In this document: piece after piece, positions 1 through 64,000 of the stretch
How the letters are laid out: each line of letters begins with the position of its first letter
How positions within the stretch are numbered: the first letter of the stretch is position 1
Assembly: GCA_015490805.1 (NCBI GenBank)
Contig: WFXC01000012.1
Coordinates: 1 to 64,000, forward strand
Length of the DNA: 64,000 nt
From: Candidatus Kapaibacterium sp.
Lineage (GTDB): Bacteria; Bacteroidota; Ignavibacteria; Kapaibacteriales; WFXC01
Direction: 5' to 3'
Made by a program: the position numbers and the translations under genes
Notes under the pieces: model-generated
Seen by the model: only the letters and a program-made list of their open reading frames with translations
Database searches by the model: none
Told to the model about the DNA's origin: nothing

Positions 1-564
1 GAGCTGGAATGGGACGGGCGAGTGCTGGGGTATCGCAGGCTGGAGGCGGTAGAAGGTGAGTGGGAGGTGATAGACGAAGGGATGGGGAAGGTGCAGCTTG
101 TGGGGCAGCGGTCGGGAGGATTTGGCAATGGCGAAGTGGTTCGGCTGTGGTATGGGGTGTATGGTGGAACGGATCGGGAAGCGGTCGAGGTAAAGGTGAG
201 GGATGTAGACGTTGGGGATCGGGCGGTGTGTGTGGAAGCGGGAACGGGAGCGGACACGGTGCGCCTGGGGGAGTACTGTTTGCGGGACGTGCGGGAGATC
301 CGGCTGGGGAAGGAGTACGGATTGGAGGCGAAGCAGGAAGGGGAGGAGGTGATGATACGGTACGGGATTGGGCTCAGTGGAGCGGTAGAGGTGGTGCTGT
401 ATGACGGGTATGGGCGGAAGGAGGTGGTGATAGCGAGAGGGCAGCAGGAAGCGGGGTGGAGAGAAGTGCGGCTTGGGACGGAGGGGTTGAGCAGCGGGTT
501 ACATTTTGTGCGTTTACGGAGCGGGCGATATGAGCAGGTGGTACCGGTGTGGGTGGTGAAGTAG
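1..564 (+). CDS. C-terminal part of a T9SS-type secreted protein (5' end outside the window)
   Basis: Frame is open from base 1. C-terminus LSGAVEVVLYDGYGRKE...GLSSGLHFVRLRSGRYEQVVPVWVVK resembles a T9SS type A sorting domain. Confidence 0.65.
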   Translation, partial: ELEWDGRVLGYRRLEAVEGEWEVIDEGMGKVQLVGQRSGGFGNGEVVRLWYGVYGGTDREAVEVKVRDVDVGDRAVCVEAGTGADTVRLGEYCLRDVREIRLGKEYGLEAKQEGEEVMIRYGIGLSGAVEVVLYDGYGRKEVVIARGQQEAGWREVRLGTEGLSSGLHFVRLRSGRYEQVVPVWVVK

Positions 565-612
565 GAGAAGGGAAGCAGGTTACAGGCAGAAGCGGCGGTA
601 GCGATTTGAAGC

Positions 613-1587
613 TCAGGAGCCGGATGCTGCAGCAGAAGAGATCGGGATGGACGTTGCAGAGGAAGCGATTTGTTCCAGCGGTGATGGTTCGGCAATGAGC
701 TGGTGGAACGCTTCTTCCAGCGGCGTTGGTTGCCACTGAAGCATACGCTGGAGCTTAGCAGTATTGAGCGATACGTCTCGCACACGGGTTGTATATTCAG
801 GCACTTCTTCCATCGTGGTTTCTACGATGCCGGTGGTGGGAATACCTGCAATGTGGCAGAACCGGCGGACGAAGTCGACCCGGTTGATCCGCTCCGGACC
901 GCCAACGTGAAAGAGTTGACGCCAGTGCTGCGCCTGCCACAGCCGGAGAATGGCATCGGCAACATCGGAAACCAGAACGGGGGAGCGATATTGATCGGTA
1001 AACAACCGCACTGTTTTTCCCTGTCGCAATGCTTCACTGGCAAATCCCGGATAGCCGGGATTCCAGGGCAGTGGATGCCCGAACATCAGGGACGTGCGAA
1101 CGATGATCCACCGGGACAGCAGCACCTGCCGCTGGAAGAGAGATTCCGCCAATAACTTCGTACGTCCGTATTCAATGATTGGCTTTGCCACATCTTCCTC
1201 GACGTAATTGCCTTTTTGCCCGTCGAAGACCAGATCGGTGGAAAGGAAGACCACTGGAATTTCCAGTGCCGTGGCAACACCAATCACGTTACTGGTTCCC
1301 ACCACATTCATTTCCAGCGCCCGCACCGGGTGTTGTTCCGCCTGCAGGGGATTGGAATAGGCAGCCGAATGGATGATGAGATCCGGATGGAAACGTCGAA
1401 CAGCGCTGAACAGTTCCTCCTGATTCAAAATATTTGCCTGCACCACCCACGCTGCTAACGGTGTATGGGCATAGAGCACGGGTTGCCGGGTTCCCAGCGC
1501 AACTTGATAGCCACGCTGCAGGAACACGGCAGCAGCGTGGACTCCGAAAAATCCCGTGCCGCCAGTCAGAAAAATTCGCTGTGCCAT
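613..1587 (-). CDS. SDR-family NAD(P)-dependent oxidoreductase, RmlD/dTDP-4-dehydrorhamnose reductase-like
   Basis: MAQRIFLTGGTGFFGVHAA Rossmann motif; STDLVFDGQKGNYVEED and YGRTKLLAE are typical of RmlD-like SDRs. Internal ATG at 1587 chosen. Confidence 0.8.
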   Translation of the reverse strand: MAQRIFLTGGTGFFGVHAAAVFLQRGYQVALGTRQPVLYAHTPLAAWVVQANILNQEELFSAVRRFHPDLIIHSAAYSNPLQAEQHPVRALEMNVVGTSNVIGVATALEIPVVFLSTDLVFDGQKGNYVEEDVAKPIIEYGRTKLLAESLFQRQVLLSRWIIVRTSLMFGHPLPWNPGYPGFASEALRQGKTVRLFTDQYRSPVLVSDVADAILRLWQAQHWRQLFHVGGPERINRVDFVRRFCHIAGIPTTGIVETTMEEVPEYTTRVRDVSLNTAKLQRMLQWQPTPLEEAFHQLIAEPSPLEQIASSATSIPISSAAASGS

Positions 1588-1724
1588 CCCGTTATGCGAT
1601 CCTGCGCCCCGCAATTGTTGAAACCGCAATTTTTGCCTGAGCCTTTTCTCTCACCCCGATCCCTTCACAATGTTGCACGACGCATCAACGTATGCCGCTA
1701 TTATCGACCGTATGCCCCGGAAAT

Positions 1725-3128
1725 TCAACGGTACTCCTGCGTCGACTGCTGCGCCATCGTCGCTGCCAGCAATTCATAGAACACTGCCACGGTCTCCATT
1801 CCCCGGTAAAAATTGTCCAGGTGAAAATGCTCATTTGGCGAGTGGGCATTTTCCGTTGGCAGTGCAAACCCCATCAAAACCGGCGTTGCCTCCAACTGCT
1901 TCTGGAACAGACTCACGATCGGAATAGAGCCGCCTTCCCGAATCAAGTACGCGGGGGTTTGATAGACCGTCTCCAGCGCTTTTAATGCCACCTGAATCGG
2001 GGGACTTTCGGGATCCACCAGAACGGGATCACCCCCGTAGAGATCCAGTACGTCAACTTCCACCGTTGGCGGCGCCAGTTGCTGCAAATACCGGGTCGTT
2101 TTTTGTGCAATATCTGCCGGGGATTGATCTGGCACCAACCGCATCGAGATTTTCGCTCCAGCCGCTGCCGGGATAATCGTTTTGGCTCCTTTCCCCTGAA
2201 ACCCGCTCCATAGTCCGTTGACATCCAGGGTCGGGCGGGTCCACAACCACTCTACCGGTGAGTACCCTGCTTCTCCATACAGCATTGGAACGGCAATGGA
2301 GTGAGCAAATGCTGCTGGATCAAACGGGATCTGCGCCAGCGCCTGCTGTTCCAGCTCGGAGAGTGGGCGCACATCATCATAAAAACCGGGAATCGTGATC
2401 CGCCCATACCGGTCCTTAAGCTGAGCAATCATCCAGCTCAACACATTCGCCGGATTATCCACGGCACCACCGAAAGAGCCAGAGTGAAGATCGCGCCGCG
2501 GACCGCGAACGTGGAGCTCTACATACGCCAGCCCCCGCAGTCCATAGCAGACTGCCGGCTTCTCCGGTCCCAGCATTGCCGTATCAGAAATCAGCACGAC
2601 ATCCGCATCCAGCATTTGCCGATGCTGCTTGACAAAATCTCCCAGATGCACGCTCCCGATTTCCTCTTCCCCTTCAATCAGCACTTTGACATTCACCGGC
2701 AACCGTCCTTCAACGCGCAGCCATGCTTCCAGCGCTTTCAGTTGCAACCACACCTGCCCTTTATCATCCATTGCGCCACGGGCATAGATGGCACCATCGC
2801 GGATGGTGGGACGAAAAGGCGGCGAATCCCACAGATCCACGGGGTCTACCGGCTGCACATCATAGTGTCCATACACCAACACCGTTGGCGCCTGTGCTCC
2901 CGCTTCCAGCCATTCGCCATAGACCACCGGATGTCCCTCGGTCGGAAATAGCTGCACATTCTGCAATCCAAGCATCTGCAAATGGTCTCGCAACCACGAA
3001 GCGCATAACTGCACATCCTGCTTTCGGGAAGGATCGGTACTGATACTGGGGAACTGCAAAAATGTGATGAGCTCGTCCAGAAACCGCTCCTGATTGGTGC
3101 GAAGAAATGTCCGAACCGCTTCACTCAT
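1725..3128 (-). CDS. M20 family dipeptidase
   Basis: 467 aa; VYGHYDVQPVDPVDLWDSPPF, ARGAMDDKGQ, IEGEEEIGS and LHSGSFGGAVDNP motifs of M20 peptidases. Confidence 0.92.
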   Translation of the reverse strand: MSEAVRTFLRTNQERFLDELITFLQFPSISTDPSRKQDVQLCASWLRDHLQMLGLQNVQLFPTEGHPVVYGEWLEAGAQAPTVLVYGHYDVQPVDPVDLWDSPPFRPTIRDGAIYARGAMDDKGQVWLQLKALEAWLRVEGRLPVNVKVLIEGEEEIGSVHLGDFVKQHRQMLDADVVLISDTAMLGPEKPAVCYGLRGLAYVELHVRGPRRDLHSGSFGGAVDNPANVLSWMIAQLKDRYGRITIPGFYDDVRPLSELEQQALAQIPFDPAAFAHSIAVPMLYGEAGYSPVEWLWTRPTLDVNGLWSGFQGKGAKTIIPAAAGAKISMRLVPDQSPADIAQKTTRYLQQLAPPTVEVDVLDLYGGDPVLVDPESPPIQVALKALETVYQTPAYLIREGGSIPIVSLFQKQLEATPVLMGFALPTENAHSPNEHFHLDNFYRGMETVAVFYELLAATMAQQSTQEYR

Positions 3129-3150
3129 TCTTCCGCTCCTCTGGCTACTG

Positions 3151-4194
3151 TCACAAACGTTCCGATCTTTGTTTCCATAACGATCCTTTCGCCTGTTCCC
3201 GGAGCAAGAACCCTGTTCCGAGAATCAGGGCAACACCGTACATTCCAACGGCGTGGGCAATCGTTGCGTACGCCAGCGCTGTTTCTGGCGACAGTCCATA
3301 CAACGTATGCAACGTTGCTTTCGTGATGGAATGGTACACACCAATGGCGCCCGGCGTTGGCGCAATAGCAATACCAATGCTGGTCACAAAGCAGAGAAAG
3401 TTTGCATCCACAAAGCTGAGCGGTGACTGGTATTGAAAGTCAAAAGCAAAGAACAGTACGTACAGCGAGAGAATGTAGAGCATCCACATTACGGCTGTCT
3501 GAAGTGTCAGCGCCAGATACTGCCGCGGCGAGCTCAAAATGGAAAATCCCTGTTTAAAGCGATCCAGCACCTGAAGCGCACGATGGTAAAACGTGGATGA
3601 GATACGTTTCAGGGTCACCCGCAACACCCGCTGAATCACCGTGGTCCGCAACAGCAGATACAGGATCACGATAATGCCTGCAAAGGGAATCAGCAATGTA
3701 TTGACAAAGCTGCGGCTGAAGTCCGGAAACAGCAGTTGCAACTCTTTCTGGTAGAACACAAAGACAAAGAAACCCAGGATGAGAATGCTCAAGATGTCAA
3801 TAATGCGCTCTACCACCACGGTTGCCAGGGAGGAGGTCATCGACAACTGTTCATTGCGACTCAGCACGTACGGGCGCAACAATTCGCCGGATCGCGGGAT
3901 CAGCAGATTAAAAAAGTAGCCAACCATTGTTGCTGAAAAAGCATTGACCAGCGAAATGCCCGGCGCAATGGGGGAAAGGATCGTTCGCCACCGCTGCGCT
4001 CGAATGAGATGCGCCACAGCGGTACAGGCGCCGGAGAACACCAGCCATTGCCACCGAACCTGGGTCAGCGTCTGCCAGAACTGCGACCACTCGATTCCCT
4101 GAATGGCGTAGTAGACAGAGCCAACCAGAATAGCGGTTGAAAAAGCATACTTCAACCACCGCTGCACTCTCCGATTCTTTCCCTGCTCTGCCAC
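3151..4194 (-). CDS. Lysylphosphatidylglycerol synthase-TM / UPF0104 family membrane protein
   Basis: 347 aa polytopic; YFFNLLIPRSGELLRPYVLSR and PTPGAIGVYHSITKATL motifs. Confidence 0.85.
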   Translation of the reverse strand: MAEQGKNRRVQRWLKYAFSTAILVGSVYYAIQGIEWSQFWQTLTQVRWQWLVFSGACTAVAHLIRAQRWRTILSPIAPGISLVNAFSATMVGYFFNLLIPRSGELLRPYVLSRNEQLSMTSSLATVVVERIIDILSILILGFFVFVFYQKELQLLFPDFSRSFVNTLLIPFAGIIVILYLLLRTTVIQRVLRVTLKRISSTFYHRALQVLDRFKQGFSILSSPRQYLALTLQTAVMWMLYILSLYVLFFAFDFQYQSPLSFVDANFLCFVTSIGIAIAPTPGAIGVYHSITKATLHTLYGLSPETALAYATIAHAVGMYGVALILGTGFLLREQAKGSLWKQRSERL

Positions 4195-4515
4195 CAGACA
4201 CCGCGCCCCTATGGAACAACTCTGTTACGCACCGTATCACTGCCAGTCCACGGACCAATGCTCGAGTTGCTTGGTACTGCGATTGGCAAACGCACCACCG
4301 AGTCACCGTCCTTCCACGGAACAATCTTCAAACCACGAGCGCAACCGCTCCCATTCAATGAAGCCCCCGGCATTGTAGCATATTCCAGCGCTGCTGTTAA
4401 ACGCAGGAAATCGCCATCACAGCACTCTTCAGGGGTTCTTGGCTGCTGCGTTCCTCCGGAAACATTGCAGCGCCCCTTTTTCCCCCAATGTATCAGCATA
4501 TTCCTTTCCATCTGT

Positions 4516-7395
4516 TCACGATGAAACAACCGGTTGCGCGGTGGACACTTTCGATCCAGTCCGATGTTGCGACAACAAGGGTGCTAAGAATTTCCCCGTG
4601 ATGGATGCCTCAGTCGCCGCTATCTGCTCCGGAGGTCCAGCGGCAACCACGTGGCCGCCGCGATCGCCCCCTTCCGGACCCAGATCAATGACCCAATCTG
4701 CCACTTTGACAACTTCCAGATTGTGCTCCACCACAACCACGGTATGTCCCTTCCGCACCAGTGCCTGCAAAGCATCCAGCAGTCTGGCGACATCTTCAAA
4801 GTGCAAGCCGGTGGTTGGCTCATCCAGCAGGAACAAAATCTTCTCCGTTGCATTTTTACCAGCCGCCAGATGGGACACCAGCTTCAGCCGCTGTGCCTCA
4901 CCGCCCGACAGAGTGGTCAGCGGCTGTCCCAGGCGCAGATAATCCAGCCCCACTGTCTGCAGCAGTTGCAGGGGGCGGGTAATACGCGGGAAACCGGCAA
5001 AAAACGCCAGTGCTTCTGAAACGGTCATCTGGAGCACATCCACGATGGATTTGCCCCGGTAGCGAACATCCAGCACATCGGAGCGGTAGCGGGTACCGTG
5101 ACAGGCTTCACATTCGATGAGCACATCTGCCAGGAACTGCATTTCTATCCGAATCCATCCTTCCCCCTGACAGGTGGGACAACGCCCGCCGGAGGGGGAG
5201 TTAAAAGAAAACATTTTCGGCTCCCATCCTCGATGCTGTGCTGCTGGCTGGGCAGCAAACAACCGGCGAATTTCATCAAATGCTTTCGTATACGTTGCCG
5301 GAGTTGATCGGGAAGAGCGACTGATAGGAGATTGATCTACCAATTCGACCGCATCGATCCATTGCAATCCTTCGATCGTGTCGAAACATCCCACTTCCGA
5401 AACGGGCAATCCCTTCAGCCGCCGCACACCTTTGTACAGCACATCGTACAGCACCGTACTTTTGCCCGATCCACTAACGCCCGTAATCGCTACCAGGCAG
5501 CCCAGCGGTATGGAAATGTCCTCTCCCTTCAAATTATGCTGCCGCGGTTTTCGCACTATCAACCACTGATCACCGGGAGTGCGGCGCCGCTTCGGTACGG
5601 CAATCTTTTTGCGTCCCGACAAATAGGCAGCTGTCAGTGTATCGCCACGCTCCAGTTCAGCAGGTGGTCCCTGGAAAACAACCGTTCCTCCCCGCTCCCC
5701 CGCTCCAGGTCCCAGCTCGACGATGTGGTCGGCACTCCGAATGACATCCGCATCGTGCTCTACAACAATCACGGTGTTTCCAATCGATCGCAAATGGAAC
5801 AGGACGTTGAGCAGGCGGTGAATGTCGCGCGGATGCAATCCGATGCTGGGTTCATCCAGCACGTAGAGCGTGCCGGTGAGGGTCGAGCTGAGCGCTGTTG
5901 CCAGATTGATCCGCTGCACTTCGCCGCCGGAGAGCGTATGCGCCAGGCGATCCAGGGTGAGGTAGTGCAGTCCAATATCCAGCAGCACCGCCAGCCGCCG
6001 GCGAATTTCCTGCAACACCCGTTCGGCAATCTGCTGCTCTGCAGGGGACAACTCCAGGGTGTCAAAGAAAGCGGCAGCTTCGGCAATGGTCATTCGCACA
6101 ACTTCGACAATGGAGCGTCCGCCAACGAAAACCTGCCGAGCAGAAGTCCGCAACCGTGATCCTCCACACGCCGGGCACCGGGTATAGCCACGGTAGCGAC
6201 TGAGAAAAACCCGCGCCTGAATCTTATGCGCTTTCTGTTCCAGCATCTGGAAAAATCCCCGAATTCCCGGATACTCATCCGCTCCATCCCAGAGAATCCG
6301 GAGTGCCTGCGGATCCAGACTGCGAATGGGCTTGTCCAACGGGATGCCATACCGTTTTGCTACCCGAATCAGCAATGCCTGATATCGGGATCCTTTGGGC
6401 GTCTGAAATGGATGGATCGCTCCTTCCAGCAACGACCGTTCTTTGTTGGGAATCACCAGATTTTCATCGATGCCGATGCTGCGTCCAAATCCCTGGCATT
6501 TTGGGCAGGCACCAACGGGATTGTTGAAGGAAAAAAGCTGTGGACGCGGCTCTTCGTACGGAATGCCGCAATAGGTGCATTCGTACCGACTGGAAAAGAC
6601 CTCCTGCCGCTGCTGCGTCAGATTCCGAACAATGCATTTGCCGTCCCCGTAGCGAAACGCCTGCTCCAGCGCCTCTGCCAGCCGGGAACGCGCCTCTTCC
6701 TCGTTGCGGTACACCAGCCGATCGATGAGCACAAACACCCGTTCACGTGGTGTACGCAGAATCGTCTCACGATCCTCTGCAATCTCGCTATCGAAGATAG
6801 TGGTTTCTTCACCAAGCACAAAGCGGAAGAAACCAGCACTGCGGAGCGACAGCAGTTGCTGCTCCCGATCGCTGTGATCAACCCGTGGCAATGGGATCAA
6901 AATGTACAGCCGATCTCCTCCCTTCAGGGATTCCTCCAACGTTCGCAGCGCAATTTCGGGCGTATCGCGCTGCACCGTACGACCGCACTCTTTACAACGG
7001 GTTTTCCCGATCCGACCGTAAAGCAGTCGCAAATAGTCGTAGATCTCCGTCATTGTCCCCACCGTTGAACGGGGATTTTTCGGCACCCCTTTTTGCTCAA
7101 TCGCAATCGCCGGCGGAATACCGACGATGCGGTCAACGTCCGGCTTCTGCATACGATCCAGAAACTGGCGAGCATAGGCAGAAAGGGATTCCACAAACCG
7201 CCGCTGTCCCTCTGCATAAATGGTGTCGAAAGCCAGGGAAGATTTGCCCGACCCGGAAACACCGCAAATTACTGTCAGTGCACCGCGGGGAATTTCCAGT
7301 GAAAGGTTCTTCAAATTGTGCGTCCTCGCCCCTTTAACGACAATCGCACCACGGCTGAAAATCGTTCGTTTCCTTCGTTGCCCTTTGCCTGCCAA
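4516..7395 (-). CDS. uvrA: Excinuclease ABC subunit UvrA
   Basis: 959 aa; KGARTHNLKNLSLEIPRGALTVICGVSGSGKSSLAFDTIYAEGQRRFVESLSAYARQFL, two ABC signatures, CxxC zinc motifs. Confidence 0.98.
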   Translation of the reverse strand: MAGKGQRRKRTIFSRGAIVVKGARTHNLKNLSLEIPRGALTVICGVSGSGKSSLAFDTIYAEGQRRFVESLSAYARQFLDRMQKPDVDRIVGIPPAIAIEQKGVPKNPRSTVGTMTEIYDYLRLLYGRIGKTRCKECGRTVQRDTPEIALRTLEESLKGGDRLYILIPLPRVDHSDREQQLLSLRSAGFFRFVLGEETTIFDSEIAEDRETILRTPRERVFVLIDRLVYRNEEEARSRLAEALEQAFRYGDGKCIVRNLTQQRQEVFSSRYECTYCGIPYEEPRPQLFSFNNPVGACPKCQGFGRSIGIDENLVIPNKERSLLEGAIHPFQTPKGSRYQALLIRVAKRYGIPLDKPIRSLDPQALRILWDGADEYPGIRGFFQMLEQKAHKIQARVFLSRYRGYTRCPACGGSRLRTSARQVFVGGRSIVEVVRMTIAEAAAFFDTLELSPAEQQIAERVLQEIRRRLAVLLDIGLHYLTLDRLAHTLSGGEVQRINLATALSSTLTGTLYVLDEPSIGLHPRDIHRLLNVLFHLRSIGNTVIVVEHDADVIRSADHIVELGPGAGERGGTVVFQGPPAELERGDTLTAAYLSGRKKIAVPKRRRTPGDQWLIVRKPRQHNLKGEDISIPLGCLVAITGVSGSGKSTVLYDVLYKGVRRLKGLPVSEVGCFDTIEGLQWIDAVELVDQSPISRSSRSTPATYTKAFDEIRRLFAAQPAAQHRGWEPKMFSFNSPSGGRCPTCQGEGWIRIEMQFLADVLIECEACHGTRYRSDVLDVRYRGKSIVDVLQMTVSEALAFFAGFPRITRPLQLLQTVGLDYLRLGQPLTTLSGGEAQRLKLVSHLAAGKNATEKILFLLDEPTTGLHFEDVARLLDALQALVRKGHTVVVVEHNLEVVKVADWVIDLGPEGGDRGGHVVAAGPPEQIAATEASITGKFLAPLLSQHRTGSKVSTAQPVVSS

Positions 7396-7437
7396 AGCGG
7401 TTGTCTAAGGATATTGTTCAACAGTCCAAAAGAAGCT

Positions 7438-8097
7438 ATGACGAAAGGATGGGCGCAAACAGTGAAAACGGCGTGGGGAGCGTACTGGCAGGACCGCATT
7501 TTTCGCCGCTCCTTTGCCAGCGCACTCACTGCGAGCATTTTGACCCTCATCGCCTTTTCCCGGCTGCTCCTCTGGATCGAGCAACGACCAGGCATTACTC
7601 TGCCGGATCCACTGCTCCGGTTTTTGCCAGTCGACCTCACCTGGTTGAGCTTTGCGGCGATCTATGGCGGAATCCTCCTTGCCATCTGGAAACTCCTGCC
7701 AGATCCACCCCGGTTTCTGACGGGCATCATCGCCTATACCCTGCTGCTCTGGATCCGCTCCCTCACTCTGTGGTTGACGCCGCTGGATCCACCGCCAGCG
7801 ATGATCCTGCTCCGCGATCCGCTCGTTGAATGGCTCGGCACTGGCGGAACTACCCTGAGCCGGGACCTGTTCTTCTCCGGACACACCGCAGGACTGGTGC
7901 TGCTCACTCTCATTCTTCCTCCTTCCCGGATTCGATGGATGATGGCGGGACTGGCAACCGTCGTTGGGATAGCCGTGATCGCTCAGCACGTGCACTACAG
8001 CATCGACGTTGTAGCTGCTCCCTTCTTCGCCGCCGGTGCTGCTGCACTCGGCAAGCGCCTGGTACGCCACCTCCATATCTCTCGCCAATTGCTGTGA
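7438..8097 (+). CDS. PAP2-like / sphingomyelin-synthase-like membrane phosphatase family protein
   Basis: Multiple TM helices; SRDLFFSGHTAGLVLL and QHVHYSIDVVAAPFFA match PAP2_C catalytic motifs. Start ATG at 7438. Confidence 0.75.
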   Translation: MTKGWAQTVKTAWGAYWQDRIFRRSFASALTASILTLIAFSRLLLWIEQRPGITLPDPLLRFLPVDLTWLSFAAIYGGILLAIWKLLPDPPRFLTGIIAYTLLLWIRSLTLWLTPLDPPPAMILLRDPLVEWLGTGGTTLSRDLFFSGHTAGLVLLTLILPPSRIRWMMAGLATVVGIAVIAQHVHYSIDVVAAPFFAAGAAALGKRLVRHLHISRQLL

Positions 8098-8305
8098 TGG
8101 TTGTGAAAAGCGCAATAGGTGCATTGCAAAGCTCCATTCGTGACATCGCCAGCGAAGCAATGGGCTGACAATGGTCATACCCGGACCGGTGAGATGATGG
8201 CAGCCGGAAGAAGTCGCCGAAAATCTGATTGGGTGTTCTATTTTCGCGTTCTTCGCCCCTGATATTCGTCTGTTGACCACTCTTAGAACGAACTGAGGGA
8301 CACTG

Positions 8306-9856
8306 ATGAAGCCGTCGCAAATCTTTTTACCGACGATCGATGAAATGGATCGTCCGCACTCGAACTGCGGGGTTGTTGGAGTGTACGGTCATCCGCAGGC
8401 AGCAGTGATGGTGTATTACGCGCTCCACGCCCTGCAACACCGGGGACAGGAAGCTGCGGGGATTGTTGCCGCCCGGCGGGATCCACTGACGCAGAAAGTC
8501 CGGTTCTACGCCCATCGGGATAAAGGACTGGTGCTGGAGGTTTTCAGCAATCCCGCCATTCTCAAAGATCACCTTGCCGGCTCAATGGCAATTGGGCACA
8601 ACCGGTATTCCACAACCGGAGGCACCGATGTTCGTGCCAATATCCAACCTTTTGCTATTCGATATCGCAAAGGCAATTTAGCCCTTTCCCACAATGGGAA
8701 TCTGACCAACACCCGCCAGTTACGGGAACAATTGCAGCAGGAAGGGGCAATTTTCCAGAGCTCCACCGATACGGAAATTTTTCTCCACCTGATTGCCCGC
8801 AGTCGTGCGGAAGATCCCATCGAGCAGATCTTAGAAGCACTCCGCACCGTTCGTGGCGCCTATGCCCTGGTAATGATGACCGATACGCAACTCTTAGCAG
8901 CCCGGGATCCGTACGGCATCCGCCCGTTAGCGATTGGTAGAATTCCGCTGGAGACTGGTAAATGGGCGTACATTGTCGCATCGGAAACCTGCGCCTTTGA
9001 TATTATCGGTGCGGAGTATGTGCGCGATGTTCGACACAATGAACTGATCGTTATCGACCAGGAAACGCTGGAGACCGGCACGATTCATTCCTTTTCCATC
9101 CAGCCCAACACTCCTACTGCCCGCCACTGCATTTTCGAATACGTCTACTTTGCTCGCCCCGATAGCACAATCTTTGGACACAGCGTCGACAAAGTCCGGC
9201 GGCGGCTGGGAAAGCGGCTGGCAGAAGAAGCACCGGTGTATCCTTCCGATGAGAAAAAAGTTGTTGTGATGGGTGTGCCGGACAGTGCGAACACGGCTTC
9301 ACTGGGTTATGCGCAGCAACTGGCAAAGCAGGAGATTCCGTCGAAATACGAAATCGGGCTCATCCGCAGTCACTACATTGGACGAACATTTATCGCTCCC
9401 GGACAGGACGCGCGGGAAATCCGGGTTAAAGCCAAATTCAATCCGGTCGCTGGCGTGCTGCGCAACCGGACGGTCGTGATGGTGGACGATTCCATCGTGC
9501 GCGGTACGACCGCCAAAGCTCTGGTGCAACTGGTACGCTCCACGGGCTTAAAAGAGCTCCACCTGCGCATTTCTTCCCCGCCGGTGCGTTTCCCCTGCCA
9601 CTACGGAATGGACTTCCCCAGCTACGAAGAGCTGATCGCCAACCATTTCCAGAGCGACCAGCAGCGGATTGGACAGGAGCTGGGCGCTGACTCCCTGCAC
9701 TACCTTTCCCTTCAGGGCTTGCACGCAGCAGTTCCTCAAGAAGAAGGGATCGGATACTGCGATGCGTGCTTTACCGGGAACTATCCCGTGCCGATCGAAG
9801 AAGATGCGCACAAAGACGATCTGGATGTGGAAATGACCATTGAAATGCCTGGATGA
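8306..9856 (+). CDS. purF: Amidophosphoribosyltransferase
   Basis: 516 aa; CGVVGVYGHPQAA...LQHRGQEAAGI, GHNRYSTTG, VMVDDSIVRGTT PRPP motif. Confidence 0.98.
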   Translation: MKPSQIFLPTIDEMDRPHSNCGVVGVYGHPQAAVMVYYALHALQHRGQEAAGIVAARRDPLTQKVRFYAHRDKGLVLEVFSNPAILKDHLAGSMAIGHNRYSTTGGTDVRANIQPFAIRYRKGNLALSHNGNLTNTRQLREQLQQEGAIFQSSTDTEIFLHLIARSRAEDPIEQILEALRTVRGAYALVMMTDTQLLAARDPYGIRPLAIGRIPLETGKWAYIVASETCAFDIIGAEYVRDVRHNELIVIDQETLETGTIHSFSIQPNTPTARHCIFEYVYFARPDSTIFGHSVDKVRRRLGKRLAEEAPVYPSDEKKVVVMGVPDSANTASLGYAQQLAKQEIPSKYEIGLIRSHYIGRTFIAPGQDAREIRVKAKFNPVAGVLRNRTVVMVDDSIVRGTTAKALVQLVRSTGLKELHLRISSPPVRFPCHYGMDFPSYEELIANHFQSDQQRIGQELGADSLHYLSLQGLHAAVPQEEGIGYCDACFTGNYPVPIEEDAHKDDLDVEMTIEMPG

Positions 9857-10653
9857 AGCGCCTGCCACAGCGTGTGATCTGCTTGACGGAAGAAACGACG
9901 GAGACGCTGTACCTCTTAGGTGCTGATCACCTGTTAGTAGGGATTTCCGGCTTTGTCGTGCGCCCACCCCACGCCCGGAAAGAAAAACCGAAGGTTTCAA
10001 CGTACCTGGAGGTAAATCTGGAGAAAGTTCGGGAACTGCAACCCGATCTTATATTTGCCTGGTCCGATTTACAGGCGGACATCTGCGCTCAGCTCATCAA
10101 AGAAGGGTACGAAGTGTATTGCTTCAATCATCGATCGGTCGATGGGATTCTGGCAATGATCGAACGGCTGGGATTGCTGGTCGGCAAGGCTCAGGAGGCA
10201 CAGGCGCTGATTGATCGTCTCCAGCACCGATTAGCCGCAATCGCTGCGAAAGGAAAGCAACGGAAGCGGAAGCCGCGGGTCTACTTTGAAGAATGGTACG
10301 ATCCGTTAATCAGCGGTATTCGGTGGGTTTCGGAGCTGATCGAGCTGTGCGGTGGGATAGACATTTTTCCGGAGCTTCGGCAGTACCCCGATGCGCGGCG
10401 CCGGATCATCGCGGATCCGCAGGAAGTGGTTCGCCGCCAACCCGACATCATTCTGGTATCGTGGTGTGGGAAGATGTTCAAACCAGAGCGGATGCAACGC
10501 CGCCCCGGTTGGGATCAGATTCCTGCACTCCGCAATGGGTGGGTCTATGAAATTCCTTCTGCTATCATCCTGCAGCCCGGACCAGCCGCTCTGACTGATG
10601 GCGTTGATGCTATTTGCGACATCATCGATCGATGGGAGGCGGCGCAATCGTGA
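9853..10653 (+). CDS. BtuF-like / cobalamin-binding-type ABC substrate-binding family protein, no evident signal peptide
   Basis: 266 aa; RVICLTEETTETLYLLGADHLLVGIS, LQPDLIFAWSDLQ, VYFEEWYDPLISGIRWVSELIELCGG. Starts with ATGA overlap of the purF stop. Confidence 0.8.
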   Translation: MKRLPQRVICLTEETTETLYLLGADHLLVGISGFVVRPPHARKEKPKVSTYLEVNLEKVRELQPDLIFAWSDLQADICAQLIKEGYEVYCFNHRSVDGILAMIERLGLLVGKAQEAQALIDRLQHRLAAIAAKGKQRKRKPRVYFEEWYDPLISGIRWVSELIELCGGIDIFPELRQYPDARRRIIADPQEVVRRQPDIILVSWCGKMFKPERMQRRPGWDQIPALRNGWVYEIPSAIILQPGPAALTDGVDAICDIIDRWEAAQS

Positions 10654-10720
10654 GCAGCATTTCTCCACAGCCACTGTACTGCAACCGGTGGATCAAAACC
10701 AGCAACAACGGCGGACGGCA

Positions 10721-11329
10721 ATGAACGCAAAAGCGCAGATCCGCCAGCAAATGCTGCGCCGACGGGAGCAGATGGACGAAACAGAATACCAGCAGCGATG
10801 CAAAGCGATCCATCGGTGCGTCGTCAGTCATCCGACCTTCCGCCGGGCAGCGTGGATCCACACCTATTGTTCATTCAACCGGGAAGTGGATACCTGGCGC
10901 ATTATCCGCTCCGCCTTTGCAATGGGTAAACGGGTGATGGTGCCGGTTGTCCAGCAGTCCGAGCTCCGTCACATCGAAATTTTTCCAGACCAGTCTTTCC
11001 AGCCGGATGCGTTCGGCATTCCTGTTCCCCAATTTGACCACCCACCGCAGTGGCTAGATGCAGCAGCTATTTTGCAACCATCTGATCTGGTGCTTGTCCC
11101 ATTGCTGGCTTTCGATCCTGATCTCTACCGTCTGGGCTACGGCAAAGGCTACTACGACCGCTTTTTAGCCCGTGTTCGAGCGGTGAAAATGGGCATAGCC
11201 TTTGCCTTCCAGCGCCGGGAATCGCCACTTCCCAGAGAATCACACGATGTTCCGCTCGACCTCGTTGTGACAGATCAGGCAGTATATACCAGACAACAGG
11301 AGCATCCATGCATCGGCGATCCTTTCTAA
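10721..11329 (+). CDS. 5-formyltetrahydrofolate cyclo-ligase
   Basis: KAQIRQQMLRRREQ, VLVPLLAFDPDLYRLGYGKGYYDRFLA signature. Confidence 0.93.
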   Translation: MNAKAQIRQQMLRRREQMDETEYQQRCKAIHRCVVSHPTFRRAAWIHTYCSFNREVDTWRIIRSAFAMGKRVMVPVVQQSELRHIEIFPDQSFQPDAFGIPVPQFDHPPQWLDAAAILQPSDLVLVPLLAFDPDLYRLGYGKGYYDRFLARVRAVKMGIAFAFQRRESPLPRESHDVPLDLVVTDQAVYTRQQEHPCIGDPF

Positions 11330-12189
11330 CGCTCTTGCTGGCATCAGTTGCCCCGGTCGGCTTTGTGCGATCGCGATGGTTGCAGCAGGAAGCCGACTTC
11401 TTTGAAGCCCCGGTGGAAACGCAGCAGCGATTTTACGAACTGCTGGATTTAGCCCGATGGAAAGGCTGGGATCAGCTTCCCATTGGCAGGTGTATGGGCG
11501 AAGTTGGCAAAACCTTTCTGGGAACTCCCTATGTGGCCGGCACCCTGGAAGGACCGGGCGAAGTGTGCCGAATTAACTTGCAAGGTGTGGATTGTGTCAC
11601 CTTCTTTGAATACCTTCTGGGATTTGCCCGGACGCTGAAAAAAGGGAAAGCAAAATTCGAAGATTTTGCACGGGAACTGGTGTTCATCCGGTATCGCAAC
11701 GGGCAACTGGGCGATTACACGTCCCGGCTGCATTATATGTCCGACTGGATTCTCGATAATGTCCGGAAAGGTGTGGTCAAAGACATTACTGCAGCGCTGG
11801 GTGGAAAACCCTACCACCCGACCGTGTCCTTTATGTCTCACCATCCCGACCGTTACCCTGCACTCAAACAGCATCCAGAACTGGTGGCAAAGATGCAGCA
11901 GATTGAGCAGCGACTCTCGAATGCTCAACTCTTTTTCATCCCCCAATCCGATGTTGCCGCCATTGAGCCAAAGCTCCAGACCGGCGATATTCTCGCTTTC
12001 ACCACTTCCATCCAGGGACTGGATTATGGTCACACCGGGATTGTCTATCGAGCAGACGGCGCTGCCTATCTACTGCACGCATCCACCGAAGCCCATAAGG
12101 TCTTTATGGATACGACTGTTGCAAGCTATCTGGCAAAGCGGGAAAAATTCACTGGTGTTACGGTAGTTCGTCCGCTGGAACCGGTGTAA
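11308..12189 (+). CDS. DUF1460 (N-acetylmuramoyl-L-alanine amidase-like) domain protein with Tat-like signal
   Basis: 293 aa; N-term MHRRSFLTLLLASVAP; GTPYVAGTLEGPGEVCRINLQGVDCVTFFEYLLGFAR; FTTSIQGLDYGHTGIVY. Confidence 0.8.
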   Translation: MHRRSFLTLLLASVAPVGFVRSRWLQQEADFFEAPVETQQRFYELLDLARWKGWDQLPIGRCMGEVGKTFLGTPYVAGTLEGPGEVCRINLQGVDCVTFFEYLLGFARTLKKGKAKFEDFARELVFIRYRNGQLGDYTSRLHYMSDWILDNVRKGVVKDITAALGGKPYHPTVSFMSHHPDRYPALKQHPELVAKMQQIEQRLSNAQLFFIPQSDVAAIEPKLQTGDILAFTTSIQGLDYGHTGIVYRADGAAYLLHASTEAHKVFMDTTVASYLAKREKFTGVTVVRPLEPV

Positions 12190-12433
12190 TACCCAAAGCT
12201 CGGCTGCGCTGCTTTGCCACTTTTCGCTGTGATGTGAGCCTTTTCTCTGCTCCCCCTATGCCCTGCTCCTCACAGCTATACGATAGGCTCAGGATCGATC
12301 CGCGCTGCACCCTCACCTGACCTGAACGGAGCTCAGCACTGCTGTCCTTGATACCAATGCTCTCTGCGGAGGACACAAAGGGACATCTTGTTCGTCTCTG
12401 GAAACTTTATAACGGCACAAAGTCGGGTAAAAA

Positions 12434-12808
12434 ATGGCAAGCATTGAAACATTCCCGAATCCCAGACCTGGACGGCGGTACGTCATTACGCACGTCAATC
12501 CAGAATTTACCTCCGTTTGTCCAAAAACGGGGCTACCAGATTTTGGAACTATCATCATCCGATACGTTCCGGACAAAGTGTGTCTGGAGTTGAAATCGCT
12601 CAAGTACTACTTCTTGGAGTACCGGAACAAGGGCATCTTCTATGAAGCTGTGACGAACCAGATTCTGGACGATCTGGTAGCAGCGTGCGATCCGCTGGAA
12701 ATGGAAATCATTTCCAAATGGCGGATTCGCGGCGGGATGTATTCGATCATCAAAGCAAGTTACAAACGAACAGCATCGGGCAAAGGCAATGAAAACCCGG
12801 ATCGGTAA
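12434..12808 (+). CDS. queF: preQ1 synthase (7-cyano-7-deazaguanine reductase)
   Basis: 124 aa; [54 protein letters not shown], QueF short form. Confidence 0.96.
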
Positions 12809-13247
12809 AACTTTCCGATGGGAAATGGGACACCGGCTGCCGTATCACTCCGGCGGCTGTGAGAATATCCACGGTCATTCCTACCGGCTCTGGGTGGAAG
12901 TGATCGGCGAACCGGATGAACAGGGAATGGTGATCGACTACTACGAAATCAAAGCCATCGTACAGCCGATTATTCGGCAACTGGATCATTCCTTTCTGTG
13001 CGATCGGTCTGATACGATTCTCTGCGAATTCTTCCAGCAGCACCCGCATTTCAAAGTCCAGTACGTTGACTTTCCAACGACAGCAGAGAATATCGCCCAG
13101 CACATTCTGTCGCTACTGCTGCCGCACTTTGAACAGTTTCCAAACATTGAGGAAGTGCGGGTACGGGTTGCAGAAACAGAGACGACGTTTGCTGAAGTCT
13201 CTGCCCAACTTTCGAACAGGGTCAAACAAACACAAGATCAACAATGA
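12789..13247 (+). CDS. queD: 6-carboxytetrahydropterin synthase
   Basis: 152 aa; [30 protein letters not shown]...[10 protein letters not shown]...LDHSFL; overlaps queF end. Confidence 0.94.
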
Positions 13248-14734
13248 GCGTTCGCGTCCGCTTTGCTCCTTCGCCAACCGGGTATCTCCACATCGGAGGC
13301 TTGCGCACAGCGCTGTACAACTTTCTGTTCGCACGCCACCACGGTGGCACGTTTGTGCTCCGGATTGAAGATACCGATAAAACCCGATACGTGGAGGGAT
13401 CGGTAGAAAACATCATCGAAATGCTCCACTGGTGTGGACTGGACTACGATGAAGGTCCGGGCAAAGGGGGTCCGTACGGACCATACGTCCAGTCGGAGCG
13501 GACGGAAATCTACCGTCGATACGCCCAAGAACTGCTGGACAAAGGAGCAGCATACATCGCTTTTGATACGCCTGAAGAATTGGAGCGAATGCGGCAACGG
13601 CAACAGCAGGCAGGCATCGTACCGAAGTACGATCGAACCACGATGCGCAATCAGTTCACGCTGGGCGAAGAGGAAACGCAACGCCTGCTGGCAGAAGGTG
13701 TGCCGTACGTGATTCGACTGAAGGTGCCGCTGACCGGCGTCATCAAGTTCTCCGACATTGTCCGAGGTGAAATTTCCGTTCCCGCACGGGATGTGGATGA
13801 CCAGATTCTGTTGAAATCCGACGGCTTTCCCACCTATCATCTGGCAAACGTCGTTGATGACCATTTGATGCACATCACGCACGTGATTCGTGGTGAAGAG
13901 TGGCTGCCATCGATGCCGAAACACGTGCTGCTGTACGAAGCTTTTGGCTGGGAAAAGCCGCAATTTGCCCACTTACCGCTGCTTCTGAACCCCGATCGCA
14001 GCAAGTTAAGCAAGCGGCACGGACACGTTGCAGTGGAGGATTTCAAAAAGGAAGGCTACTTCCCTGAAGCACTCATCAACTTTGTTGCCCTGCTGGGCTG
14101 GAATCCTACGGGAGAGCGAGAGATCTATTCGCTGCAAGAGCTGATCGAATTGTTCGATCTCAAAAAAGTTAACAAAGCCGGGGCAATTTTTGACATTCAG
14201 AAACTGCGATGGATTAACGCACACTATTTGCGTCACAAAGATCCGAAAGAGTTAGCCCGACAGCTTCAGCAATACGTGCAGGAAGGTAATCTTGGCGATT
14301 TCTCACTGGAGTATCTGGAAAAAGTTGTCATCCTGCTGCGTGAACGGGTGGATCTGTTGCCGGAAATCCTCACCTTTGGCGATTATCTGTTCCATCCGCC
14401 AACCCACTTTGAGCAGGAGTACTTTGCCAGAGCGTGGTCTGACGATATCGAGGCACTGATCCCTGAATTGCTTGCGCTGCTGCGGCAAATCGAACCGTGG
14501 GAACATATGGTCATCTGGGAGCAACTGAAGGGATTTGCCAAACAGCAGGGAACCAAGATCGGCAAAGTGATGAATGCTCTGCGGCTGATGCTTACGGGCA
14601 AATCCGTGGGTGCCGGGATGACCGAAACGATGGAAGTGCTTGGCAAAGAAGAGACGCTTCGTCGCATAGAGCAGTTCGTCACGCAGCATCTGCCGGCGTT
14701 ACGACAACAAGTGGCGGAAAATGCTTCAGAATAA
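13244..14734 (+). CDS. gltX: Glutamyl-tRNA synthetase
   Basis: 496 aa; VRFAPSPTGYLHIGGLRTALYNFLFAR HIGH region, RSKLSKRHG KMSKS-equivalent. ATGA overlap with queD. Confidence 0.98.
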   Translation: MSVRVRFAPSPTGYLHIGGLRTALYNFLFARHHGGTFVLRIEDTDKTRYVEGSVENIIEMLHWCGLDYDEGPGKGGPYGPYVQSERTEIYRRYAQELLDKGAAYIAFDTPEELERMRQRQQQAGIVPKYDRTTMRNQFTLGEEETQRLLAEGVPYVIRLKVPLTGVIKFSDIVRGEISVPARDVDDQILLKSDGFPTYHLANVVDDHLMHITHVIRGEEWLPSMPKHVLLYEAFGWEKPQFAHLPLLLNPDRSKLSKRHGHVAVEDFKKEGYFPEALINFVALLGWNPTGEREIYSLQELIELFDLKKVNKAGAIFDIQKLRWINAHYLRHKDPKELARQLQQYVQEGNLGDFSLEYLEKVVILLRERVDLLPEILTFGDYLFHPPTHFEQEYFARAWSDDIEALIPELLALLRQIEPWEHMVIWEQLKGFAKQQGTKIGKVMNALRLMLTGKSVGAGMTETMEVLGKEETLRRIEQFVTQHLPALRQQVAENASE

Positions 14735-15200
14735 GTGGGCAGCGCTCCTGCTGAGCGCTTTCTGGGGATTTCTTGCCACCGGCTGCCATACTTCCTCCTG
14801 CCTCAAGCAGTTCCCTTCAGCAACGGTACTCCGCTGGGGAATGGTGGATTCAGCCGGAGTGTTGCGCGGATACCAGATCAGCCAGACCGGAACGCTGGAT
14901 TCCATTATCCGCACAACGCCGACCCAGGATCCTGCTGTTGTCCGTTCGTTGGGTATCATACCAGCCGACACGATCTGCGCCCTGCTGCTCCACACGCGCC
15001 AGCTATTCCTGCGCAATCGTCCGCTGTTCGTCCGCATTGCACCATTATCAGCCTACGTGGAGCTGGTATCCTCTGCTGAAACGACCGGTCGACCTACCCG
15101 ACTGTTTGCGCTGTGGGACCCCCGATTTGAAAATGCCGGGAACCGTGCATTCCGAATGCTATACCAGCGGCTGATGCGGGTGCGTTCGCTGGCACGCTGA
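14721..15200 (+). CDS. Hypothetical lipoprotein
   Basis: 159 aa; N-terminal hydrophobic segment ending FLATGC (lipobox-like). Confidence 0.6.
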   Translation: MLQNKWAALLLSAFWGFLATGCHTSSCLKQFPSATVLRWGMVDSAGVLRGYQISQTGTLDSIIRTTPTQDPAVVRSLGIIPADTICALLLHTRQLFLRNRPLFVRIAPLSAYVELVSSAETTGRPTRLFALWDPRFENAGNRAFRMLYQRLMRVRSLAR

Positions 15201-15319
15201 GGTGTGCACCTATCGACCACAGAATCAAGAAAGCAACGCCCAAGCAGTTTTACGGAGCACTGAGTTGCAACTTATCGCCCACAGAAGTCGTAATTTTGCG
15301 CCCTGCGAAAGTTCGACAA

Positions 15320-16951
15320 ATGAAAAGAAGCGAAAAGATGAAGCGATGGGCGCTCCTGCTGTTTGGTATTCTGTTGTCTTCTGGCTTTGCTCAGCAACTG
15401 CATTTCCGAATTGTGGGATACGACGGTCAGCCGCCGGCACGTGCTGATATTCTAATTTTCGGATGGTTCAACGACACAGCCGCCGTGGCAACGACGACCA
15501 CAGGCGTAGCGAATGTTCAGCTTCCAGCACCGGGCAATTATATGGTCATCGTTGCCGGCACCTATCACTTAGCACACTTCTTCCCAGCACTCTTCCTGCC
15601 CGATGGAAAGTATTCAATTGTTGTCCGGCTCCGCCCTCTGCAACCGAAAGGGACAGCATCCAGAATTGCAGTGGTCGCACCAGACAGAAATATCTTTCGC
15701 GACAACGCTCCTCTGCATCGCATCGGAAAACAAAAATTTCAGGCAACGCTCCCGGTAACAGATGGGATCGTTCGATACCAGATCGTGGATACCGTTGACG
15801 GATCGCTCCGGAGCTTCAACGGGACACAAAGCGACGCATACGAATTCGACGGATCGGATTACATTTCGGTGTTACGTGTTCCGGGGAAAGACTCGGTCAC
15901 TGTAACTGTGGACTTCTCACAATTTCCCACAGGAACATTTGAAGCGAAGCACGAAATCACGCTTGAGAATCTGCCCGAAGTCGATGCTGTTGTGAAAAGC
16001 TGCCAGCGATTCTACGATTCTATTCTGCAACGACGGCGCACCGAGGAGGTCACCGTATCCTGTGAAGCTTTCCGACAACAGTGTATGCAAAAGGGAATGC
16101 AACGGCACAAAGCTGCCTCACTCACTACTTTTGCCTACAGTATGCTGCTGGACGCAATGGACGTGTGGGAAAACCAGCGCTGTTTTGATGCTCCCGGTAT
16201 GCTCCGGAAATTGATCCGCACACTACCGCCTTCCCACTGGCTCTGGGGCGTAGATCAATCCCTTCTGGATGCGTGCGTCAACTACGCTGATTCCGTTCCG
16301 GCGCTGCGTTCCTACCTCCCGCTGGTTGCGCTCTCTCATCCGCGGCGCGACGTGCAGGCGATGGCGATGGTCGCGCTGATCAAGGATGCCTATATGCACC
16401 ACCGCTTCGCGGTTGCCCGCGACCTCATTGCTGCACTCCGAAATCGGTATGGAAAACGCGAGACACCATACCTCCAATTTCTCACTGACCGTTACAACCC
16501 GGATAATCCTGTTGCGATCGGCAAGCGCGTCCCATTTTTCCGCCTCCGGGATCTAGATGATTCTTCCACGATCTATATGCCGCAAACGCTGAAAGGAAAG
16601 TATGTCCTGATCGATTTCTGGGCGACCTGGTGTGGTCCGTGCATTGCGGAGCTTCCATACCTCCACAAAGCGTACGAAACGTTCAAGGACAAAAACTTCA
16701 CCATTTTGAGCATTTCCTTCGACGCCAGACCAGACATCGTGCGGCGGTTCCGTCAATCCCCGAAGCATCCAATGCCGTGGCATCACGCCTTTGCTTATGG
16801 CGGCTTTCGCAGCAAAGTGGCGAGAGACTTTCGCGTACGCGGCATTCCCAAGCCGATCTTAATCGATCCTGACGGAACCATCATCGCTCTTGAAGGCGAG
16901 CTGCGGGGGCGAAGATTGCTCCGCACACTGAAAAAACACCTCTCCCCGTAA
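15320..16951 (+). CDS. TlpA-like thioredoxin-family protein, secreted
   Basis: C-terminal domain KGKYVLIDFWATWCGPCIAELPYLHKAYETFKDKNFTILSISFD; N-terminal signal peptide MKRWALLLFGILLSSGFAQ. Confidence 0.88.
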   Translation: MKRSEKMKRWALLLFGILLSSGFAQQLHFRIVGYDGQPPARADILIFGWFNDTAAVATTTTGVANVQLPAPGNYMVIVAGTYHLAHFFPALFLPDGKYSIVVRLRPLQPKGTASRIAVVAPDRNIFRDNAPLHRIGKQKFQATLPVTDGIVRYQIVDTVDGSLRSFNGTQSDAYEFDGSDYISVLRVPGKDSVTVTVDFSQFPTGTFEAKHEITLENLPEVDAVVKSCQRFYDSILQRRRTEEVTVSCEAFRQQCMQKGMQRHKAASLTTFAYSMLLDAMDVWENQRCFDAPGMLRKLIRTLPPSHWLWGVDQSLLDACVNYADSVPALRSYLPLVALSHPRRDVQAMAMVALIKDAYMHHRFAVARDLIAALRNRYGKRETPYLQFLTDRYNPDNPVAIGKRVPFFRLRDLDDSSTIYMPQTLKGKYVLIDFWATWCGPCIAELPYLHKAYETFKDKNFTILSISFDARPDIVRRFRQSPKHPMPWHHAFAYGGFRSKVARDFRVRGIPKPILIDPDGTIIALEGELRGRRLLRTLKKHLSP

Positions 16952-16957
16952 GCTGTT

Positions 16958-18985
16958 CTATGGCGTGCTGATTGGCGTTGCGATGATAATGCGAACCGTC
17001 CGACAGTAGTTGCGCCCTTCAGGCAGATCGTTGTTATACAACAGCTTGTCACTCCCTACTGCCCGAATGTGGATCTGATCTCCCCGCACGGTCGGCTGTA
17101 AATACTGCTGAACACTGAGGCACCGCTGTTTTGCCAGTTGACGATTGTATTCCGGCGTTCCCGTTCGATCCGCATATCCCTCGATGTACACCTGCGAATT
17201 GGGCTCTACCCGGCTTTTGACGATGTCCAGGATGCGGCGATGGATGGGTTTTAAGTCGGCTTTGTCATAATCGAACAGGATGAGTGAGAAGTACTCGTAG
17301 CGCATATCGTTCTTGATCTGATACCGCTTCCGCTTGAGTGTCAGTAACTCGACGGGGATCACTGCCTGAGCAACGGATTGATTCCCCTGCACATCCTGCG
17401 CTGCCAGGTTGACCGTCACCCGGTCTGTTCCCTTACGCTGCAAAGCAGCAAAAAAGGTTTCGGGCAAGTGCCACGGTAAGGTGTCTGGCGGTGCCACCGT
17501 TCCACTAAAGTGTGCGTAGGCGGTATCTTCCGTTTGAACGGTAACTTCCCACCCCGAGAGTGGCAACGTTGCCTGCAGCTTTGGCAAAATCTCTACTAGA
17601 GAAGGCATCATCTTTCGCTGAACTGATTGCAGGTAGACAGGCTGAAGAATCTCATACCGACTGGAAGATAACTCCACCCGTCGGTTTTCTTCCCGCCCTT
17701 CTGGTCGATCGTTGTTGCTCGGCTTTGCTGGTAGGTTACGATAGCGGACAATGAGGCGGCTGCTATCAATATTCCACACGCGAAGGAAGTAATCCCGCAC
17801 CGCCTCAGCTCGCCGCCGGGAAAGCTCCAGATTGCCCTTCTCCACTCCCAGGTTGTTGTTGCATCCGGTGATAGTCAACACTGCATCCGGATATTGCTGC
17901 ATTCGTGCCCCCACAATGTTGAGCAAATGATAGTAGATCTCCAGCGTTTTCGGAGGCAATTGCTGTTCGTCAAACTGCTGCGTTTGTTCCGGCGTCAGGA
18001 AATGCATCCGGCTTTTCGACAGATCCGCGTTCCCTTCCTCAAAAAACACATACGGCAACAGTGGATAATACTCCCCGCGTTCAATTTCTTCAACCAGAAT
18101 CTTGACATTGCGGTCGCGATGCCCATCTTCGTAAACCGCAACGGCATCGACTGCGGCACTGAGCATTGCCGGCGGCGTGGGGGGAGACGCTGGCGCCTTC
18201 GGTGTTGCTGGTGGCGTATGGACTTTTTCAAACGGGAAGAGCACTGCCAATTCCAGCCGGACAGCATCAGGTGTCCATTTGTATCCCTCCAGAATACTGG
18301 TGAACCCGTGATAGTAGCTCAAGGTTGGTTCCAGTACCAGCTTCTGGTTTCCAAAAACAACGTCCAAGGCATAGTGAAAACCAGTAGCGACTGCAAGGTA
18401 GTACGGAATTTTTTGCGGAATTTCTCCTGACGCTTCATTGCGCACTGCCTTGCCAACTTCAGCATACACTGCTGTTTTGGGTTCTAATAATACTTCCCGC
18501 TGAGAATAAAAGGACCGCAGATACCATCCGCCGTTGAGTCCCAGATCCAGAAAGAGGGGAACGTCTTTGATTAACTGATAACTGAACCGCAGGTCTGTGC
18601 TCAACATTGGCAGACTGGCGCTCAGCTCATACTGTGACACCGCTGGCACTACCACGCCATTACTGATGGCGTTTCCAATAACCTCACGCTCAAAAAGCGT
18701 TGCAGCGTTATTCACATAGCCTACTCTCCACTGCGTCAGCAAATCTGGCAACAGCATATACTCCACAACCGCGCCAATGGCGGGACTCATCCCATAGCCA
18801 CCTTGAAACCCCGGACAGCAGTTTGGAACACCGGGCAACTGAGTAAACTGTGCCCAATGGAAATTGGCTTGGAAGCCAAGGTATCCTCCAATTTTGTACG
18901 GCAAAAGCTCCGACACTGGGGGTTGTCCAACAGCAACCGTAGCCAGCATTGCTAAAATGCTAATGCTCAATCCAATGCTTTTCAT
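16958..18985 (-). CDS. OmpA-family outer-membrane protein with two OmpA-like regions
   Basis: Signal peptide MKSIGLSISILAMLATVAVGQ; internal LSRRRAEAVRDYF...NRRVEL and C-terminal FDYDKADL...YIEGYADRTGTPEYNRQLAKQR...RTVRI. Confidence 0.88.
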   Translation of the reverse strand: MKSIGLSISILAMLATVAVGQPPVSELLPYKIGGYLGFQANFHWAQFTQLPGVPNCCPGFQGGYGMSPAIGAVVEYMLLPDLLTQWRVGYVNNAATLFEREVIGNAISNGVVVPAVSQYELSASLPMLSTDLRFSYQLIKDVPLFLDLGLNGGWYLRSFYSQREVLLEPKTAVYAEVGKAVRNEASGEIPQKIPYYLAVATGFHYALDVVFGNQKLVLEPTLSYYHGFTSILEGYKWTPDAVRLELAVLFPFEKVHTPPATPKAPASPPTPPAMLSAAVDAVAVYEDGHRDRNVKILVEEIERGEYYPLLPYVFFEEGNADLSKSRMHFLTPEQTQQFDEQQLPPKTLEIYYHLLNIVGARMQQYPDAVLTITGCNNNLGVEKGNLELSRRRAEAVRDYFLRVWNIDSSRLIVRYRNLPAKPSNNDRPEGREENRRVELSSSRYEILQPVYLQSVQRKMMPSLVEILPKLQATLPLSGWEVTVQTEDTAYAHFSGTVAPPDTLPWHLPETFFAALQRKGTDRVTVNLAAQDVQGNQSVAQAVIPVELLTLKRKRYQIKNDMRYEYFSLILFDYDKADLKPIHRRILDIVKSRVEPNSQVYIEGYADRTGTPEYNRQLAKQRCLSVQQYLQPTVRGDQIHIRAVGSDKLLYNNDLPEGRNYCRTVRIIIATPISTP

Positions 18986-18999
18986 TGCGCTACCCTCCA

Positions 19000-21900
19000 T
19001 TACCGTACAATGAGTAGGGTTTTCACTGCTTCCCGCGCCGGCGATCGGAAGCGCAAAAAGTACACGCCGGTGCTCAATGTTGGCGGCAGTTGAACTTGCA
19101 ATTGCGCAGCTTTGCCAATTTCCATTCTCGGAATTTCCTCGGCTGAGAAGCGTCGTTCAAAGACTACTTCGCCGCGCGGTGTCAACACCTGGAAGACGCT
19201 GGCTGCTTTTTCCACTGCATAAACCGTGACCCGAACCATTTGCGCGCTACTGGGATTAGGCGATACATTGATCCCAAACAAATCTTTGAAATCCAGTAAT
19301 CGCTTGCCGCCCTGGGTGCAAATGTTGGTCAGGAGCATCTCGCCGTTGCGTGGCTGTATCAGCACCGCTGGATCACTCCATTGATAGGTTATAAAGAGCA
19401 TTTGCACTGAATCCGATGGTCCCAAAAGCACATCTCCTACGAGCTCACACACCACAAGAGAGTCGCTTTCAATAGCACTAAAGGTTTTGGCGATGGTCGC
19501 TTCTGCCTGTCCATCAGGTTGAATCTCGAAGTTCTGGACAGTTGCACCAATGATATCCTGCAGATAGAACAACCGCGTATCCCACCGAACAGTAGCGGTA
19601 AAGGTTACCGGTGCTACCATCTGGAAAATGCGCTGATCCTGCTGCGTCGACAGTAATGCCACCGGAATTCGTATTCCTCGATCCTTCGGTTCTACCTCAA
19701 TCCGCGGGGGAAGGGCGATGATGGTATGCGAAGCAACGCCAACGCCAACAATGGCGACTTCCACGGGATCTCCCGACGCGGGAATAATCCGCAATCTGCC
19801 GGTGTAAGGCTGCTCCGCTGTTGGGGCGAAGACAATGGGAATGCGCTGCTTCGATTTGGGCGGAAGCGTAAAAGACGCGGTAACGGTGGAATCGATCGCA
19901 AATACGCCCTGCGGGTTAGCACCCCAGGAAAGTTCGGTGACCGTCACCGCTACTGATCCCGTATTGGCAATGACAATGGAATCGAGCTTCGAGTGGGAAA
20001 TGGGCACTTCGCCAAAATCAATACCCGTTGCCTGCAAGGCCGGTTCGATCCCACGTCCGCGGACAGTAATGTAGGCTTCCAACTCTTGAACCAAGGGAGG
20101 AGAATCCTTCTGGGTCGTATAGCCTGTATCCAACACCACCCGGATTACTCCCTCATACTGCTGCTCCGCCTGCGGCGTAAAGCGCACCCAGACTGCCTGC
20201 TGTTGGTCTGGGGCAACATCTGTTCCCTGCGGATTGCTCAGCAACTGGAACACTCCATCGGGGTTCTGTACCCATTCCATCTGAAGAATCCGAAGGCTGA
20301 GTCTTCCCGTATTGCGTACACACACGGTATCTTCCTTAGAGGCCCCAACCAGTACGGCACCGAAATCCCGGTCGCAGACCGCAACGCCAATACTGGGACG
20401 CTGTCCAACCGTTCCCTGGAGCGCAATGGAAACAGCAAGATCACAGGGATCGGACGAGCGGACAATCAACGTATCCTCAAAAGCGCCACTCCGAGTGCCA
20501 TCCAATACCACTGTAATCCACAACGTATCACCGGGGTCAACGGTTACCGGCAAAGCTGGACTTACAATGGTAAACGGAGGCTGCAAACCGGCGAATTCAG
20601 AGACTTCCACAGGAACACCGCCGGTATTTACCACTGCCACTTCTGCCGTGGCGGTATTGCCAAAGTCGACCGTGCCGAAGTCTACTACTGTTAGCGCCGC
20701 CTGCAACTGGGCATCAACCGCATCGCCAACCAGCAGAATACGCTTTTCCACATCACAGGGTGAAAATCGAATCACGAGCTCGCCCGTATAGTGTCCGGGC
20801 GCCGTTGCGTGGAAGGTAATGGTAAATGGCAAAGAATCACCTGCAGCGATGGTTGCGCCCGGCTGTAATGACGTGGCAAATGGTGGGGTGATCGACACGT
20901 CGGTAATCGTCCCAGAAATCGCACCGCCGCTGAGATTGTGCAGCTTCACCGTTTCAGTTGCTAAGGTATCCGCGCACAATACGAGCGTTTCAAATTCCAC
21001 TGTATCTGGAGCAACGAACAGCACTCCTTCCTTATTCCCTTCCACCGGTATCGTAATCACACCGCTGCACGGTTCGTAGCTGAGCTGTACGGTTCCCTGA
21101 AAATGCCCGCTCCCTGACGGACGAAATTGAATGGTAACCGCCAACTGCTCGCCTGCTGCAATCTGTCCACTGCCAGATATCGCTGGCTGGAATGCCGGGT
21201 CGGAGCTGGAAATTCCCGTAATGGAGATAGGCGTCTCACCCCGGTTTTCAATAAAGATCACCGTATCCCGCGCTTCCTCGCATCCCAGAATCGTGCCAAA
21301 GTCAATAGCATCCAGCGATGCCTGTACTTCCACAGATGTTACCGTTCCACGCAACGTCAGTTGCAATTCGGCATCGCAATTCGCACTGCGGAAGCCAATG
21401 GGAACGTTGGCAGTATATGTACCCGCCTGCGTCGGCGCATATCGGAACACCAGGGCAATACTGTCATAGGCTGGAACTGTAACTGGTAACGAAGCTGGCG
21501 ATACCAGACTGAAAGGCGTCGGCACCGCAATGGATGTGATCTGTAGTGGCTCTGAGCCAGAATTCCGGAGAATCACAGTAGTATCCATCACCTGCAATTC
21601 ACATTCCGGCATTGGGGGGAATTCAACAGCAGAATGACTCAATGCAACCGTAATTTCTGTTTTCTCACCCGACAACTCAAGAGTGTCCCGAAACTCACAG
21701 GGCTCGAATCGCAGATACACCGGTGTCGTATGAGTTCCAACTGTTTGTGGACTATACCGAAAATGGAGTGTCACACTCTGCCCCGCAGGGATCGAAATGG
21801 GCAAGGCGGGAGCAGTGTAAGAAAAATTCGGAGACGGAACTTCAACTGCTGTCAACGTTACCGCTGATTGTCCAGCGTTGGTCACAACGACTGTTGAGTC

Positions 21901-24900
21901 AGCCGATGGGCTGCATTCGCCCAGAGCGCCAAAGTCTAATGCATCCACCGAAGTTGTGATCTGTGGCTGAGGAATGACCGTCACGGTCACAGTTTGTTCC
22001 ACACTACACCCCTTTGCATCCGTCACTGTCACGGTGTATTCGGTTGTCGTCTCTGGAAATGCATCCGGCTCTGCCACGTTCGGATCGCTCAATCCAGTTG
22101 CTGGCGACCAGCTATAGCTGTACGGCGGCGTCCCGCCCTGTGCTTCTGCCCCGATCTGTACCGTATCCCCCTGACATACTTCCACATCGCTCAATGTGAT
22201 CGTCGGCTTCGGATTGACTGTTACTGTCACAGTCCCCTGCACCGAACATCCTTTTGCATCTGTCACCGTCACAGTGTATTCGGTCGTTGTCTGTGGAAAT
22301 GCATCCGGCTCCGCCACCTTCGGATCGCTCAATCCAGTTGCTGGCGACCAGCTATAGCTGTACGGCGGCGTCCCGCCCTGCGCTTCTGCTCCGATCTGCA
22401 CCGTATCTCCCTGACATACCTCCACATCGCTCAATGTGATCGTCGGCTTCGGGTTGACTGTTACTGTTACAGTCCCCTGCACCGAACATCCTTTTGCATC
22501 TGTCACCGTCACGGTGTATTCGGTCGTTGTCTGTGGAGATGCATCCGGCTGCGCTACATTCGGATCGCTCAATCCAGTTGCTGGCGACCAGCTATAGCTG
22601 TACGGCGGCGTCCCGCCCTGTGCTTCTGCTCCGATCTGTACCGTATCCCCCTGGCATACCTCCACATCGCTCAATGTGATCGTCGGCTTCGGATTGACCG
22701 TCACTGTCACCGTTGCCTGCGTCGAACACCCGATCGCATCGGTTACTGTCACCGTGTATACTGTTGTGCTTTGTGGAGATGCCTCCGGTTGCGCCACGTT
22801 CGGATCGCTCAATCCAGTTGCTGGCGACCAGCTATAGCTGTACGGTGATGTCCCTCCGGACACGGTGACTCCGATTTGCACCGTGTCTCCCTGGCAAATG
22901 GTCTGGTCGCTGGTGGACAACTGTATCGGGGGCGATACCGTGATGGTGATGGATGTGCTGCCAGAGCAGCCGTCAGGTGTGGTCACGGTGACGGTATAGG
23001 TAATCGTCGATGGCGGCGTTGCCGTGGGATTGGGAACACTGGTGCTACTGAGTCCCGTTGCCGGTGACCACGAATAGCTGGCACCAGAGGGTTGCGGCTG
23101 AACTTCCAGTTGTACGCTCTCACCAGCACAGATTTCCTGATCCGAAGCAGAAATGGTAAAGGATGCGCCAATCCCCAATTTGACAACAAAAGCGTCTTCC
23201 TCTCCGTTGAAGCTGGGATCATAGGCACCGCTAGTTGTGGGGAAGTTCGACGAATACGTATAACCAGTTACATACACAGCGCATCCGCTGGCAACAATTG
23301 ATTTGCCCTCGTCATCCTGCGATCCTCCCAGAAATGTCGAATATGGCAACGCACTACCATTGATGTTTAACTGAGCAATAAACACATCCTCGCCTCCATT
23401 GTGGGTTTGATCGTATGCATTGGAGCTCGTTGGGAAGTTGGACGACGACGTTTTCCCTGTCAGATACACGTACGAATCGGTGGCAAAACAATCCTCGGCA
23501 ACCTCTTCGCTGCTCCCGCCAATGAACGTTCCCCACATTAACTGAGATGCCGAGTGATTGAGTCGAACAACAGCAACATCTCTACCCCCGTTAAAACTCT
23601 GATCATATGCCCCGCTGCTCGTCGGAAAATTGGAAGATCCAGTACTGCCCGCAACAATGATGGAATTGGAAGGACCGGGAGCAACTGCATACGCCTCATC
23701 GTTATTGTTCCCTCCCACAAAGGTCGAAAAACTAACCTGGGAGCCATTGCCATTGAGTGCCGTGACAAACCAGTCTTTGCCGCCATTATGGCTTGGATCA
23801 TAGGCACCATTGCTCGTTGGGAAATCGGTGGATCTGGTATAACCACAGACAATCGCCATTCCATTGCCTCGAAGCATTACGTCGTGTGCCTCGTCCCCGT
23901 TGCTGCCTCCCAAAAAGGTGCTGTACACTAAATCGCTGCCAGCTGGATTAAGTCGCAGCACAAACGCATCTTTATCCCCACCGAGAGTCCGATCATATGC
24001 ACCGATGGTTGTTGGGAAATTAGAAGATTCGGTATAGCCACACGCCACCACTCTCCCGTTGTTGTCTACCGCAACGCCGGTACCCTCATCATCCCCACCC
24101 CCCCCCACGTACGTAGCATAAGACAAATTACTTCCGTTGCTATTCAGCTTTACCACAAACACGTCCGATTCCCCATTGTGCATCCGATCGTATGCACCAA
24201 TGGTCGTCGGAAAATCCGTGGATTCTGTGCTACCCACTAAGTATAAATTACCGCTATTGTCCTGGGTCATTGCGCCCGGCTCGTCCTCCCCACTTCCGCC
24301 AATGAATGTTGCAAAAATCAAATTACTACCATCAGCATTGAGTTTCAACACAAAAACATCCTCATCACCATTGTGCGCCTGGTCGTATGCACCACTGGTT
24401 GTTGGAAAGTCGGCGTCCTCCGTACTACCAGCGACAATGGCATTGCCATTGTTGTCCACCAGAATTGCTTTGCCCTTATCGGAGGAATCCGTGCCAACGA
24501 AGGTGCTATACACCAGCGGATCAATCACAACGGGCGCATCTGGTAGTGATTCCGATAGTGCAAATCGAAATCCGTCCCCACTTTGAACAAACTGCCCAGT
24601 GATAGGAATAGTGTCACTGGAGCGCAGTTGGAACATCCGTGGAGGCGTATGTCGAAAAATAGGCACAAACTGATACCGAAGCTCTAAGGTTCCATCTTCG
24701 AGCACTATCGCTTTCCACTGTTCTGGTAGCCGAAAAAGAAGATGCTCAAGATGCTCCGGATGCGCAGCACGAATCCGGTATTCCAGCGCGCCGCTGGCAA
24801 CCACCAGTTCGTACTCAATGCCAGCAGCAACACACCGAAGTCGCTGATAATGGGAGAGATTGCTCACCCACCGATCAGGGTCATTGCCCAAAAAGAAGTT

Positions 24901-25209
24901 TATTCTGCCCGCCATTGGCTGCTCCGCAAGGATTGTATCGACGGCTGCTGGAAGTTTCATCTCAAGAGGTGCCGGGGTCGTGTGCCCGCGGTTTCCATCC
25001 AGCAAGGCATTCGCACCAGAGCGGGCGGGGAAAAATACCCATCGATCTGGAAAGATCCACACCGTATATCCTTCCGTAACCAGAACGTACCGGACGGATG
25101 CGTCCCATTGTCCACGGTTCGGGATAAAGCCGAGATGCTGCCACTGCCCCCACACAGGAAGGAGCAGGCTGAAAAACAGGAGAAAAACCAGGAAGCGATT
25201 TTTCATCAA
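19000..25209 (-). CDS. Giant T9SS-secreted SBBP-repeat / choice-of-anchor-D surface protein
   Basis: 2069 aa; signal peptide MMKNRFLVFLLFFSLLLPVWG; about 8 SBBP-type repeats (YSTFVGG..D..); PKD/SprB-like repeats; ASH/choice-of-anchor-D repeats; C-terminal T9SS-like domain (NVSPNPSS...GVYFLRFRSPAREAVKTLLIVR). Confidence 0.88.
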   Translation of the reverse strand: MMKNRFLVFLLFFSLLLPVWGQWQHLGFIPNRGQWDASVRYVLVTEGYTVWIFPDRWVFFPARSGANALLDGNRGHTTPAPLEMKLPAAVDTILAEQPMAGRINFFLGNDPDRWVSNLSHYQRLRCVAAGIEYELVVASGALEYRIRAAHPEHLEHLLFRLPEQWKAIVLEDGTLELRYQFVPIFRHTPPRMFQLRSSDTIPITGQFVQSGDGFRFALSESLPDAPVVIDPLVYSTFVGTDSSDKGKAILVDNNGNAIVAGSTEDADFPTTSGAYDQAHNGDEDVFVLKLNADGSNLIFATFIGGSGEDEPGAMTQDNSGNLYLVGSTESTDFPTTIGAYDRMHNGESDVFVVKLNSNGSNLSYATYVGGGGDDEGTGVAVDNNGRVVACGYTESSNFPTTIGAYDRTLGGDKDAFVLRLNPAGSDLVYSTFLGGSNGDEAHDVMLRGNGMAIVCGYTRSTDFPTSNGAYDPSHNGGKDWFVTALNGNGSQVSFSTFVGGNNNDEAYAVAPGPSNSIIVAGSTGSSNFPTSSGAYDQSFNGGRDVAVVRLNHSASQLMWGTFIGGSSEEVAEDCFATDSYVYLTGKTSSSNFPTSSNAYDQTHNGGEDVFIAQLNINGSALPYSTFLGGSQDDEGKSIVASGCAVYVTGYTYSSNFPTTSGAYDPSFNGEEDAFVVKLGIGASFTISASDQEICAGESVQLEVQPQPSGASYSWSPATGLSSTSVPNPTATPPSTITYTVTVTTPDGCSGSTSITITVSPPIQLSTSDQTICQGDTVQIGVTVSGGTSPYSYSWSPATGLSDPNVAQPEASPQSTTVYTVTVTDAIGCSTQATVTVTVNPKPTITLSDVEVCQGDTVQIGAEAQGGTPPYSYSWSPATGLSDPNVAQPDASPQTTTEYTVTVTDAKGCSVQGTVTVTVNPKPTITLSDVEVCQGDTVQIGAEAQGGTPPYSYSWSPATGLSDPKVAEPDAFPQTTTEYTVTVTDAKGCSVQGTVTVTVNPKPTITLSDVEVCQGDTVQIGAEAQGGTPPYSYSWSPATGLSDPNVAEPDAFPETTTEYTVTVTDAKGCSVEQTVTVTVIPQPQITTSVDALDFGALGECSPSADSTVVVTNAGQSAVTLTAVEVPSPNFSYTAPALPISIPAGQSVTLHFRYSPQTVGTHTTPVYLRFEPCEFRDTLELSGEKTEITVALSHSAVEFPPMPECELQVMDTTVILRNSGSEPLQITSIAVPTPFSLVSPASLPVTVPAYDSIALVFRYAPTQAGTYTANVPIGFRSANCDAELQLTLRGTVTSVEVQASLDAIDFGTILGCEEARDTVIFIENRGETPISITGISSSDPAFQPAISGSGQIAAGEQLAVTIQFRPSGSGHFQGTVQLSYEPCSGVITIPVEGNKEGVLFVAPDTVEFETLVLCADTLATETVKLHNLSGGAISGTITDVSITPPFATSLQPGATIAAGDSLPFTITFHATAPGHYTGELVIRFSPCDVEKRILLVGDAVDAQLQAALTVVDFGTVDFGNTATAEVAVVNTGGVPVEVSEFAGLQPPFTIVSPALPVTVDPGDTLWITVVLDGTRSGAFEDTLIVRSSDPCDLAVSIALQGTVGQRPSIGVAVCDRDFGAVLVGASKEDTVCVRNTGRLSLRILQMEWVQNPDGVFQLLSNPQGTDVAPDQQQAVWVRFTPQAEQQYEGVIRVVLDTGYTTQKDSPPLVQELEAYITVRGRGIEPALQATGIDFGEVPISHSKLDSIVIANTGSVAVTVTELSWGANPQGVFAIDSTVTASFTLPPKSKQRIPIVFAPTAEQPYTGRLRIIPASGDPVEVAIVGVGVASHTIIALPPRIEVEPKDRGIRIPVALLSTQQDQRIFQMVAPVTFTATVRWDTRLFYLQDIIGATVQNFEIQPDGQAEATIAKTFSAIESDSLVVCELVGDVLLGPSDSVQMLFITYQWSDPAVLIQPRNGEMLLTNICTQGGKRLLDFKDLFGINVSPNPSSAQMVRVTVYAVEKAASVFQVLTPRGEVVFERRFSAEEIPRMEIGKAAQLQVQLPPTLSTGVYFLRFRSPAREAVKTLLIVR
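21975..22935 (-). repeat. Tandem 240-bp (80-aa) repeats inside the giant surface-protein gene, ~4 units
   Basis: The 60-nt blocks at 22081, 22321 and 22561 are identical and the first ~45 nt recur at 22801; exact 240-nt period. Protein unit: NPKPTITLSDVEVCQGDTVQIGAEAQGGTPPYSYSWSPATGLSDPNVAxPDA. Confidence 0.97.
24098..24106 (-). repeat. G9 homopolymer tract (C9 on + strand) within the coding sequence
   Basis: ...catccccaccccccccca...; encodes YVGGGGDDEG in an SBBP repeat. Confidence 0.9.
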
Positions 25210-25412
25210 TCTATCCCTTTGCTTGTTAAACTCTCACAACCACCGAACAACAATTGCCTGCGAAATCCCCAAAAAATGCTGCCACAAGATGACGTTGTTG
25301 CATCGTTCCCATCTTTCCTTCTTCATTTCCTCAACCTGACAGAATAACCCACAGCGGCAAAAAACGTTTCCGGATTCCAGAGGTCGAACTCCGATAGACA
25401 GAGCGCCGGGCT

Positions 25413-25576
25413 CATAAAGTGCTCTTTAGATCAAAAAGGAGACCGCACCAGTGCGACAGTGCTCGGCTTTATCCCCGACATAAAGTGTTCCTTAGATCAA
25501 AAAGGAGGGGCGCGACGGGCGGGTCAAATCGGTTGCGGCTTTCCCTCATATAAAGCATTCTTCAGATCAAAAAGAG
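25413..25576. repeat. Three imperfect ~29-nt direct repeats, period 66-70 bp
   Basis: CATAAAGTGCTCTTTAGATCAAAAAGGAG / CATAAAGTGTTCCTTAGATCAAAAAGGAG / CATATAAAGCATTCTTCAGATCAAAAAGAG. Confidence 0.85.
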
Positions 25577-25784
25577 CTCCAGTGCTCAGCTCACCCCGAC
25601 TGTCTGCGGAAGGAATGACACCAGTCTCACCAGTGATTTTCCCCGCTTCCCACTCCCTCATTTTTGCCCTCTAATGCGCTGGTAGCTGGAATGTCTCACC
25701 TCTGTGCTGCTGAGCAGGAAACAGCACTCTCACTATCGCCCGATTTGACTAAACCCCGATGGGCAGATTGCCGTAAGGTCCTTG

Positions 25785-27080
25785 CTATGGTCCTATTTTC
25801 ACCAGCCGGCTCTGCATCCCATTGGCGGTTACGACCGATACAAGATACGCACCGGCTGACAGGGTATGCGGTAACGGTATCGCTACCGTTTGCACCCCGC
25901 TGGTGGCGGCAGGAATGTGCTGTTTCGCCACCGTGCGCCCCAGGAGATCCGCGATAACAATGGTGGCATCTCCCGGCGTCGACAGATGCACTCCGATCTG
26001 GAGCTGGCGACCGTGCTGGTGTGCATAGAGAATCTCAATAGCTGCTGGCTGCACATCCACTGCTCCAGACCGTACCGAGGTAGCAGGACGTGATCCCTGG
26101 CGGAACATCACGCTGACCGATGCCCCACCCAGCACTCCCTGCACATTGCCGGCTGGTGTAATTTTATCGGCTCCAACAGGAACAACCGCAAAAACGTAGT
26201 CGTCATTGATATCCAGCGTTGTAAACCCGATCGCTCGATCATCGGGTGAATAATCAGGAAATCCCAGAACTGGCACATTCTGGACCAGCAGGTTCACCTG
26301 TTGTGCTTCCAGATTAGCAGCAGCGATATAAAAATTCTGGTTGACCATATCCACCAGTTCAAACGTGATGATGTACGGCGAATTGCTGGCATACGAAGGA
26401 TTCCCAACGCTGATCGTTTCAGGAAACGGCGGCAATGCCCGCTGTACGATACCGCTCCCAAAGGTCTGCTGCGCAGGATTCCACGCATCCAGTATCCCAA
26501 TGTCCCAATACTCGACCGTATCTCCCCACTCCGTAACCATCGCATTCAGCATATCGAAGAGCACAAATCGCCCATCATAACTCCACTGAATCGCATCGGG
26601 ATAGAGCGCTGTTGATGGCTGAGCGCCAGCGTAATCCGGGGTATAAATCTGGAACTGCTTCACCGGTGCCGGATCCTGAGTTAAATCCGCAATGTAGATG
26701 TAAGGCTCCGCATAGATGCTGGTCGCAGCCAGGCGTTGTCCATCTGCAGAAATTGCGACACTGCTCCAAATAGGATCGCTGCTCAAAATGGCTTCCTGCA
26801 AATTATTCGGGTCAAGACTGACAGCGTGCAGGGTTTGATCACCAGCTACAAAGAGAGCAACGGTTCCATCATCTGTCACAGACGGTCGCCCGATTAACCC
26901 GCTCTGCGAAACAACATACTGCTGATTCTGAAGATCAGTCAAAACCAGCGACTCAAGATCCGGAGCGTATGCCAGGATCCAATCTTTCCCCTGCACAGGA
27001 GGCAAATCTTTCGGGCCACCGCCACCGCCACCGGAATCGAAAATTTCCACTGCGTCGAACGCCTGCCGCGTCGCCTGCGC
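25785..27080 (-). pseudogene. Downstream portion of the split M4 metallopeptidase gene: C-terminal helix remnant, beta-propeller-like region and T9SS sorting domain
   Basis: Same frame as the 27081-28820 ORF. After the TAA the frame reads AQATRQAFDAVEIFDSGGGGGGPKDLPP...; C-term DLLGRTVAKQHIPAATSGVQTVAIPLPHTLSAGAYLVSVVTANGMQSRLVKIG is T9SS-like. Could be a recoded single gene rather than a pseudogene. Confidence 0.7.
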
Positions 27081-28820
27081 TTACTGCCCGTTGCCATAAA
27101 GATCAATAGCTGCCTGGATAACCGCCCGCCGGAGGTCCACAAACTTCGAGGAGCGGGTCAAATACGTCGTCAGGGCTCGATAGTAGATTTTCTCTGTTTT
27201 TTCTCGCCCAATAGCCGTTGCAATCAGGTAGCAGGCGTGGTTCGGAATCCCACTGTTAATGTGCACGCCGCCATTATCCCCTTCCGGCGTTTCCGGTAGC
27301 GTGACATATTCGCTCATCTTTGCTGGCTGCCAGTACGGATCCTGCGGTCCACTCCCTCCATTGTGGGGATCAGCGAAATTCCGCATAGCGCCGGACGGAA
27401 AGTACGGTGGCTTCACCACATCTTCGCCGACCAGCCAATCATCGCGATCGACCATCACTCCAAACACGTCCGCCATCGATTCATTAATTGCCCCCGATTG
27501 GCTCAGGTAGATCAAATTCGCTGTATGCTCAATTACTCCGTGCGTCATCTCGTGGGCTGCAACATCCAATCCGCGCGCCAGCGGATGAAAAATTTGCCCC
27601 CCATCACCGTACGCCATCACTTTCCCATTCCAGAACGCATTTGCCATCGACTGCCCGTTGTGGGTGACGTGAATGACGCTCAGCATTGTCCTTCCATCAC
27701 CATCGATGGAATTTCGCTGGTGGGTGGTGTAGTAATAGGTGTACGTCACTCCCGCATTGTAATGCGCTGAAACAGCAGCAGGATCACTCCACGTGTTGTT
27801 CGGCGAAACAATGTGATAAATAGTTTCCAGATCCGTGTTGTTCGCATTTAGCGTTAAAATTGCTCCGACAGGATTATTCGGCAACTGCGATCGCTGGGGA
27901 TCAAACATCGGGCGGGAAGCATCCAGCAAATAATACGTACCTCCCAGCTGGTACGTATGAATCGTCCGGGTTTGTCCTAGTAAATCCTGTGCCTGCGCCG
28001 TCGCCGGTCCGTCGAAATGGGTATTCCGATAGGCGAAAACGATTTTCCCCGTGTGAGCAGAGACAAAATACTCCCATCGATCCCAGCCAGTGTACACTGT
28101 GGCATGCCAGACCAGATACCACTTCGCCGGATTTTCCCGATCGGGGAACCACTGGAGTCGCACCGTGTCGACCATCAGCGACTGGTTCCCGGCGAGCTGT
28201 TCCAGCAGCTTCGGTACTTCGCTCCGCGAAATAGATGGCTGCACATCCAGTTTCGCCGAAGGCGCTGGATGGATCCGCGCCGATAACGCATACGCACGAC
28301 CACTCTGATCAAAGTGCAGAATGAGTTCACTGCCCCAGACCGGAATTCCCTGATGGTGCTGCTCGGCTCGAATGTGGGTCATTCCCAGCGCATCGCGCCA
28401 ATAACGGAAAATGTGAAATTCTTTCTCTGGTTGCCGGACCCCAAGGACGGGCGCTACAAATTGCAGCGACTGATAAAAAGCGGTGGTACATTCCGCCGGA
28501 GAGTTCAGCGAGAATCGGAAGGGAACAATCTGCGTACCGGCAATCCAGTATGGCACTCGTTGCAAAGGGTCATACCACAATGATATGCGGCGCTGTAAAG
28601 AGGCTAACTGCATAATGCCCTGACGTTGCAATGGCGTTAACAGCGTGGAAAGCGTCCCGTACAATCGCACCGGTGCATTATCAAAGGAGGCGATTGATAT
28701 ATTCTGCAATGCCGGTCGCTGCTGCGTCGGCCGTTTCCGCTGCTGTGATTTTCCCCAGACAATACCGAAGCTGAGCAACCCGATCACTAGACCCACTGCA
28801 AAACGTCGCTGCCACCACAT
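27081..28820 (-). CDS. M4 family (thermolysin-like) metallopeptidase, prematurely terminated
   Basis: Signal peptide; FTP/PepSY propeptide; DVAAHEMTHGVIEHTANL (HExxH) and AINESMADVFGVM; ends AAIDLYGNGQ*. Confidence 0.93.
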   Translation of the reverse strand: MWWQRRFAVGLVIGLLSFGIVWGKSQQRKRPTQQRPALQNISIASFDNAPVRLYGTLSTLLTPLQRQGIMQLASLQRRISLWYDPLQRVPYWIAGTQIVPFRFSLNSPAECTTAFYQSLQFVAPVLGVRQPEKEFHIFRYWRDALGMTHIRAEQHHQGIPVWGSELILHFDQSGRAYALSARIHPAPSAKLDVQPSISRSEVPKLLEQLAGNQSLMVDTVRLQWFPDRENPAKWYLVWHATVYTGWDRWEYFVSAHTGKIVFAYRNTHFDGPATAQAQDLLGQTRTIHTYQLGGTYYLLDASRPMFDPQRSQLPNNPVGAILTLNANNTDLETIYHIVSPNNTWSDPAAVSAHYNAGVTYTYYYTTHQRNSIDGDGRTMLSVIHVTHNGQSMANAFWNGKVMAYGDGGQIFHPLARGLDVAAHEMTHGVIEHTANLIYLSQSGAINESMADVFGVMVDRDDWLVGEDVVKPPYFPSGAMRNFADPHNGGSGPQDPYWQPAKMSEYVTLPETPEGDNGGVHINSGIPNHACYLIATAIGREKTEKIYYRALTTYLTRSSKFVDLRRAVIQAAIDLYGNGQ

Positions 28821-28853
28821 TTTCCAGCCTCCTTCCGCTGTTCAACACTTTCT

Positions 28854-29291
28854 TCATTGACCGCTCTGCTGCTGTCGCTGCGCAAAGCTTTTGATATCCT
28901 GATAGAATTGCCAGACCGCCGCTGGAATCTGCCGCGGATCCGTCCATTGTATCCGGAGGGTATCCCCAGCCTTCCGATACTGCAACCAATATTGATAGTT
29001 GCCGGTTTCCCGAATCTGGAGCTCTTGCAGATGCAACGAATCCACCCGCCGGAACCATTGAGCAATGTGTTCTCTGGAGATATGTGTCACCGTATCGATG
29101 GTACGATGCAGCCGCTGCTGCTGCCAATAGAGCAAGACCCCAGTCCCCCACAGTTGATACCCCGTGTAGCTTCCCATTACACCGCCGCCTTCACCGATTT
29201 CCAGAAAAGTATCAGGAGAAAGTTGCAAGGTTACATCCGAGGATCGGCAGCTAAGAAGGAGCAGGAGAGCAGCACTCAACATCCACCGCAT
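28854..29291 (-). CDS. Hypothetical lipoprotein
   Basis: 145 aa; MRWMLSAALLLLLSCRSS lipobox. Confidence 0.65.
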   Translation of the reverse strand: MRWMLSAALLLLLSCRSSDVTLQLSPDTFLEIGEGGGVMGSYTGYQLWGTGVLLYWQQQRLHRTIDTVTHISREHIAQWFRRVDSLHLQELQIRETGNYQYWLQYRKAGDTLRIQWTDPRQIPAAVWQFYQDIKSFAQRQQQSGQ

Positions 29292-29428
29292 TGTTCCAGC
29301 CAGAGCCTGTCCACCAAATTTTAGAAGAAAAGACGTTGAGCTTTGTGCGCTTAGTGATGGTCAGACAGGCAACGCCGTATTCCTCCGGCTACTGTATTGC
29401 TCCTGCCACCTTTCCGGCAGGGTTTCAG

Positions 29429-29436
29429 TATCTTTG
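29429..29436 (+). promoter_or_regulatory. Candidate Bacteroidota-type -7 box TAnnTTTG (TATCTTTG) upstream of ade
   Basis: Match to TAnnTTTG 38 nt before the ATG at 29474. Confidence 0.5.
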
Positions 29437-29473
29437 CACTGGAAACAAGTGCAATCAACGCCCGGGGGCACTG

Positions 29474-31117
29474 ATGGAAGAATTTACAATTGCAGGCAAT
29501 ATTGTGGACATTGTACAGCGGCGCATCTATCCCGGAACGCTGAAAATCAAAGATGCAACGATTGTGCAAATTCAACTGGAACCTTCAACGGTGTACGATC
29601 GCTACATTATTCCCGGATTTGTCGATGCGCACGTTCACATCGAAAGCTCGATGCTGGTTCCCAGTGAGTTTGCCCGATATGCAGTCATCCACGGTACAGT
29701 GGCAACCGTTTCTGACCCTCACGAAATTGGCAATGTACTGGGAATCGACGGCGTTCGATATATGATCCACAACGGTTCGTACGTACCCTTCCACTTCTGC
29801 TTCGGCGCTCCTTCCTGCGTACCGGCTACCCGATTTGAAACAGCAGGCGCTGAGATCACTGCGGAGGATATCGAAAAACTCTTCGTTGAAGATGGGCTGA
29901 GCTATCTCAGCGAGGTAATGAACTATCCCGGTGTTTTGCACCGCGATCCAGAAGTGATGCGGAAAATCGAAATTGCTCAACGACTGGGGAAACGCATCGA
30001 TGGCCACGCTCCTGGCTTACGGGGCGAAGAGGCAAAGCAATACGCCGCCGCCGGTATCGAAACTGATCACGAATGTTTTTCCTACGAAGAGGCGGTCGAT
30101 AAGATCCGGGCAGGAATGAAAATTTTGATTCGGGAGGGTTCGGCAGCCAAAAATTACGATGCCCTGATCCCGCTGGTTGAAAAGTATGCAGACAAACTGA
30201 TGTTCTGTAGCGACGATAAACACCCCGACGATCTGCTTCGAGGTCACATCAACACCCTGGTGCGCCGAACGGTCAAAGAGCACAATGTGCATCCCATTAC
30301 AGCACTGCAGATTGCCACCCTTCATCCGGTACAGCACTACGGATTAGATGTAGGTTTGCTCCAGATCGGCGATCCAGCCGACTTCCTGATTGTGGACGAC
30401 CTGTATGAATTCAATGTGCTGGCAACTTACATTCGGGGGCGGAAAGTTGCAGAAAACGGCAAAACACTGCTGCCACACATCGAAGCTGAGACAGTCAACA
30501 ACTTTGCTGCCCATCCAATCCAACCCGAAGCGCTGCAGGTTCCGGCGACCTGCGAGCATATCCGGGTGATCGAAGCCATCGACGGCGAGTTGATCACCAG
30601 AGAAAACATCGTGCCTGCTCCTATCAAAAAAGGGCTCATTGTCTCAGATCCAAAGAATGACATTCTCAAGATCGTTGTGGTTAATCGCTATGCTGATGCC
30701 CCACCCGCAATTGGATTTATTCGCAACTTTGGACTCAAGCGAGGCGCGATCGCTTCATCGGTTGCACACGACTCACACAATATCGTTGCCGTCGGCGTGC
30801 GCGACGAAGAAATCGCCAATGCCATCAATGCCATCATCGAACACCGCGGCGGCATTGCAACTGCGCTCCAGGATCACACGGAAGTATTGCCACTACCTGT
30901 CGCTGGATTGATGGCAACCGATGACGGCGAAACGGTTGCAAAGCGATACAGCAGTATGGATAAATTCGCCAGGCAAACGCTGGGCTCTTCCCTGCAGGCA
31001 CCCTTTATGACCCTGTCTTTTATGGCATTACTGGTGATCCCTTCACTCAAACTCAGTGATCAGGGACTTTTCAACGGGGATCAATTTTCATTCGTCAAAC
31101 TGTGCGTGGAGACGTAA
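29474..31117 (+). CDS. ade: Adenine deaminase
   Basis: YIIPGFVDAHVHIESSMLVPSEFAR, GTVATVSDPHEIGNVLG, FCSDDKHPDDL, FIRNFGLKRGAIASSVAHDSHNIVAVG. Confidence 0.96.
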   Translation: MEEFTIAGNIVDIVQRRIYPGTLKIKDATIVQIQLEPSTVYDRYIIPGFVDAHVHIESSMLVPSEFARYAVIHGTVATVSDPHEIGNVLGIDGVRYMIHNGSYVPFHFCFGAPSCVPATRFETAGAEITAEDIEKLFVEDGLSYLSEVMNYPGVLHRDPEVMRKIEIAQRLGKRIDGHAPGLRGEEAKQYAAAGIETDHECFSYEEAVDKIRAGMKILIREGSAAKNYDALIPLVEKYADKLMFCSDDKHPDDLLRGHINTLVRRTVKEHNVHPITALQIATLHPVQHYGLDVGLLQIGDPADFLIVDDLYEFNVLATYIRGRKVAENGKTLLPHIEAETVNNFAAHPIQPEALQVPATCEHIRVIEAIDGELITRENIVPAPIKKGLIVSDPKNDILKIVVVNRYADAPPAIGFIRNFGLKRGAIASSVAHDSHNIVAVGVRDEEIANAINAIIEHRGGIATALQDHTEVLPLPVAGLMATDDGETVAKRYSSMDKFARQTLGSSLQAPFMTLSFMALLVIPSLKLSDQGLFNGDQFSFVKLCVET

Positions 31118-31139
31118 GCAGAGGAACCGTTTTATCAGG

Positions 31140-32849
31140 ATGCAGCAACCATCCGCATATATGATAACGGCTCGCAAATGGCGCCCCCAGCGATTTGCGG
31201 AAGTGGTAGGACAGGAGCACGTGACCCGGACGCTGCGCAATGCCCTGAAGCAACACCGTGTTCACCACGCCTATTTGTTCGCCGGTCCTCGTGGAGTCGG
31301 GAAAACGACAACGGCGCGCATCCTGGCAAAAGCGGTAAACTGCCTGAATATGGAAGATGGCGAGCCGTGCAACCAGTGTCAATCGTGCCAGGCTTTTCTT
31401 GAAGGGCGCTCAATGGATGTGCTGGAAATTGACGGTGCTTCCCACAATAGCGTCGACGATGTTCGAATGCTCCGGGAGAATGCCAAGTATCCGCCGAAAA
31501 GTGGGCGGTACAAAATTTACATCATTGACGAAGTGCATATGCTTTCAACCGCCGCCTTCAATGCTTTACTCAAAACCTTAGAAGAACCCCCTCCTCACCT
31601 GCTGTTCATCTTTGCCACAACAGAGCCGCAGAAGCTCCCGGCTACCATTATCAGCCGATGCCAGCGCTTTGATTTCCGGCGGATGAGTATTCCGGAAATC
31701 GTGCGCCATCTGACAAAAATTGCGGATGCCGAAGAAATCGAGGTTGAAGAAGAAGCGCTGCTAACGATCGCCCGAAAAGCGGATGGCTCAATGCGTGATG
31801 CCCAGAGTATCTTCGATCAGTTAGTCGCTTTCAGCGGCGCAAAGATTACCTATGCAGATGTGCAACAAACGTTTCATCTGATCGACCAGCAGTTCTTCTT
31901 TGAGGTGGAAAAGACCTTAGCGCAGGGCGATCTCCACGGTGTCTTCCAGATCGTGCAACAACTCTTTGCACAGGGATACGATTTCAGCGAATTTCTTTCG
32001 GGATTAGTCGATCATTATCGCAATCTGCTGGCGGTCGTTGCAACGGGCTCAGCCGATCTGGTCACCTTAACCCCGGAATGGCAACAGCAGTACAAAGAGC
32101 GAGCTAAAGCATACTCTCAGGCTGCTCTCCTCAACGTACTCTCCGTGTTGACCTATGGCGAGCAACAGCTCAAATTTGCCTCGAATCCCCGCATTTACCT
32201 GGAAGTGCTGCTGGCAAAAGTTGCTTTGCTGGACTCGGCGCTGGATCTGGCGCAACTGCTGGAGCAACTCCAGTCTCCGAACGCCCCATCCTCTGCAAAG
32301 TCGAGCCAGCCAAAAACAGCAGTAGCAGAAACAGCAGCACCGTATCAGACAACGTCTTCAGCATCTTCTCCATCTCCACCAGCCGGTGAAAAACCGCCAG
32401 CAGGGAAAACTTCCAGAGAAAAGCCGGTAAAATTGACCCAGGAATTCGTGCTTCGCGCTATTCAAGAATCTGAAACGTTTCGGGGCATTCGCCGCCTCCT
32501 GCTCCGCAAAGATATGGTGAAGATTACGGTTGATGGCAATGCGGTGAAGATTACCCCAAGTGATCCCTTTGTAGGCGAAACCTTAGCACAACGCCAGCAG
32601 GTGTTAGCACAATTGCTTTCGGAAAAGTGCGGGCAATCGGTATCCGTGGAAATCGAGGGCATTAAAAAACCAACGATCCATATTTTTGAAAATCTGGACA
32701 CAACAGAATCTCCTACTCCGCAACCTTCCCGAACTTTCACTGAAGGTAAAAAACAGGCAAATGCAACAGCAGACTCGAACGATGAAGCAGTGGAAAACGA
32801 AGCTGAAAGAAAGCTGAAAGACTTCTTTGATTTGAAGCGAGTGAAATAA
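31140..32849 (+). CDS. dnaX: DNA polymerase III subunit gamma/tau
   Basis: ITARKWRPQRFAEVVGQEHVTRTL, AGPRGVGKTTTARILAKAVNC, CNQCQSCQ zinc motif, DEVHMLS. Confidence 0.96.
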   Translation: MQQPSAYMITARKWRPQRFAEVVGQEHVTRTLRNALKQHRVHHAYLFAGPRGVGKTTTARILAKAVNCLNMEDGEPCNQCQSCQAFLEGRSMDVLEIDGASHNSVDDVRMLRENAKYPPKSGRYKIYIIDEVHMLSTAAFNALLKTLEEPPPHLLFIFATTEPQKLPATIISRCQRFDFRRMSIPEIVRHLTKIADAEEIEVEEEALLTIARKADGSMRDAQSIFDQLVAFSGAKITYADVQQTFHLIDQQFFFEVEKTLAQGDLHGVFQIVQQLFAQGYDFSEFLSGLVDHYRNLLAVVATGSADLVTLTPEWQQQYKERAKAYSQAALLNVLSVLTYGEQQLKFASNPRIYLEVLLAKVALLDSALDLAQLLEQLQSPNAPSSAKSSQPKTAVAETAAPYQTTSSASSPSPPAGEKPPAGKTSREKPVKLTQEFVLRAIQESETFRGIRRLLLRKDMVKITVDGNAVKITPSDPFVGETLAQRQQVLAQLLSEKCGQSVSVEIEGIKKPTIHIFENLDTTESPTPQPSRTFTEGKKQANATADSNDEAVENEAERKLKDFFDLKRVK

Positions 32850-32864
32850 AATGCAGGAACAACG

Positions 32865-33338
32865 ATGGAAAAGCAGCCGGCACCTCCGTTTGAAGGAGTG
32901 ACGGATACGGGAGAAAAGATCAGTCTGGAACAGTTTCGCGGAAAGTGGGTGATTCTATACTTCTATCCCCGCGATAACACCCCGGGCTGTACCGCCGAAG
33001 CCTTAGATTTCCGAAATGCAGCGGAAGATTTTGCAAAACACAACGCTGTGATTCTGGGTGTCAGCCCTGATCCCATCAACCGGCATCAAAAATTCAAGCA
33101 GAAATATCAACTGCCCTTTGTGCTGATCAGCGACGAAGATCATTCCATCGCTGAACGATATGGTGTATGGAAGGAAAAAAAGCTGTATGGCAAAGTCTTT
33201 CCGGGCATTGAACGAAGTACGTTCATTATCGATCCCGATGGAAATATCGTTGCAGCATTTCGGAAGGTGAAGGTAAAAGGGCACGTGCAAACCGTTTTAG
33301 AGACGTTGCAACAACTGCAACAACAAACACAGAATTAA
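32865..33338 (+). CDS. bcp: Thioredoxin-dependent peroxiredoxin (Bcp/PrxQ)
   Basis: VILYFYPRDNTPGCTAEALDFRNAAEDF. Confidence 0.94.
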   Translation: MEKQPAPPFEGVTDTGEKISLEQFRGKWVILYFYPRDNTPGCTAEALDFRNAAEDFAKHNAVILGVSPDPINRHQKFKQKYQLPFVLISDEDHSIAERYGVWKEKKLYGKVFPGIERSTFIIDPDGNIVAAFRKVKVKGHVQTVLETLQQLQQQTQN

Positions 33339-33349
33339 GGAGACGGAAG

Positions 33350-34777
33350 ATGGAACAATCTCGGAGTACAGCGCCATTCGTTGATTCACATTGTCACTTA
33401 GATGTTGAACAGTTTGAGCCAGATCGACCACAAGTAATCCACCGGGCACGGGAAGCAGGGATCCGTGCCATTGTCATTCCGGCTATCGAACCGGCAACCT
33501 TCGATCACTTGCAATCAGTGGTGCTTTCGGATCCAATGCTTTTCTGGGGCGTTGGCATCCATCCCCACAGTGTGGGAACGTACGAAGAAGAATCTCTGGA
33601 AGTGGTAGAATCCTGGCTCCAGAAGGGCGAGCGTGTCGTTGCCATTGGGGAAATCGGTCTGGACTACTACTACGACTTTTCACCCAGAGACAAACAAAAA
33701 GCCTTTTTCCGTGACCAAATTCGGCTGGCAAAGCAATACCAGCTTCCTGTCATCATCCACAACCGGGAAGCAGATAAAGACATATTCCGGATTGTCGAAC
33801 AGGAACAAGACGGAACGCTCCGGGGTGTTTTTCACTGCTTTTCAGGTTCACCGGCGTTAGCTGAACGGGCACTGAAACTGCAAATGTGCGTTTCATTCAC
33901 CGGAATGATTACCTTCCCGAAAGTACGGCTTCAGGAAACAGTGCAGGCGGTTCCGCTGGAACAAATGATGATCGAAACAGATAGTCCATATTTAACGCCC
34001 GTGCCCTATCGTGGAAAACGGAATGAACCCTCTCGACTCCCCCTCATCGCAGCGAAAATCGCAGAGTGGAAGAAAACGACCATTGAGGAAGTTGCAGAAA
34101 AGACAACGCAAACGGCAATGCGACTCTTTCGCCTAACAATCGCAGCTCTTGCTACTTTTCTTCTGGCATTCCTGTTGCCATTCCGGGCAACGGCTCAGCA
34201 GGACACAGGCCGCGGCTTTGTCCATCCCTTTCAAAAATTCATTGGCGGCGGTGGCGTTATCGGAATGATGACCTTTGTTGAAACGCCTGACAGCGGGCGG
34301 GATCGCTCCTATGAAGGACTGCCAGCTTTCGGCGGCGTGCTCAACTGGTTTTTTACCGACCACCTCTTTCTGTCCGCTTCCTACGTCATCGCGAAAAATA
34401 CCAAGGTACAGCGATTTCAGGCAAATCCCAACTATCATCACGTATTGGACTTTGCAATCAATTACACGCCAATTCCGTACAACCGAATGGCTTTTTACTT
34501 TTCCCTTGGAATGTCCTATTTTTACAACAATCTCAACAACCGACGAAAGGAAAACTTTTTAGGCTCCAACTTCGCCATTGGTCTCTACGGCAACATTCGA
34601 ACGCCTTACGGGGTCATTGTCCCATCAGCCGAATGGCGGGTCAGCTTTATGTTGGGCGATCGCATTCTGGACTACGATCCGAATCCCAATGATCAAAACC
34701 CGGAGCGGATTCGGCAAAATGTTCCGTACTTCACATCGATCCCCCGGTTCTTGATCCAGTTCTTTCCGGAATGGTAG
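33350..34777 (+). CDS. tatD: TatD-family hydrolase fused in frame to an outer-membrane beta-barrel-like domain (possible second start at 34118)
   Basis: Residues 1-~260 TatD (FVDSHCHLDVEQF, VAIGEIGLDYYYD, ETDSPYLTPVPYRGKRNEP); from residue 257 MRLFRLTIAALATFLLAFLLPFRATAQ signal peptide then a beta-rich barrel. Confidence 0.9.
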   Translation: MEQSRSTAPFVDSHCHLDVEQFEPDRPQVIHRAREAGIRAIVIPAIEPATFDHLQSVVLSDPMLFWGVGIHPHSVGTYEEESLEVVESWLQKGERVVAIGEIGLDYYYDFSPRDKQKAFFRDQIRLAKQYQLPVIIHNREADKDIFRIVEQEQDGTLRGVFHCFSGSPALAERALKLQMCVSFTGMITFPKVRLQETVQAVPLEQMMIETDSPYLTPVPYRGKRNEPSRLPLIAAKIAEWKKTTIEEVAEKTTQTAMRLFRLTIAALATFLLAFLLPFRATAQQDTGRGFVHPFQKFIGGGGVIGMMTFVETPDSGRDRSYEGLPAFGGVLNWFFTDHLFLSASYVIAKNTKVQRFQANPNYHHVLDFAINYTPIPYNRMAFYFSLGMSYFYNNLNNRRKENFLGSNFAIGLYGNIRTPYGVIVPSAEWRVSFMLGDRILDYDPNPNDQNPERIRQNVPYFTSIPRFLIQFFPEW

Positions 34778-34880
34778 CAATGCAACGCTACGCGAAGATA
34801 CATCCTGACAGGCGCAAGGAATAGATGGTGCACGATATTGCAAAGCACAAGCACAAATACAAACAAAACGGGGTTGAGGA

Positions 34881-35510
34881 ATGGGAAATATCACGGTCGT
34901 CAATCACGCGCTCATCCAGCGAGATCTGTCCATTGTACGAGATAAAAACACTCCGCTGCCATCGTTTCGTGCAGCGCTCCACCGAATCGCCGTGGGATTG
35001 GTGTACGAGGCAACCCGCAACCTGCTGCTGGAAGAAACACCAATCGAAACACCGCTGGAACCAACCACAGGATATCGAGTAGCGAATCGGATCGTTTTTG
35101 TGCCCATTCTTCGGGCAGGACTCAGCTTTTTAAATGCCGCCCTGAGTGTCGTTCCGGAAGCCACGGTCGGTTTTATTGGCATTCGGCGGGATGAACAGAC
35201 CTTAGAGCCGCACGAATACCACTACCACGTTCCACCAGCGGAGAATGAGCATACAGTGGCGATTATTTTAGATCCGATGATTGCAACTGGTGGCAGTATG
35301 GTCGCAGCCCTTAATCGCCTCAGTATCGATGGATATCAGCACTGTGCCGTTGTGGCTTTAATTGCAGCGCCAGAAGGAATTGAAAAAGTCCACTCGTACT
35401 ATCCAACCGTACCCATTTTCTTAGCTGCCTTAGACCGGCAACTCAATGATGCTGGCTATATCCTGCCGGGTTTAGGAGACGCAGGCGACCGTTTTTGTGC
35501 TACGACATAA
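34881..35510 (+). CDS. upp: Uracil phosphoribosyltransferase
   Basis: 209 aa; VPILRAGLSFLNAALSVVPEATVGFIGIRRDEQTLEPHEYHYHVP, LDPMIATGGSM, LPGLGDAGDRFCAT. Confidence 0.97.
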   Translation: MGNITVVNHALIQRDLSIVRDKNTPLPSFRAALHRIAVGLVYEATRNLLLEETPIETPLEPTTGYRVANRIVFVPILRAGLSFLNAALSVVPEATVGFIGIRRDEQTLEPHEYHYHVPPAENEHTVAIILDPMIATGGSMVAALNRLSIDGYQHCAVVALIAAPEGIEKVHSYYPTVPIFLAALDRQLNDAGYILPGLGDAGDRFCATT

Positions 35511-35883
35511 ACGACTGCTTGTCACCGGGGATCTCTAAGATAATCACTTGCTGGAGGTTTCGAAGGCGCTCTTCGTACTGCGCTCGCAACTGCTCTATCT
35601 GCTGGCGATGATCTTCCTCTCGCTCTGCGAGAATCTGGGACAATCGCAGCAATTGTCGCCGCATCCGCAGGATAATCTCAATACCGGGAAGATTGACTTC
35701 CAGATCCTCCATCAAACGTCGAGCACGGCGAATTTCTTCCAGCCAGATGCCTTCAATATACCGCCGTCCCTGTTGCTCCACTATTGGTATCAGCTCGACC
35801 TGAAGGAGAAATTCGATCAGCTCCTGTTCCACTTTGCACGCAGCAGCCGCTTCCTCAATGGTTATCAAAACCGCCCTCTCCAT
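35500..35883 (-). CDS. CbpM/MerR-like chaperone modulator
   Basis: 127 aa with DLEVNLPGIEIILRMRRQLLRLS typical of CbpM-like proteins; adjacent to a DnaJ-like gene. Confidence 0.75.
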   Translation of the reverse strand: MERAVLITIEEAAAACKVEQELIEFLLQVELIPIVEQQGRRYIEGIWLEEIRRARRLMEDLEVNLPGIEIILRMRRQLLRLSQILAEREEDHRQQIEQLRAQYEERLRNLQQVIILEIPGDKQSFMS

Positions 35884-35889
35884 CGCTCC

Positions 35890-36843
35890 TTATCCCTTCG
35901 TCCTGTGCAACTGAGCCAGTTGCTCGAAAAGCTGCCGTTCCTCATCTGTCAACCTGGTTGGAATCTGCACATTGATCTTAACGTACAGATCTCCTCGCTG
36001 CTTTGGTGAACGATATTTCGGCATTCCCAGTTTGCGGAGTTTCAAGGTTGTGCCCGGCTGCGTCCCCGGTGGCACTTTTAATTTGACCTTTTTACCATCC
36101 AAAGTCGTTAACATCACCTCTCCGCCCAGAACCGCAGTGTAAAGATCCACCGTTACTTCCGTGTAAAGATCATCTCCCTGACGGCGGAACCGTTCGTGTG
36201 GAAGGATTTTCACGGTGATATAAAGATCTCCCCGTGGACCACCTTGATATCCCGGCGCCCCCTTACCTGAAATTTTGAGCTGCTGTCCATCCTGAATGCC
36301 CGGACGAATCTTAATCCGAATCTTTTCGCCCTGGACAGCAATAGTCCGTTCTGTGCCGTGAAATGCTTCTTCCAGCGTAATGGTAATGGTCGCCTGATAA
36401 TCCTCCCCTTTCCTTGGACGTGCTTTTCGCCGGGGTCCGCCACCAAAGAGATATTCAAAAAAGTCCGAAAAGCGGAAATCCTCGCCAAACAGATCACCCA
36501 GGTCTTCCGCTGAGGTCGTATAAACTCGATAGCCTCCACCACCCTGCTGTGCGCCAGCTGTCTGGCGGAGAAACTCTTCCCAACTGATGCCTCCACCAGC
36601 ACCACCTGTCTGCTGGTATTGCTTCCAGTAAGCACCAAACTGGTCATACTTTTTGCGCTTTTCCGGATCGCTCAATACCTCGTATGCCTCGCTGATCTCC
36701 TTGAATTTCTCCTCTGCTTCCTTATCACCGGGACGCACATCAGGATGATACTTCCGGGCTAATCGCCGGTATGCCTTTTTGATTTCCTCCTGCGTCGCAT
36801 CCCTGCTAACCCCCAGAATTTTGTAGTAATCCTTATACTCCAT
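35890..36843 (-). CDS. DnaJ/CbpA-like co-chaperone lacking the zinc-finger domain
   Basis: J-domain [56 protein letters not shown]-terminal substrate-binding domains; no CxxCxGxG. Confidence 0.93.
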
Positions 36844-36965
36844 CTGCTCTCTCCAGACTTCACTGTCCTACAAAATTCGTTAAGACGAGCATTACCCCCG
36901 TTAGTTTGTGCTCCTTGTGCACTGGATCGTTGTAACATTCGTTAAATAGAGTTCCACAACAAGCG

Positions 36966-37038
36966 GTGGGCGTAGCTCAGTTGGTAGAGCGCCAGATTGT
37001 GGCTCTGGTGGTCGCGGGTTCAAGTCCCGTCGCCCACC
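36966..37038 (+). tRNA. tRNA-His (anticodon GTG)
   Basis: GTGGGCG TA GCTC AGTTGGTA GAGC ... CCAGA TTGTGGC TCTGG ... GCGGG TTCAAGT CCCGT CGCCCAC; G at -1 (36965) opposite C73. Confidence 0.97.
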
Positions 37039-37044
37039 CTCTAA

Positions 37045-39000
37045 TTATCCTTCCACGGTCGCAACGGAGCGACGAGTTGCCAGCTTCCAGAGAAGGAATG
37101 TTACCAGAGCAATTCCTCCCTGAGCGGCCATTGTTTCAACAGTGGCAAAGATTCCCAGCAGAGGAATATCCATAACTCCAGGAATTGGAAGCACTGAGAT
37201 ATAACCTGCTTCTTGGAGTGCGTGAATTCCTTTACCTGCCAAGACCATTGCCAATATGACCATAGTAACGGATGAAAGCTGGAACAGCCGGCGGAATGGT
37301 ATACGTTGCGAAATACGTTGCAACACCCACGCTGTTATTCCCAGAGCAATAGCGGAAGTTGTTAATCCTGCTAAGATTCCATTCTGAGCTGCTTGTGTTC
37401 CCTCAAGATTGAGAGCGGAAAGAAAAATCACCGTTTCTGCTGCTTCCCGAAACACAGCAACAAAAACCAAGATGAACAAGCCAACAGCATTCTTTTGAGA
37501 TACTAAGGTCGGCAGACGCTTCTGCACAAATTGCTGCCACCCAGCGGCAGTTGAAGATTGGTGCAACCAAAAACCAACATAGATTAGAATGACAACTGCT
37601 ACCAAAGCCCCAACCCCTTCAAGCAACTCACGATCTCGTGCTCCCATCTGGATAAGAGCATCGGCAAAAAACCACAATACGACACCAATACTCAAAGCAG
37701 AAAGCCAGCCAGCGTGGACAAAAGAGCGAAGGTGATGGGCATCTAATCGGCGGAGTACGCTTAAAATCACAATAATAATTAGCAATGCCTCCAAACCCTC
37801 GCGGAAAATAATAGCAGTTGCCATCCAGAAGGTAAATCCAAAAGTAAATATTTGTTCTGCAAACACTTCACGAGCTTCCCGAAGTGCAGCCCGAATATCC
37901 GAAAGAAGTACTAATGCTTCCTCACTATCTTCCTGCTCCAAGGCTGTCCGGAGGGACAACATACTGCGTTCGATGCGGCTCCCAAGACCTGGAGCCTGGA
38001 CCTGCAAAAATTGCTCTAACGGTTCAATCATCTCCAGGTAAACGGTTAATACCTTCTGGGATGCAACTGCATACTGCTGACGATGTACTTGCTCTATTAT
38101 GTGTTCAAGAGCTCTTTCGGCCGCATTTAGGTACGCCTCAGGTGTATTCGCTGGTTCAAAAGTGCGGACTGCTGCTAACAGTTCTCGAGATCCTCTCCGT
38201 TCCTTCGGGAAATGAGTACTCAGCCATTGCAAAAGTGTCCGATCATCGCTTCGACTGATGAAGGCCAACCGTGTCAAGATTGAATCTTGAATGTACCGTG
38301 GTAGACGAGTCTTCTGAGGATCATAGGGTAAGGCTTTGACAAAAAACGCCAGTGCCCATAACTGCTCTTCCGAAAGCTGCGAAAATGCCGGCATTGCCGT
38401 ACCCTCCACTCCCAAACGAACAGTATTGTAGACAGAAAGTGGAGAACTCAAAAGCTGAAATAAAGAATCTGTGAGATCACTCGGTGGAGGCTGAAGCGCT
38501 ACGCCTGCTGGACCATCTCCATATCCCTGATCCCCATGGCAACTTTGGCAGTACCGCTGATACAGACTCTTCCCTTTCTGTAACGATGGCCAACGAACAG
38601 GTGCTACTTGCAAAAGCTTAGCCTCAAAAAAGCTATTCCGAATCCTGGTAGTAATTGCCAGTATGCTGTCATGCGGAGCTTTTGCCCCTATCATTTTTTC
38701 CAGATCTTCTAACTGTCCACGAATATCATCAAACAGCGAGGGCGGTACTGCTACCCGCAATGAATCCCAAAGACCTAACAGCCGCTTGGAAAACTCTTGC
38801 ATTTCTGCATACTCAAACGTATCCACCACTGCTCCCTGCGCCACTGCCCGAGGATAATCTCGCCCAATATAATCGAGAAGGTTGGCAACTACCGAAATTT
38901 CAGATGGCGCCGCTATCAGCACGCCAGCACAAAGCGTGCTATACCATACAGACAAGATTATCTGCCAAAAGTGCCGGTATGCTGCTGTTGGAGATTCCAC
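37045..39000 (-). CDS. Cytochrome c / FTR1-family iron permease fusion
   Basis: 651 aa; YCQSCHGDQGYGDGPAG haem motif; EGLEALLIIIVIL and VFREAAETVIFLSAL (REGLE/REAAE) FTR1 motifs. Confidence 0.9.
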   Translation of the reverse strand: MESPTAAYRHFWQIILSVWYSTLCAGVLIAAPSEISVVANLLDYIGRDYPRAVAQGAVVDTFEYAEMQEFSKRLLGLWDSLRVAVPPSLFDDIRGQLEDLEKMIGAKAPHDSILAITTRIRNSFFEAKLLQVAPVRWPSLQKGKSLYQRYCQSCHGDQGYGDGPAGVALQPPPSDLTDSLFQLLSSPLSVYNTVRLGVEGTAMPAFSQLSEEQLWALAFFVKALPYDPQKTRLPRYIQDSILTRLAFISRSDDRTLLQWLSTHFPKERRGSRELLAAVRTFEPANTPEAYLNAAERALEHIIEQVHRQQYAVASQKVLTVYLEMIEPLEQFLQVQAPGLGSRIERSMLSLRTALEQEDSEEALVLLSDIRAALREAREVFAEQIFTFGFTFWMATAIIFREGLEALLIIIVILSVLRRLDAHHLRSFVHAGWLSALSIGVVLWFFADALIQMGARDRELLEGVGALVAVVILIYVGFWLHQSSTAAGWQQFVQKRLPTLVSQKNAVGLFILVFVAVFREAAETVIFLSALNLEGTQAAQNGILAGLTTSAIALGITAWVLQRISQRIPFRRLFQLSSVTMVILAMVLAGKGIHALQEAGYISVLPIPGVMDIPLLGIFATVETMAAQGGIALVTFLLWKLATRRSVATVEG

Positions 39001-39194
39001 GTCCGCACAAACGTTATTTAGACAAAGTTCAATTAAGCAGAGAATGAGAAACGTTTCTCTATGCTAAATATTTCGTGCTGTTGCCTTGCAACAATGAACA
39101 ATGTCCAGGTATGAGCACCGAACAGGCCCTCTACTGGTTAAAGATCCCGACAAACCAGACGATATTTGCAAATGAACGGACTTCAGGATGAAGC

Positions 39195-39239
39195 ACAGGA
39201 CAAGGACTGTCAGTGTGGAACGAGTTACACGGAGGTAAC
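39195..39239 (+). promoter_or_regulatory. Candidate CsrA-type binding hairpins in the flagellin leader
   Basis: 39224-39239 GTTAC[ACGGAG]GTAAC (5-bp stem, ANGGAN hexaloop over the SD, ATG at 39242); 39195-39210 ACAG[GACAAGGA]CTGT upstream. Confidence 0.5.
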
Positions 39240-39241
39240 CG

Positions 39242-40159
39242 ATGCCATTAGCAATTTTTGGTGGCGGACGGATCCGCACAAACACGCCGGCAGAAAACGC
39301 ATACAATGCGCTGCAGGCTGCTAATTCCGACATCGCGCTGCGCCAGCTTCGCCTTTCAACGGGTAAGCGGATCAACTCTCCCGCTGACGACGTTGCGGGA
39401 TACATCACATCCCGTGCGTTGTTGTCTCGCGTAGGATCCCTGCGGTCAGCCCTCAATGCGGTGGGAGACGCGAAAAACGTAACCGGTATCGCGATGGACG
39501 GGCTGGACAACATCGCCTCTCTGATTACGAAAATCAAAGAAGCAACCTCAGCAGCCGCATCAGGCGCTCTGGGCACGGATGAGAAAGTATCGCTGGCACA
39601 AGCAGCCTACCGATTAGCAGAGCAAATTCAAACAGTGGTAAACTCAACGGTCTTTGGTGGCAAAGAATTATTAGCCAATACCTTCTCCGGCGACTTCGTC
39701 ATCGGATTCCGAGCGGATAATTCATTGATCACCTTAGGTATTGACCTGACGACTGCTAACAGCTTTGTGGTAAATGTCAATGTGCAAGGGAACCCAGATT
39801 TTGCAGGTGTAGCTGGCTTAGACCTTACGTCTTTAAATGCAGTTTCCTCAACTGATCTAGGAATTTTCAGTTCTACTCAGATCGCCACAACGTTGGCGAG
39901 CTTAGCATCTGCCTTAGATAACATCAACACAATGGCGTCATTCTTGGGTGGGATTACCAATCGCCTGCAATCTCAGGAAGTTGCATTGCAGTCGCAAATT
40001 ACCAACTACAATGCAGCGATTTCCCGAATTGAAGATGCGGATGTTGCACTGGAGCAACTGGAATTGATCAAAGCGCAATTCCTCCAGCAAAGCTCGGTCA
40101 TCTCCCTGGCACAAGCCAATCAATTTCCGCAGGTCTTCCTGCAGCTTCTGACGGGCTAA
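39242..40159 (+). CDS. Flagellin (minimal D0/D1 type)
   Basis: 305 aa; ALRQLRLSTGKRINSPADDVAGYITSRALLSRVGSL and C-terminal AAISRIEDADVALEQLELIKAQFLQQSSVISLAQANQFPQVFLQLL. Confidence 0.93.
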   Translation: MPLAIFGGGRIRTNTPAENAYNALQAANSDIALRQLRLSTGKRINSPADDVAGYITSRALLSRVGSLRSALNAVGDAKNVTGIAMDGLDNIASLITKIKEATSAAASGALGTDEKVSLAQAAYRLAEQIQTVVNSTVFGGKELLANTFSGDFVIGFRADNSLITLGIDLTTANSFVVNVNVQGNPDFAGVAGLDLTSLNAVSSTDLGIFSSTQIATTLASLASALDNINTMASFLGGITNRLQSQEVALQSQITNYNAAISRIEDADVALEQLELIKAQFLQQSSVISLAQANQFPQVFLQLLTG

Positions 40160-40199
40160 TAATCGCCTCGAGATCGCAACATATCCATCAGATCTTCCC

Positions 40200-40225
40200 G
40201 GCGGTGGCAACGCCACCGCCTTTTT
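40200..40225 (+). terminator. Rho-independent terminator downstream of flagellin
   Basis: GGCGGTGGC-AAC-GCCACCGCC followed by TTTTT: perfect 9-bp stem. Confidence 0.92.
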
Positions 40226-40326
40226 GATTTCTCCCTATTCTTGCAATTTTTCCACCCATCTGCTGTCACTACAACTAAGGGGAAATCTACTCCTTTCTGC
40301 AGCACTGAGAACTCAACGTTGCCACG

Positions 40327-41814
40327 CTACACCCGCAGGAAATCCAATGCGATTTTGAAGAAAGCACCAAGGACATAATTGCGGAGTCGGAATCGATTAT
40401 CCGTAAACCACGCAATCTCCATCCCGAACGCCACAGGATATCCGGTAAAATTCACTCCCATTAAGGCAAAAGTGTAAGCAGGATAGCCGAAGTACAGATC
40501 CTGACGCTGGAGACTGGTTCCGATCCCCAATCGAAAGACATCACTGAATTCCAGCTCGACTGCAATGTCGTGATAGGCGTTGTGCAGGAAACTCTGAAGC
40601 TGCGGAGCATACATCTTTCGATAGGTATAGGTAATTCCCACGCGATCGGAACTTTCTACAACGCCGAAAGCATCCCGCACAAAGCCGAAACGGTAAAACA
40701 ATCCGGCTGACACACCAAGCTGCCCGTATTCCTGTTGGGCATTATCGTGGTATAAATATGCCGGATGCAGCCCAAGTTCCAGCGAAAAACGGGGTTCCAG
40801 GCGAGCATAAATTTGTGCTTCTTTTTCCCGAATCCACTGCAGCTTTTCGGCGATCTCCCGCCGCTGCTGATTGAGTTGTTCCAACTGTCGCTGGATTTCT
40901 TCTCGCTGCTGCTCCAACTCCGCCCGGAGTCTGCTGCCTTCCTGCAAAAGATACTGGCTCTCATACTTCTGCCGTTCAAACGCCGCTTTTGCCCGTTCCA
41001 GCTGACGACGCTGTTGCTCCAACTGCTGCCGTTCCCGACGCAACTGCTCCCGATCTCGTTCCAGCATTTCCCGCTCTTTCTGAAGCTGCTGAAACTGTCG
41101 CTCGTACTCGGTTAACCCTTCAACGACGATACCGTGGGTGTAATACCGGATCCCACGGCGGCGCAGCACCGGGATCACAGCACTGATCTTTGTTGCTCTT
41201 TGTCCAGTCTGCTGCAGTTTAATCCACCCCTCGTTGCTCCGCATAAGCTTGTACCCTGTCACCACGCCAACCACCTGCCCTTTTCCATTAATCAACGGTC
41301 CCCCACTATTTCCTTCATCGGCTGCCACGTCGTGTTGGAGCAGCGTGGGATTTTCCTGCAGCGAAATTTTAGAAATAATGCCTTTGCTCTGATTCCACCA
41401 GTCTCCATTGGGATGCCCAATAGCAACTACTTCTTCCCCAACAACTGCTCCCTGTGGTTTCAGTGGCAAGTACGGTGTTGCTCTGGAAGGATTGGTGGTA
41501 AGGATCGCAATATCCAGATTTGGCTCTTCCAGAACCGGATCAATCGCGATGACCGGTAATCGATCTCCCGACTTCGTAATAACCGTCACATTCCACGGCG
41601 TTTGCACATCCGTCTCTACAACGTGGTAGTTCGTCAACACCGTCCCCTGCTCGTTAATGAAAAATCCCGTACCGAAACCTCCAGATGTGGACACAATCAC
41701 AACCGCATCCACACATTTCTGGTAAATCTTGTCCGCAGCAAAAAACTGCGCCCATCCATTCAACGGTGCAATGAACAATACGACATACCACTGAATCAAT
41801 ATCCACCGCTTCAT
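40327..41814 (-). CDS. Trypsin-like serine protease with long coiled coil and C-terminal barrel-like domain
   Basis: GGFGTGFFINEQGTVLTNYHVVE (His), DIAI (Asp), DVAADEGNSGGPLING (Ser); then ~90 aa E/R/Q heptads; then an aromatic, beta-rich C-terminus. Start at 41814 (MKRWILIQWY signal). Confidence 0.85.
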   Translation of the reverse strand: MKRWILIQWYVVLFIAPLNGWAQFFAADKIYQKCVDAVVIVSTSGGFGTGFFINEQGTVLTNYHVVETDVQTPWNVTVITKSGDRLPVIAIDPVLEEPNLDIAILTTNPSRATPYLPLKPQGAVVGEEVVAIGHPNGDWWNQSKGIISKISLQENPTLLQHDVAADEGNSGGPLINGKGQVVGVVTGYKLMRSNEGWIKLQQTGQRATKISAVIPVLRRRGIRYYTHGIVVEGLTEYERQFQQLQKEREMLERDREQLRRERQQLEQQRRQLERAKAAFERQKYESQYLLQEGSRLRAELEQQREEIQRQLEQLNQQRREIAEKLQWIREKEAQIYARLEPRFSLELGLHPAYLYHDNAQQEYGQLGVSAGLFYRFGFVRDAFGVVESSDRVGITYTYRKMYAPQLQSFLHNAYHDIAVELEFSDVFRLGIGTSLQRQDLYFGYPAYTFALMGVNFTGYPVAFGMEIAWFTDNRFRLRNYVLGAFFKIALDFLRV

Positions 41815-42063
41815 CAACCACCAAAATCGTTTAACTCTGTGGTGACTACGAAACGAGAAAATCAAAATTCAAGATATGTTGAAATGGTTTTGAGAAGGTT
41901 CTTGACTGGTTCCAAGCGCAAAATACAACAACAACTCAAAATGGAGAAATTCAACATACAGCCGCATTCAGAGGAAGAACAATGCAACACTTTCAGAGCT
42001 CAGTACTTAGACATATCAAGCTGCAACCGATCAAAAGACCCCAACTATTTCTTTCCGCTTTCG

Positions 42064-42071
42064 TAACTTTG
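42064..42071 (+). promoter_or_regulatory. Candidate -7 box TAnnTTTG (TAACTTTG) upstream of leucyl aminopeptidase
   Basis: Motif match ~90 nt before the ATG. Confidence 0.35.
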
Positions 42072-42154
42072 CAGTTTACGTTTGTGAGCGAGGGGCGTGG
42101 GTGTGCAGCAAGTGCTGGATAATAATGTTGGTGTGTTCCAAAAAATCGAGGTAA

Positions 42155-43648
42155 ATGATGAACGTACGGGTGAAGCAGGGTGATGGACAGTCGATTAAAG
42201 CGGATGCTGTTATTTGCTTCTGCTGGCACGAAGAGACAGCGTCGCAGTTGGAGAAGCTCCAAACTGTCTTCCCGGAAGCAGCGCTCATAGCCCAGGATCC
42301 CGGATTTGTTGGAAAACTCAAGCAGACAGCAGCAACGTATCTGGAGAAAGGTCTCGCAAAGCAGTTGGTGTGCGTTGGGCTGGGGAAACGGGAAGAGTTT
42401 CGCCTGGACAACCTTCGGAAAGCAGCAGCAACGGCTGCCCGCTACGCTATTAGCTACCAGTACCAGAGCCTGGCAGTGCTTACACCGGACATTGAGGGAG
42501 TGGAGCTGGAAGCTATTGCCCAGGCTATCGTCGAAGGAATATGGTTGGGCAAGTACAAATTTGACCGGTACCTTTCATCCGAAGAAAACAAAGCTCATCA
42601 GAAGCTGCAAACGCTGTACCTGCTCCACCCTGAGCGCCAGGCTTTGCGCACACTGCGAAAAGGTGTCAACATTGGCAGCATCGCAGCGGAAGCAACGGTG
42701 ATTGCGCGGGATTTAGCAAACACGCCCAACAACGATATGTATCCTGAAAAACTGGCGCAGGCGGTCCGGAAAATCTTCCGGCAACTACCGGTCAAAGTCA
42801 CAGTATTCACCAAAAAGAAAATCCAGCAACTCAATATGCAGGGGCTGCTGGCAGTAAACAAAGGGAGTGTCCGACCGCCAGTGTTCATTGTGCTGGAATA
42901 CAAGGGGGGCAAAGCAGCGAAAAAGCCCATTGTACTGGTCGGCAAGGGGATCACATTCGACACGGGTGGCATTTCCCTCAAGCCATCGCAGAATATGGCA
43001 CTGATGCGATTGGATATGCACGGTGCTGCCAGCGTCGTCGGGACGATCTATGCAGCAGCAAAAGCTAAATTACCGCACTCCATCATTGGTCTTATCCCAG
43101 CAACGGAGAATATGCCGAGCGGTTCGGCAACCGTTCCGGGCGATGTGATTGTCTATAACAATGGCTTGAGCGTGGAGATCGACAACACTGATGCCGAAGG
43201 ACGGCTGATTCTGGCAGATGCATTGCTGTATGCCAAACGATACAAACCCCAAGTGGTCATTGATTTAGCAACACTGACCGGTGCCTGTATCGTTGCCTTA
43301 GGATATGTCGCTGCTGGAATGATGGGGACAGCCGATCAGGTCAAAGAGCAACTGAAAGAAGCAGCGGAATACACCGGCGAATATGTCTGGGAACTTCCCC
43401 TGTTCCAGGAATACGACGAGCAGCTCAAAAGCACCGTCGCTGATATTAAGAACGTCGGCGGGCGAGCAGCCGGTGCCAGCGTTGCTGGCGCATTTCTCAA
43501 ACGCTTCGTCGGCGATGACTATCCGTGGGTGCACCTGGACATCGCGGGAACAGCAATCCACGAACGCCAGGGAGACTACACTCCCGCTGGTGGCACTGGC
43601 TATGGCGTCCGCCTGTTGTTCCAGTGGCTGCAACAGTGGAAACCATAG
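42155..43648 (+). CDS. pepA: Leucyl aminopeptidase (M17)
   Basis: 497 aa; VGKGITFDTGGISLKPS, NTDAEGRLILADAL, DLATLTGACIVALG. Confidence 0.96.
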   Translation: MMNVRVKQGDGQSIKADAVICFCWHEETASQLEKLQTVFPEAALIAQDPGFVGKLKQTAATYLEKGLAKQLVCVGLGKREEFRLDNLRKAAATAARYAISYQYQSLAVLTPDIEGVELEAIAQAIVEGIWLGKYKFDRYLSSEENKAHQKLQTLYLLHPERQALRTLRKGVNIGSIAAEATVIARDLANTPNNDMYPEKLAQAVRKIFRQLPVKVTVFTKKKIQQLNMQGLLAVNKGSVRPPVFIVLEYKGGKAAKKPIVLVGKGITFDTGGISLKPSQNMALMRLDMHGAASVVGTIYAAAKAKLPHSIIGLIPATENMPSGSATVPGDVIVYNNGLSVEIDNTDAEGRLILADALLYAKRYKPQVVIDLATLTGACIVALGYVAAGMMGTADQVKEQLKEAAEYTGEYVWELPLFQEYDEQLKSTVADIKNVGGRAAGASVAGAFLKRFVGDDYPWVHLDIAGTAIHERQGDYTPAGGTGYGVRLLFQWLQQWKP

Positions 43649-43876
43649 CAACATTTACTGCTGCTTACCGCTCAGACAGTGTCAAAGAACGGCAATCAGG
43701 ATCGCAGAAAGTAGTTTGGAACGTCCTCTTTGTGTGCACGTTATATCACAACGCTGGACCAAAGGCACGCGTTGTCCTATTGCTATCTTGAAACTCGACT
43801 TAATGAGCTCTACTGCATCCCGCGATACCGTACGTGTGCTATCTTGAGACTGGAATCGCTTGCTAAAAATAGGGGG

Positions 43877-44761
43877 TTACCTCAGAGGAACAATCTCCAT
43901 CGACAGATCCAGCGCAGATGCCGAGTGCGTCAAAGCCCCAACGGAAATGTACTGCACACCCGTTTCTGCATACGCCCGAACGGTGCTGAGCGTAATCCCG
44001 CCAGAAACTTCCAGTGGCAGCCGTCCGGCTGTCAAGCGGACAGCTTCCTGCACCTGCTCAACCGAAAAATTATCCAGCAAAATGCGATCGACACCACCGA
44101 TGGATAACACCTCCTGCAGTTCCGAAAGACTTTGTACCTCCACAACCACCGGGATCTGGTATCGTTCTGCATACGCGCGGGCACGCTGCACAGCCGGCGC
44201 AATGCCGCCAGCAATGGCAGTGTGGTTCTCTTTGATGAGGATCATATCATCCAGTCGCAGGCGGTGATTCTGCGCTCCGCCAATCGCTGTTGCATACTTA
44301 TCCAGCAATCGCCAGCCGGGAATCGTCTTGCGAGTATCCAGAATAACGGCAGAGGTCCCCCGAACTGCCTCCACAAACTGTCGGGTCAGCGTTGCAACCC
44401 CACTCATTCGCTGCAAAAAGTTCAGCGCTGTCCGCTCTCCCATCAATAGAAGATGTGCAGATCCCTGCATTGCTGCTACAGTCTGCCCTGACTGCACCCG
44501 ATCGCCATCGCTGACGAAAGTTTCCCACCGTACCAGTTCTCCTAACTGACGAAACACCAACTGAGCAATCGGCAACCCACAGATGACCCCGGAAGCATTC
44601 GCAACAATCGTTGCTTCCGCCTGCTGCTCCAGGGGCACCAGTGCCTCTGTGGTAAGATCGCCAATGCCAATATCTTCCTGGAGCGCAATATCAACCAATC
44701 GCGTCACTGCAGCGTCATACAGCAGCAACTGTGCTCGATCTATTTTGATCGATTCCGCCAT
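43877..44761 (-). CDS. nadC: Nicotinate-nucleotide pyrophosphorylase (carboxylating)
   Basis: ALQEDIGIGDLTTEAL, GERTALNFLQRMSGVAT, DTRKTIPGWRLLDKYA, LEVSGGITL. Confidence 0.96.
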   Translation of the reverse strand: MAESIKIDRAQLLLYDAAVTRLVDIALQEDIGIGDLTTEALVPLEQQAEATIVANASGVICGLPIAQLVFRQLGELVRWETFVSDGDRVQSGQTVAAMQGSAHLLLMGERTALNFLQRMSGVATLTRQFVEAVRGTSAVILDTRKTIPGWRLLDKYATAIGGAQNHRLRLDDMILIKENHTAIAGGIAPAVQRARAYAERYQIPVVVEVQSLSELQEVLSIGGVDRILLDNFSVEQVQEAVRLTAGRLPLEVSGGITLSTVRAYAETGVQYISVGALTHSASALDLSMEIVPLR

Positions 44762-44890
44762 CGCCACACCCTGCTTCATCATTCACTCGCTTTGCGGTGG
44801 ATTACGAATGGCAAAAAGCAGAATTTTGCAAATGAAAATGGCAATTAACCGTTTCATTACTAAAACGAAGGGCGCAAGAAAAACACAGTG

Positions 44891-45724
44891 ATGGATACGC
44901 AAACGGTCAGCCAAGAACAATCGGCAACAACAGAGGAGCCGCAAAGGACGAATGAACCCGCGGAGATGAGTTTTCTGGAACACCTGGAAGAACTCCGCCG
45001 TCGACTTTTCTACGCTCTTGGAGGTATTGCTGTGGGTTCAGTGATCGCAGGAATTTTTATCAACTTCATCATCGAAGATCTTCTCCTGCGCCCGGCGTTA
45101 GCAGCTCATCTGAAATTGCAGAACTTCCGCCCTTTTGGTCAACCTTTTTTATACTTCAAGGTGATCTTCATTGCTGGCATCATCATTGCTTTTCCTTTTG
45201 TGCTCTACCAGTTGTGGAAATTCATTGCACCGGGACTGTATGAACACGAGCGGCGCTGGGTTCGGAGTGTCACCACAGCAACTTCTTTCTGTTTCTTTGC
45301 GGGCGTAGCCTTCGCGTACCTTGTCCTCCTGCCGGGAATGATGAACTTTGCAGCCTCCTTTGGGACCGAGAAAATTGCGAACATCATTGACATCAACGAA
45401 TACTTCGGATTTGTTACGCTGCTGATCTTAGCATCAGGAATTATCTTCGAACTTCCGGTGGTAAGCTTTATCTTAGCCCGAATTGGACTGCTTACCTCGG
45501 AATTTATGCGGCGCTATCGCCGCCATTCCATTGTTGCCATTCTGATCTTAGCAGCCGTTTTAACCCCGACGCCGGATCCAATCAATCAGGTAATTTTCGC
45601 TATCCCGCTATTTGCTCTGTACGAATTGAGCATCTGGATCGTTCGATTGATAGAACGGCGCAATGCCGTTGGGGCAGTGGCACAACAAGCGACGCAGCAA
45701 TCAGAAACGGATACACCTTCATGA
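44891..45724 (+). CDS. tatC: Sec-independent protein translocase subunit TatC
   Basis: MSFLEHLEELRRRLFYAL, KFIAPGLYEHERRWVRSV, six TM helices. Confidence 0.96.
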   Translation: MDTQTVSQEQSATTEEPQRTNEPAEMSFLEHLEELRRRLFYALGGIAVGSVIAGIFINFIIEDLLLRPALAAHLKLQNFRPFGQPFLYFKVIFIAGIIIAFPFVLYQLWKFIAPGLYEHERRWVRSVTTATSFCFFAGVAFAYLVLLPGMMNFAASFGTEKIANIIDINEYFGFVTLLILASGIIFELPVVSFILARIGLLTSEFMRRYRRHSIVAILILAAVLTPTPDPINQVIFAIPLFALYELSIWIVRLIERRNAVGAVAQQATQQSETDTPS

Positions 45725-46719
45725 CAACGCCGACGTCAACAACGACGCTTTTACAGTCGCTTCGGCAACCGATTTTGCGGGAGCTGGAACAATTCAACGA
45801 GTATTTCCGAAAACAACTCCGCTCCCACGTCTTCCTGCTGGATCTGATCCTCCGATATCTGATCCGCCAGAAAGGAAAGCAGATCCGCCCTTTGTTGGTC
45901 TTCCTGAGCGCTAAAGCGGCAGGTGAAATTACGGAACGCACCTACATCGGAGCAACGATGGTGGAACTGCTCCACACGGCAACCCTGGTACACGATGACG
46001 TGGTTGACCAGGCAGAGGTACGCCGGGGAATGGCATCAATTCGGGCAGTGTGGAAAAATAAAGCAGCTGTTCTGGTAGGCGATTTCCTCTTAGCCCGTGG
46101 ACTGCTGATCGCAGTCGAAAATCACGCCTATGACCTGCTCCAGGTCACCAGTCAGGCAGTGAAGCGGATGTCCGAGGGGGAACTCCGGCAAATGCAACGG
46201 GCAAAGCTGCTGGAGCTGGACGAACAATCCTACTTTGAAGTGATCCGCGACAAAACAGCCTCGCTGATTGCCACCTGCTGCGAAATCGGGGCGCTCAGTG
46301 CCGGAGCATCGCCGGAAGTACGTCAGCATCTTCGAGAGTACGGTGAGGCAGTCGGAACGGCTTTTCAAATCCGCGACGATCTGCTGGATTTCCTCAGCCA
46401 GCCCAGCATCCTGGGCAAACCGATCGGCAACGACGTTCAGGAACGCAAAATCACCCTTCCCCTTCTGTACGCCCTCCGAACAGCCCCAGCTAAAGAGCGC
46501 CGGCGAGTGCTGAAAATGATCAAACGAAGTCAGCACAATGGAAAAATGTTCACTGAAATCCAGCAATTCGTGGAGCAATACGGAGGCATTCGCTACGCTC
46601 ACCAGGTAGCCGAGCAGCTCATCACCCAGGCAAAAGCTCATCTGACAACACTTCCCCCATCGAACGCCCGCACCGCTCTTGAAACCTTCGCCGATTTCGT
46701 CCTGCAACGTGGTACTTAG
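45721..46719 (+). CDS. Polyprenyl (octaprenyl-type) diphosphate synthase
   Basis: 332 aa; LLHTATLVHDDVVDQAEVRRG (DDxxD) and FQIRDDLLDFL; ATGA overlap with tatC. Confidence 0.95.
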   Translation: MTTPTSTTTLLQSLRQPILRELEQFNEYFRKQLRSHVFLLDLILRYLIRQKGKQIRPLLVFLSAKAAGEITERTYIGATMVELLHTATLVHDDVVDQAEVRRGMASIRAVWKNKAAVLVGDFLLARGLLIAVENHAYDLLQVTSQAVKRMSEGELRQMQRAKLLELDEQSYFEVIRDKTASLIATCCEIGALSAGASPEVRQHLREYGEAVGTAFQIRDDLLDFLSQPSILGKPIGNDVQERKITLPLLYALRTAPAKERRRVLKMIKRSQHNGKMFTEIQQFVEQYGGIRYAHQVAEQLITQAKAHLTTLPPSNARTALETFADFVLQRGT

Positions 46720-47124
46720 CAGCTATAGCGATCAGGGTCTAGAATACATAGACGGGTCTTCCGAACTGCGCACGGCAATTCCCATCTGTTCATAGATCTT
46801 TTGCTCCAGAAGTACAGACACAAGTAATTCTATTGCCGCCACCAATGGTCACAACACCTTATTGACTTGCCCCGAATAGTCCATCTCCCAGATTTCCGGA
46901 GCATTCGAGATGCTCCTTAGACGCTGCATCGCTGTAACGACACCCGCGGGGATTGAGTTCATTTGTACTTCACTGAATTTCTTTACGCAAGAACAAATTC
47001 ACCACACGATAGCTGGAATACTAAAACCTTTCGACAGTTCACATTCAAAACCTATCCCAACTTCACATTCGCCCGTATTTGCCTATTTGCCCGTGCAAAA
47101 CTTCTTCGGGAGGGGATTGTCTTG

Positions 47125-48177
47125 TCACACTTGCACCTCCGCAAATTCTATATTATCTTTCTCAGCTTTGTACGCATAACACTTTATTCCACTATTTGAA
47201 AAGTCACTATTCCTGATCTTCACCTTTGCGTCGGCGCTAAAATCAAATGCTACTAAAATTGGACGCACCATTTCCACTTCACCGTTTGCTAACCTTCCAG
47301 CAACCCACTTTGAGTATTCTATAAGCTGGGCAACATCTTTCGCCTTAGCTCTATCCCTCTTCAGCTCGATCACAGTATACCTGTATCTCAAAGGATAGCC
47401 AGTATACCTATCGTTTTTGTGATAGACAAGAACATCGATGTTCTTTCGCGTTACGTGATAAGGAACATTGTTAGCAAACCATTCTATGTCCTCAACAGGA
47501 CCAAGCATTTTTCTTATAGAAGGGTGATTTGGACTATCTATGTTCCGTACGAACCATGCCCTCAGAATATCTTCTAACAAAACCTTACCACCGTCACTGA
47601 GTTTGCCCAAGTCAAGTACTAATTCTTTCCGTTTTATTCCTTTAGGATAACACTGCATAGAACTGGGTCTACAAACAGGGTTTCCATGTAATTTTACCAA
47701 CAGCTCTACGAGCACCTCCGCGGTTTCTGGATTCACTGTATTGATCCCTCTTGGACCTTGAATTTTTCTATAAAACCACCCCCAACACTTTGTTTCAAAT
47801 TCCCTTGAAGAAAAAAGCAAATCTTCTGGAACAGGATTTGGGAAGTAGTTTAAACACTCTATTTCTACCCTAATCGGCCACGTGCCACCTACAGCTCCAA
47901 TAGGCGTAGGATCAAAAAATGGCTTGCTTTTGATCCTATAAATTCCATGAAATCCAACTTGCCGTTCGTAGAGAAACACTATATCACCTATTCGTGTCCC
48001 CAGCATATCTGCAATCATTGCAAAGTACGGTTTTTGGGGGTTACTCAAATTGCTCTGTATCACTCCCTCATAATCCCCTGGTATTCCTTCAATCCCGACT
48101 CCCCAAAATCCGTTATCTCTCACTGTAGGAAAAGTTTTCTTATCTGTTATGAAAATGTGTGCTTTCATTTTTCCCAT
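47125..48177 (-). CDS. EVE/PUA-like domain fused to NucS/RecB-like PD-(D/E)XK nuclease domain
   Basis: 350 aa; N-term MKAHIFITDKKTF...GDIVFLYERQVGFHGIYRI (EVE/PUA-like); C-term NIDVLVYHKNDR...YTVIELKRDRAKAKDVAQLIEYSKWVAGRL (D...ExK...QxxxY). Confidence 0.65.
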   Translation of the reverse strand: MGKMKAHIFITDKKTFPTVRDNGFWGVGIEGIPGDYEGVIQSNLSNPQKPYFAMIADMLGTRIGDIVFLYERQVGFHGIYRIKSKPFFDPTPIGAVGGTWPIRVEIECLNYFPNPVPEDLLFSSREFETKCWGWFYRKIQGPRGINTVNPETAEVLVELLVKLHGNPVCRPSSMQCYPKGIKRKELVLDLGKLSDGGKVLLEDILRAWFVRNIDSPNHPSIRKMLGPVEDIEWFANNVPYHVTRKNIDVLVYHKNDRYTGYPLRYRYTVIELKRDRAKAKDVAQLIEYSKWVAGRLANGEVEMVRPILVAFDFSADAKVKIRNSDFSNSGIKCYAYKAEKDNIEFAEVQV

Positions 48178-48291
48178 GCAAAATTCTTTTACACCTGGAA
48201 CACCTGCTAAACTCCCTTAGCTACTATGGTTTTGCTCCCTGTGCAACTCCAGGATTTGCCTGCATTCTTTCTGTCCGTTTCTCGGTCTCAC

Positions 48292-48753
48292 TCAAACAAT
48301 TCCGTTGCAAACAGGGAATTTGTCTCCATCAAACACCCACAAACTATCGGTGAGAATTTCATCGTACTCTTTCCATCTGTTAAGATTGATGTCGTTGACC
48401 TTATTTGTTTTGATTTCAGTTAATGCTTTCTTCAACCTTTCAAGGTAGTACCTTGCTCTCTCCAGTGTAAGAGCTTGTTCTATCTGGGAGAGTTCGCCCA
48501 TCAAATAACTGTATTTCATTTTCACTGTGTCACCATTGCTGTCGATGTTCAAAACACCGATGGTATCCCTGTCGGGTGAAACAAGATGGCTTCTTAGATC
48601 CCTTAACGCTATTTTTAGTTCTTGCAGGCTTTCCAACGCCAGCAGGTTGTCCAGAACCTCCAGCAACTTCGATCTGTTAATGAGAAGAATGCGGCTTTGC
48701 AACGTCTGTTCACTGCTATCAAACAACGTTGCTTGAATCTTCTCCCTCTTCAT
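48292..48753 (-). CDS. Hypothetical helical protein
   Basis: 153 aa ORF in the same AT-rich segment, codirectional and ~115 bp upstream of the nuclease gene; no recognised domain. Confidence 0.55.
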   Translation of the reverse strand: MKREKIQATLFDSSEQTLQSRILLINRSKLLEVLDNLLALESLQELKIALRDLRSHLVSPDRDTIGVLNIDSNGDTVKMKYSYLMGELSQIEQALTLERARYYLERLKKALTEIKTNKVNDINLNRWKEYDEILTDSLWVFDGDKFPVCNGIV

Positions 48754-48929
48754 TTTTCAGCTTCCTGAATATCAAACTCAATCAAACGTTAAAACTGTCC
48801 ACAAAATCAAACATTTTATACGACTCTGGCACCCTGCAAAACTACCGGTCAACCCAATCTTCCTTCTATCCCCACGTTCCACGTAGGAGCTCGCAACCTT
48901 TTCACCCAGGCCACACTCTCCTGCAATGT

Positions 48930-50084
48930 CTACTGTCCCTGCGCCCATCGCTGAAGAATCTGCGCCACTTCCGGACGGGTGAATTCCGGCGGAAGCGGCT
49001 TCCCTTCCCGCAGCAACTGCCGAACTTTCGTGCCGGAAAGAAAAATTCTCTGCTCTGGCATACTGGGCGACGTTTTGGTCGTTGCCATCCCACCGGTCAC
49101 GGTGCACCAGAAAGCGTGTTCGAACATCAGGGGAGTGATTTGCAGTTGCTCAGGATCTACTTCGTCGAAGATCCGCTGGGCATCGTATGTGCCGTAGTAG
49201 TTCCCCACTCCAGCGTGATCCCTTCCAACGATAAAATGTGTGCACCCATAGTTCTTGCGCAGGATAGCGTGGAAAATTGCCTCCCGGGGTCCGGCATATC
49301 GCATAGCAGCCGGTAGCACCGATAGCATTACCCGATCCTGTGGATAGTAGTGGCGAATCAATGCCTGATAACATTCCATTCTGACAGCGGCTGGAATATC
49401 GTCCGACTTCGTCTCCCCAACCAATGGATGGATCAACAAGCCATCGACAATTTCCAGCGCACACTTTGTAAGATACTCATGCGCCCGGTGCATTGGATTG
49501 CGAGTCTGGAAGGCAACGATTGTTTTCCATCCCCGTTTCTGAAAAGCTGCTCTCGTCTCTGCCGGCGTCAACGTGTGCTCCGGGAATTCCGGTTGAAAGC
49601 GGTCCAGAAAGTAGCGGATTGGCCCGGCAAGCACGTAAGGACCTTCCTCAAACAGCTTTGCAACGCCGGGATGATTTCGGTCATCGGTACGATACACAAG
49701 CACCGCTTCCCGTTCTATGTCCCGCTCGAACTTTTCCTGCACCGCCATAATGGCATAGACTGTACCGGCAGCATCTGTCAGCAGCACTTCATCCCCTGAA
49801 ACAACCTGCCGGTACTGCTTCAACGGCACGGTCAGCGTCACGGGGATTGAAAACACCAGCCCGGTCGCCAGGCGCATTTGCTCCACAACGTTTTGGTAAT
49901 CATCTTTCCCCATAAACCCTTCCAGTGGACTCAAGGCTCCAACGCCGATCAGGTAAGCATCGGACAAAACCCGATAGGACACTGGCACCCGGAGTGCATC
50001 TTTGTACTCTTCCAGTAACTGTTGCACCTGAGCACCCTGAACAGTACGATTCACCAACGTTCCACCATGGGCTGGTATCGACAT
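48930..50084 (-). CDS. sat: Sulfate adenylyltransferase (homo-oligomeric ATP sulfurylase)
   Basis: 384 aa; GALSPLEGFMGKDDY, VAFQTRNPMHRAHEYLTKCALE, HPLVGETKSDDIPA, FIVGRDHAGVGNYYGTYDAQ. GAGGAG-type RBS before ATG at 50084. Confidence 0.96.
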   Translation of the reverse strand: MSIPAHGGTLVNRTVQGAQVQQLLEEYKDALRVPVSYRVLSDAYLIGVGALSPLEGFMGKDDYQNVVEQMRLATGLVFSIPVTLTVPLKQYRQVVSGDEVLLTDAAGTVYAIMAVQEKFERDIEREAVLVYRTDDRNHPGVAKLFEEGPYVLAGPIRYFLDRFQPEFPEHTLTPAETRAAFQKRGWKTIVAFQTRNPMHRAHEYLTKCALEIVDGLLIHPLVGETKSDDIPAAVRMECYQALIRHYYPQDRVMLSVLPAAMRYAGPREAIFHAILRKNYGCTHFIVGRDHAGVGNYYGTYDAQRIFDEVDPEQLQITPLMFEHAFWCTVTGGMATTKTSPSMPEQRIFLSGTKVRQLLREGKPLPPEFTRPEVAQILQRWAQGQ

Positions 50085-50101
50085 TGCAATCTCCTCTCTA
50101 T

Positions 50102-51886
50102 TCACAAATACACCCAGTACACAATCGCTGTTGTCAACAATGCTACGGCTAAATTCAGGGGCAAACCAACGCGAAGAAAATCGGAAAACCGATAATTTCC
50201 AGCACCATACACAATCAAATTGGTTTGATACCCAATAGGCGTAGCGAAACTGGCAGAAGCAGCAATGGCAACGACTAACGCCAGCGGTAACAGTGGTATG
50301 GCACTTTGAGCCGCAACAGAAGCGGCAATCGGAAACGCAATAGCTGATGCCGCAACATTGGTCATCATTTCTGTCAGGACATTGGTCAACAAAAAGACGC
50401 CCAGAAGAATCAGCCACTGCTGTCCCGATTGCATCAGAGGCTGGAAAAGCTGCACAACTGCATCGTCGATACCAGCCCCATCAATTGCGGTACTGATGCC
50501 AAAAGCAGCACCAATGATGAGCAGTACACTCCAATCCACTGCATATTTAATTTCGCTCAACGGCAGCGCTCCCACAAGCACGCTGGCAACGGCGGCAGCC
50601 GCCAGCGCTACCGGCAAACTCAACCAGCCACCGGCGACAACACCCAGGGCAAGCAACAACAACCCTAAGGTCACATAGCCCCGGGACTGTGGTTTCACTG
50701 CCTCGCTTCTGGCTTCGCTGACCAGATAGAAATCTGGGGAATGATACCATTGTTCCAGAAAGCCTTTGGGAGCGACTAACAACAGCGTGTCGCCCGGCTG
50801 TAGCACCACATCGCCGATTTTTTGCCGAATCCGTTCCCCATTGCGATGAATCGCTAGAATGGCGGCATTGTAGAGCGCCCGGAAGCCACTTTCCCGAACC
50901 TTTTTCCCAATCAATGGCGATGTCGGAGAGATAACAACCTCAAAAACCCCTACTTGATCGGAATCATTCAGAGTCCACGGCAGTTTCGCTTCTGGCAACA
51001 ATCGCAAACCCGGAATTTGCTGCAAATCCATAATCGTATCCGGTACGCCGGTAAAAAAGAGTCGATCCCCGATATACAGTCGCTCTGTTGGAGCCACCGG
51101 AGCAATGAGCAGTCCATCTCGCTCAATCTGAAACAGGAAAACCCCCTGAAGATGGCGCAATCCTGCTGCTTCCACACTTTTGCCCACAAAAGGAAATTGC
51201 GGCATAATCTCTGCTTCAACTACAAACTCACGCACGTGTTGTTCCAGTTGCTGCATCGGCATTTGCCGTACCGGCAACCACCGAGGAGCGATAAAGGTCA
51301 GATACACCAATCCAAGAATAACGGCAGGGACACCAACGATGGCGAAAGTGAACAGAGAAAAAGATTCTGATGTTATGCTGGAAACATAGCCATCAACAAG
51401 CAAATTTGTACTGGTACCAATCAGGGTACACATTCCACCGAGGATTGCTGCGTATGAAAGCGGGATCAAATAATGCGAGAGCGGCTTGCCATACCGCCGA
51501 GCCCACTGTCGAAGTGGTGCTACCAGCGAGGTTACAACGACAGAATTGCTCAGAAACGCCGAAAGGAGTGCTACCACCGGAAGAAAGCGCCAGAGCACAT
51601 ACGGGGTACTGCGTCCGGGACTTTGCAACACACGATAGCCAAACCACCGCAACATCCCTGTTGATTGTAACGCTGCACCAATGATAAACAAAGCACCGAG
51701 GGTCAGCAGGATCGGATGGGCAAATCCCTGTAATGCCTGCTCAACCGAAAGAACACCTCCAAAAATCAACGCCAGCAAAGCTCCAAAGATCAGTATTTCG
51801 GCTGGTGCCACCTCCCGGATCAAGGCTCCAACCAAAACAAGGAGCACAACCAGCGTAAAAACAAAGGGGAAATCCATACTGAGCAC
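50102..51886 (-). CDS. SLC13-family permease with two TrkA-C-like domains (putative sulfate permease)
   Basis: 594 aa polytopic; TSLVAPLRQWARRYGKPLSHYLIPLSYAAILGGMCTLIGTSTNLLVDG; adjacent to sat. Confidence 0.88.
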   Translation of the reverse strand: MLSMDFPFVFTLVVLLVLVGALIREVAPAEILIFGALLALIFGGVLSVEQALQGFAHPILLTLGALFIIGAALQSTGMLRWFGYRVLQSPGRSTPYVLWRFLPVVALLSAFLSNSVVVTSLVAPLRQWARRYGKPLSHYLIPLSYAAILGGMCTLIGTSTNLLVDGYVSSITSESFSLFTFAIVGVPAVILGLVYLTFIAPRWLPVRQMPMQQLEQHVREFVVEAEIMPQFPFVGKSVEAAGLRHLQGVFLFQIERDGLLIAPVAPTERLYIGDRLFFTGVPDTIMDLQQIPGLRLLPEAKLPWTLNDSDQVGVFEVVISPTSPLIGKKVRESGFRALYNAAILAIHRNGERIRQKIGDVVLQPGDTLLLVAPKGFLEQWYHSPDFYLVSEARSEAVKPQSRGYVTLGLLLLALGVVAGGWLSLPVALAAAAVASVLVGALPLSEIKYAVDWSVLLIIGAAFGISTAIDGAGIDDAVVQLFQPLMQSGQQWLILLGVFLLTNVLTEMMTNVAASAIAFPIAASVAAQSAIPLLPLALVVAIAASASFATPIGYQTNLIVYGAGNYRFSDFLRVGLPLNLAVALLTTAIVYWVYL

Positions 51887-52174
51887 GTTGCCTCATCTGT
51901 CCAAAATGTGCTGTGTAGACGAAAAAGCCCCAGATTCAAGGTTTCAAAACGATGATCGCCGCTCGAATGATCAGCCCCTGTGCCTACGGCTCCCGAGAAA
52001 GGGTCAATTCTACCACGCAACGCCATTGACTATGAGGTGTACAACTGGTTGCGCTTCTGACAAACTTCGTGATGAACACGCCGGCTTCTCGATAATTTTT
52101 ATCTCCCTTCTGGCACACCTTACAGCCCAGTAAAAAAGGCGGCAGAATAAACACACCAAGCACAAAAAGAAAAC

Positions 52175-52208
52175 AAAAAAAGGCGTCCTCCAGCCGCAGG
52201 AGGACGCC
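52175..52208 (-). terminator. Rho-independent terminator of the TonB-receptor gene
   Basis: On the minus strand GGCGTCCTCC-TGCGGCT-GGAGGACGCC followed by T7: perfect 10-bp stem. Confidence 0.94.
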
Positions 52209-52238
52209 CTATCTTACACTTAATACCGAACGATCGCT

Positions 52239-55200
52239 TTAGAAGCTATACCGTGCGCCGATCTGGATGCGCCACCGGGATAGTAGATTATCTCGGCTGT
52301 ACAACTCCTCAATATCCTGATCAGCCGATGGACCTCGATAACGAACAACTGGCTTGTAAACATCTCCATCTTTCTGATAGCGCCGAAACTCAAGAAGCTG
52401 ATAGGATTGGAAAGGAATATACAACTGATGACCCCAATCGGAGTTAATTAGATTTAAGAAGTTCAAAACATCCACCGTCAACTGGAATCGATGGTGGTCA
52501 CCAAACAGTCTTAGCTCTTGGACCACTCGAAGATCAATTTGGTTCACCCAGGGCTCTCGCATTGCATTGCGATCAATAATTCTTCCCCGGTAATCCTTCA
52601 GATTCTGAAATCGCTCGACGAAAGCATTGAAATTCTCCCAATCCCCTTCTCTTTCAAAGATTACTTCATCTTTCGAAGCCGGAACATAAATCAGATCATT
52701 AGCAGTCCGACCATCTCCATTAGGATCTCCCCGATAGATAAAGTTGAAGGGCCGTCCAGACCGCCCTTCATACAGCAGCGAAATCGTGGTAGATCCCCAA
52801 TCATAGGTAAACGCATACCCCAAGTTTGCCACGATACGATGTCGAATTTCAAAGTCCGAGGTTGCTAGCGGTGGATTGTTTGGATCGCCCGGAATTTCGT
52901 TGTACTGCCAATTGGAAATTGCCCGACTCGACTGTCCACTGTTAATATCCAGCGCCCTACCAAAAGTATAACCAACGTAGGAACGCAGTCCGAAATCAAA
53001 TTCCTTCTCCAATTGTACTGTCACGTTAAATTGGTAACCTTGATCAGTATTCTTCAGCAACAACACATTTGTAAAGCGATCATCCACTAAGTCCGGATTC
53101 CCACGTCCAAAACGGAACCTTGAGATCTGAGAGAACACTGGACGTCCATCAATTGTACGAATCGTGTCAATTGGTCCTTTCAAATTCAGATTCGCATAAG
53201 CTATGTCTGTAATAGTTTTGGAGTACAGAATGTCCAATGATCCGCGAATGTCCCACGGCAACATTTTATCGACGCCCAGGTTTACACGGAGCAATTGTGG
53301 GAACTTAAAATTAGGATCTGTAATATTAATCTCCGTTGTTGGAACAGCAGTCAAAGCACCTCGTTGCTGTTCATCGCGCCAAATATTAGGATTAAACTCT
53401 GGAATGCCACTCCGTAAGTCAACACGCGCCAAATCCATTCCTGTATTGCTATATTGGTTGGACAGCCACACTCCTGGAGTCCTACCGGAAAAGACCCCAA
53501 TACCACCCCGCACGACCATATCTACTTCCTGGGTAAGATCATAACTAAACCCGAATCGTGGAGAAAGCAGCATCTGCCCACTAGGTACTTCATCGGTGCG
53601 ATATTGCGGGAATGCCTCCCGGAAATCTGGATTATCCAATGGCTTGTCTAAGAAAAATGGAACATCGAGCCGTAATCCCAATGTAAGACGCAACTGAGGA
53701 TTGACTTGCCATTCATCCTGTGCATAAACCCCTGCTTGAAGCATACTCCACTCCGCTCGAGGCTTGGGATTACCTGGCAGCTTAGAATAACTCAAACTAA
53801 AACGCGAAGCTATACCATTACGGTAGTCTTCTAACGAATAGAAGTCCCACCGTCCCCAATAGTCTTGAATAAACAAATTGCTAAAACTCAGAAGCTCATT
53901 ATGCGTTCCAAATGTCAGAGTATGGGCACCCAAGAAATAAGTGAAGTTGTCAGTAAACTCCAAGACATCCTGATCTAATGCGTTGGCTTGCGAAAATCGT
54001 TCACCACCGAACCGAACCGCACCCAGGAATTTCCCAGACGTATCGCGAAGCGAAACCGTAACCTGTGGAAACTCCTTCGCATTCGGATCTCGCTGATCAC
54101 GAATCATCAAATACGAGACCCGAAACTCATTCGCCATATTTTCACCCAAGACACTATTAACCTGCAATACTGTTTGATTCTGCAGGCTGCGGAATACATA
54201 TCCTGCGCTCTCCAATTGGAAAGTCGTACCCGTTCGGTAAATCCCCCGATCCAAGCTGGCATTAACAAAGTTGTTTCGCAGGGTTATCCGATGATTTGCA
54301 CCCAAATTCATATCGAATCGAGCAAACAGCTTAAGATCTCCCGTCGTGTTTTGGAATTCATTGTAGCTACCAGGATCAAATCCATACTGATTTCTGGTAA
54401 TATTGATAACCTCATCTACCATCGACCTCGGTGCTTCAAATCCATTCTCAATGATAATTGGATCAGTTAACGCAGGACGTGGCTCTACACGATCCCGAAT
54501 TTCGGCATTAACAAAGTAAAAGAGCTGATTACGGATAATAGGTCCTCCAACTCGCACGCCGTAGACCAAATCTGTATAATCGCTGAACTTCTGCTTTGAA
54601 GTATCAGGGCTAACGCCCACCAAGTCTTGATTATTACCGTAAATGTACGCCGCAGCATTGAACTGATTCGTTCCTCCTCGCGTAATAATGTTAATCAATC
54701 CCCCGGTAAATGATCCTTGGCGCACATCGAACGGAGCAACAGAAATTTGTAACTGCTCAATTGCTTCAATACTAATTGGCTGAGCATTCGCTTGTCCCCC
54801 TGGCGTTCCTGCATCTGGCAATCCGAAAGGATCATTTAATACCGCACCATCCATCTGGAAATTATTATATCGGTTATTTCGCCCCGCAATGCTGATTCCC
54901 CCCAGATTATCACTCGCACCGATATTTGTACCTACAGCTAAGGGAGCTACACGTGCATAATCCTGAATGCTCCGTGTTACTGTAGGCACCATTTCAACAG
55001 TTTCAGGATCTAGCTGAAATGTCTGTCCTTCCTGACTACTCAATCGCTCCCCCACCACACTGATAGCTTTTACCTGTATCGCTTCGGTCTCCAAAGCAAA
55101 ATTAATTTCAAATGACTGTCCAGCTCGAAGATATATCCCTTCTCGGGTCAGCGTCTTATATCCTGTACTTCGAGCTGTCACTTTGTATGGCCCACCAACC

Positions 55201-55418
55201 CGCAAGCCGACGAGCAGAAAATATCCATCGGGACGCGACACTGCTCCGTACTTTGTTCCTGTTGGTAGGTGCTCTGCTATGATCGTTGCACCCGGAATGG
55301 GCTTCCCACCCTCTTGGTCAATGACACGTCCACGAATTTCGGCCGTTGTTCGACCTTGTGCCCAAAGAATTACTGGAAGGAACGAGAGGAAGAGAACAGA
55401 AAGAATCTTACGCCTCAT
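52239..55418 (-). CDS. TonB-dependent receptor with N-terminal carboxypeptidase-regulatory-like domain
   Basis: 1059 aa; TAEIRGRVIDQEGGKPIPGATIIAEHLPTGT; plug-like VTRSIQDYARVAPLAVG...NFQMDGAVLNDPFG; barrel ending RWRIQIGARYSF. Confidence 0.94.
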   Translation of the reverse strand: MRRKILSVLFLSFLPVILWAQGRTTAEIRGRVIDQEGGKPIPGATIIAEHLPTGTKYGAVSRPDGYFLLVGLRVGGPYKVTARSTGYKTLTREGIYLRAGQSFEINFALETEAIQVKAISVVGERLSSQEGQTFQLDPETVEMVPTVTRSIQDYARVAPLAVGTNIGASDNLGGISIAGRNNRYNNFQMDGAVLNDPFGLPDAGTPGGQANAQPISIEAIEQLQISVAPFDVRQGSFTGGLINIITRGGTNQFNAAAYIYGNNQDLVGVSPDTSKQKFSDYTDLVYGVRVGGPIIRNQLFYFVNAEIRDRVEPRPALTDPIIIENGFEAPRSMVDEVINITRNQYGFDPGSYNEFQNTTGDLKLFARFDMNLGANHRITLRNNFVNASLDRGIYRTGTTFQLESAGYVFRSLQNQTVLQVNSVLGENMANEFRVSYLMIRDQRDPNAKEFPQVTVSLRDTSGKFLGAVRFGGERFSQANALDQDVLEFTDNFTYFLGAHTLTFGTHNELLSFSNLFIQDYWGRWDFYSLEDYRNGIASRFSLSYSKLPGNPKPRAEWSMLQAGVYAQDEWQVNPQLRLTLGLRLDVPFFLDKPLDNPDFREAFPQYRTDEVPSGQMLLSPRFGFSYDLTQEVDMVVRGGIGVFSGRTPGVWLSNQYSNTGMDLARVDLRSGIPEFNPNIWRDEQQRGALTAVPTTEINITDPNFKFPQLLRVNLGVDKMLPWDIRGSLDILYSKTITDIAYANLNLKGPIDTIRTIDGRPVFSQISRFRFGRGNPDLVDDRFTNVLLLKNTDQGYQFNVTVQLEKEFDFGLRSYVGYTFGRALDINSGQSSRAISNWQYNEIPGDPNNPPLATSDFEIRHRIVANLGYAFTYDWGSTTISLLYEGRSGRPFNFIYRGDPNGDGRTANDLIYVPASKDEVIFEREGDWENFNAFVERFQNLKDYRGRIIDRNAMREPWVNQIDLRVVQELRLFGDHHRFQLTVDVLNFLNLINSDWGHQLYIPFQSYQLLEFRRYQKDGDVYKPVVRYRGPSADQDIEELYSRDNLLSRWRIQIGARYSF

Positions 55419-55480
55419 AAGCGCCTCCGCCGATTGTTGAACTTAACCCCGCAGCCCCACAGCTGCTCTTTGCAAGAATG

Positions 55481-55488
55481 CAAATTTA
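55481..55488 (-). promoter_or_regulatory. Candidate -7 box TAnnTTTG (TAAATTTG) for the TonB receptor
   Basis: CAAATTTA on + strand, ~63 nt upstream of the start codon. Confidence 0.5.
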
Positions 55489-55711
55489 TCGCTTTTGTGC
55501 TAAATAATTGTTAAAAACACAGCCTGCATCTGCGCAGCTTATTCTGAGCAGGCAATAAGATCCACAGAAATGCTGAACGCAAAACTTCAACGCAGACCTC
55601 TCTGATAGAAAACATTACCTTTTCACTATTTCTTCAGTAGCCGCACTGCTCTACAGCCTCGATCGTTAGTGCACTTTCAACGTAGGTTTCAGAAAGCGAA
55701 AGTACGGACAT

Positions 55712-56230
55712 ATGGAACGATCTATCTTTCGCACGGGCTTGAGCTCCCCGGAAGAGTTTGCTCAACTCTCGGAAACTGAGAAAGCCAATATTTTGTATGT
55801 TCTGGGACTATTTGAACCGCAACGGCGGTTGCTGCGACACTTCCTTCGGCTGAGCTTTACCATCGCAGGTTTATTCTGGTTTGTCCTCTGGTTTCCACAG
55901 TTAGCAGCACTGAACCCGGAGCAGCTTGCACAATTTAAAGTACAGCAATACCAGCTTTATCTGGTCCTGCTGACTCTTTGGGGCATTGATCTCAAGCGGC
56001 ACTCCAAACGCTTGGCTTTCCTGCTCCGCTTTTCTGCTGTCCAGGGGAAGCGGTGGTACGAAGTATCTGCCGAGGAACTCCAGAAAACGCAAAAAATGAA
56101 CCTTTTCGAGCTTCTGTGGAAACTCCCGGACAACCCGAACCGGCGTATCTGGCACTTGCTTCTGCCTCACAGTCTCATCCTCCTGACAATGGTGTTACTG
56201 GTGTTGCAATTTCGCCTTCTGTTCCATTAA
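55712..56230 (+). CDS. Hypothetical membrane protein
   Basis: 172 aa with three hydrophobic segments. Confidence 0.6.
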   Translation: MERSIFRTGLSSPEEFAQLSETEKANILYVLGLFEPQRRLLRHFLRLSFTIAGLFWFVLWFPQLAALNPEQLAQFKVQQYQLYLVLLTLWGIDLKRHSKRLAFLLRFSAVQGKRWYEVSAEELQKTQKMNLFELLWKLPDNPNRRIWHLLLPHSLILLTMVLLVLQFRLLFH

Positions 56231-57259
56231 CTCAGTATCTGCCTCTCTGCGCTGCTTCTCCGTTTGCTGCTGATGTAAAAGCACGGGGCAAAATCGCTGT
56301 CCATTTTGAATGCAATCCCGGGGACACGGGACAGCATACAATCGCACAATGGCGGTAGGATACTGCTTCCGAATTGCCCGCTGAATGCGCTGCTCCGTCG
56401 CATACGCCTGCTCCATTGGCATATCGAACGGCATCACAACATCCAGCTCCATAAAAAGATCCCGTCCGGACTGCCGCGTATGCAACTGACGGAATTCGCA
56501 GATCTCGTGCAAATGCTCTACAATCACGGCAAGGATAGCGAGCTGTATGGACTCCGGGAGGGTACGATCCAGCAGTTGATTCAGAGCGCTGCGCACGTGA
56601 GGCAGAATCAGGGCAATATTCAACAGGAGCAACGCAAGGGCAATCGTAAAGTCCAGCCATCTGGCAGCTTCGATGTACCCATGCTGCGTTAGCCAATTTC
56701 CCACTATCAAGCTCACCAGCACTCCTGCTTCCGCATAGGCATCCAGTTTCCACAAATCGGCGTCATACGCCAGCAGTGGCATCCGATACCGTTCTGCATA
56801 CCGTCGCTGCAACTTGCTCAGAGTGCCAAGCAGTACCAGGGAAATAGCGGAGTAGGCAATCAGGGGAAAATACTGTGAAATAGGACGATAAACCCCGAAA
56901 GAAGAAAAAATTTCACCTCCCGCATAGAGAAGGGCAAAAGCCAGCAAAAGAGAATTGAGCAGAATCCCCAGACTTTCATACTTGCCATAGCCGTAATTAT
57001 GAATCACATCCGGCGACCGGAAACTGTGTCGGAGTGCGGCTAAAAAAAGAAGAGAAGCCAATACATCGGTTGCTGCTACAATCCCATCACTTTGCACCGT
57101 AAGAGACCCAGCCCACAATCCCAGGGCAATTCCACCAACCGCTAACAGGAGTGTTACCAATAAGCCAATGCGGGCGCCAAACAGTGGCGTATGAGGATCG
57201 AACCACTGAGACAATCGGCGCAGCCATCGCCACCACCATTGGATCAGCTTCCATTCCAT
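56195..57259 (-). CDS. Cation diffusion facilitator family transporter
   Basis: 354 aa; [47 protein letters not shown]. Confidence 0.9.
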
Positions 57260-58221
57260 CGCTTTGCTACCGGTTGCTGCTCCAGCCGCTTCTGGAAGTA
57301 TTCAATGGTCCGTCGTAACCCTTCTTTGCGGTCTATCCGGGGTTCCCAGTCCAGCAACTCCCGAGCACGGGTAATATCTGGCTGCCGCACTTTGGGATCA
57401 TCCTCTGGCAGTGGTTTGTATGTGATGGAACTGGAGGAATGACAAAGCTGAATAATTTCCTCTGCCAGCGCAGCGATGGAAATTTCATCCGGATTTCCCA
57501 GATTGACCGGTTCCACGACATTGGAAAAGAGCAAACGAACAATTCCATCAATGAGATCATCCACATAGCAGATCGACCGGGTTTGCGATCCATCACCAAA
57601 AACCGTTACGGGTTCATTCTGCAACGCCTGTGTGATGAACGTTGGAATAGCGCGCCCATCATCAATGCGCATCCGCGGTCCGTAGGTATTAAAAATCCGG
57701 GCAATGCGGGTATCCAACCCATGGTAGCGATGATACGCCATTGTCATTGCTTCTGCGAATCGCTTCGCTTCATCATACACCCCTCGAACGCCAATGGGGT
57801 TCACATTCCCCCAGTAATCTTCAGGCTGTGGGTGCACCAGTGGATCGCCATAGACCTCGCTGGTACTTGCCAGCAAGAACGTCGCTCCCTTCGCCAGGCT
57901 CAACCCCAGCGCCTTGTGCGTTCCCAACGATCCCACCTTGAGTGTCTGGATTGGCAATTGCTGATAATCAATCGGCGATGCGGGGGATGCAAAATGAAGC
58001 ACGTAATCAACGGGACCTGCAACGTAAATGTAATTTGTCACATCGTGCTGAATGAAGTGGAAATGAGGATGTCCGATCAAATCAGCAATATTATCCGGAG
58101 ATCCCGTGATGAAATTATCCATACAAATCACTTCAAATCCCTCTTCCAGCAAGCGATGACACAGATGGGATCCCAAAAAGCCCGCTCCGCCAGTAATCAG
58201 TGCTCGTTTCCGTCGCTGCAT
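57244..58221 (-). CDS. NAD-dependent epimerase/dehydratase, UDP-glucuronate decarboxylase-like
   Basis: [86 protein letters not shown]. Confidence 0.92.
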
Positions 58222-58367
58222 CCACTGCCTCTGTTGCTTTAACAAAAAGGGATAGAAACGGAAGAGGATCGCAGATCGTGAAAAAAGGAGCGACCTCCAT
58301 CTGGAATCAGGCAAAAATGCTCCCAACAACTTTGCAAAAACCGGACTTGAACAGGCGTGGTAGGTTG

Positions 58368-59837
58368 CTATTGCTGCGCTGCCGCCTCGCGCTCCTGAAG
58401 TATCTGTTGTAATAGTTGATTCACGACCTTCGGATTCGCCTTGCCTTTGGTGGCTTTCATCACCTGTCCAACGAAAAAGCCAAAGAGTTTTTTCTTTCCG
58501 CCGAAGTATCGCTGAAGTTCGCCCGGATGCTGTTCTAAAACTTCCTCTACAATCTGTCGCAACGCCGATTCATCGGAAATTTGCACCAGTCCCTCTTCTT
58601 CGACTATCTGTTCTGGGTGTTTATCCGGATGCTGGAGCAACTTCTCGAACACGGTTTTCCCAATTCGGCTACTGATGGTTCCCTCAGCCAGCAATTCCGC
58701 TAACACAGCCAGTGATGCAGGCGGTACCGGAAAATCCTGAATCTCGATGTTCTTTTCAGCCAATACCCGCAACACTTCTGTCATGATCAGGTTACTCACT
58801 CCTTTGATCCGATCTGGCGACGGTTGCTGGAGGGCTTCAACGGCTTCCTCGAAATAATCCGCCACCGCACGCTGTTGCGTCAGAACACCAGCGTCATAAG
58901 CCGGTAGGTGGTACTGCTGGATAAACCGGCGTTTGCGCTCCAGTCCCAATTCCGGTAAGCTCTGTCGAATACGCTCAATCCACTCTTCAGGGACTACAAC
59001 AGGCACTAAATCGGGCTCTGGGAAATACCGGTAGTCGTGTGCCTGCTCTTTGGTTCGCATCGGGCGTGTCTCCTGCCGTACCGGATCCCATAACATCGTT
59101 TCCTGCCGGACAATACCTCCGGATTGCAGCACCTGAATCTGGCGCTGGATCTCATATTCCAGCGCTTTTTCCACGTGACGGAAACTATTGAGATTTTTGA
59201 CTTCTGTCTTCGTCCCAAAGCTGGAACTGCCCTTCGGGCGTACCGAGACATTCGCATCGCATCGCAAAGCCCCTTCCTCCATATTGCCACTGCAAATGCC
59301 CAGATATGTGACGATCTGATGAATTTGCTTCAGGAACAGATAGGCTTCCCGCGCAGATCGCAGATCGGGCTTGCTGACAATTTCAATCAGCGGCACCCCT
59401 GCCCGATTGAAATCCAGCAACGTATCGATGTCCACATCGTGGATGGATTTTCCAGTGTCTTCCTCCATATGGATTCGGATGAGCCCAATCTTTTTGGTGC
59501 TCCCATCCTCTAATTCAATTTCGACCCATCCATCGTAGCAAAGCGGCTCTTCATACTGACTGATCTGATAACCTTTGGGCAGATCGTGGTAAAAATAGTT
59601 CTTTCGTGCAAACAGCGAAAAGGAGCGAATGGAACAATGTGTTGCCAACCCCATTGCAATGGTCATTTCGACCATCTGCTTATTGAGTACCGGCAACGCG
59701 CCGGGATGCCCCAGGCAGACCGGACACGTATTGGTGTTGGGCGGTGCCCCAAAAGCGGTAGAACAACCGCAGAATGCTTTCGACCGGGTCAGCAACTGCG
59801 CGTGAATTTCCAATCCAATAACAGGTTCAAACTCCAT
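58368..59837 (-). CDS. gatB: Aspartyl/glutamyl-tRNA amidotransferase subunit B
   Basis: [57 protein letters not shown]. Confidence 0.98.
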
Positions 59838-59868
59838 TTGCCAGATCGACCTCGTTTTGTCAAAACCT

Positions 59869-61818
59869 TTACGGATGTTGACGAACAACCCGTAAACGGA
59901 TGGAACGATTCAGGAACCGCCCTTCGGGTAATCGTTCATCAAACTTCTTCCCGGTATAGCGTTCTGCCACAATGCGATAAGCGCCCGGAGCAATGGATTG
60001 CAGAAATTGCGATACATTCTCTGCCCGCTGTTGTGCTAAAATGCGGTTGCGACGCTCTGTTCCCAGCGTATCACTACTACCGTACACGATAATTGTTGAA
60101 CCCTCTGGAAGCAAATCCACCAGTTGACGTAAAAGCTGCTGATTCGCTTCACTCAACGCGCTGCTGTTATAATCGAAACGCAGAATCGCCTCAAAACGGT
60201 CCAGACGGAGCTCAACTTCAATCCGGGGCAGCGTATCCAGTCGAATTTGCGCTGTATCGTAGACTACCAGCGGTGCAGGCGAGTTTGGAACGGTCAGGGT
60301 ACCAACAACGGAAAGACGATTCGCTGGAGAGTGGAATCGCCATCGGAACGGTAAGGTGGTAGCAAACTGCTCCTCCTGCGTTTGCAGCATCGTATCAACT
60401 GGTGGTAATAAATGGATAACAGCAGGATGGCTGCGGAGCGCAGCGTTGCGAACTGTACTACGTACCGCCAGCGTCCCTTCCAGTTCCCGAAACCGCTGTG
60501 CTCGAACATACCGGAGCAGCGGCGCATTATGGACAACAATATCCACCCGGCGATTCTCCGCACGTCCTTCAGGAAAGTCAGGATTGGAAGGATTTGCTGG
60601 CAAGAGCTGCCAGCGCAGGTGCAAACGCTGCCGAGGAACGCCCAGGCGCTCCAATGCATCTGCAACGGCTTCTGCACGCCGACGTGCTAGCGCTATTCCT
60701 TCGGGCTCATCGTCCGATCCACTGGTTGCCCCGATCAATTCAAAGGTTGCTTCTGGATTTTCCTGAGCAATGGATGCAAGAACTGGCAGAACATAGCGAT
60801 GATAACGGACAGCGTCGGTAACAGTATCCAGCTCCTGCTTCGGGATCATTCGCTGAACATATCGCTGCGGAATGGTTGCACTGCCACGCTCAAAGAACAC
60901 GGCGTTGACAATCGGCAGGGTAGCAATTAACTCGCTTCCAACATTCCAGTGTACATCATCTCCAAAATCCAGTGCCAGATGCGCCTCTGGTTTAGGTGTA
61001 ATCGCAGCCGGCGGTGCTGGCGCTGGAGGTGGCGTCGGAAGCCGTATCGGCGGCGGTGGCAACAGGGTATAAGCTACCCCGCCCTGAAGTCCCACCTGCA
61101 CTGCCTTCCAGGAGGTCTCTGTCGACTGAGAATTCCACGGAATAGCAACGGACAATGTCTGGAGCACGCTCCACTGGCGACTGAGCTGGAGTTGATGCTC
61201 CACTGCTACAATATGATGGACCAAAACGGATCGCCTCGATTGCACTGTGCCTTCTGCCAAAATTCGTTCTTTCAGCCGCCGACCATTAACAACAAACACC
61301 AATGGATTGTTGGGATCAAAACGTTGGCGCTGTACATACGTTGCCTGTAGCGGGAATCCAAGCTGCAGCCCCGTTGCCAGTGTTAACCAGGAACGTTGAG
61401 AAGTTGAGAGGAAGCGATATCGAACCATTGGGGCAATAGCAATGTACTGCCACGTACCTTCCAGTACATTTGTGATTTGTGCCGTTTGGATCTCCGTTGC
61501 ACCCGGAGGACGATACGAGTACAATCCGGTGTTTTCCATCGCCCCGCTGTAACTGCGATAACCCAGCTCAAGGGAAACACCAACCGTAGCAGTCCACGGA
61601 TACGTTGCCCGCACTGTTGCCAGCGGTCCCCATCCCCCACCACTCTGATACCGACCACATTCAATGATTTGCTCGAAGCGCTGGACATCTGCGCTCAGGA
61701 AATTGCGACCGATGCCGCCCAGCAATGAAAACTGGGCTATTGGCTTCTGGATCGTCTGGGCATGTCCCAGCACAGCAGCAGAAAGCAAAAAGGCTATCCA
61801 GCGCAAAAATCTCCACAT
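59869..61818 (-). CDS. OmpA-family outer-membrane protein with two OmpA-like regions (paralogue of 16958-18985)
   Basis: 649 aa; signal peptide; internal LARRRAEAVADALERLGV...GRAENRRVDIVV and C-terminal FDYNSSAL...YGSSDTLGTERRNRILAQQRAENV...NRSIRLRV. Confidence 0.88.
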   Translation of the reverse strand: MWRFLRWIAFLLSAAVLGHAQTIQKPIAQFSLLGGIGRNFLSADVQRFEQIIECGRYQSGGGWGPLATVRATYPWTATVGVSLELGYRSYSGAMENTGLYSYRPPGATEIQTAQITNVLEGTWQYIAIAPMVRYRFLSTSQRSWLTLATGLQLGFPLQATYVQRQRFDPNNPLVFVVNGRRLKERILAEGTVQSRRSVLVHHIVAVEHQLQLSRQWSVLQTLSVAIPWNSQSTETSWKAVQVGLQGGVAYTLLPPPPIRLPTPPPAPAPPAAITPKPEAHLALDFGDDVHWNVGSELIATLPIVNAVFFERGSATIPQRYVQRMIPKQELDTVTDAVRYHRYVLPVLASIAQENPEATFELIGATSGSDDEPEGIALARRRAEAVADALERLGVPRQRLHLRWQLLPANPSNPDFPEGRAENRRVDIVVHNAPLLRYVRAQRFRELEGTLAVRSTVRNAALRSHPAVIHLLPPVDTMLQTQEEQFATTLPFRWRFHSPANRLSVVGTLTVPNSPAPLVVYDTAQIRLDTLPRIEVELRLDRFEAILRFDYNSSALSEANQQLLRQLVDLLPEGSTIIVYGSSDTLGTERRNRILAQQRAENVSQFLQSIAPGAYRIVAERYTGKKFDERLPEGRFLNRSIRLRVVRQHP

Positions 61819-61853
61819 TGCAAGCCAACCGATTGCCTTTTGTGAACATTTTG

Positions 61854-61861
61854 CAAATCTA
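61854..61861 (-). promoter_or_regulatory. Candidate -7 box TAnnTTTG (TAGATTTG)
   Basis: CAAATCTA on + strand, ~36 nt upstream of the 61818 start. Confidence 0.45.
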
Positions 61862-62094
61862 CGGATTTCCTCTGGATTACCCGTTCGGTCGCTGATTCGC
61901 TATGCCGGCTGCCAGTTGATCTCCTACCATGCAACTCACTGTACGTGCTATGAGCGAAATCGGACAACCTGTCTTTACAAATACGCCTGTCCAGCACAAC
62001 TTTTTGGGGTGCCGTTTTCCAGTGTTCGATAAAGCCTCACCCACAATGGAAGACACAGTGACGTCCCACGAGCATCTGGCGGCGTTATCAGGCA

Positions 62095-62871
62095 TTATGG
62101 CACCATAAATACACCAAGCGTTGCGAAACGCTCTGTGCGGTCATACAACATCCCGTGGTAACTTTTGCCATTGTAGAAACTGAACTGGAAGTAGAGCGGT
62201 AATGCGGGTGGCCACACTTGCAGCACAATTCGGTGATTCCAGAATCGATTTCCACCAATCCCAACGTTTCGTAATCGATAGCCTGCAAGGAGATGATAAC
62301 CGCTCACCGTCAGGTGCAGTGTTGCCCCAACAGCCGGCTGGAGTCGATCCAGTTGAGCAGGAAGTACAGAAAACAGATATGCGATCTCGCTCAGCACGTG
62401 CAATTGTGCAAAGATCAATCGGAGCGTTGCCGTCACAAACTCCTGGCTGTAGACAAATGAAGGGAGGCGATCGAACGCTCCATCGACCACGTGAGCGGAG
62501 ATATGTCCCAGCCGTACCCGGAGTTGCCACGGGATATTCAAAGTGGTTCCGGCGCGCTGATAGTCAACGCCAAAGTAATAGTCAATCAGTTCCACGGGGA
62601 ATTTGAAATGCGCTTCCCGCCGGAGACGGCTTATCGTAAAACCCTCAGCGCCAACTTGCCATCTTTGCCCCTGATTTCCAAAAAGGCGGACGTATCCTCC
62701 AAGATATAACTCCAGCGAATCACTGCCGATAAATGTGGCTGCGCCGATCCTCGGCTCCCAAGGCGAAGCGATCCAGGGACGAAATATGGGCTGCGCAAAG
62801 CTAAGGGCAACGGTACTCCACCATCCAATTCCCCACAGCACCCAGTTAGCTACTTTTGAACTTGTCTTCAT
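62095..62871 (-). CDS. Hypothetical outer-membrane protein
   Basis: 258 aa; signal peptide-like N-terminus, alternating beta/aromatic pattern (e.g. PLYFQFSFYNGKSYHGMLYDRTERFATLGVF). Confidence 0.65.
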   Translation of the reverse strand: MKTSSKVANWVLWGIGWWSTVALSFAQPIFRPWIASPWEPRIGAATFIGSDSLELYLGGYVRLFGNQGQRWQVGAEGFTISRLRREAHFKFPVELIDYYFGVDYQRAGTTLNIPWQLRVRLGHISAHVVDGAFDRLPSFVYSQEFVTATLRLIFAQLHVLSEIAYLFSVLPAQLDRLQPAVGATLHLTVSGYHLLAGYRLRNVGIGGNRFWNHRIVLQVWPPALPLYFQFSFYNGKSYHGMLYDRTERFATLGVFMVP

Positions 62872-63190
62872 CGTGGTAAAACAGCACGTTGAACGTGGTC
62901 AGCGAACCATAGCACCGCGTGATGTACGCCTGTAACTTTACTTTATCAGCATCCGACAATTTCTCGTGATTGTTAATTTTCTGCTCCAGAATCCGCAGAT
63001 TTTCCCGGATCAACACAATTTTATGAAGCAGCCGATCGATGGGAATTTCGTATTCTTTCAGCCCCTCTTTTCCCGGCAATAAAAACACGCTTCCACCTTC
63101 CCATTTCGGTGCTAACTCTGCTGAATACCGTGATTCCATCTCATCAACAATGGCTCGTGCTAATTGCTGGATCTCCTCTTGAGACAACAT
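62846..63190 (-). CDS. Hypothetical protein
   Basis: 114 aa, overlaps the next gene by ~26 bp; candidate -7 box upstream. Confidence 0.65.
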   Translation of the reverse strand: MLSQEEIQQLARAIVDEMESRYSAELAPKWEGGSVFLLPGKEGLKEYEIPIDRLLHKIVLIRENLRILEQKINNHEKLSDADKVKLQAYITRCYGSLTTFNVLFYHDEDKFKSS

Positions 63191-63232
63191 TACCCTTGCG
63201 CTTTTTGTCCTACACTGCCTTCAGGGAAAGTG

Positions 63233-63240
63233 CAAAAATA
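63233..63240 (-). promoter_or_regulatory. Candidate -7 box TAnnTTTG (TATTTTTG)
   Basis: CAAAAATA on + strand, ~43 nt upstream of the 63190 start. Confidence 0.45.
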
Positions 63241-63341
63241 CGGAAAATCCGAAGAAAGGAGCGGACGAGAGCATCCCCAAAAATTCGTTTATCCCACTCA
63301 CGCAGGCGCAAAGGCACAGTGTCACCATCAATCTTTTTTTG

Positions 63342-63349
63342 TATCTTTG
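63342..63349 (+). promoter_or_regulatory. Candidate -7 box TAnnTTTG (TATCTTTG)
   Basis: Motif match 42 nt before the ATG at 63391. Confidence 0.5.
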
Positions 63350-63390
63350 CAGAATCTGAGAAGCTTGTTTCACAAAATGGTAGCAGCACT

Positions 63391-63966
63391 ATGAAACGAT
63401 GGATCTCGATTTTAGCATTTCTCTTTGTTCCCTCGATCTTTTATGCCCAAGGCTTTGGAATTGGTCTGCAGGTTGGTCCCCAAATTCCCATTTCCGATTT
63501 TGGCGATGCATTTGATGTTGGTCTGGGATTTAATGGAGTTTTTGAATATGCTGTCTCTAATCAGCTTGCGGTGAATTTGACAACTGGATACCACTGGTGG
63601 AGTGAATCAGCCCAAGCAGAAGGGGCCGAAGCTACACTCCGTTTTAGCACCATCCCAATAATTGCAGGATTCACCTTCTTCTTCTTGCCCCGTGATATAT
63701 CTCCGTTTGCTGGTCTGAAGCTGGGACTTCACATCGAAACTTTAAGTCTTACAGTATCGGCGCAAGAAATAGATTTGGGGTCAGAAAGCGAAACCCAAAC
63801 CCATTTTGGTTTTACCCCAGAGCTTGGAGTTCTTATCCCTGTATCTCCAATGCTTGGCTTCACATTCACTGCCGAATACAACCATATTTTTGGAACGGAA
63901 GGCGACAGCGATGTCACCTACTTCGGGATCAACGGTGGCGTACTGATCCATCTGGGGCATCATTGA
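63391..63966 (+). CDS. Outer-membrane beta-barrel protein (porin-like, OmpX/OMP_b-brl type)
   Basis: Signal peptide MKRWISILAFLFVPSIFYAQ; GFGIGLQVGPQIPISDFGDAFDVGLGFNGVFEYAVSNQLAVNLTTGYHWW. Confidence 0.85.
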   Translation: MKRWISILAFLFVPSIFYAQGFGIGLQVGPQIPISDFGDAFDVGLGFNGVFEYAVSNQLAVNLTTGYHWWSESAQAEGAEATLRFSTIPIIAGFTFFFLPRDISPFAGLKLGLHIETLSLTVSAQEIDLGSESETQTHFGFTPELGVLIPVSPMLGFTFTAEYNHIFGTEGDSDVTYFGINGGVLIHLGHH

Positions 63967-64000
63967 TTTCAATACAAACGCATTCCGAATTCACATCAAT

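Follow-up and report, generated by a model that had tools for sequence, protein, structure and literature searches.

The window analysed here, a stretch of 64,000 nucleotides from Candidatus Kapaibacterium sp. (contig WFXC01000012.1), carries two codirectional open reading frames on the minus strand between a polyprenyl synthase gene and the sat ORF, and both exist as the first-pass annotation of this DNA had described them. The larger, here called nucB, encodes a predicted nuclease, and the smaller corresponds to the beginning of a DNA methyltransferase (MTase) gene, MT1. The locus consists of the following features, where L166 and L167 denote the same locus in two genomes of the same genus:

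45721-46719, plus strand: polyprenyl synthase gene, one flank of the two genes.
46849-46965, minus strand: remnant of nucA, the native nuclease gene (final ~38 codons and stop); DNA matches of 90% (L166) and 86% (L167) across the stretch, the alignment ending ...GQVNKVL-stop.
46966-48327, no strand: acquired segment of 1362 bp, in the place of 1657-1677 bp of the congeners that comprise the 3' part of MT1 and the bulk of nucA; boundaries from blastn against L166 and L167, both junctions aligned.
47125-48177, minus strand: nucB, 350 aa, predicted EVE domain (~residues 1-165) and NucS-type PD-(D/E)XK nuclease (~200-350); AlphaFold pLDDT 80.9; Foldseek matches 2p5d/2hd9, VcaM4I 6yex and EndoMS/NucS 5gkj/2vld; catalytic residues conserved.
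48292-48753, minus strand: 153-aa ORF, made up of MT1 codons 1-142 (48328-48753), a methyltransferase stump without motifs I and IV, and of 11 further codons unrelated to MT1; PADLOC MTase_II PDLC03351; 94% DNA identity to the whole MT1 of L166/L167.
48930-50417, minus strand: sat ORF, the other flank of the two genes.

The region of the two genes is AT-rich, as had been noticed by eye. Its GC content is 42.2% (46720-48830) as compared to a mean of 51.7% (sd 2.8%) in 2-kb windows of the whole stretch, and the minimum of the stretch, at 46800, is the most AT-rich 2 kb and holds both genes. The true start of nucB is probably the second ATG, at 48168, where the protein would begin with MKAHIF as its relatives do.

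The 350-aa protein had been read as an EVE/PUA-like domain joined to a NucS-type nuclease, and AlphaFold, Foldseek and profile search agree on this. The AlphaFold model, made from an alignment of 14 relatives (pLDDT 80.9, pTM 0.84), recovered both a PUA-like (EVE) fold and a PD-(D/E)XK (NucS) fold. Against the PDB it matched the EVE structures 2p5d (E=1.8e-6) and 2hd9 (E=2.8e-6), as well as 1zce and 6yex, with probability 1.00, and YTH domains were also matched; the nuclease part matched EndoMS/NucS 5gkj (E=4.8e-4, probability 1.00), 5gke and 2vld. In the profile search the EVE match (2p5d, E=0.0022) was N-terminal and the NucS match covered residues 252-319. The scores against the curated models were below their cut-offs, 15.2 bits for Pfam NucS_C (PF01939; cut-off 24) and 26.7 bits for NCBIfam NucS (NF003270; cut-off 216). 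The motifs quoted earlier are present and conserved (D248, E271-x-K273, Q284, Y288), with D248, E271, K273 and Y288 invariant among the 14 aligned relatives and Q284 found in most. NucB is, by its predicted folds, an EVE domain of the PUA superfamily followed by a NucS/EndoMS-type PD-(D/E)XK domain. It is presumably an active nuclease, and a dependence on DNA modification is plausible. The EVE-site tryptophan W25, aligned with the Trp of 2p5d, is found in all 12 nucB genes and is absent from five nucA-type relatives and from G288, but it is not decisive, since the EVE-NucS relatives linked to MT2-type and Dam-type MTases carry Tyr at the same position.

The 153-aa protein had been described as lacking a recognised domain and as a possible new partner of the nuclease. 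Neither Pfam nor NCBIfam matched a domain in it, but PADLOC did: MTase_II PDLC03351 (E=1.6e-23), with the match confined to positions 5-115 of the 348 in the model. The protein can be aligned to the initial ~142-143 residues of full amino-methyltransferases (MT1) and ends ahead of motif I (DxFxGSGTT) and motif IV (HPPY). AlphaFold predicted a helical domain with moderate confidence, for which Foldseek found nothing significant in the PDB. The locus in its present state holds no complete Type II methyltransferase; residues 1-142 are left, and motifs I and IV are gone. The idea of a new defence component was dropped, as the PADLOC match and the whole MT1 at the same locus in two congeners identify the gene as an MTase stump. 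Its dN/dS (NG86) is 0.09-0.12, not above the 0.13 of the same region of intact MT1, so either MT1 was truncated recently or its stump is under constraint. Given the variable stump lengths and stump-free loci described below, a recent relic seems the likelier of the two.

The comparison with the congeners revealed what the locus looked like before the replacement. In both L166 (G886) and L167 there is a complete MT1, of 384 and 383 aa respectively, covering positions 4-348 of 348 of PDLC03351, and directly behind it lies nucA, a different EVE-NucS nuclease gene only ~23-24% identical to nucB. In L167 MT1 and nucA (352 aa) are both open, that is, a complete methyltransferase beside a nuclease. 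In L166 nucA is frameshifted (~5027-5331) and MT1 is whole, which is the opposite, survivable order of R-M decay. The alignment of the window to the congeners covers sat and MT1 codons 1-142 (94% DNA identity in the stump), breaks at 48328 and is picked up again at 46965, within the final ~38 nucA codons, so that the segment with nucB occupies the place of the larger part of the congeners' MT1 and nucA. The synteny on both flanks argues against an assembly chimera. Neither inverted repeats nor a transposon were found at the junctions, and a search of the window for remnants of R195 (a putative restriction enzyme, see below), MT2 or P76 gave matches at chance level only. These alignments show that the window locus was formerly a complete Type II R-M operon, MT1 followed by nucA, and that the nucB segment replaced the catalytic part of MT1 and all of nucA except its 3' tail. 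The suggested tie to restriction is borne out by the congeners' operon, and the horizontal acquisition of the nuclease gene by the lack of nucB at their locus; that the operon had contained another EVE-NucS nuclease, with its 3' remnant at 46849-46965, had been overlooked. Apart from distant matches (nucA itself in G885 and a NucS-like domain in G059), no nucB was found in the two congeners or in 28 further relatives that were searched.

A second before/after pair was found in Omnitrophota. Locus L133 has MT1 and then the first part of a nucA-type gene, and in L002 the MT1 is 96.8% identical to that of L133 up to the base before the nucB ATG, where nucB follows; past nucB there is a 96%-identical piece of the nucA-type gene of L133.

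Relatives of nucB with 53-66% identity occur in Omnitrophota, WOR-3/Stahlbacteria, Chloroflexota, Sumerlaeota, Cloacimonadota and others, and the 12 nucB genes in the tree form a single clade (support 100/100). None of the 12 has a demonstrably complete MT1 beside it, and seven, spread over several phyla, adjoin MT1 remains. These end at codon 142 in the window, after ~203 codons in both L005 and L008 (end points within two codons of each other), after ~201 aa in L123 (to ~position 222 of the L002 MT1) and after ~330 codons in L002; in L004 the last ~10-12 residues are lost, and in L003 a short stump was seen at the DNA level (120 bp at 87% to L004). At each of these seven loci nucB lies downstream of MT1 in the same orientation. 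The adjacent MT1 is truncated at 7/7 nucB loci as compared to 1/17 elsewhere (Fisher's exact p = 2.3e-5; 9e-5 without near-duplicates, and 3e-4 after also removing L004), in samples that are small, largely MAGs and not all independent. The 17 comparison genes lie beside nucA, beside R195 or alone, and their completeness was judged by ORF lengths and alignments; 16 are complete, and the exception is the split MT1 of L034. A whole MT1 was not found elsewhere in the genome of the window or in the solo-nucB genomes, and we rejected the idea that such a gene complements the stump. Ahead of the solo copies L006 and L007, possible MT1 remnants were suggestive by eye, did not rise above the null in a profile scan and were not counted.

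NucB is maintained. Its dN/dS is 0.042 between L003 and L004 and 0.071 between L005 and L006, two loci with no whole MTase at either, and across phyla the synonymous sites are near saturation while the amino acids are 62-82% identical. These values show strong purifying selection on nucB in loci without a whole MTase. Decay also occurs, as the L123 copy lacks the catalytic domain. In several genomes nucB is directly preceded by the gene of P76, a 70-76-aa protein with the core SFDIDDFxGDGxWWLxxY, with a 4-bp overlap in several loci (L004:1944-2174, L005:9769-9981, L006:9770-9988, L007:6464-6694, L008:5925-6155, L009:6594-6821). P76 has no match in Pfam or NCBIfam and only a marginal one in PHROGs (E=0.074), and it is not found in the window. 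L005 and L006 share P76 and nucB at different chromosomal sites (93.6% DNA identity over 1.3 kb, beginning 3 bp before P76), which makes the pair a transferable unit. In L003 and L004, nucB is 94% alike as compared to 74% for the neighbouring UDG gene. Carriage by phages or plasmids was unsupported: no nucB relatives were found in phages or viral contigs, the plasmid search gave one distant nucB match (Halobaculum), and the same search gave no match for P76 or nucA.

Nine more distant EVE-NucS genes adjoin complete MTases, and other distant ones are solitary. The partner is MT1 in L093, L127, L134 and L167, an MT2-type MTase in L095, L096 and L130, a Dam/D12-type MTase, as read by eye, in L094, and MT2 together with MT1 in L038 (G288). 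Since most EVE-NucS relatives of known context adjoin MTases, the family taken together cannot plainly be called Type IV. Other arrangements were also seen. L128 (G711):3675-7419 has two tandem EVE-NucS-like genes, with a C5-type methyltransferase and a Vsr-like gene, both read by eye, on the opposite strand, and L129 (G731):676-4374 has a stand-alone EVE-like protein beside a 1075-aa ATPase-like one, a pair that may represent the archaeal EVE/DUF499 association of PMC7641849. The commonest neighbour of complete MT1 is R195, a putative PD-(D/E)XK restriction enzyme of 195-224 aa (L003:3268-3855, L008:7183-7770, L037:5773-6432, L040:4101-4733), unmatched in Pfam, NCBIfam and PADLOC. The genome of the window also has, at L175 (G000:C13:25602-26369), a PF01555-type DNA methyltransferase 47% identical to MT2 of G288; it occurs in both congeners too, and the match spans one in-frame TAA in all three genomes.

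We consider it rather probable that nucB is an MTase-independent, and probably modification-dependent (Type IV-like), nuclease gene that displaced a Type II R-M operon, with the mark of MT1 as candidate target. A foreign segment with nucB, a distant relative of nucA, has overwritten the catalytic part of MT1 and nearly all of nucA, and NucB would require no cognate methyltransferase. By the likeliest mechanism, a modified base in incoming DNA would be flipped out and recognised by the EVE domain, and cleavage by the NucS-type domain would follow, in the manner of EVE-HNH Type IV enzymes. The recurrence of nucB together with broken MT1 makes the mark set by MT1 itself a candidate trigger, in which case active MT1 and nucB would be mutually exclusive. 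If the mark is such a modification, the arrival of nucB in an MT1 host would be lethal unless the same step destroyed MT1, and the position of nucB in broken MT1 genes would thereby be accounted for. It is a more tentative proposal, and one we would put on the doubtful side, that the nucB clade reads MT1-type marks in general and that Type II R-M loci are recurrently converted in place to Type IV loci, with nucB replacing the 3' part of MT1. Against such a conflict, the MT1 of L004 is short of only its last ~10-12 residues and might work, and the codirectionality at 7/7 loci is equally explained by promoter supply.

It is conceivable, but unlikely, that NucB is instead an orphan Type II restriction enzyme, tolerated since it is silent or inactive, has no sites in the genome, or is shielded by an unrelated methyltransferase elsewhere. 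The ancestor may have been Type II, since the closest relative with an MTase beside it, L038 in G288 (39% identical), has both MT2 and MT1 as neighbours; solitary restriction enzymes beside MTase pseudogenes have a precedent (PMC3488263), and other MTases are present in the genome itself. Against this reading stand the long purifying selection and the intact catalytic residues in MTase-poor loci. No MTase type is common to all nucB genomes, and a single MT2-type enzyme protecting all of them was not found, MT2-like genes being absent or below 39% identity in about half. Furthermore, for a Type II pair it is the methyltransferase whose loss is lethal, and this is nevertheless the loss seen at 7/7 loci.

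We regard it as improbable that the MT1 stump acts as a small partner with a function of its own beside nucB, providing DNA-binding specificity, expression control or inhibition. The frames are intact from the start codon in the window, L005, L008 and L123, and the dN/dS of the window stump is not above that of intact MT1, although a recent truncation also accounts for this. The stumps of L005 and L008 end at most two codons apart, and a common ancestral 203-aa stump was considered as a sign of function; the end points do coincide, yet we claim no function from this. What speaks against a partner is that stump length varies from ~40 to ~330 codons and that nucB loci L009, L010 and L011 have no stump; in addition, the same N-terminal domain is equally present in MT1 paired with unrelated nucleases. 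Still less credible, in our judgement, is a nucB that behaves as a selfish element in the manner of homing genes, cleaving R-M loci and inserting copies of itself there. The 7/12 nucB loci at MT1 stumps, the sharing of exactly P76 and nucB by L005 and L006 at different sites, and the excess similarity of nucB over UDG in L003/L004 would agree with it. The insertion points in MT1 vary widely, though, the flanking MT1/nucA DNA is deleted and not interrupted, the window locus lacks inverted repeats, and several nucB copies lie between housekeeping genes.

The displacing, probably modification-dependent nuclease that we favour has partial counterparts among known systems. EVE-PD(D/E)XK enzymes have been predicted to be of Type IV (Bell et al. 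2020, PMC7641849), and VcaM4I is an EVE-HNH modification-dependent restriction enzyme (PMC7897488). NucB shares with them the EVE-nuclease fusion, an EVE fold matched to VcaM4I by Foldseek and a clade that is probably independent of MTases, but its nuclease, behind an N-terminal EVE domain, is of the NucS/EndoMS type, it has relatives paired with Type II MTases, and it is known here from sequence and predicted fold. With the mismatch endonuclease NucS/EndoMS it has in common the C-terminal PD-(D/E)XK core with D, ExK and QxxxY; it differs in falling below the curated NucS cut-offs, in having an EVE domain in place of the NucS N-terminal domain, and in that its gene is accessory and has no housekeeping role in repair. 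The MTase family PDLC03351 of Type II R-M systems includes both the stump and the congeners' MT1, whereas the window has lost an intact methyltransferase and carries another nuclease. A full-length restriction gene beside a broken MTase is also known from 74 cases of solitary REases (Ershova et al. 2012, PMC3488263). nucB is likewise full-length beside a broken MTase, but the same locus in the congeners shows that it is a replacement and not MT1's original partner. The incompatibility proposed for MT1 and nucB, between a resident methyltransferase and a methylation-dependent nuclease, resembles the epigenetic conflict of PcaRCI/PcaRCII, in which the R-M system silences the nuclease (PMC8989522), and that of McrBC, which kills the cell upon genome methylation (PMC2614495). 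At the nucB loci, on the contrary, the methyltransferase is destroyed and the nuclease stands in its place, for which the conflict would be the cause.

In the literature search no paper was found with both 'EVE domain' and 'NucS'. As far as that search shows, EVE-NucS enzymes neighbouring complete Type II MTases appear to be new, and so does an MTase-free clade displacing Type II systems, with at least two direct before/after cases. These cases give genomic evidence, from two unrelated lineages, that a nuclease can overwrite a Type II R-M operon with loss of the methyltransferase. A single small gene pair, nucB plus MT1 from a congener, makes the idea of a conflict between modification and modification-dependent restriction directly testable. 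EVE-NucS fusions have so far been read as Type IV, but they often adjoin complete DNA methyltransferases, which suggests that Type II as well as Type IV enzymes may make use of EVE domains.
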